A DNA stretch of 24,775 nt, from positions 1-24,775 of the IMG/VR virus record IMGVR_UViG_3300025070_000222; one strand, given 5' to 3'. This DNA comes from a virus. The notes under the pieces were generated by a model. It had not been told where the DNA came from. It searched no databases and worked only from the letters and a program-made list of their open reading frames with translations. The translations under genes and the position numbers were made by a program. Below, piece after piece: positions 1 through 24,775 of the stretch (positions are counted from its first letter, which is position 1; the number at the start of each line of letters is the position of its first letter).

Positions 1-36
1 AAAAAAGGGCAGCAGGTTTTTAAGCCCACTGCCCTT
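1..36 (-). terminator. Rho-independent terminator of the leftward operon
   Basis: Read on the minus strand, AAGGGCAG (36-29) pairs with CTGCCCTT (12-5), with a further GG/CC pair inside, and the stem runs into six T residues at the window edge. It lies 26 bp past the stop codon of the last leftward gene, as expected for the end of the early transcript. Part of the T-run may continue beyond the window. Confidence 0.8.
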
Positions 37-62
37 GAGGTGCTGTGCGTGAGGAGAGCAGA

Positions 63-257
63 TCACTCTGGATCTGATGTATCGGGAGGGATAATTTCTT
101 CTTCCTCTTTAGATGATAGAAACTCTTCTATTCTATCTCTAAGAGATCCAATGACGGAAAGTTCTTTGCCGTGGAATGCTCCACGTTTAGCAGCCAGGTC
201 TATAATATTAACTGCTTGGGATAAGTCTTGGTACGAAATGGTAGGTTCTTCTGACAT
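63..257 (-). CDS. Small conserved phage protein, unknown function (64 aa)
   Basis: This is a 64-residue protein with no known function. The core (about residues 8-48) is a predicted helical stretch containing IIDLAAKRGAF and GSLRDRIEEFL. From memory, very similar short proteins occur in many marine podoviruses and siphoviruses, always as hypothetical proteins. The C-terminus is strongly acidic, with a run of Glu followed by DTSDPE. It is the last gene of the leftward operon; its ATG lies 2 nt after the stop of the endonuclease VII gene, and a terminator follows at 1-36. That position is compatible with an accessory early protein. No catalytic motif or membrane segment is visible. Confidence 0.75.
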   Translation of the reverse strand: MSEEPTISYQDLSQAVNIIDLAAKRGAFHGKELSVIGSLRDRIEEFLSSKEEEEIIPPDTSDPE

Positions 258-259
258 GA

Positions 260-688
260 TTAAGACTGTAGTGATTTTGGCTTCTTTGTCAACTCCCTTA
301 TCAGGACTCTGTACTTCTCTTTTGTCTGAGGTCGTTTAGCTCTCTTGATCCTACGCCTGTACTCCCTGACTACCTTATCTGTGTCCGTTCTGTGCTTAGG
401 ATGGATAGGATTTGATGAGTAATCTTTGCTCCAGTACTCTATGATAGCAATGAGGACATCCTCATAAGAGGCTCCCAGAGGCCGTATAAAGCGTTTGTAC
501 GCGTTCCATACCTTACCCTCGAATGAATTGACTTCACGCTGTAGAACGCATCTGACGTGTCCTGAGACATGATCGTGGTCTAAGACCGCATCTTTGATCT
601 GCAATCCTGTAATGGGATCTCGTCCTCCTTGTCTGGCTAGGAGTTCCTTCCTGAATGATTTGATCTCGGACTGTTTAAGCTTTTTCAT
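260..688 (-). CDS. Endonuclease VII-like Holliday-junction resolvase
   Basis: The 142-residue product resembles phage T4 endonuclease VII (gp49 family), a His-Me finger nuclease that cuts branched DNA to resolve recombination intermediates before packaging. What is seen is the signature LDHDH at residues 36-40, followed by SGHVRCVL (42-49), an Asn at 54 and EGK at 57-59, which matches the family pattern of a DHDH beta-hairpin and a metal-site Asn. The C-terminal third is Lys/Arg-rich and probably contacts DNA. The two CxxC pairs that bind structural zinc in T4 endonuclease VII are absent; the usual first pair is replaced by RDPITG. It sits near the end of the leftward replication operon, 9 bp after its upstream neighbour. 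Confidence 0.85.
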   Translation of the reverse strand: MKKLKQSEIKSFRKELLARQGGRDPITGLQIKDAVLDHDHVSGHVRCVLQREVNSFEGKVWNAYKRFIRPLGASYEDVLIAIIEYWSKDYSSNPIHPKHRTDTDKVVREYRRRIKRAKRPQTKEKYRVLIRELTKKPKSLQS

Positions 689-697
689 GTTAGATTA

Positions 698-1018
698 CTA
701 CGGCAAATCTACCTTATACCCGTTTTCTAATTTATCAATCCATACCTTGCCGTACAATTCCATCTCCATGTTGTCCCATAAAAATTTAAGTAAATCTTTT
801 TTAAGTTGTTCATCGTTAGGCAAAATGTACCTTTCGTATCTACCATTATATCCAAAGTCAGCATATTGTCGCATATCGTTAAATTCCCGACCTTCGTAAA
901 AATCATTAGGCATTACTCCCATTGAAAGAACGTAGCCAAAGAACTTTTCGTCTCCTACTTTTAAAAGGGGCCATTCCTTTATCTCAAGCTCTTGGTAAAT
1001 TAGTTCTGTATAGCTCAT
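698..1018 (-). CDS. Hypothetical protein (106 aa)
   Basis: I do not recognise this 106-residue protein. It is rich in aromatic residues (many Tyr, Phe and Trp) and mildly acidic, with a predicted alpha/beta character and no signal peptide or membrane segment. The start ATG overlaps the stop of the upstream gene (1015-1365) by 4 nt in an ATGA arrangement, so it is probably translated by coupling. Its stop lies 9 bp before the endonuclease VII gene. The ORF has the same strand and codon style as its neighbours, which is the main reason to call it real. Confidence 0.7.
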   Translation of the reverse strand: MSYTELIYQELEIKEWPLLKVGDEKFFGYVLSMGVMPNDFYEGREFNDMRQYADFGYNGRYERYILPNDEQLKKDLLKFLWDNMEMELYGKVWIDKLENGYKVDLP

Positions 1019-1365
1019 TTCTGATTAACCTTTCTTACATCCGAAAGAAGAAGCCATCGGCAGCCGTGGTCATTTTTCTCAAGAGTCCTACCTAGGTATT
1101 TAGCCATGTCCACATATGCAGCCCTATGTAGACCCTCTCCAGTCACTTCAAGCACCCTTATAGGCTTTCTCTGGAGCATCTGAACCTCTCGATGCCAGTA
1201 CGGAAAGTTCATCCTGGCTCTGCGGATCATTGGATTACAGTATCTTGGGTTTTTAGACGGGTTATTTTCCCAAGTTTTTAAGACAATCATATCCCCCTCT
1301 TCGATGTCATCCATTATAGGTACTGGATGCTTTAGTCTGTACGCCAAAAGTGGATGAGTCCTCAT
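1015..1365 (-). CDS. Hypothetical protein (116 aa)
   Basis: This is an unrecognised 116-residue protein. I chose the ATG at 1365; an in-frame TTG two codons upstream (1371) is less likely. The sequence begins MRTHPLLAYRLKHPVP and contains a segment with MIVLKTWENNPS followed by several basic residues around NPMIRRARMNF and YWHREV. The mixture of Arg and Trp could suit a small DNA- or RNA-binding domain, but no family signature is visible. It shares a 4-nt ATGA overlap with the following gene and lies about 29 bp after the upstream gene, within the leftward operon. Confidence 0.65.
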   Translation of the reverse strand: MRTHPLLAYRLKHPVPIMDDIEEGDMIVLKTWENNPSKNPRYCNPMIRRARMNFPYWHREVQMLQRKPIRVLEVTGEGLHRAAYVDMAKYLGRTLEKNDHGCRWLLLSDVRKVNQK

Positions 1366-1394
1366 AATCAAATTAATTTATTTGTTTAGTTCTA

Positions 1395-1631
1395 TCAAAG
1401 CTTTAGTTCTTGGCTGTACTTTTCCCAGCTCTGTACCTCTTCAACAATCCATTCAACGGATTCTTTATTGAGAACAGCTTGGTCTACTAGCTCGTGGATC
1501 AAGTCATCCTTAACTCCACCCATCAGTCTAGTGATCTTGGCCGTTATTACATCTATCTGACTTTGAAAAGTCTGAGCAGCAGTCAGCAACTCAATTGCTT
1601 CTGACACCTCACTGACTGTTAATTTTTTCAT
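1395..1631 (-). CDS. Small helical hypothetical protein (78 aa)
   Basis: The protein is 78 residues long when started at the ATG at 1631, which overlaps the TGA of the upstream gene in an ATGA junction. A longer reading starting at 1670 exists but would overlap the upstream gene by about 40 nt and is less likely. The product begins MKKLTVSEVSEAIELL and is almost entirely helical, with heptad-like spacing of Leu, Ile and Val that suggests a coiled coil. I do not recognise a family. It is cotranscribed with the other leftward genes. Confidence 0.65.
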   Translation of the reverse strand: MKKLTVSEVSEAIELLTAAQTFQSQIDVITAKITRLMGGVKDDLIHELVDQAVLNKESVEWIVEEVQSWEKYSQELKL

Positions 1632-1972
1632 AGCTCGTACATTGTCTCCTCTAGGAATCTCTGCATCCAACTCTCAAGAATCCGAATGGTTTCATTAGGC
1701 AGGAGAGATGACTCAGCGTACACGATCACAGTGTTATCATCGTCTATGTCTATTACCTTTTGGTGAAACATAGTGACCTCATCCATTAGAGTTTTCCCTA
1801 GCTCAGTCCTGCATACCTGCCTTGCTGGAAAAACGTGATAGCCTACTGGCATTAGATCGCCAGTAAAACCACCACCGATCATCGGGGCTACGCTTTCTTT
1901 TACGTACCCTGAATCAGATGAGAGCATCTCTTTAACTTGTAGTGCTAACTCTTTAAAATCTTCTTGAATCAT
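1628..1972 (-). CDS. Hypothetical protein (114 aa)
   Basis: This 114-residue acidic protein has no recognised function. An N-terminal helix (residues 1-18) precedes a Gly-rich turn around APMIGGGFTGDLMPVGYHVF, followed by strands and a C-terminal helix ending ESWMQRFLEETMYEL. No cofactor motif or membrane segment is seen. Both ends overlap neighbours by 4 nt (1628-1631 and 1969-1972), which places it in a run of translationally coupled genes. Its role therefore cannot be read beyond membership of the early operon. Confidence 0.7.
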   Translation of the reverse strand: MIQEDFKELALQVKEMLSSDSGYVKESVAPMIGGGFTGDLMPVGYHVFPARQVCRTELGKTLMDEVTMFHQKVIDIDDDNTVIVYAESSLLPNETIRILESWMQRFLEETMYEL

Positions 1973-2169
1973 TCTTCTCTGTAAAAAACGTCTATGTGTC
2001 CTGGTTTTACTACGTATCCCACTCCTTCTATAGCAGGAACAACAAGTTCATCAAGCACTTCATGGAGCATCATGTCAACTTCATCAGAAGATACAGTGCA
2101 GGTTTTGTACGGGGTCTTAAAGGTAATCGTGTACCTTTGTTGACATATTGGGCAGGTTTCTTCGTTCAT
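1969..2169 (-). CDS. Small protein with one CxxC motif (66 aa)
   Basis: This is a 66-residue protein with a CPIC motif at residues 6-9 near the N-terminus and a third Cys at 24. A CxxC pair followed by QQRY resembles the first knuckle of a zinc ribbon, but no second CxxC is present, so a folded zinc ribbon is uncertain. The rest is acidic, with a helix around SSDEVDMMLHEVLDELV. It overlaps both neighbours by 4 nt (ATGA at 1969-1972 and 2166-2169) in the leftward operon. I do not recognise a specific family. Confidence 0.65.
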   Translation of the reverse strand: MNEETCPICQQRYTITFKTPYKTCTVSSDEVDMMLHEVLDELVVPAIEGVGYVVKPGHIDVFYREE

Positions 2170-2495
2170 GGGTAATCAATGTGGTTGTCTTTCTTTTCTT
2201 TAATCATTGCTAAAGCTATTGTGCAGTACCCGATAATGTCCTCGAAGGCATCCTCAACGTGCTCATCCTCCACTGCTAGTGATTTAGTTTTGCAGAACGT
2301 CTGCACTCTCTTTATCTTGTCTCCCATGCGGACGCAAAGTCCAATAAGAGGATCTACTCCGTAATCCCTAGCTTGCTCGAAGTTAGCGAAAGCATCAGTG
2401 CTCATTGCGGTGTAGTCGTTGTTCTTGTCCTTTAGAACATTAGACATCTTGGCGAATAAAGCCTTAGTAAACTCTTCAAACTTTTCTTTTGTCAT
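2166..2495 (-). CDS. DUF1599-like (Nmad1) nucleotide-associated protein
   Basis: The 109-residue helical protein matches the DUF1599 pattern, a family also described as nucleotide modification associated domain 1. Visible signatures are KNNDY at residues 24-28, an aromatic FANFEQA segment, and the block PLIGLCVRMGDKIKRV followed by EDAFEDIIGYC, the usual metal-rich helices of this all-alpha fold. Members are small phage or bacterial proteins thought to act on nucleotides or be tied to base modification; the exact reaction is not established. It overlaps the metallophosphoesterase gene (2492-3139) and the CxxC gene by 4 nt each, suggesting coordinated production. Naming the family is fairly secure; the substrate is unknown. 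Confidence 0.75.
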   Translation of the reverse strand: MTKEKFEEFTKALFAKMSNVLKDKNNDYTAMSTDAFANFEQARDYGVDPLIGLCVRMGDKIKRVQTFCKTKSLAVEDEHVEDAFEDIIGYCTIALAMIKEKKDNHIDYP

Positions 2496-3139
2496 AATTC
2501 CATTAAATAATTAGTAGCTACCTTACCGTGCTGTACTACTCCACATCCGATAGCTGGATGAGGGCCGTACTTACCGTAAGCCATAGCGTAACTGTCCTTG
2601 TCTATCCCAGATCCTAACTGCATACCGAACACTTTGCACTTAGCTCCTGTATGCCACTGAACGTAGCACTCAGAGTGATAGTGTCCCTGTACAACTGATT
2701 GCATATCCTGCTTGGCTCTTTGGATAGCTTTCTTACCATCGCCATGACAGTACACTACGTTGTCTATCGTAACGCTTTCAACGAACTCCCAGCCAGGAGC
2801 CTCAAGGACTTCACTGTAATCTCTTACCCAGCGTTTAGATATTCCTGCTGTGTAAGCCTTACGATGGACTAGCCTATCGTGGTTTCCTATACAAACGTAA
2901 GCCTCAGGGAAAGCCCTGTACCACTTACCTATTCTCTGTATAGCCCTGTCTAGTTCTTCGCCAGCAGAGTAGCCATCGGGGTCTGTCTCGTGATAAGAGC
3001 TGTAATGGTTGTCGATGACATCACCGATCAGTACAACTTTGTTGCATCCAGCTTTACGATCCACGTTCTTACAGAACCTGAGGTATTTGTCTAAGCAAAA
3101 AGGCTCATGCAAATCCCCGATGGCTAACACTTTTGACAT
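2492..3139 (-). CDS. Calcineurin-like metallophosphoesterase
   Basis: The 215-residue protein carries the complete motif set of the calcineurin-like superfamily: GDLH at 8-11, GDVIDN at 39-44, GNHD at 85-88, CHG at 131-133 and GHYH at 152-155. These residues bind two metal ions and hydrolyse phosphoesters, either of nucleic acids (as in Mre11/SbcD-type nucleases) or of small phosphorylated compounds. The protein is cytoplasmic, with no signal peptide. Its length suits a single catalytic domain without the accessory domains of SbcD. It lies between the DUF1599-like gene, with which it overlaps by 4 nt, and the SSB-associated pair, so a role in DNA or nucleotide processing is likely. The substrate cannot be told from sequence. 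Confidence 0.88.
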   Translation of the reverse strand: MSKVLAIGDLHEPFCLDKYLRFCKNVDRKAGCNKVVLIGDVIDNHYSSYHETDPDGYSAGEELDRAIQRIGKWYRAFPEAYVCIGNHDRLVHRKAYTAGISKRWVRDYSEVLEAPGWEFVESVTIDNVVYCHGDGKKAIQRAKQDMQSVVQGHYHSECYVQWHTGAKCKVFGMQLGSGIDKDSYAMAYGKYGPHPAIGCGVVQHGKVATNYLMEL

Positions 3140-3142
3140 ACG

Positions 3143-3562
3143 CTATACAGAAAGTTTCTTAAACGCTAGTTCCTGAATAAGTACCCTAACTTGTTGAACC
3201 TCTATGTCAAGCGATCTGACTAACAACAGCTCAATCCCAGCGAGCGTAAGCTCTTCGGTAGTGAGTTCACGTACCGTTGGAGTTGGCTGGACTTCACCCT
3301 GCTTATCAATGCAGGTTGTAGTGTCTTCCTTGAACTTGAACTTAGGTGGGTCATCCGTCTTGTACACCTTAACCTTACCGTCTATGTATAGACTGGCGTC
3401 AGTAGCGTACACCTCAGTCCCCCTCTCGTATTTACTGAGAGGAGAACCTTTGTATATAAGGCCGAATGTTGAACCATCTTTACGCTCAAGTTGGAAGTTG
3501 TTAGCAGAATCTTTGTACACCTGCTTAACAAGCTTCCCCTGAATCCATTTAGTTTCACTCAT
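3143..3562 (-). CDS. Hypothetical protein next to the SSB-like gene (139 aa)
   Basis: This is an unrecognised 139-residue protein. I chose the ATG at 3562, 2 nt after the SSB-like stop; a GTG at 3571 in the same frame would overlap that gene. The N-terminal half reads like beta strands (for example KWIQGKLVKQVYKD and TFGLIYKG), and the C-terminal part is a Leu/Glu-rich helix around LTTEELTLAGIELLLVRSL. A beta-barrel followed by a helix and the direct SSB neighbourhood suggest a possible partner in single-strand DNA handling, but this is inference only. Confidence 0.65.
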   Translation of the reverse strand: MSETKWIQGKLVKQVYKDSANNFQLERKDGSTFGLIYKGSPLSKYERGTEVYATDASLYIDGKVKVYKTDDPPKFKFKEDTTTCIDKQGEVQPTPTVRELTTEELTLAGIELLLVRSLDIEVQQVRVLIQELAFKKLSV

Positions 3563-3564
3563 GC

Positions 3565-4305
3565 TTACCACGGTAGATCGTCATCGCTATCGTCAGCAGC
3601 ATTAGCTGTGACAGGAATGTTCTTAGGCTCTTGACTTTCCTGTTCAGCAGGAGTCGCGGAGCGATTAGCCTTACGTTCCTCAAAGACAGATTGATTATCT
3701 TGGATGAAACGATTAACCGTGTCCACGAAGAAGTCGTTCTGCTTAGAGAAGTCGAAGTACGTCTTGTCCCCGATCTTAGCAGAATCTGCTTCAGGAACTC
3801 CAACGTACTTACCGTTCTCATAAGGGAACGCTGAAGCAACGCTAGCTCCACCTTGCTGAATCGTGATGTAGATCGGTACGATTGTACGCTCATTGCCCTG
3901 TGGATCTTTGAACGTGTAAGCTCCCTTATGGTTCATCCAAGTAGCTGCACTCAGGGGAGAATGAACAGAGATGTTAGGAATTTTCTTAGCGATACCCTTG
4001 AAGTCAACAGATAGCTTACCGTTGGCCTTGTCTTTCCATACAGGTACGCTAAGTACATCTACTCCTTGGTCGTGCTGAAGTCCTATGTTTAGAACCTCAC
4101 CGTACATTCCGTTGTCGATGTAAACGGATTCGATATTACCGAACAGTTTATCTGTAGTGTACTGCCATCTCTCGCCAGGTGAAGGCTTAGTGTACTTGTG
4201 TAGTACTCTGCCGTCATTGGCTTGCTCGTTGCTTATTTGGTCACGGCATTTACTCCAGTAACCTCCCTTTGCGTTGTCTTTTTTCCAGTATCGTGTGTCT
4301 CTCAT
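3565..4305 (-). CDS. Putative single-stranded DNA-binding protein
   Basis: The 246-residue protein is probably the phage SSB. The evidence is its C-terminus, which ends DDSDDDLPW (238-246), the classic acidic tail with a final hydrophobic residue through which SSB proteins bind partner enzymes. A low-complexity linker rich in Ala, Glu, Pro and Asn (about 205-237) precedes it. The N-terminal 200 residues are strand-rich with many Lys and aromatic residues (WKKDN, YWSKC, RWQYTT), compatible with an OB-fold, although I cannot show the fold from sequence alone. It follows the helicase gene by 5 bp, so helicase and SSB are likely made together. No Shine-Dalgarno sequence is evident before its ATG. 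Confidence 0.7.
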   Translation of the reverse strand: MRDTRYWKKDNAKGGYWSKCRDQISNEQANDGRVLHKYTKPSPGERWQYTTDKLFGNIESVYIDNGMYGEVLNIGLQHDQGVDVLSVPVWKDKANGKLSVDFKGIAKKIPNISVHSPLSAATWMNHKGAYTFKDPQGNERTIVPIYITIQQGGASVASAFPYENGKYVGVPEADSAKIGDKTYFDFSKQNDFFVDTVNRFIQDNQSVFEERKANRSATPAEQESQEPKNIPVTANAADDSDDDLPW

Positions 4306-4310
4306 ATGTT

Positions 4311-5687
4311 TTATTGGTTTCTTGTTTTGTACTCGTAGCTAAACTCGTACTGTTGATGGTGAAAAGAAGCGGAAACGTCGCTCCATATATCGTACATTTG
4401 CAGATCTCTGGATAATGTCAAGTCAGAGAACGATTTGATTCTAGATAAAGCTGTGTAAGTTAGACCTGGAGCCATAGGTACTTGCCTTGGTAGCTGTAGA
4501 TGTACCTTGTTCAGTGTACTTCCTTGGCTGGAGTGGATCGTCATGCTGTACCCTAGCTGAATAGGGAATTGAATGTACTGACCCTTGCTCTCGTCGATAA
4601 CCTTTTCCTCTCCATCCTCGACCGTAACCTTTGGCGTACTGTCTTGGTACTTCTTAGGCTTCAGATAAATTATACTGTTGTCGGAGTCCCTGTGAATAAT
4701 CATACGGCTACGCTTATCAATTCCGTAGAACGTACCAGTGTCTCCGTTCACAATCCTTTGCGTAACTCCCATCACCTTATACGTCATGTTTGCTTTCACA
4801 ACTACGCGGCAATATTCCTTCAAGTATATCTTCTCTTCGATGGGAAGATCCTTGTCTTTCTTCTTCTTGAACGATCCAGTTCGAGTGGCGGAAAAGCACA
4901 ATAGCCTTCCTTGTAAGTCATTAAGTTTTTTCTTATTGATCTCGTCACGTATCTTCCTGAGAGGAGTCAGTATAACTGCTTTACTATCAGGTGCTTGCAC
5001 ACGTGTATTCAGATAGTCAATATCTATTTTAGTCTGAGCACCTACTCTAATTCTGTTCAAGATGTTAGCTTCGATAGGATTTTCCTGACGTATTACTTTC
5101 GTAAGACTAACCTGATGGAAGTCAGTGTTCAGTACATTACTCTGAAATAATCCGAACGGAGCTTTGTAACCGTACCGCTTTAATGTACTAGCATCTCTGC
5201 CCTGGGCAACTGGTGGAAGCTGGCCGACATCTCCAACGCACAGAATCTTAGCTCCTCCGAATGGCTCGAAAGATCCACGAGCTTTACGTAACGCTGCTTC
5301 GATGAAGTCAAGGTGATCGCATCGCACCATACCGATTTCATCCAAGATAATCCACGAGCAGTGCTTCAGCACTTCTTTGCGTTGTCCTCCGAAGTACCTG
5401 CAAGATGGATCGTTGAATCTCTGCCTGTGTACTGGCTGCTCCTTGAAGTCTGGATTGATTGGATGAGTTGATGGTATCCCGAACAACTTATGTATTGTAC
5501 TGCCTCCAATGATAGTAGCTGCTCTGCCAGTAGGTGCTGCTAAGATCGAGCAATCGAATGTCTTAACTATTTCTTTAATCAGAAATGACTTACCTGTACC
5601 TGCTGATCCAAAGCATATCAGTCTACTGCCTTGTCTGCCAGTAAGCATACAGTCCATCACGTGTTGTTGTTCTATCGTTAGTCCCAT
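4311..5687 (-). CDS. SF1B DNA helicase, Pif1/RecD-like
   Basis: This 458-residue ATPase contains all the main superfamily 1 helicase motifs: Walker A GSAGTGKS at 27-34, motif Ia APTGRAA at 51-57, Walker B DEIGM at 116-120, motif III GDVGQLPPV at 152-160, motif V HSSQGST at 385-391 and motif VI TALSR at about 412-416. The GDxxQLPPV and HxSQGxT forms are typical of the Pif1/RecD group, which moves 5' to 3' on single strands; T4 Dda is a phage example. It probably unwinds DNA or clears proteins during replication or recombination. A good ribosome binding site (AGGAGAG) precedes the ATG by about 9 nt. The gene is preceded by a structured, gene-free leader (5688-6003) and followed by the SSB-like gene. 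Confidence 0.92.
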   Translation of the reverse strand: MGLTIEQQHVMDCMLTGRQGSRLICFGSAGTGKSFLIKEIVKTFDCSILAAPTGRAATIIGGSTIHKLFGIPSTHPINPDFKEQPVHRQRFNDPSCRYFGGQRKEVLKHCSWIILDEIGMVRCDHLDFIEAALRKARGSFEPFGGAKILCVGDVGQLPPVAQGRDASTLKRYGYKAPFGLFQSNVLNTDFHQVSLTKVIRQENPIEANILNRIRVGAQTKIDIDYLNTRVQAPDSKAVILTPLRKIRDEINKKKLNDLQGRLLCFSATRTGSFKKKKDKDLPIEEKIYLKEYCRVVVKANMTYKVMGVTQRIVNGDTGTFYGIDKRSRMIIHRDSDNSIIYLKPKKYQDSTPKVTVEDGEEKVIDESKGQYIQFPIQLGYSMTIHSSQGSTLNKVHLQLPRQVPMAPGLTYTALSRIKSFSDLTLSRDLQMYDIWSDVSASFHHQQYEFSYEYKTRNQ

Positions 5688-5737
5688 AGTTTAATCTCTC
5701 CTCTAATCCCTTAATAGATCGTTGTATCTGGGTACAA

Positions 5738-5949
5738 TTAGCCCCTACAAGGGACTAACCATTCTATCCTTGATCCCTGTAATGAGTCAATGTAGAGCTG
5801 GTGCCTGAGAGGACTCGGTACGTCACTATAATCCTCTTTGGTCAGGCATTAGCCATTGCTTTCGCAATCCTTTTTACAACCAGATGGGCAATTTCTGGCA
5901 ACCGATGTCCCTTGTACCGTTTCGGTACGCCTGATTTAAAGGCCAAGGG
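5738..5949 (-). promoter_or_regulatory. Structured leader or candidate non-coding RNA before the helicase gene
   Basis: No ORF occupies 5688-6003, yet it contains a run of inverted repeats. (a) 5909-5949 folds as a perfect three-way junction: CCCTT (5909-5913) pairs with AAGGG (5945-5949), enclosing GTACCG/CGGTAC (5914-5928, 3-nt loop) and GCCT/AGGC (5929-5943). (b) 5855-5868 is ATTGC/GCAAT, giving a GAAA tetraloop on the minus strand. (c) TGCCTGA/TCAGGCA (5802-5808 with 5842-5848) stacks on GAGGA/TCCTC (5809-5813 with 5832-5836). (d) 5738-5758 forms an 8-bp stem only as minus-strand RNA, where one pair is G-U; the plus strand has a C-A mismatch. Together these favour a folded minus-strand transcript, perhaps a leader controlling the helicase and SSB genes. 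I could not match it to a known riboswitch or ribozyme. Confidence 0.5.
5761..5790 (-). promoter_or_regulatory. Possible sigma70 promoter for helicase-SSB genes
   Basis: On the minus strand TTGACT (5790-5785) is separated by 18 bp from TAGAAT (5766-5761), each one mismatch from the sigma70 consensus. It would start transcription near 5754, about 65 nt before the helicase ATG. It lies inside the structured gene-free stretch. The match is good but not unique for AT-rich DNA, so it is tentative. Confidence 0.4.
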
Positions 5950-5979
5950 TGCAACTTTCTTTGATGGTATTACTACCTG

Positions 5980-6012
5980 AAAAAAGAATTGGACAAACTT
6001 TCTTCATTTGTC
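5980..6012 (-). terminator. Weak terminator-like hairpin after the 6004-6258 gene
   Basis: On the minus strand GACAAA (6012-6007) pairs with TTTGTC (5997-5992), and six T residues follow at 5985-5980 after a 6-nt spacer. The hairpin overlaps the stop codon of the 84-residue gene. The stem is short and A/T-rich and the T-run is displaced, so it may act only as a partial terminator that separates the upstream small genes from the helicase group. Confidence 0.35.
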
Positions 6013-6258
6013 AAGCCGCCCCTCTTTTTTGTACAGGTAATCAAAGATTTCCTTGAGTTCATTCCTAGCATCCTCGATGTCATCAATCACTATACGAGAT
6101 AGTGCGTGTGGTAACCTGTTCTCTACCAGGTAAGAGACCATCCTGTCTAGGTGGTACTCCACCTTCTCTATCTCCCAGTGGCAGTACAATGTTGTACTGA
6201 GGTCATTAGGATCTATCCCTATTGACCGTATCTTTTCTGTGCTGTACTCTTTAGGCAT
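6004..6258 (-). CDS. Hypothetical protein (84 aa)
   Basis: This 84-residue acidic protein is unrecognised. It appears largely helical, with a central segment WEIEKVEYHLDRMVSYLVEN and a C-terminal helix of alternating Glu, Leu and Lys. No catalytic motif is visible. A purine-rich GGGGGA about 6 nt upstream of the ATG is a plausible ribosome binding site, lying inside the end of the preceding gene with which it overlaps by 8 nt. It is the last gene before the structured, gene-free interval at 5688-6003. Confidence 0.65.
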   Translation of the reverse strand: MPKEYSTEKIRSIGIDPNDLSTTLYCHWEIEKVEYHLDRMVSYLVENRLPHALSRIVIDDIEDARNELKEIFDYLYKKEGRLDK

Positions 6259-6685
6259 GGATCGTCCCCCAAGGTATGGCTTCTATTACTGCCTTCTTCA
6301 TCAGGTTGTCTAGTGCTACCTCCTTAACAGCTTCAACTTCCTCATCATTGACTGGGTTCAGAAGATCTGTGATCCTCTTAATCTCAGCGTGGTAATTTTC
6401 TTTACCGACCGCCCTGAGAATCTTCTCACCGTCTGGCCCCTCCATAAGTTCTCTATGATCCTGCACTACCTTCTCAAGTGGCACGATCTTAACTGCCTTT
6501 ATTTCAAACTTGTTTCGGAACCGATTCCTGGCTTGCTCCGCAGCGAATGGTGTAGAGCTTGTGCCTAGCACGTGCTTCCCGTATTTAAGGGCGAACTTTT
6601 TGCCCAAGTAGTACGCACAGCTAACGTCAGCGTAGCACATACTCTGATCTTCTATCTTCTTTAGTTTCTTTTGTCTTTTAGTCAT
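6251..6685 (-). CDS. Hypothetical protein (144 aa)
   Basis: This is an unrecognised protein of 144 residues when started at the ATG at 6685, 9 bp after the upstream stop. An upstream ATG at 6712 would add nine residues but overlap the upstream gene by 19 nt. The N-terminus is very basic (MTKRQKKLKKIE), followed by a segment with Tyr and Lys (YYLGKKFALKYGKHVLG) and a helix TPFAAEQARNRFRNKF, while the C-terminal half is acidic and helical. The charge split suggests a protein that binds nucleic acid or a partner, but this is inference. It overlaps the next gene by 8 nt. Confidence 0.65.
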   Translation of the reverse strand: MTKRQKKLKKIEDQSMCYADVSCAYYLGKKFALKYGKHVLGTSSTPFAAEQARNRFRNKFEIKAVKIVPLEKVVQDHRELMEGPDGEKILRAVGKENYHAEIKRITDLLNPVNDEEVEAVKEVALDNLMKKAVIEAIPWGTIHA

Positions 6686-6693
6686 AATATTAT

Positions 6694-6897
6694 TTAAAAA
6701 AGTTGCTTCCATACTAGCTCGTACACAAAATGACTATCGTCATTCAATTCATCGAGCTCCTCTTCAGTGGCTTCACGGCCATCAATTTCTGCGTAGCTTA
6801 TGTAAGCATCGCAGAAATCAGGATAGTCAGAGGGATCAATGCCCTCCACCTCCACCGATTCTATCTTTGCATATTGAGGAATCATGATCCTATACAC
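6694..6897 (-). CDS. Conserved small acidic phage protein (67 aa)
   Basis: The 67-residue protein belongs to a small acidic family that I remember from many marine and cyanobacterial phages, always without assigned function. The family-like core is VEGIDPSDYPDFCDAYISYA (residues 17-36) followed by an acidic helix EATEEELDELNDDSHFVYEL. The net charge is strongly negative. Such small acidic early proteins sometimes act as host-enzyme inhibitors or DNA mimics, but no evidence here shows that. Its start overlaps the upstream gene by 16 nt. Confidence 0.75.
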   Translation of the reverse strand: MYRIMIPQYAKIESVEVEGIDPSDYPDFCDAYISYAEIDGREATEEELDELNDDSHFVYELVWKQLF

Positions 6898-7127
6898 TCC
6901 TCCATGTATCTCTCAATCGCACCGTCGTATTGCCTGTCGATGATCTCTTGACGTGCTGCCTCCTCGATCTCATCGCATATCTTAGGGTCTAGTACGCACG
7001 ATAGCTCCTGAACAGAGCCAACGAGCCATACTCCATCCATGTATATCTCTTGTGGATCGTCTCCATCCATAGAAACATCGAATCGAATATCCTCTACCGT
7101 AACTGTAAGCGTATTGTTTGGTTTCAT
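6882..7127 (-). CDS. Hypothetical acidic protein (81 aa)
   Basis: This 81-residue acidic protein is not recognised. Its N-terminal half reads as beta strands (TLTVTVEDIRFDVSMDG and EIYMDGVWLVGSV), followed by an acidic helical C-terminus with CDEIEEAARQEII. No membrane segment or catalytic motif is seen. The ATG sits in a 4-nt ATGA overlap with the 93-residue gene upstream, and it overlaps the next gene by 16 nt. This dense packing supports it as a genuine coupled gene of the leftward operon. Confidence 0.65.
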   Translation of the reverse strand: MKPNNTLTVTVEDIRFDVSMDGDDPQEIYMDGVWLVGSVQELSCVLDPKICDEIEEAARQEIIDRQYDGAIERYMEECIGS

Positions 7128-7405
7128 AGTTTTAGGTTGCCCTCCTTAGGCTCGTAAATTTCTTTCAAATCCTGAAAGAATGTCCCGATTGTGGTGCGTG
7201 CGTTCGAGATTGATTCCTGTAGCTGATCGTCATCCGATGGGCTACGAGCTTCTTCCATATCTAACGGGAGTTCTTCCCGTTTAATCTGCTGTATATCTAC
7301 GTGCAGATCCTTCAATAACATATGCGTGTGACGTTCCTCCGTCATCGCTGCTATGCGGTTAATCTCCATTGCTAGAGAGTTTAGTGCTTTTTGTGTGTGT
7401 TTCAT
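7124..7405 (-). CDS. Hypothetical helical protein (93 aa)
   Basis: This is a 93-residue, mostly helical protein with no recognised family. The first half contains ALNSLAMEINRIAAMTEER and DLHVDIQQIKREEL, which look like amphipathic helices; an acidic linker (SPSDDDQ) separates them from a final helix. It has one of the clearest ribosome binding sites in the leftward block: AGGAGG at 7418-7413 (minus strand), about 7 nt before the ATG and overlapping the stop codon of the preceding 54-residue gene. It overlaps the downstream gene by 4 nt. Confidence 0.7.
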   Translation of the reverse strand: MKHTQKALNSLAMEINRIAAMTEERHTHMLLKDLHVDIQQIKREELPLDMEEARSPSDDDQLQESISNARTTIGTFFQDLKEIYEPKEGNLKL

Positions 7406-7417
7406 TTCTTAATCCTC

Positions 7418-7582
7418 CTATGCTTTTGATACGAACGGGAACCGTACAGGGCGTACTGCTCCCTCAGTGATTGCAAGTACGGTAGCTCTGCCATTGGATG
7501 GCTCGCCCTTGCCTATGTAAATAGCAGCAAGTTTAGCTGCTGTTTTGTGTAACTTTACTGTGATTTTGTCTCCGAACTTCAT
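7418..7582 (-). CDS. Small basic hypothetical protein (54 aa)
   Basis: A 54-residue ORF starts at the ATG at 7582 and ends with TAG at 7420-7418. It begins MKFGDKITVKLHKTAAKL and ends VRPVRFPFVSKA, and is basic and strand-rich, like a small SH3- or ribbon-like fold. It fills an otherwise empty gap in a tightly packed operon, and its stop overlaps the AGGAGG ribosome binding site of the following gene. I do not recognise it. The coding call rests on packing, the ATG start and a plausible protein composition. Confidence 0.6.
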   Translation of the reverse strand: MKFGDKITVKLHKTAAKLAAIYIGKGEPSNGRATVLAITEGAVRPVRFPFVSKA

Positions 7583-7621
7583 ATTATTTTGTGTGTTTTT
7601 AGGTTTTTGTTTCAGTTAAAT

Positions 7622-7912
7622 TCATATCAATTCCCTTTCGCATTCGAGGTATCTCTCGTAGTTTTCAATGTACCTATCGACCTTGTCCTCCACCATTTGC
7701 TCGTGGTTGTAGATGTCAGTCTCTACTGTTGCCTCGCTTCGATCAATGATTTCCGATATTAGCTTATTGCTAATGAAGTCAGCGAGACGATAGCAAACCA
7801 TCTGTCTCATAAGGACTAACTCCTCGTCAGATCTGTTTTGTAAATCATCTCTGCCAATTCCCCATGCCCAATAGGCTGCCTCTACCGCGTCAGTTTCGTG
7901 TAAGTTTTCCAT
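7622..7912 (-). CDS. Hypothetical acidic protein (96 aa)
   Basis: This 96-residue acidic, helical protein has no recognised family. It contains AAYWAWGIGRDDLQNRS near the N-terminus and a C-terminal series of helices with regularly spaced Tyr, Glu and Arg (YIENYERYLECERELI). No enzymatic motif or membrane segment is visible. It lies 6 bp before the 39-residue gene in genome coordinates, and 39 bp separate its stop from the next start downstream. It belongs to the run of small early genes close to the leftward promoter. Confidence 0.65.
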   Translation of the reverse strand: MENLHETDAVEAAYWAWGIGRDDLQNRSDEELVLMRQMVCYRLADFISNKLISEIIDRSEATVETDIYNHEQMVEDKVDRYIENYERYLECERELI

Positions 7913-7918
7913 TTTTCT

Positions 7919-8038
7919 TTAGAATATAATTATCACGAGCTTCCACTCGTCTTTTTTAGTTTTAAAACCCACTGCTTGATCTTGAAGTGCCTTTACTACT
8001 TCAGCGAATAGCTTTGCTTCTGATATATCGAACTCCAT
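7919..8038 (-). CDS. Very small hypothetical protein (39 aa)
   Basis: A 39-residue ORF starts at the ATG at 8038 and stops at 7921-7919. It begins MEFDISEAKLFAEVVKAL and ends KDEWKLVIIIF, with a short hydrophobic C-terminus that is not long enough for a clear membrane span. AAAGGA lies about 8 nt upstream of the ATG, a good ribosome binding site. It fills the gap between the 201-residue and 96-residue genes (13 and 6 bp spacing). It is unrecognised, and its small size makes the call moderate. Confidence 0.55.
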   Translation of the reverse strand: MEFDISEAKLFAEVVKALQDQAVGFKTKKDEWKLVIIIF

Positions 8039-8051
8039 ATTTATTTCCTTT

Positions 8052-8657
8052 CTACATTTTTACTGCTTGCACGTGATACCGTGACACCAGGTCACCAGTA
8101 TCTAAATCCCTGTTGGCTTTGTTACCAGCTACGTACTCGCACCACGTATCCCACCAGTACTCACTACCCCTCTCTTGACAGAACGTCACGTAGTGTACGA
8201 TCTTCCTTCGCTTAGTCTCTGGCTTTAATCCTTTAGGCAAGCTCACGAAAGCTGGCCCCTTTCCTAGTCTCTTAAGGTTGTGACTATCGAGACACGCTAC
8301 GTTGAACCCTAGCATCTGTGCCACGAATGATGCTTTCACTAAGCCTAAGTTGGGTACCTTTAGTAGGATCTCTATCGCATCGCATATCGCTGTGATGTCA
8401 TCCGCTGGACACTCTCTCAAAGCGACTAGCTTACTCCACATTCTTTCCCTATGCTTCAAAGCGTAACGCCAACCGCTTCGCTTATTTCCCCACAGGAATC
8501 TAGATGATTCCCCTTGCTCCGCAATGTCCTTGCGTTGCAATTTGATTGTACTCAATCCAGCTTGAATTGAACACAATGTGAATTCGATCACGTCAACTAG
8601 TCCCGCTGGACTAGCTAGGGCGTGATGCTCTATTTCCTTACAATCTCGTTGATACAT
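8052..8657 (-). CDS. HhH-GPD-like protein, possible DNA glycosylase relative
   Basis: The 201-residue protein is not a textbook enzyme, but its centre resembles helix-hairpin-helix GPD glycosylases, which excise damaged or modified bases. VPNLGLVKASF at 101-111 aligns with the HhH signature (LPGVGxKTA in endonuclease III), and 23 residues after the Pro comes CLDSHN (122-127), aligning with VDTHI, whose Asp is catalytic. The Lys of bifunctional glycosylases aligns with Val107, so if active it would be a monofunctional type. A basic N-terminal half (KHRERMWSK) and a Trp-rich helix (YWWDTWCEY) flank the core. An AGGGAGAG ribosome binding site lies about 10 nt upstream. Repair, base modification or simple DNA binding are all possible; the glycosylase link is inference from motif spacing. 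Confidence 0.55.
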   Translation of the reverse strand: MYQRDCKEIEHHALASPAGLVDVIEFTLCSIQAGLSTIKLQRKDIAEQGESSRFLWGNKRSGWRYALKHRERMWSKLVALRECPADDITAICDAIEILLKVPNLGLVKASFVAQMLGFNVACLDSHNLKRLGKGPAFVSLPKGLKPETKRRKIVHYVTFCQERGSEYWWDTWCEYVAGNKANRDLDTGDLVSRYHVQAVKM

Positions 8658-8658
8658 T

Positions 8659-8856
8659 TTATTTATCTCTCCCTAGCAATGCTAAGCTGATCTTGTCCTC
8701 CATGTCTTGGAAGCTGTCAATTGTTTTTTGAAGCTCCCCAATTTTCTCTCTAATCATAGAGAATTCCGCAGTTACGAAATCGTGCAATCGTGCCTCGATA
8801 TCGGACGTCATGTCGTGAAGCGTAAGGATTTTACGCTTGTTTTTGTCGATTTCCAT
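8659..8856 (-). CDS. Small coiled-coil protein (65 aa)
   Basis: The 65-residue product begins MEIDKNKRKILTLHDM and continues as one long amphipathic helix with heptad spacing (IREKIGELQKTIDSF), so it is probably a coiled-coil oligomer. The function is unknown. It is the second gene of the leftward operon, 4 bp after the first gene and 1 bp before the HhH-like gene. No Shine-Dalgarno sequence is obvious before the ATG, so translation may depend on coupling to the first gene. Confidence 0.65.
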   Translation of the reverse strand: MEIDKNKRKILTLHDMTSDIEARLHDFVTAEFSMIREKIGELQKTIDSFQDMEDKISLALLGRDK

Positions 8857-8860
8857 TTTT

Positions 8861-9070
8861 CTAAAAGTCTACAAGTTCATCCAAGTAATCGGGCTCTAAT
8901 CCGAAGTGATCATAGCAAATGTCATAGGCTAGGTGAAGATTTTCTAGACCTCCGCTATTGAGTATTTCCTCAAGCTCCGCTTTCGCTTCACTCTTTAAGG
9001 CTTCCGCCTCGCTTCTACTTATACCGTCACGCTTCATTAGCGTTTCTACGATTGGCTTTCTTTGCCACAT
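8861..9070 (-). CDS. First leftward gene, conserved small protein of unknown function
   Basis: The 69-residue protein begins MWQRKPIVETLMKRDGIS and contains SEAEALKSEAKAEL and a C-terminal FGLEPDYLDELVDF. The combination of RDG-S-xEA and FGLEPDYL is one I remember from short proteins in phages and bacteria, with no established function. A GAAAGGA ribosome binding site stands about 7 nt before the ATG. This is the first gene after the divergence region and is probably read from the promoter at 9157-9185, with two hairpins in the roughly 80-nt leader. Confidence 0.75.
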   Translation of the reverse strand: MWQRKPIVETLMKRDGISRSEAEALKSEAKAELEEILNSGGLENLHLAYDICYDHFGLEPDYLDELVDF

Positions 9071-9104
9071 TTGTTTTCCTTTCGTTAATGCTTAACTAAT
9101 TTTA

Positions 9105-9161
9105 AGCATACAGGAGCAACCTAAGCAAAGCGTGATGCCTTGCTCGGTTGCTCTTAATGCT
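9105..9161. repeat. Large nested inverted repeat in the leftward leader
   Basis: AGCAT (9105-9109) pairs with ATGCT (9157-9161), enclosing GAGCAACC (9114-9121) with GGTTGCTC (9146-9153) and, inside that, AGCAA with TTGCT. The left arm TTAAGCAT can alternatively pair with ATGCTTAA at 9088-9095. The two foldings exclude each other, which would suit a switchable leader or a protein-binding cruciform. It sits just upstream of the first leftward gene. Confidence 0.55.
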
Positions 9162-9185
9162 AAAAAGTAAACACTTAAGTGTAAA
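9157..9185 (-). promoter_or_regulatory. Leftward promoter candidate (PL)
   Basis: On the minus strand TTTACA (9185-9180; one mismatch to TTGACA) is followed after exactly 17 bp by TAGCAT (9162-9157; four of six bases of TATAAT). Transcription would start near 9150, about 80 nt before the first leftward ATG at 9070. No better leftward candidate was found in the divergence region. Confidence 0.45.
9171..9182. promoter_or_regulatory. Palindromic operator candidate inside the leftward promoter
   Basis: ACACTTAAGTGT is a perfect 12-bp palindrome. It falls mainly between the -35 and -10 boxes of the leftward promoter candidate and overlaps the -35 box by 3 bp, the classic place for a repressor site. 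It is flanked by GTAA on the left and AAAC on the right. No regulator gene in the window can be tied to it. Confidence 0.4.
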
Positions 9186-9574
9186 CAGCTCGCAACCTAT
9201 CCGCTTTAAAGCTCGGACTCAGTATTGAGAATGAGCGCCAGTTCAAATCCTGTGTAAGTTCATCACCTACTTTGAACCGAATCTCAACAATCCCTTGCAA
9301 ATTCAGCTTGTAAGACTTATTGCAATAAAACCACGGTTCGACCTTATAACTTCATAAGGCTAGTGGAACCGTTTCGGAATATATCTTTCCCGCGTTTCGA
9401 AGATTTCCCGTCAATCTACAAGCTCCGCTTTCGCGGCATCTTAACGCTATTTTGAAGGCTAAGACCCGCCCTAAGTTTAAGAGCCCGCCCTTGCGATTCG
9501 CTCTAAGTGACACTCCCCTTTGCAAGGGCATATCCGCTTAAGACAAAACCACTAAGAGATACCAGAAAACCAGA

Positions 9575-9887
9575 GTCAAGCGATTTTTTCGAAAAAGTGA
9601 AAAAAAGTTTTTATGCACCATTTGACAAAATTTCGGCATATGGTATACTTGAAAAACAATGTCAAGCGAAAAAGTGAAAAATCGTTTTCAAGACTTTTAG
9701 ATACCAGCATACCAGTAGGGTATACAAAATAGATTTAAAGGGCATATAAGAGGCTGAAAAGGACATTCAAAGGGTACCATTAAAAGAGGGTAGAAATATA
9801 TTCGCAAAGGCAGAAATAAAGATTGACTCGATAAGAGAATCTGATATTTGAAAGACCGACGAAAAAAAGTTGAAAAAATCGCTTGAC
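9575..9887. repeat. A-tract motif repeats with GTCAAGCGA boxes
   Basis: The motif GTCAAGCGA occurs at 9575-9583 and 9661-9669 on the plus strand and inverted (TCGCTTGAC) at 9879-9887, where it forms part of the -35 box of the main rightward promoter. Each copy is next to an A-tract block: CGAAAAAGTGAAAAA at 9590 and 9667, and a longer variant at 9860-9881. The repetition suggests binding sites for one protein, or UP-element-like bent DNA. Confidence 0.5.
9622..9649 (+). promoter_or_regulatory. Rightward promoter P1 (sigma70-type)
   Basis: A perfect TTGACA (9622-9627) is followed by a 16-bp spacer and TATACT (9644-9649). It faces an inverted TTGACA at 9660-9665. P1 stands 234 bp upstream of P2 with no gene between, so it would add a second start for the rightward operon. 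Confidence 0.65.
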
Positions 9888-9911
9888 AAGTCTCAAACGG
9901 TATGCTATAAT
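9883..9911 (+). promoter_or_regulatory. Rightward promoter P2, perfect sigma70 consensus
   Basis: TTGACA (9883-9888), a 17-bp spacer and TATAAT (9906-9911) match the sigma70 consensus exactly, with an extended -10 TG (TGCTATAAT) and an A-tract upstream. It should be a very strong early promoter recognised by host RNA polymerase. The predicted start is near 9918, at a run of six G. The first rightward gene begins about 136 nt downstream. Confidence 0.85.
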
Positions 9912-9970
9912 CCGACTGGGGGGAGGGGGTTATAACAGCGATTCGCGTCGCACGTGTATTATCATAAACT

Positions 9971-10004
9971 ACCCCTTTAAAAATTATGCAACTCAAGGGG
10001 TTTT
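9971..10004 (+). terminator. Leader terminator or attenuator candidate
   Basis: ACCCCTT (9971-9977) pairs with AAGGGGT (9995-10001), followed by TTTT (10001-10004). It lies in the leader of the P2 transcript, before the first gene. The T-run is short, so termination would be partial. The G-rich 5' end of the transcript (9918-9929) could pair with the CCCC arm and prevent the hairpin, giving an attenuator-like arrangement; this is inference. Confidence 0.35.
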
Positions 10005-10053
10005 ACTGTACATATTGCTTGACATAATTATAATAATATGCAATAAGAATAAT

Positions 10054-10605
10054 GTGCAGCAAGAATTAATCAAGGAAAAGCTTTTATCTGACATAGATGA
10101 AAAGATCAAAGAGTTCGTTAAGAGTTCTGAGCTTGATGGTGTAAAGGCATTAGAAAGATATGATCCTGAGAAGGCTGCTAAGATATTGTTCCTTAGTGCT
10201 AGTGGTAAGACTCAGACTCAGTTAGTACGTAAGTACGGGTTTAAGAGGAATACTATTGTTAGGGTACTAGCTACTTACGCTGATCACTTAGGTAAGTGGA
10301 GAGAGCTAGGTGGTCAACTAGCGTCTTATTCTTATTTGCATATTAGTTCCTTAGAGGAAGATATGGTTCAGAAGGTACGTGAGGACATGGAGTCAGGTGA
10401 GATTAAGCCTACCTTTAAAGACATCAAGGATATTAGTATAGCTAAGGCTAACTCAGCTAGGGAGGCTTTATTGGCTAGGGGTGAAGCTACGAGTATTAAC
10501 AGGGAGGAAAAGGTTTACACTGATGAGGACTACAGGGAGCTTATGGAAAAGGCTAAGAATAAAATGAAAGAAGCACAGGTAATAGATTTAGACGATGAAC
10601 GGTAA
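10054..10605 (+). CDS. Putative terminase small subunit (helix-turn-helix protein)
   Basis: This is a 183-residue protein if started at the GTG at 10054; the open frame continues upstream, but that part overlaps promoter and leader elements and has an implausible run of Ile. Residues about 46-72, with SGKTQTQLVRKYGF and NTIVRVLATY, read as a helix-turn-helix DNA-binding domain. A helical region with coiled-coil character follows, and the C-terminus is acidic (EAQVIDLDDER). Position (first late gene, upstream of TerL) and domain order fit a terminase small subunit that recognises phage DNA for packaging. A transcription regulator is the alternative. No Shine-Dalgarno sequence precedes the GTG, so the start is uncertain. 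Confidence 0.55.
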   Translation: MQQELIKEKLLSDIDEKIKEFVKSSELDGVKALERYDPEKAAKILFLSASGKTQTQLVRKYGFKRNTIVRVLATYADHLGKWRELGGQLASYSYLHISSLEEDMVQKVREDMESGEIKPTFKDIKDISIAKANSAREALLARGEATSINREEKVYTDEDYRELMEKAKNKMKEAQVIDLDDER

Positions 10606-10801
10606 AGGCGACAGAAATAGGGTGTCTAACTGGGACAAGTTCTACGAAGGATACAATACAATATTCCGTCCTAAGGAACCTTTTTATACGGACATCAAGG
10701 AGTACGAAAGTAGATTCAGAAACGTAAACACAGATTCTAGCATTGAAAGTAAGCCCTTTAAAGGTGATCCTATTAAGCACGACATAACAAGAATTATTTA
10801 A
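10595..10801 (+). CDS. Conserved small phage protein starting MNGKGD (68 aa)
   Basis: The 68-residue protein begins MNGKGDRNRVSNWDKFYEGY, an opening I remember from many small phage proteins of unknown function. The rest is polar and basic with several aromatic residues. It overlaps the end of the preceding gene by 11 nt, and its own TAA overlaps the next ATG (TAATG at 10799-10803). It lies between the small terminase candidate and TerL, so a packaging or head role is possible but unproven. Confidence 0.75.
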   Translation: MNGKGDRNRVSNWDKFYEGYNTIFRPKEPFYTDIKEYESRFRNVNTDSSIESKPFKGDPIKHDITRII

Positions 10802-11019
10802 TGAACAATAACCCTGATTTAGTTCATAAGTGCTTAGACACTATTACTCCAGGATGGCAAGCTGTTTTAGTTGCTACTGTTACAGAGGATGGCTTCGAGT
10901 ACGATGTCTTCAACAAAATGGATGAAGAGCACTTCCAAGAAAACCTAGCTATCTTATTAGCCTTAGTTGCTAAGAAGTCCATGCAGGAGCTAGAGCAAAT
11001 AGACTGGACAAATAATTAA
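10801..11019 (+). CDS. Hypothetical protein before TerL (72 aa)
   Basis: This 72-residue acidic protein is unrecognised. It reads as a small alpha/beta domain (PGWQAVLVATVTEDGFEYD) followed by a helix HFQENLAILLALVAKKS. The ATG overlaps the upstream stop in a TAATG junction. Its end is notable: the TAA at 11017-11019 overlaps the point where the TerL frame becomes readable without a standard start codon. The protein looks complete on its own, so a fusion to TerL by frameshifting is not favoured. Confidence 0.65.
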   Translation: MNNNPDLVHKCLDTITPGWQAVLVATVTEDGFEYDVFNKMDEEHFQENLAILLALVAKKSMQELEQIDWTNN

Positions 11020-12661
11020 GTTTACTGAACATCCCCTTCTGACTCCTCCTACAGCAGAGGAAATTGTCTGGCTGTACGAGAACGACCTTAATCTTCTTAA
11101 AGAGCTGCACAAGGCTCATGAGAGCAGGATTAAGGCATCTGAGGACGATCCTATCCGTCATGGGTTTAATCTACCTGGATGGGAGCGAATAAAGGATGGG
11201 TTGCAGGATTACAATGAGTGCTTGGTTCTTGGTGGTAACAGATCAGGAAAGACTACAGGATTTGCTAAGATCGTAATGGAAGCAGTGACTGAAAGCAATG
11301 ATGGTCACTTAGTATGCTTTTCCCAGAACGAAGATACTTCCATTAAGGTGCAGCAAGCAGCTATATGGGAGATGATGCCTAAGGAGTTCAAGAAGAAGAC
11401 TAAGAGCATCGAGGGGTACATTAATTACAGTATGCAGAACGGGTTCACTGCTAAGAGCTTTATCTTTCCTGATACCCGTACCCGTGTAGACTTCAAGACG
11501 TACACGCAGTACAGCAACAACCAGACTATCTTAGAGGGCTTTGAGTTCGGTTTTCCTGATGCTAAGGGCTTGAACATAGGTGCGTGGTTAGATGAGTACC
11601 TAGGCGATGCTTCATTAGTAAATACCCTTAGGTTCCGACTGGCTACTAGGGACGCCAAGATGGGTATAGGCTTCACTCCTATTGATGGTTATACTCCCTT
11701 TGTGGCAGAGTACTTAAAGGACGTAGAGACGCTACAGACACGTCATGGTGCATTGATAGATAAGGAAGTGCCTATTAAGCAGTACAGCCCATCTAGAGAC
11801 GCATCAGTGGTGTACTTGCACTCAGATGAGAATCCCTTTGGTGGTTATGAGCGTATAGCTAAAGACCTTAGAGGCAGACCAGAAGAAGAGATACTAGTTC
11901 GTGCTTACGGGATACCCGTTAAGAGCATGACTTCTTTGTTGCCCTTGTTTAACACTGAGGTGAACGTATTGAGTGACGAGCCAAATAAGTACGGCATGAC
12001 CTTTCCTGACATATCTGATCAGCACAGGTACACTTGTTATCAGGTAGTTGACCCAGCAGGAGCCAGGAATTATGTAGCGATATGGGCAGGAGTAAACGAA
12101 AAGGGAGATGTGTACATTCGGAAGGAGTGGCCTGATAGGGACTACTACGGAGAGTGGGCTGTATTCGGTGATCCTAAGTGGCGTTATGGGCCAGCATCAA
12201 AGAAGATAGGTTACAACGTACAGGGATACGTTGATCTGTTTGAGGAAATAGAGGATGACATTGAGATAGAGGTATTTGAGCGTATAGGTGACAGTAGGTA
12301 CTTCGCTAAGGAGAACTCCGACAATGATGACCTGTTTACTGAGTTCGATGATTGCGGAATGACTTTTATTCCGTCCGATGGGAGAATGGAAGAGATAGGC
12401 ATTAGTGCTATAGATGAGTGGTTCAGCTACAACCCTAACGTGCCAATAGATTCTGCTAACAGACCACGGTGCTACATACATGAGGACTGCGGTAACCTTA
12501 TAGACTCTTTAATTAACTACAACGCTTCAGGCAAGGCTGATGAGCCGTTAAAGGACTTCTTTGACATTATTCGTTATTTGCGAATGGCGAATGGAGGCGA
12601 TGGCCCTGACCACGTTCTTTCCAGAAACATGATGACAACCCGCATAGGATCAGGATATTAG
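11015..12661 (+). CDS. Terminase large subunit (TerL)
   Basis: TerL is the ATP-driven DNA packaging motor and nuclease that docks on the portal. Numbering from 11015 (548 aa), the ATPase domain has Walker A GGNRSGKT at 73-80 and Walker B with the catalytic Glu, WLDEYL, at 191-196. The RNase H-like nuclease domain starts around VVDPAG (Asp 346) and ends with an FFDIIRYL segment (Asp about 517). The start is odd: the frame is open from 11003, and the segment before Walker A (LTPPTAEEIVWLYENDL, HGFNLPGWERI) looks like a genuine TerL N-terminus, yet the first ATG/GTG/TTG is the TTG at 11201, only ten codons before Walker A. I propose ATT 11015, which overlaps the previous stop; CTG 11039 is an alternative. 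Confidence 0.9.
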   Translation: MKFTEHPLLTPPTAEEIVWLYENDLNLLKELHKAHESRIKASEDDPIRHGFNLPGWERIKDGLQDYNECLVLGGNRSGKTTGFAKIVMEAVTESNDGHLVCFSQNEDTSIKVQQAAIWEMMPKEFKKKTKSIEGYINYSMQNGFTAKSFIFPDTRTRVDFKTYTQYSNNQTILEGFEFGFPDAKGLNIGAWLDEYLGDASLVNTLRFRLATRDAKMGIGFTPIDGYTPFVAEYLKDVETLQTRHGALIDKEVPIKQYSPSRDASVVYLHSDENPFGGYERIAKDLRGRPEEEILVRAYGIPVKSMTSLLPLFNTEVNVLSDEPNKYGMTFPDISDQHRYTCYQVVDPAGARNYVAIWAGVNEKGDVYIRKEWPDRDYYGEWAVFGDPKWRYGPASKKIGYNVQGYVDLFEEIEDDIEIEVFERIGDSRYFAKENSDNDDLFTEFDDCGMTFIPSDGRMEEIGISAIDEWFSYNPNVPIDSANRPRCYIHEDCGNLIDSLINYNASGKADEPLKDFFDIIRYLRMANGGDGPDHVLSRNMMTTRIGSGY

Positions 12662-12663
12662 AT

Positions 12664-13035
12664 ATGGCTAAAGTAAAACTAACTAAAATTGCAGATAGGT
12701 TCGAATCAAGCTTTGATTCATTTCTTAACCTAGCTAAACGAAAGCTGTCCGCTGAAATGCTTACAGGCAAAGGCAGGAACACTTGGGTAAATGAAGAAGG
12801 TCAGAAGATTTTAGTTGACTGTATGTACATCGAAGAGATCGTTCCTAAGCACTTTAAGGGCAGAGTACTGGCAGAAGCCCCTAACCCTAGCTATGTGTTT
12901 GCCTACATAGACGAGATCAAAATGAAAGTACCTGTGGTTATCCCTAGAAGATACAAGGGCAAGATGAAGGGAAAGACAATAACCATTGAAATGATAGAAG
13001 ATGTTAGAGGACGAAGTTACAGATACGTTGCATAA
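12664..13035 (+). CDS. Conserved phage protein between TerL and portal (123 aa)
   Basis: The 123-residue protein has a basic helical N-terminal region (KIADRFESSFDSFLNLAKRK) followed by GKGRNTWVNEEGQKIL, then VPKHFKGRVLAEAPNPSYVF and a strand-rich C-terminus with VPVVIPRRYKGKMKGK. I remember similarly built proteins at this position in uncultured marine phages, annotated as hypothetical. The first part could be a DNA-binding helix-turn-helix and the second a small beta domain, which would suit a head-completion or packaging accessory. The gene starts 2 bp after TerL and overlaps the next gene by 35 nt. Confidence 0.75.
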   Translation: MAKVKLTKIADRFESSFDSFLNLAKRKLSAEMLTGKGRNTWVNEEGQKILVDCMYIEEIVPKHFKGRVLAEAPNPSYVFAYIDEIKMKVPVVIPRRYKGKMKGKTITIEMIEDVRGRSYRYVA

Positions 13036-13228
13036 CCTAGTTGTAGATAAAGCATTTATAGATGAGCAGGTCGATAGACTGCTTGCTTGGGAAATATTTG
13101 TTAGGACTATTAAGGGCGAAGATCAACAAGATATACCCCCATCAGAATTGTGTGATAGAATAGGTGTTCATAAGTGGTACGTAAACCACCTTCTAGAAGA
13201 TATTAAAGGCAGATTTTATGCAGAGTGA
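13001..13228 (+). CDS. Small helical protein, possible HTH (75 aa)
   Basis: This is a 75-residue acidic, helical protein. The C-terminal half (QDIPPSELCDRIGVHKWYVN followed by HLLEDIKGRF) reads like a helix-turn-helix similar to the DNA-binding part of small regulators or terminase-associated proteins. The family is not recognised. Its start lies 35 nt inside the previous gene and its end overlaps the portal start by 11 nt, so it is real only as a tightly nested gene; the plausible protein and the ATG support that. A role with terminase or portal is inferred from position. Confidence 0.6.
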   Translation: MLEDEVTDTLHNLVVDKAFIDEQVDRLLAWEIFVRTIKGEDQQDIPPSELCDRIGVHKWYVNHLLEDIKGRFYAE

Positions 13229-15308
13229 TTCAGTTTCAGAGTCACTAACCTACGTTAGTGCTGAACCAGACATCAAGTCCCTTCGGTACGCCTACGACCA
13301 ATCGGTAGTTGAGCTTGAGGCGTACTTTGATTTGTGCAGAGAGAGTTATGACGAGCGCCGTAATTGGTGGCCTGGAAAGAGCAGAGATCTTCGCAAGCAC
13401 GGTGCTGATGCTTTCCCCTGGGAGGGTGCATCTGACATGGAGAGCCATGTTATTGATGAGCGAATTACTAGGCTTGTATCCCTCTTTATGGCTTCTTTGT
13501 CTAGGGCTAATATTAGGGCTTTCCCAGTAGAGGTTCAGGATGTAGGCAGAGCTAAGGTAGTTTCTAACTTCCTTAAGTGGATGATTTCCTCTGGTTACAT
13601 TTCTCGTTTTAATCGAGAGATGGAGCTAGGAGCTAATTACTTGCTAGAGCGTGGACTGCTTATAAGCTACGTAGGATGGCACTCAGAGGACAGGAAGTTC
13701 CTTCAGAGGCTAGACCTTAACCAGATAGCCCAAGTAAGTCCTGAGCTAGCTGAGATGATCCTTTCGGGTCAGAACGAAGACCAGATGGTGGCTATGCTGC
13801 AACAGACCTTTGATGGCGTTACAGTTAAGCGAGCTAAGAACGCACTGGCTGAACTAGCTGACGTTGGATCTGCTGAGTTGCCAGTTGTACGCCGTCAGGT
13901 AAATGCACCAGAGGTAAAGACGTTAGCCCCAGATGGGGACTTTATCTTCCCTCCGTATGTTACCGATCCACAGCGAGCACCTTACTGCTTCTGGAAAACG
14001 TACTACACAGCACAGGAGCTAGAAAACAAAGTAGCTACTGATGGATGGGACGAAGACTTCGTTGAGTTAGTTATAGAGCGATACCGTGGAGTTAATATAG
14101 ACTCTATCGAGCGTGAGCAGGAGGGCCGTCGGTCATTAAGCCTTACCGATAATGCTTACGAGGCTGAAGAGCTAATAGAAATAGTTTATGGATTTCAACG
14201 TTTAGTTGATAAGGAGGACGGCTCTGAAGGGATATACTGCACAGTATTCCACAAGGAGTTCAGTGGTGATGGTGACACTCCTGGGTTCGCAAAGTTCGAG
14301 TTGCTTAATGGCTACGAGGATTACCCAGTAGTAGTTACTAAGCTATCTGAAGACAGCAAGCGACTGTACGACACGATGACTGTCCCAAGTCTACTCAAAG
14401 GAATACAGCAACAAGTCAAGATAGAACGTGATAGCCGTATCGACAGGAATAGCCTTGCCACCGTCCCTCCAATTTTACACCCAGTAGGACAGGCTCCTAC
14501 GGACTGGGGGCCAGGAAGGTACGTTCCTTATCGTCGTAAAGGCGATATAGATTTTGGGCCTACGCCTCCTTACAACCAGGGCTCACTTGAGATGGAGAAG
14601 ACAATGGAGCAGCAAGCAGATAGACTTGTTGGTTTAGATGAAGTATCTCCAATCTCACAGATTAGAAAGCAGTTCTTGGTAGATAAGTTCCTTAGCCATT
14701 CCGCTGAGGTTATATCGCAGTGCTACCGTTGCTTTCAGAGATTCGGCCCTGACCAGATATTCTTTAGGGTTACTGGTGTACCTGATCCGCAGATGTTTAA
14801 CAAGGGGAACGCTGATGAGAACTTCGATGTTACAATTAGTTACGATGTTCTGAACACAGACCCAGAGAAACAGGAAAATAAGCTAAATCAAATGGTTTCC
14901 CTTCTACAGCTAGATCGCAACGGAAGGATAAATGTAGATAACTTGCTAACATTGATAGCAGGTTCAGTTGATCCAGTGCTTGCTGATGGTGTTCTTGAAC
15001 CCGTTGAGGTTGCACAGGAAAAACTACTTAAAGATATTACAGATGACTTATCTAAAATTTATGCAGGTATCGAAGTTCCAGCGCGTCCAAGCGGTGCTCA
15101 AGCGGCTTTACAAGTTATTCAGCAGTACAGTCAACAGCAAGACATTCAGCAACGTTTACAAGAAGATGAAGCTTTTGCTGCTCGTCTTCAGAAGTACGCT
15201 GGACAATATCAGTTCGCTGTACAGCAAGCACAGAACGCGCAAATAGGTAGGATTGGAACGCAACCAGCACAGATGGGTAGTACTCAAACCCAGAATATGC
15301 AGCAGTGA
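13218..15308 (+). CDS. Portal protein
   Basis: The 696-residue protein is the portal, the dodecameric ring at the capsid vertex through which DNA enters and the tail attaches. Support comes from size, position directly after TerL, and the N-terminal segment with RRNWWPGK and AFPWEGASD (65-73), a pattern I know from podovirus portals. The middle is a mixed alpha/beta wing and clip region; residues 480-540 include VDKFLSHSAEVISQCYRCFQ, likely crown or stem helices. The last 90 residues are helical and Gln-rich (QQYSQQQDIQQ, ending QNMQQ), compatible with a C-terminal barrel like that of P22-type portals. It overlaps the next gene by 4 nt. The barrel assignment is inference; the portal call is secure. 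Confidence 0.9.
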   Translation: MQSDSVSESLTYVSAEPDIKSLRYAYDQSVVELEAYFDLCRESYDERRNWWPGKSRDLRKHGADAFPWEGASDMESHVIDERITRLVSLFMASLSRANIRAFPVEVQDVGRAKVVSNFLKWMISSGYISRFNREMELGANYLLERGLLISYVGWHSEDRKFLQRLDLNQIAQVSPELAEMILSGQNEDQMVAMLQQTFDGVTVKRAKNALAELADVGSAELPVVRRQVNAPEVKTLAPDGDFIFPPYVTDPQRAPYCFWKTYYTAQELENKVATDGWDEDFVELVIERYRGVNIDSIEREQEGRRSLSLTDNAYEAEELIEIVYGFQRLVDKEDGSEGIYCTVFHKEFSGDGDTPGFAKFELLNGYEDYPVVVTKLSEDSKRLYDTMTVPSLLKGIQQQVKIERDSRIDRNSLATVPPILHPVGQAPTDWGPGRYVPYRRKGDIDFGPTPPYNQGSLEMEKTMEQQADRLVGLDEVSPISQIRKQFLVDKFLSHSAEVISQCYRCFQRFGPDQIFFRVTGVPDPQMFNKGNADENFDVTISYDVLNTDPEKQENKLNQMVSLLQLDRNGRINVDNLLTLIAGSVDPVLADGVLEPVEVAQEKLLKDITDDLSKIYAGIEVPARPSGAQAALQVIQQYSQQQDIQQRLQEDEAFAARLQKYAGQYQFAVQQAQNAQIGRIGTQPAQMGSTQTQNMQQ

Positions 15309-15940
15309 TAGCTCTGATATTTATTTCTATACTGTTTATTAATATGCCCGACAACAGGATTAACCAGTTAATGCGAGAGAAGTACAACTCTCTTCGCCCA
15401 AGGGAGAACCCTCCAGCCAATCAAGATAGTTATGCTTTTGCTCGTAAGAGAGCAAGGGACAAACATAATCAAGAAATATACGAACAACTTTCTTTGCATG
15501 AAGGAGTAGAGCCTAGCGTGTACACAGACACTAAGGGCAAGCGTACTATAGGCATAGGGTTTAATTTAGACGAACCCTCTAACCGAAAGAAAGCAGAATC
15601 ATTGGGACTTAACGTACAGGATATGCTTTCTGGGAAGAAAACTCTTTCTGATAAAGAAATAAAATTGCTGTACAATGAGTCCATTAAGCAAGCTGCTGAT
15701 GACGCTAATGCTTTCTTGCCTCAAGCTGGAAGACAGCCAGCAGTTGTTCAAAAAGTTTTAATAGACATGGCGTTTAATCTTGGCAGGACTAAGCTTAATA
15801 AATTTGAAAATATGCGAGCAGCACTTTTAGAGGGTGATTACAATAAAGCTGCTGACGAAATGATAGACAGCAATTGGTACAATCAGGTGGGGAATAGATC
15901 TAAAAGACTAGTAGAAATGATGCGATCCGCAGCACGATGA
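15305..15940 (+). CDS. T4-type lysozyme (GH24 muramidase)
   Basis: This muramidase cleaves the glycan chains of peptidoglycan. The T4 lysozyme triad is present with exact spacing: Glu66 in LHEGVEP, Asp75 in YTDTKG and Thr81 in RTIGIGF, matching Glu11, Asp20 and Thr26 of T4. The conserved AFNLG follows at about residues 155-159. The 60 residues before the catalytic Glu are longer than in T4 lysozyme and are basic. Starting at the GTG (15305, GTGA overlap with the portal stop) adds a short hydrophobic stretch IALIFISILFI; starting at the ATG at 15344 removes it. Location between portal and scaffold, away from the holins, suggests either an endolysin or a virion-carried lysozyme used at entry. 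Confidence 0.9.
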   Translation: MIALIFISILFINMPDNRINQLMREKYNSLRPRENPPANQDSYAFARKRARDKHNQEIYEQLSLHEGVEPSVYTDTKGKRTIGIGFNLDEPSNRKKAESLGLNVQDMLSGKKTLSDKEIKLLYNESIKQAADDANAFLPQAGRQPAVVQKVLIDMAFNLGRTKLNKFENMRAALLEGDYNKAADEMIDSNWYNQVGNRSKRLVEMMRSAAR

Positions 15941-16155
15941 ACATAGAAGAAGACCTAAAGACCCTATCCCACCACGAACATTTTGCAAGATTCATTCAGC
16001 TTATTAACGCTCTTCGAGAAGAGTGCATAGCTGATATGCACGAAGCTGACATAGACAAGCTTCAACAACTTTCGGGACGGATAATTACTTACGATCAGAT
16101 TCTGCAAATGACTGACTGGCAGGGTCTACAAAAGAAATTTTCATCTGTCCTGTAG
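15937..16155 (+). CDS. Conserved small phage protein (72 aa)
   Basis: This is a 72-residue helical protein with DLKTLSHHEHFARFIQLIN and LREECIADMHEADIDKLQQL, then SGRIITYDQIL. Similar short proteins lie upstream of scaffold and capsid genes in marine phages I remember, without known function. It overlaps the lysozyme by 4 nt (ATGA). Its last codons overlap the promoter and inverted-repeat element at 16153-16177. A head-assembly role is inferred from position only. Confidence 0.75.
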   Translation: MNIEEDLKTLSHHEHFARFIQLINALREECIADMHEADIDKLQQLSGRIITYDQILQMTDWQGLQKKFSSVL

Positions 16156-16177
16156 CACAAAAAAGATGTGCTATAAT
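16153..16177 (+). promoter_or_regulatory. Extended -10 promoter with overlapping inverted repeat before scaffold/capsid genes
   Basis: TGCTATAAT (16169-16177) is an extended -10 element identical to that of promoter P2. The -35 region is poor. A perfect inverted repeat TAGCACA/TGTGCTA (16153-16159 and 16167-16173) overlaps the -10 box, so a repressor or an RNA hairpin could act here. It lies about 42 nt before the scaffold ATG and would boost scaffold and capsid transcription late in infection. Confidence 0.55.
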
Positions 16178-16218
16178 CAGGCTTCGCCATCGCTCGGCGT
16201 TAAGGAGTGGAAACAATC

Positions 16219-17289
16219 ATGTCTAACGAAGTTATCACGGTTGACGCTGAAACCGAACAAAATTCAGTCGGAAATATAACAGCGGAGGATTTTGCCATCC
16301 AACGCTTAGGACAGACTCAGGGAGAACCTGCTGAGGATACTCAGGAAGTTCAAGAGGAAGAAGTCCTAGAAGAAGCGGTTGAATCCGAAGAAGAAGTTAT
16401 TCAGGAAACTGAAAACGAACCTTCTGAAGAAGAGACTGAAGATGTTCTTTCACAGTACAACTTAGATGATTTATCTGAGGATGAGCTTAAAGATCTTGCT
16501 GAAAAGCTTGGTAGTAGAGCTGTAGCTCGCTTTGGCGAACTTACGGCTAAACGCAAAGCAGCAGAGGAAGAGCTTGAGAAAGTAAAACAATCACTACAAC
16601 AAGATCCTTTAAAACGCGAAGCGGAAGAAGTCCAAGACAATCCGTTTGATGACGTTAAGGATATTAAGTCATTACAAGAAAAGGCTAAGGAGATAAGTGA
16701 TATTATCGAATGGGCTGAAGATGTTTTATTTGAATCAGACGATTACTCCGCTCATGACGATGTTACTGAGCTAGATGGTAAGAAGATGACTAAAGCAGAG
16801 GTAAGATCTGCTTTGAAGAACGCTCGTAAATCTAGGGATCTTTATCTTCCCGATCAACTAAAGAAAGTTCAGAGGAACGAAACTGCTGAGTCTCTTAAAA
16901 AAGAGCTTGGTACTAAAGCCCTCAAAGAATTCGAATGGTTGAAGGAAGAGGATAATGAAACCAGGAAGGCATTCCTTGGCATTGCTGCAAACAAAGACTT
17001 GCAGAAGGTATACAAACAATACCCAGTGCTAGGAGCAGAACTTCCATATATGCTTGCTCATGCAGTAGATAGTATGTACGCTCGTAAGACTGTACCCAGT
17101 ACTCCTGCTAAGAAAGTAGGTAAGCCCAAGATTAATCCTCCGAAAAGCTCCGTTCCCTCCTCTGCTATGCCAGAACAGGGTCAACGAAAGTCGTCTAAAG
17201 TACTACAGGACTTATCTTCACGCTTTAAAGAAAGTGGCAATAAAGATGACTTCATTTCATTACGAACCAAACAATTAGCTAAAAAATAA
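16219..17289 (+). CDS. Putative scaffold (capsid assembly) protein
   Basis: This 356-residue protein is very likely the scaffold on which the procapsid is built. It directly precedes the major capsid gene (1 bp gap). The first 100 residues are extremely acidic (runs of Glu such as EEEVLEEAVESEEE), then a long charged coiled-coil follows (AKRKAAEEELEKVKQSL), and the C-terminus becomes basic (SSRFKESGNKDDFISL, ending KQLAKK), where scaffolds usually bind coat protein. This charge gradient and the lack of globular-domain signals are typical of scaffolds, which diverge quickly in sequence. I chose the ATG at 16219 because an ideal AAGGAG lies at 16202-16207; an in-frame GTG at 16207 would sit inside that site. 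Confidence 0.8.
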   Translation: MSNEVITVDAETEQNSVGNITAEDFAIQRLGQTQGEPAEDTQEVQEEEVLEEAVESEEEVIQETENEPSEEETEDVLSQYNLDDLSEDELKDLAEKLGSRAVARFGELTAKRKAAEEELEKVKQSLQQDPLKREAEEVQDNPFDDVKDIKSLQEKAKEISDIIEWAEDVLFESDDYSAHDDVTELDGKKMTKAEVRSALKNARKSRDLYLPDQLKKVQRNETAESLKKELGTKALKEFEWLKEEDNETRKAFLGIAANKDLQKVYKQYPVLGAELPYMLAHAVDSMYARKTVPSTPAKKVGKPKINPPKSSVPSSAMPEQGQRKSSKVLQDLSSRFKESGNKDDFISLRTKQLAKK

Positions 17290-17290
17290 A

Positions 17291-18289
17291 ATGGCATTCT
17301 CAAACACATACGATACAAGTAATCCTGGTTCTGGTGTTTCCAATCGCGAAGACTTGACTGACGTCTTGACTATTCTCGCTCCTGAAGAAACTCCAGTCCT
17401 TTCCTCTGCTTCTAAGCAGAAAGCATCCGCAACGTTCGTTGAGTGGACTGTAGACGCATTGTCTGCTCCTTCAACTACTGGCATCCGTGAAGGTGCTGAT
17501 GTTGGAACTTTCACTGACCAGTTCAGTGGACGTGCTCGTCTTGGTAACTACATCCAAAAGTTCCGTCGCGACTTTCAGGTTTCTGATCTTCAGGAAGCTG
17601 TTGAAAGCGTTGGACCTGCTAAGATTGCTCAAGCTGAAGCAAAAGCAATTCGTGAACTAAAGCGTGACATCGAAGCTACCCTCTGTGGTACGCAAGATCG
17701 CGCTGCTGAAAACGGATCTGACACAGCTTACGCTTTGCGTGGTCTTGGTGACTGGATCGACTCCGCTGGTCCTTCTGATGTTCCTGCTGCATTCCGTACT
17801 CCTGCTTCCAGCATTCATGCTGCTGATGAAGGTGCTTTCACGGAAACAGTTCTGAACAACTTGATTACCTCAATCTTCCGCGAAACTGGAACAAGCAACA
17901 ACCTAACGATGGTTGCTGACACGGCTGTTCGTCGCATTATCTCTGACTTCGCTCGCACTGCTGGCGTAAGCGGAACCGATGCAGACAGCGTTCGTACCGT
18001 TAATTACAACGGTGACTCAGCTCAGATCAAACTTAGTGTTGAGTTCTATCAGTCCGATCACGGCATGATTTCGATTGTTAATGGCAATCCTGATTGTATG
18101 CCCGATACGACTAATAAGGACGTTGCTTACTTGGTTAATCCTGAGTACTACGGCATCCATGAGCTGATTCCAATGGGATCGACTCGCCTCCCGAATCAGG
18201 GTGGTGGTGAGCGTGGTTACGTTGATTGCTCCTTGACCCTCGGTGTTTATCACCCACAGGCTCACGGTAAGATCGAAGAAGTTGCGTAA
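17291..18289 (+). CDS. Major capsid protein, DUF5309/SU10-like HK97 fold
   Basis: The 332-residue protein forms the capsid shell. The N-terminus (NREDLTDVLTILAPEETPVL, then TFVEWTVDAL) and the central block with FRRDFQVSDLQEAV match the DUF5309 or SU10 major capsid family, a variant of the HK97 fold. The C-terminal part contains a strand-rich region with YYGIHELIPMG, as expected for the P-domain and A-domain strands. It lies right after the scaffold gene and is followed by a strong terminator, which would give high production of this transcript. Codon use is biased toward codons typical of highly expressed genes (for example GGT and CGT), unlike neighbours. No protease gene is seen nearby. 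Confidence 0.92.
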   Translation: MAFSNTYDTSNPGSGVSNREDLTDVLTILAPEETPVLSSASKQKASATFVEWTVDALSAPSTTGIREGADVGTFTDQFSGRARLGNYIQKFRRDFQVSDLQEAVESVGPAKIAQAEAKAIRELKRDIEATLCGTQDRAAENGSDTAYALRGLGDWIDSAGPSDVPAAFRTPASSIHAADEGAFTETVLNNLITSIFRETGTSNNLTMVADTAVRRIISDFARTAGVSGTDADSVRTVNYNGDSAQIKLSVEFYQSDHGMISIVNGNPDCMPDTTNKDVAYLVNPEYYGIHELIPMGSTRLPNQGGGERGYVDCSLTLGVYHPQAHGKIEEVA

Positions 18290-18312
18290 ACTTTGTTTCA
18301 TTGATAATGTGT

Positions 18313-18350
18313 GGGGAGGTTGGGCCAAATCTGGCCTCCCCTTTTTTTTT
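18313..18350 (+). terminator. Strong Rho-independent terminator after the capsid gene
   Basis: GGGGAGG (18313-18319) pairs with CCTCCCC (18335-18341), followed by nine T (18342-18350). This is a textbook terminator. It separates the packaging and capsid block from the connector and tail genes, whose transcription must come from read-through or from an unseen promoter, since only 8 bp separate it from the next ATG. Confidence 0.92.
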
Positions 18351-18358
18351 AATAAAAT

Positions 18359-18664
18359 ATGGAAATAATTACTAAGTTACCAAGATATTCGGATGGGGAA
18401 GTGAACGCTGCATTCTTGAAAGAAATCCAAACTGGATTCAAGATGGAGAAAGCAAAGGAGCAAGATCGGATTAATCAAGCTGCTAAAGAAGCAAAGACTA
18501 ATGTCGGTAAGACCCATCCTATTCTAGGTAAGTGCGTAGCTAATATGCCAGCTCGTGATTATTTTAGATTAGTAAACAAGTACGGACACGATACTGTAAA
18601 CAGTAGAGAGTTCTTACGATATTTTAACAAAAAGTTCCCTGAGTTGAGTCCTAATAAAGCGTAA
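18359..18664 (+). CDS. Conserved phage structural-region protein (101 aa)
   Basis: The 101-residue protein is basic and helical. It opens with PRYSDGEVNAAFLKEIQ, has an Ala/Lys-rich central helix and ends in a compact segment with HPILGKCVANMPARDYFRL and SREFLRYFNKKFPEL. I recall this arrangement directly after capsid genes in uncultured marine phages, without a known role. It begins 8 bp after the capsid terminator without an obvious ribosome binding site and ends in a TAATG overlap with the connector candidate. A head-completion or connector role is plausible by position. Confidence 0.7.
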   Translation: MEIITKLPRYSDGEVNAAFLKEIQTGFKMEKAKEQDRINQAAKEAKTNVGKTHPILGKCVANMPARDYFRLVNKYGHDTVNSREFLRYFNKKFPELSPNKA

Positions 18665-19293
18665 TGCAAGTTAAGTACAACAGAGACTTATACGATCTGA
18701 TAACAGCATTAGCTGGTGTAACCTCGTTCACTACTAATGAAAAGACTCAGCTTCTTAATTTTGCTAAACGCAGAATGTACGAAGCTTATCAGGCTACACC
18801 AATGTGGCCTAGATACTTAGTTGTTGGTGAGGATAGAGCAGTAGCTAGTTCTGTGGTTGCATTTACGCAAACTGATAAGAACGATATTGCTGAGTTTATA
18901 CGTATACATAGAACTCAACCGTTTGTCAGAAACTCTGCATTAGAGTTTGAATTTTTTGTACAGTCAGACGGTGCTCACATTCTTAACCTAACAACCTCAG
19001 ATGCTGATTCTGCGTTTGTTACGTACAAGAAAGAGCTAACTGACATTCCTAGCACCTGGGATCTTGATGGTGATAAAAGCACACAGGAGATTCCTTTAGA
19101 ATTTTTTTACTACGTTGCTCACAGTGTTTACGCTGACTTCCTCAGAATGGATGGTCAGCACGATAAGGCATTGGCAGAAGAGCAAGTAGCTAACAAGTAC
19201 CTAGCTAATGAGCTAGAAAAGACTGACCAAGTAATGAACAACAACACGGTCAAAAAACGATTTAATACATACGTCTCCAACCAATCTAGATAA
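18664..19293 (+). CDS. Putative head-tail connector / adaptor protein
   Basis: The 209-residue protein lies where podoviruses encode the adaptor that joins portal and tail (T7 gp11 or P22 gp4 position). It begins with helices (YNRDLYDLITALAGV and EKTQLLNFAKRRMYEAYQ), has a strand-rich middle (ALEFEFFVQSDGAHIL) and ends in a long helix (DKALAEEQVANKYLANELEK). That helix-strand-helix layout is common to adaptor proteins, but the primary sequence is not diagnostic. It is coupled by TAATG overlaps on both sides. Confidence 0.55.
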   Translation: MQVKYNRDLYDLITALAGVTSFTTNEKTQLLNFAKRRMYEAYQATPMWPRYLVVGEDRAVASSVVAFTQTDKNDIAEFIRIHRTQPFVRNSALEFEFFVQSDGAHILNLTTSDADSAFVTYKKELTDIPSTWDLDGDKSTQEIPLEFFYYVAHSVYADFLRMDGQHDKALAEEQVANKYLANELEKTDQVMNNNTVKKRFNTYVSNQSR

Positions 19294-19607
19294 TGAACTC
19301 AAGAACCTCCAATCTATACATCGGGAACGTAAACCCGAACGGCACTCCAGAAAATCTATCTGTAGCCACCACTGGCTCTGGAGCGGCATTTGCTGCCTTC
19401 CATGCAGACACCGATTATGTCCTGATTGATATTCAGGATAATAACGTATACGTTACGTTTGATGGAACTGCTCCCACTGCATCTAATGGTCATCTTCTCG
19501 TAAAAGAACAAGGCCTCATTGTAATAAGCAAGAACGCTGCTAAAGCAGCTAAGTTTTTGGCAATAGGTTCAGCAGCAGTAATACAAAGCACTGAATTTGT
19601 GGACTAA
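19293..19607 (+). CDS. Small structural protein, possible capsid or tail decoration (104 aa)
   Basis: This 104-residue protein is predicted to be nearly all beta strand (TDYVLIDIQDNNVYVTFDG), with small residues and turns and no charged helices. Such composition is typical of small virion proteins such as decoration, plug or fibre-base proteins. It lies between the connector candidate and the fibre genes and is joined to both neighbours by TAATG overlaps. I do not recognise a family. Confidence 0.6.
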   Translation: MNSRTSNLYIGNVNPNGTPENLSVATTGSGAAFAAFHADTDYVLIDIQDNNVYVTFDGTAPTASNGHLLVKEQGLIVISKNAAKAAKFLAIGSAAVIQSTEFVD

Positions 19608-19774
19608 TGAGAACACTTGGCTTTCAGATGATTAACGAGGGGCTGATGCTTACTCGTGCTGGTTATCGTATTTTATTGGGGGCTATTGACTCATTGGGAG
19701 ACGTTTATTTTAGACCTGGTGGAGTGGATCAATATAAACGCCCTGGTGGAACAGACCTTTACTTAAGACCTTAA
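19607..19774 (+). CDS. Small protein with 9-residue RPGG repeats (55 aa)
   Basis: A 55-residue ORF starts with the ATG that overlaps the upstream TAA (TAATG) and ends at 19774. The first 30 residues (MRTLGFQMINEGLMLTRAGY, then LLGAID) are hydrophobic to amphipathic. The C-terminus consists of a 9-residue repeat DxYxRPGGx, present twice in full (residues 32-40 and 41-49) and once in part (50-55, ending LRP). The DNA repeat is 27 bp (19700-19726 and 19727-19753) but diverged at synonymous positions, so selection acts on the protein. Its place between structural genes suggests a virion component; its function is unknown. Confidence 0.6.
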   Translation: MRTLGFQMINEGLMLTRAGYRILLGAIDSLGDVYFRPGGVDQYKRPGGTDLYLRP

Positions 19775-19786
19775 TAATTAAATCAA

Positions 19787-20503
19787 ATGGCAGACGTAAC
19801 TCTTAGTACAAAAATTGACAACTTTCTAACCGAAACATCGCAGTTTGCTACAGGCTTGACGGCTAGTGCAACGCAAACCCAAGCTGGAGGATTGGCCCTA
19901 ACTAATGTTACTAACGACATTACTACAGTGGCTAACCCTAATGATGCAGTTACATTGCCTACGGCAGCAGTAAACGATGTAGTAAAGATTTACAACAATG
20001 GAGCAAACGTGCTTCAGGTTTTCCCAAACACATCGGACAACCTCGGGAACGGCGTTGATGCAAGCACAACCATTGATCCAGGCGAGTTTGGGGTGTTCAC
20101 GGCTAAGGACGCAACCAACTGGATCTCGGTTATCAACATACCTGCTCATGGACAACTAGGAATAGTGATTGATGGAGCGGGGTCTGCTATCACTACTGGG
20201 ATTAAGGGAGACTTGCGTGTTCCGTACGATTGCACAATCAGTTCAGTTGAAACTGTTTTAGATCAGTCTGGCAGCATAGTAGTAGATATTTGGAAAGATA
20301 CATACGCTAATTACCCTCCTACCGATGCAGATTCAATTACTGCTAGTGCGCCTCCTACTGTATCTTCAGCTGAAAAAAGCCAAGACACGACATTAACTGG
20401 CTGGACAGCTTCGCTTACAAAGGGCGACTATCTACGATTTAACGTAGACTCAATCACTACAGCAACTAGAGCTACAATTTCTATCGCAGTAACCAAGAAT
20501 TAA
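19787..20503 (+). CDS. Putative tail fibre or virion surface protein (238 aa)
   Basis: This 238-residue protein is rich in Thr, Ala, Ser, Asn and Gly and low in Lys/Arg. Residues 1-120 contain repeated strand-turn units (VTLPTAAVNDVVKIYNNGAN), and residues 120-238 form what looks like a beta-sandwich (GQLGIVIDGAGSAITTGIKG, LRFNVDSITTATRATISIAV). Such two-part all-beta proteins are common as fibres or as carbohydrate-binding head or tail decorations. It heads a group of three host-recognition-type genes with 1-bp or overlapping spacing. The exact position in the virion cannot be told. Confidence 0.6.
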   Translation: MADVTLSTKIDNFLTETSQFATGLTASATQTQAGGLALTNVTNDITTVANPNDAVTLPTAAVNDVVKIYNNGANVLQVFPNTSDNLGNGVDASTTIDPGEFGVFTAKDATNWISVINIPAHGQLGIVIDGAGSAITTGIKGDLRVPYDCTISSVETVLDQSGSIVVDIWKDTYANYPPTDADSITASAPPTVSSAEKSQDTTLTGWTASLTKGDYLRFNVDSITTATRATISIAVTKN

Positions 20504-20504
20504 C

Positions 20505-21605
20505 ATGGCAACTTACTACGTAGATCCACTTAGCGGAAGCGATGCAGCAGCAGGAACTTCATTTGGTACCGCTTGGGCAACAACTCAAAAAGCAGCCGAT
20601 ACTGCTGTAGCTGGCGACGAGGTTCGGCTTTGCGCAACCGCCACCGAAACTCCTGCTGCTCAAATAGATTGGGACACCAATGCTGGAACCAAAACGTCTC
20701 TTATTAACTTTGTTGGAGCGGATGCAACTGGAACGCCCTTAACAACTGGTTATTATACTATATCTGGCTCCTCACTTCCATCTACTACTAGTTTGTTTTA
20801 TTGGGCAACTTCTGCTTCTCAATATGTTCGGTTTAAACGTATTAGACTAACTGGAGCAACTGATCACAATGTAAAATTTAACTCATCTGCATCAAATTTT
20901 TCAACATTCTTGATCTTTGACACGTGCCGAATTGATTCAGCAACTAATGATGGCGTTCAACAAGGGTACTCGCAATTTAATTATTTTTTAAATTGCGAAA
21001 TAGATGGCAATGGAGGATCTGGGTTTGGAATACCTGCCGATTATTTAGTAACCAAATCTGGGTATTTAAGGCTTGTAGGAGTATCAGTTCATAACAACGG
21101 AGACACTGGCGTTGATATTGTTTACCGAGGCAATTATATAAATAATTGTTTAATTTACAGTAATGGATCTTCTGGAATTAAATTAGGAAGGGAGTTTGAC
21201 CAATCTATAATTTCCAATAATACATTTTACGGAAACACGGGTAGTGGCATTGGAGATGCTGGAAGTGCGCTTACAGGAACTTTAGACGGAATCATAACGG
21301 GAAATTCTTTTGTTTCAAATGGTCTTTATGGCTTGGAAGATAACCGTGGTGGCAATGTTACAGCTTACATTGATTACAACCACTATCACAATAATACAAG
21401 TGGGGAGACTGACTTTTCAGGAGGAACTCCTGGAGATAAAAATCAATCTGGTGATCCTTTATTTACTTCTACAACCAGTGGAAGCGAGGACTTTACTCCA
21501 ACTTCTGGATCGCCACTTATTCGTACTTATGTAAATGAAGGAAATATAGGTGCTGTTGCTAATACCTCTGCTGGTAGTGGAACTGCTCATACTTTTGCTT
21601 GTTAA
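20505..21605 (+). CDS. Right-handed beta-helix tailspike-like protein
   Basis: The 366-residue protein begins with YYVDPLSGSD and TAWATTQKAADTAVAGDEV, the standard opening of parallel beta-helix proteins of the pectate-lyase and tailspike type. The following 250 residues show repeating short strands and Asn/Gly turns, such as NNCLIYSNGSSGIKL and SNNTFYGNTGSGI, the pattern of successive helix coils. Phage proteins of this type form trimers and often cut surface polysaccharides. The C-terminus (FTPTSGSPLI) resembles the final coil. I see no unequivocal catalytic residues. It overlaps the next ORF's long reading by a few bases and likely works with it at the tail tip. Confidence 0.8.
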   Translation: MATYYVDPLSGSDAAAGTSFGTAWATTQKAADTAVAGDEVRLCATATETPAAQIDWDTNAGTKTSLINFVGADATGTPLTTGYYTISGSSLPSTTSLFYWATSASQYVRFKRIRLTGATDHNVKFNSSASNFSTFLIFDTCRIDSATNDGVQQGYSQFNYFLNCEIDGNGGSGFGIPADYLVTKSGYLRLVGVSVHNNGDTGVDIVYRGNYINNCLIYSNGSSGIKLGREFDQSIISNNTFYGNTGSGIGDAGSALTGTLDGIITGNSFVSNGLYGLEDNRGGNVTAYIDYNHYHNNTSGETDFSGGTPGDKNQSGDPLFTSTTSGSEDFTPTSGSPLIRTYVNEGNIGAVANTSAGSGTAHTFAC

Positions 21606-21607
21606 AT

Positions 21608-23257
21608 ATGGCAACTGTAGTGACAATGGGTGGAGTTTCCTTCACCATATCTGGAACTTACTCTTGGGGATTAGATGAAGCAGGTGTAGCATGGGTTGCC
21701 ATACCCACTGGAACTGACACTATAACATCAATAACTCCGTCACAAACTACCGACTCTAGCGGTGACTTGATAAACGGGGCAATGTTAAATCCCGTAAGAA
21801 CATCAACCTCAGGACCAAACCAAGGCTTTGATGAAAGGCAAGCAAATTACGATGCAGCAAGTGTAGCCACATTGCCAATAACAATTCAAGCTGGCGACAT
21901 TGTAATCAAAACCGTTGCAAAAGATCCGTATGTTAGTAGAGCTGGTGGGTTTACAGAAATTGCATCGTTGCATGTTTTATCTTCTGCTCTTTCTTCTGGA
22001 GAATATCTAGGGTCAAGCATTGGATGGTCTGGCAAATCTACTCCTGTATCCTATGCCGCAGATGTAGACTCTTGGTATTCAAGTAGACCTGTTTACGATT
22101 CTACTGGATTTTCACTTCCGCCATACGCAGATTTAATGGAATCTCTTGGATTGCACTATCCGTTATTTGGATTTGCTTGGGGAGCTGGTGATTATGGGTA
22201 TCAGTCTTTTTCTCCTTATAGATTTGGTGGAGGAAATGCTACCCATCCAAATTATGGTAGGTATATAGGACAAATGATGTCTTTGGTAATGGTTGCCTTA
22301 GCAACTAATTATTACACAGAGGCACAAACTAAGCAAATTGCAAAAACGATGATAGGTCATGGTTTGCAATGGGCAGATCCTTTAATACTATCTGGCATTG
22401 GAGTTGGCCCAGACGGAGGGCATTATCAATGGCATCAGCCTGCTGTACTGTTTGCTCTTTATTTAACTGGTCGAAGTTCTGAACATTCAGATTTTATGTC
22501 GCTTTCTCCAGGAAATTGGGATCAGGCGTTTCAGATTACACAAGCACTTATAGACAGCGATTTTTCACCACATTCGTCAACTATAAAGCCATCTATGTGG
22601 AGAGAAAGAACTTTGCCTGCCCAACCAGGAGGTTCAACTTTAAGGATTCCAATAGCTGGTACTTCTTCAAGTGGAGACTACTATCAAACAAATATCCCAG
22701 AGGGAGCTATTGCTACTAGAGTTAGCGATGGTGAAACTGGAGTTGTTTCAACTACGTACGCACTAAACGATGCGGGTCAAACCTTAACCACTTTAGATGT
22801 TGTTTTAAACGATACTAGTTCTTTTGTGGAAGGCGATGTTATTTATTTCGATGCTCCAAGTGGATGGATGAATGTTGGTGATTTTGACTGGGGCTTAAGG
22901 GGTGGTTTTGCTAATTTGGTTGGTGAACCTTGGAAGTATTCTCCTAGCGCTCAAAATCCGTACAGGGGACTTCAAACATGGGCAGGAGCTATATTTGCGT
23001 TGTACGCCATTGGAATAAGGGACTCTTCTATTTTTCCAGTGCTTGGATATACTTATAGAGCAGAGAAAACAAATATACCATCTGCTGCAAACGACTTTCC
23101 ATCTATTGTACAATCTTGGGAAACTATTGCTGGATCAACATATACGGCATCTAGTGACTTTTACAACGCTTATGCCGATGACGTTTACTCATCTGAAGTA
23201 ACAAGAGATTTATATATTTTAAGATCTTCATTTTCATCATTGGCTCTTTTATCATAA
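21608..23257 (+). CDS. Large tail-associated protein, possible polysaccharide-degrading spike (549 aa)
   Basis: The 549-residue protein (ATG at 21608; a TTG nine bases earlier is weaker) lies right behind the beta-helix gene and is probably a second spike or tail enzyme. An N-terminal all-beta part of about 115 residues (GGVSFTISGTYSW) precedes a helical, Trp/Tyr/His-rich part with SLGLHYPLFGFAWGAGDY, YIGQMMSLVMVALATNYY, GHGLQWADPL and PDGGHYQWHQPAVLFALYL. Paired helices with such aromatic residues recall the alpha/alpha-toroid of polysaccharide lyases and some glycosidases. A beta domain (about residues 330-420) is inserted before a further helical part. The enzyme class is not proven, and no family name is claimed. 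Confidence 0.6.
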   Translation: MATVVTMGGVSFTISGTYSWGLDEAGVAWVAIPTGTDTITSITPSQTTDSSGDLINGAMLNPVRTSTSGPNQGFDERQANYDAASVATLPITIQAGDIVIKTVAKDPYVSRAGGFTEIASLHVLSSALSSGEYLGSSIGWSGKSTPVSYAADVDSWYSSRPVYDSTGFSLPPYADLMESLGLHYPLFGFAWGAGDYGYQSFSPYRFGGGNATHPNYGRYIGQMMSLVMVALATNYYTEAQTKQIAKTMIGHGLQWADPLILSGIGVGPDGGHYQWHQPAVLFALYLTGRSSEHSDFMSLSPGNWDQAFQITQALIDSDFSPHSSTIKPSMWRERTLPAQPGGSTLRIPIAGTSSSGDYYQTNIPEGAIATRVSDGETGVVSTTYALNDAGQTLTTLDVVLNDTSSFVEGDVIYFDAPSGWMNVGDFDWGLRGGFANLVGEPWKYSPSAQNPYRGLQTWAGAIFALYAIGIRDSSIFPVLGYTYRAEKTNIPSAANDFPSIVQSWETIAGSTYTASSDFYNAYADDVYSSEVTRDLYILRSSFSSLALLS

Positions 23258-23337
23258 TGACAGTAATACTATCACTAGCAGCATTTCTGGTATTGGCCTA
23301 CGTTATAGCTGAAACACTAGAACGCTTACGCAAATAA
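23257..23337 (+). CDS. Tiny single-span membrane protein (26 aa)
   Basis: A 26-residue ORF starts at the ATG overlapping the previous TAA and ends in a TAA that overlaps the next ATG. Residues 3-19 (VILSLAAFLVLAYVIAE) form one hydrophobic span, followed by a basic tail ERLRK, so the predicted topology is tail inside the cell. Position directly upstream of the holin-like gene suggests a lysis accessory such as a small holin or antiholin. Short length makes the call tentative, but double TAATG coupling and ideal transmembrane composition support it. Confidence 0.6.
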   Translation: MTVILSLAAFLVLAYVIAETLERLRK

Positions 23338-23801
23338 TGGACTGGATTCAAGCACTAACTAACGCAGGGACTGGTGGCATTCTTGGGATTGTCGGCTCCG
23401 TTGCGTCTGGCTGGCTAAAAATTAAGGGCATGAAGGCTCAGGCCGAGATTGAGAGGGAGATGGTAAAGCTCCAGATCGACAAGGGCACCATTGAGGCTGA
23501 CAGTGCAGACTTCCAAGCTTCACAGAAAGCTGCCCAGCACGAGAGCGATGCGTTAATATCCGTAGCTAACATAGCAGAGAAGCCTTGGCAAAAGGGTCTG
23601 TTGATATGGCACTTTGTGTTTAAAGGATCTGTCCGTCCATTGCTTGCCGTGGGCGTACACATGTTAGCTGGTATCTTATACTTTCAGATGCCTGAGCAGT
23701 ACCAAGACATTATTCTCCAGCAAATATTTACAATAGCATTCGCATATGGTGGGTGGTATTTTGGACAACGGGATTTAAACAAGAGATTATTTTCAGAATG
23801 A
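23337..23801 (+). CDS. Holin-like protein (3-TM, gene-transfer-agent holin type)
   Basis: The 154-residue protein resembles the family of three-span holins first described for gene transfer agent release. Holins form pores in the inner membrane so that the lysozyme can reach the cell wall. Visible features are a first hydrophobic segment at about 12-27, a long charged amphipathic helix (28-80; KAQAEIEREMVKLQIDKG), and two more spans at about 101-117 (PLLAVGVHMLAGILYF) and 126-143 (ILQQIFTIAFAYGGWYFG). The WQKGLLIWHF and SVRP segments before span two fit what I recall of the family. It is flanked by two more membrane proteins and coupled to both by overlaps. Confidence 0.8.
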   Translation: MDWIQALTNAGTGGILGIVGSVASGWLKIKGMKAQAEIEREMVKLQIDKGTIEADSADFQASQKAAQHESDALISVANIAEKPWQKGLLIWHFVFKGSVRPLLAVGVHMLAGILYFQMPEQYQDIILQQIFTIAFAYGGWYFGQRDLNKRLFSE

Positions 23802-24019
23802 ACTTACCAGAAGCAGCACATGAATCTTTTTTAAAGGGATTTGGTTTTTCCTTTGGCGGTTTATTGGCTGCAACAGGCACTATGGTAGACAAACTAGCTG
23901 AACTAAACACCGTGCTGTCAATGGTTGGCGGCGTACTTAGTATCGTTTCTACTGGTCTTGGAATTTATTTTGTTACACTTGGAATTAAAATTAGGAAAAA
24001 AGAAACGGAGGATAAATAA
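23798..24019 (+). CDS. Small two-span membrane protein, probable lysis accessory (73 aa)
   Basis: Started at the ATG at 23798 (4-nt ATGA overlap with the holin gene) the product has 73 residues; an earlier TTG at 23753 is possible but less likely. Two hydrophobic regions, about 14-30 (GFGFSFGGLLAATGTMV) and 38-63 (TVLSMVGGVLSIVSTGLGIYFV...), are followed by a highly charged C-terminus KIRKKETEDK. This is the shape of a small class II holin or antiholin. It forms, with the 26-residue and 154-residue proteins, a three-gene membrane cassette. The precise role in lysis timing is not visible. Confidence 0.65.
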   Translation: MNLPEAAHESFLKGFGFSFGGLLAATGTMVDKLAELNTVLSMVGGVLSIVSTGLGIYFVTLGIKIRKKETEDK

Positions 24020-24082
24020 ATGGCTTACGGAACAAGAAGACCAAAAGGGTACGGAAACAAGGGCAAAGGCAGAAAGAAATAG
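24020..24082 (+). CDS. Tiny basic protein (20 aa)
   Basis: A 20-residue ORF (MAYGTRRPKGYGNKGKGRKK) begins directly after the previous stop (TAAATG) and ends 2 bp before the next ATG. Nearly half of its residues are Lys or Arg, with Gly and Tyr, and no acidic residue occurs. The order of basic miniproteins after it and the exact packing argue that it is a real gene. It is the first of four consecutive basic genes that may bind nucleic acid. Unrecognised. Confidence 0.5.
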   Translation: MAYGTRRPKGYGNKGKGRKK

Positions 24083-24084
24083 AT

Positions 24085-24216
24085 ATGCCCAAAGACGCTT
24101 GTTACAGAAAAGTTAAGGCACGGTACAAAGTGTTCCCATCTGCGTACGCAAGTGGGGCGATAGCCAAGTGTCGCAAGGTAGGTGCTTCTAACTGGGGCAA
24201 GCGTAAGAAGAAGTAA
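24085..24216 (+). CDS. Conserved basic miniprotein with two Cys (43 aa)
   Basis: This 43-residue protein begins MPKDACYRKVKARYKVFPSA and continues with CRKVGASNWGKRKKK. It has 14 Lys/Arg and two Cys (residues 6 and 29). The pattern KDACYxKVKxRY, PSAYASGA and CRKxGAxNWG is one I recall from many marine phages, where it remains hypothetical. It is not seen in the usual model phages. Its TAA overlaps the next ATG (TAATG). A DNA-condensing or virion-internal function is possible given the charge, without direct evidence. Confidence 0.8.
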   Translation: MPKDACYRKVKARYKVFPSAYASGAIAKCRKVGASNWGKRKKK

Positions 24217-24494
24217 TGTCTGTACGGAGGACAAAGGAGGGTGCTGCTCTTAAGCGGTGGTTCAAGGAGAAGTGGGTAGATGTACGCACTGGTAAGCCTT
24301 GTGGTCGCCGTAAAGGAGAAAAGAGGGGTACACCCTACTGTCGCCCATCTAAGCGTGTCAGCAGCCGTACACCAGTTACATCAGGTGAAATGACTCCATC
24401 ACAGAAACGATCAAGGATAGCCCAGAAGAAAAGACTGGGACAACCAGCAGGTAAACCAAGAAGAGTAAAGGCGGTAAAGCGTGGCAATAAATAA
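24216..24494 (+). CDS. Conserved basic protein, RxTxEGAALKRWFKEKW type (92 aa)
   Basis: The 92-residue protein begins MSVRRTKEGAALKRWFKEKW and contains VRTGKPCGRRKGEKRGTPYC (two Cys) followed by RPSKRVSSRTP and a highly basic C-terminus. About one third of residues are Lys or Arg (31 of 92). The N-terminal block and the PCGR/PYCRPSKRVSS element are recurrent in small proteins of marine phages and some large DNA viruses, from memory, with no known activity. It follows the 43-residue gene by TAATG coupling. The two CxxxxxxxxxxxxC-spaced Cys could coordinate a metal, but pairing is not evident. Confidence 0.8.
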   Translation: MSVRRTKEGAALKRWFKEKWVDVRTGKPCGRRKGEKRGTPYCRPSKRVSSRTPVTSGEMTPSQKRSRIAQKKRLGQPAGKPRRVKAVKRGNK

Positions 24495-24501
24495 GAAAAA
24501 C

Positions 24502-24729
24502 ATGAAGTGTAACGTTCCGCGAAGACAAGTGTCTGGTGGGAAGAAGTTCGTTGTGAAAGCTTGTCAGGGTGGCAAGGAAAAGATAGTACGCTTTGGAGAT
24601 GCTAACATGAGCATCAAGAAAAGTAACCCTGCACGTAAAAAAAGTTACTGTGCTAGGTCAGGTGGAATCAAGGGTAAGAGTAATAAACTGTCTGCAAACT
24701 ACTGGAGCAGAAGAGCTTGGAATTGTTAA
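24502..24729 (+). CDS. Conserved basic protein, KCNxPRR type (75 aa)
   Basis: The 75-residue product starts MKCNVPRRQVSGGKKFVVKA and continues with CQGGKEKIVRFGD, an SNPARKKSYCARSGGI segment and a C-terminal SANYWSRRAWNC. I chose the ATG at 24502 because related proteins I recall start with MKCN-PRR; a GTG at 24481 would add seven residues and overlap the previous gene by 14 nt. It contains four Cys (3, 20, 50, 75) and many Lys/Arg. The combination of KACxxGKEKxxRFG and xANYW is a recurrent small-protein pattern in marine phages with unknown role. Fourth member of the basic cassette. Confidence 0.8.
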   Translation: MKCNVPRRQVSGGKKFVVKACQGGKEKIVRFGDANMSIKKSNPARKKSYCARSGGIKGKSNKLSANYWSRRAWNC

Positions 24730-24775
24730 ATGGCAAGATATAGTTCATACGGTAATTTAGATAACCGAATAGCAG
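24730..24775 (+). CDS. Start of a further gene cut by the window edge
   Basis: An ATG at 24730 follows the previous stop directly (TAAATG). The 15 visible residues read MARYSSYGNLDNRIA. Openings of the type MARxSSYGNL occur in large tail or structural proteins of podovirus-like marine phages as I recall them, so the operon probably continues with virion genes. Nothing more can be said from the remaining 46 bases. Confidence 0.55.
   Translation, partial: MARYSSYGNLDNRIA

Follow-up and report, generated by a model that had tools for sequence, protein, structure and literature searches.

The stretch of DNA that we analyzed, hereafter the window, is a linear IMG/VR record of 24,775 bases whose minus strand carries replication genes, including that of a Dda-like helicase, and whose plus strand carries a late block of virion genes, in which a portal-sized protein, a lysozyme, and later virion genes accompany the terminase and major head genes. 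At the end of that block lies a cassette of four small genes, which are given here in map order together with the landmarks and neighbors to which we refer below.

11201–12661, plus strand: terminase large subunit, in the late block.
17291–18289, plus strand: major head protein (phrog_1328, E=7e-61).
23337–23801, plus strand: 154-aa gene of unknown function (phrog_6637), upstream of the cassette.
23801–24019, plus strand: holin-like hydrophobic gene, 72 aa, directly upstream of the cassette, only weakly similar to phage holin in Pfam (E=0.15).
24020–24082, plus strand: 20-aa Gly/Lys/Arg ORF (MAYGTRRPKGYGNKGKGRKK), an optional member, with GGAGG just upstream.
24085–24216, plus strand: protein A, 43 aa, matching the N-terminal half of DUF5872; Cys pair C6/C29.
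24216–24494, plus strand: protein B, 92 aa, matching the C-terminal half of DUF5872; Cys pair C29/C42.
24481–24729, plus strand: protein C, 82 aa, GTG start, DUF5754/Tlr6F-like; Cys pairs C10/C28 and C57/C82.
24730–24775, plus strand: next gene, start only (contig end), whose full-length relatives match families of virion structural proteins and of head closure Hc3.

A relative of the 154-aa gene was also present upstream of the cassette in another locus (L010), and the gene downstream of the cassette in L091 matched phrog_3287 (E=1.1e-6) and phrog_578 (E=2.2e-5). Elsewhere in the window, a lysozyme-like gene at 15305–15940, between the portal-sized and the capsid genes, matches phrog_7 and phrog_2083 and may encode a virion lysozyme, since those matches are to endolysin and internal virion lysozyme families; and the 366-aa protein of 20505–21605, for which no PHROG match was found, would from its sequence have the look of a repetitive beta-helix surface or tail protein.

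The sequence-only reading had described four consecutive plus-strand ORFs, the first three with products of 20, 43, and 92 residues, joined by a 2-bp gap (between the 20-aa ORF and A) and a TAATG overlap (between A and B), which arrangement the coordinates bear out. The fourth ORF is likewise real, but its proposed 75-aa product, starting at ATG 24502 after a 7-bp gap, was given up in favor of one of 82 residues from GTG 24481, with which start B and C overlap by 14 nt. We moved the start because the extra N-terminal residues, MAINKKN, are conserved among relatives and because a start codon is kept at that position—GTG in the close relatives L010–L012, L014, L015, and L091–L093 and ATG in more distant ones. 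The same reading was right in that all four proteins are very basic (pI 10.5–11.9; net charge per residue +0.40 in the 20-aa ORF, +0.30 in A, +0.28 in B, and +0.24 in C), that three of them—A, B, and C—carry Cys, and that no acidic partner occurs within the cassette; furthermore, His is absent from all four, and Lys plus Arg make up 27–34% of A, B, and C. Similar Gly/Lys-rich ORFs of 20–24 aa lie upstream of A in L010–L014, not generally, and we therefore regard the 20-aa ORF as the least secure member of the cassette. The larger three ORFs are not chance occurrences, since all have homologs in isolated phages and PF19197 matches B at E=4.8e-15.

That match to PF19197, the Pfam model of DUF5872, scored 56.6 bits over model positions 49–111, above the gathering score of 27.5, and A aligned with positions 11–42 at 14.5 bits (E=0.053), below that cut-off. 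Because B thus corresponds to the C-terminal half and A to the N-terminal half, we take DUF5872 to be split in the window: judged from these alignments, A and B are its two halves, divided between two genes at the TAATG junction. The Pfam model describes one polypeptide, whereas the window holds two separate, overlapping ORFs (24085–24216 and 24216–24494). Strong matches of A were also obtained to phrog_727 (E=2.8e-17), phrog_38880, and phrog_3477; its homologs are found in 366 phage records, and within the GC119 protein of T4-like cyanophages (phrog_727) it forms an internal domain.

C covers nearly the whole of PF19058, the model of DUF5754 (positions 6–48 of 49; E=3.5e-4), yet at 21.0 bits against a gathering score of 27.4, which threshold the phage relatives L145 and L150 likewise failed to reach; its match to phrog_7595 had an E of 2.6e-13. 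On this similarity C is, even below the Pfam cut-off, related to DUF5754, which is the protein called "Tlr6F" in viruses and which like C is small and basic. The match of C to PF19846 (DUF6321) was restricted to residues 47–69, with 14.7 bits for a gathering score of 28.5, and C shares its C-terminal half with the DUF6321-type protein, here designated D (hhalign probability 93.6%, E=2e-7); A, B, and C were otherwise unrelated to one another in profile comparisons. Tlr6F is kept in nearly all Polinton-like viruses and also in virophages, in many giant viruses, and in some phages (PMC4642659; PMC12220804), its occurrence in some phages having already been recorded by Yutin in 2015, when it was reported to resemble no domain whose structure or function was known (PMC4642659); and both DUF5754 and DUF5872 are annotated in one algal virus genome (PMC12085832). 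DUF5872, DUF5754, and DUF6321 are already known as orphan families, and the statement of the sequence-only reading that patterns like those of the larger three proteins occur widely among marine phages and even in large DNA viruses, while lacking a known function, agrees with these family assignments, with the phage homologs, and with the algal-virus annotation. The papers that we found do not mention a linkage of Tlr6F to the DUF5872 halves.

Across 84,980 prokaryote species B occurred at only 15 loci (L250–L264), mostly on small marine MAG contigs; one Prochlorococcus single-cell assembly is among them, and these loci probably represent phage contigs that were binned together with their hosts. 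Since B is nearly confined to viral contigs, we set aside a host-derived role. A four-Cys subtype of B (WVDCKTGKPCGR...YPACRPTMAQC), distinct from the two-Cys type of the window and often with C upstream, was observed in L116, L117, L120, L123, L126, L143, L146, and L162; and in L151 (4600–4842) a variant A-like stretch (ADRCKRRADSAYGKKTSAYKSGAIVRCRQGKIWKKKK) ends a longer protein upstream of B and C.

IMG/VR was searched with B and with C, which searches returned at least 80 loci each, and profiles were then built from the matches. Among the matches listed, A lay within 1.8 kb and on the same strand in 47/47 testable B loci—those with at least 1.5 kb on both sides—and C or D was also present in 39 of the 47. 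The co-occurrence that the sequence-only reading had proposed to examine was thus found, with the 20-aa ORF limited to close relatives; and the cassette is a real module, whose three larger proteins recur together in hundreds of marine phages. Among the 41 testable C loci in the matches listed, B was nearby in 17, A only in 3, and neither in 21, so that C also lives alone. The recurrent gene orders among the matches listed were D-A-B (34), C-A-B (26), and A-B-C (13). With respect to isolates, CRP-2 has C-A-B upstream of the terminase; CRP-7 has a D-like protein, A, and B in that same position; and in P-SCSP2 the genes for an A-like protein, B, and D stand between those for the scaffold and the capsid.

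The domains are also found fused in T4-like phage contigs, in 10 B-A-D, 2 B-A-C (L206 and L217), and 50 A-D proteins, nearly all of the proteins so counted having been retrieved with the S-CREM2 protein. Thus, the GC119/phrog_727 protein of T4-like cyanophages, exemplified by Syn19_101 and S-CREM2 gp160, is a late gene product that holds A, a B-like domain, and often D; it differs from the window genes, which are separate, in being a fused multi-domain protein of about 300–700 aa, with linkers and the order B-A-D/C. In Syn19_101 the B-like domain, A, and D are in one protein, encoded between gp16 and gp17. As the sequence comparison indicates, C and D take each other's place in the cassettes as well as in the fused proteins; and because the domain order differs between the two, we consider the link between the domains to be functional rather than that of one continuous fold. 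When the two genes on each side of the module were surveyed in 44 non-redundant loci (147 genes), the most frequent families with a named function were head closure, terminase, virion structural protein, portal, amidase, major head, head-tail adaptor, tail, and holin.

Virion presence has been observed, among cassette-related proteins, for one fused relative in one phage. S-CREM2 gp160 (128342–129235 of its record), with a B-like domain at residues 136–175 and A at 254–295, is the ORF160 that was identified in the proteome of CsCl-purified S-CREM2 virions through 7 unique peptides and 13.1% coverage (PMC10665884), in a list that also includes enzymes, e.g., Cas9, for which reason the detection could be incidental. 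Between residues 19–44 of gp160 and a segment near the N terminus of the S-CREM2 major capsid protein the identity is 69% (E=8e-7), which resemblance, as a sequence feature, hints at the head. It extends over 26 residues and links gp160 (L168 4843–5736) with OR473000 118655–118732. A general capsid-targeting segment in the fusions was rejected, gp160 alone having it and 0/87 other long proteins checked; no second copy of the N-terminal segment of Syn19_101 was found in the Syn19 genome, and the C profile had no match in S-CREM2. Beside their B-like and A domains, gp160 and the protein of L001 7446–8609 contain a further two-Cys mini-domain (CWxGYEKKGxxKxFGKxYNxCVKK).

ICP1 carries the C domain at the C terminus of a protein that is related to the prohead protease XkdF (PF14550, E=7.5e-10) and whose gene lies between those of the large terminase and the major head protein; the C region of that protein also matches phrog_220, a minor head protein/DNA pilot family. 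In S-SM1, whose virions had been analyzed, the GC119 protein is labeled as hypothetical only; and the literature searched placed neither algal-virus Tlr6F nor the ICP1 fusion in a virion. A virion location of the cassette proteins is partly supported: of the earlier suggestion of a virion-internal, protamine-like role, the particle association stands for gp160, whereas the protamine-like character is not supported, A–C being modeled as folded.

The cysteines were aligned in all the distinct sequences (173 of A, 130 of B, 88 of C, and 96 of D). In A both members of the pair were present in 166 sequences, one in 6, and none in 1. All 130 B sequences had the inner pair, while the outer pair was complete in 21, missing in 109, and single in 0. 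The first pair of C was complete in 69, missing in 17, and single in 1, the second pair being located at either of two mutually exclusive positions, 57–82 or 62–77 (33 sequences at one and 50 at the other), which shift of +5/–5 fits an antiparallel helical hairpin, in view of the helices predicted at residues 50–60 and 72–80. In D the outer pair occurred in all 95 comparable sequences, and the inner one was complete in 16, missing in 75, and single in 0. Parsimony on trees built without the cysteine columns gave about 10 separate coupled changes. In a non-redundant subset the Cys counts were even in 29/29 A, 24/25 B, 21/22 C, and 10/12 D sequences, compared with 183/527 control small genes with any Cys, which control includes some spurious ORFs; in the full-length fusions the Cys number is not always even. 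This gain and loss in pairs across A–D suggests disulfides, the loss of two Cys with the domain kept favoring them over four-Cys zinc sites, so that metal binding appears the less likely role for these residues. A joint four-Cys zinc site across A and B was rejected, the A of CRP-2 having lost its Cys and its B having kept the pair.

AlphaFold2 modeled the A and B regions of the natural B-A-C fusion L206 with confidence (pLDDT ~86–94), A as three short helices. Since the C part of that model was poor (pLDDT ~45), the window C was modeled alone, with a mean pLDDT of 84.5 and a pTM of 0.70, as three strands followed by two helices (beta-beta-beta-alpha-alpha). Sequence searches of the PDB with A, B, and C returned nothing below E=0.7, and Foldseek plus VIA-align found no PDB fold match for them; the AP2 and integrase-arm rows for C were weak (E of 3.8 or worse) and were not taken as evidence. 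In the predicted-structure library phage relatives were returned where the entry is named, among the family members being a 132-aa DUF5872 phage protein of BFVD (A0A6J5LL39), with an alignment that spans 82 columns. No fold relative in these searches with A, B, and C supports DNA binding.

The reading that we favor, tentatively and with somewhat less than even confidence, is that the cassette represents a modular virion protein divided among separate genes and made up of folded, cationic mini-domains that contact DNA in the head and are stapled by disulfides. A (small helical), B (small alpha/beta), and C (a three-stranded sheet plus a helical hairpin) would be those mini-domains, with D/DUF6321 standing in for C in other phages. 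They would be produced late, with the head and head-tail genes, and would enter the head during assembly—each as a chain of its own here, joined into a single chain in T4-like cyanophages—there to rest, in a modest number of copies, on the inner surface of the capsid, the portal, or the packaged DNA, where their role would be to hold or organize the DNA end or nearby DNA, not to neutralize the whole genome. After release, the paired Cys would oxidize to disulfides, which bonds would staple the domains in the extracellular particle. What has been observed is the order of the genes, their co-occurrence, the fusions, the pairing of the Cys, and a B+A fusion in the virions of one phage; from these we infer the head-lumen location of the separate proteins, their contact with DNA, and the disulfides, and we think it probable that A, B, and C belong to the virus particle, touch its DNA, and are stapled by disulfides. 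Against this reading stand the hypothetical label of the S-SM1 protein, the enzymes in the S-CREM2 list, the confinement of the capsid-like segment to gp160, the uneven Cys numbers of some full-length fusions, and the 21 C loci that lack A and B.

The proteins might instead be packed in the head and injected with the DNA in order to act on the new host—by protecting the incoming DNA, blocking defence, or binding the host nucleoid—after the manner of the T4 internal head proteins (IPI–III), which are small basic proteins packed in the head and with which we draw a comparison of working only, no sequence relation having been found and no capsid-targeting peptide recognized in the window proteins. 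We consider this ejection unlikely: the presence of gp160 in S-CREM2 virions, the small size and basic character of the proteins, the variable third module (C or D), and the phage-specific spread of B all fit it, but a disulfide-type stapling would be lost in the cytoplasm, and the families are kept across very different hosts, DUF5754 and DUF5872 even in algal viruses, whereas host-takeover genes tend to be host-specific.

To about the same low degree we would credit late assembly or packaging factors that bind DNA, the terminase, the scaffold, or RNA and leave before the particle is finished. The terminase genes near the module in CRP-2, CRP-7, and Syn19, its place between the scaffold and capsid genes in P-SCSP2, the fusion to a prohead protease relative in ICP1, and the listing of cyanophage relatives without a virion annotation would all be in keeping with such factors; the gp160 of purified virions is not, and the paired Cys suggest a life outside the reducing cytoplasm.

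Quite improbable, in our estimation, is the bulk condensation of the packaged genome after the manner of protamines, which the sequence-only reading had put forward. High positive charge, late position, and the presence of Cys, which mammalian protamines also contain, speak for that possibility; protamines, however, are short, Arg-dominated, unfolded chains, whereas A–C, with their 27–34% of Lys plus Arg, are modeled as folded domains with conserved aromatic, Gly, and Cys positions. In addition, the four proteins together carry a charge of about +67, so that by our estimate a 40-kb genome would need hundreds of sets, and basic proteins are reported to contribute little to the neutralization of phage DNA, the capsid having little room for them (PMC3281028). 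That these are zinc-binding transcription or RNA-binding proteins of the infected cell, as the four-Cys forms of B and C might suggest, we regard as highly improbable: Cys come and go by twos in domains that are otherwise kept, the window B has two Cys only and lacks His, and no known zinc domain was matched in Pfam.

The favored reading of disulfide-stapled head mini-domains could be extended to dsDNA viruses at large, in which Tlr6F/DUF5754, DUF5872, and DUF6321 would be the chromatin-like virion proteins of a common DNA-organizing toolkit, which algal viruses and virophages would use as single domains and tailed phages as cassettes of genes or as fusions. We hold this extension to be rather doubtful; if true, it would mean that tailed phages manage their packaged DNA by more than cations alone. 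In the texts that we searched, the module, the B-A-C/B-A-D fusions, and the paired-Cys rule were not found described, and the wider literature may hold them. With Tlr6F, DUF5872, and DUF6321 linked in a single phage module, three families so far studied as orphans become one question that can be tested, which question is founded on a fused relative in purified virions and on a clear disulfide prediction and can be addressed in phages that grow in culture and yield purifiable virions.
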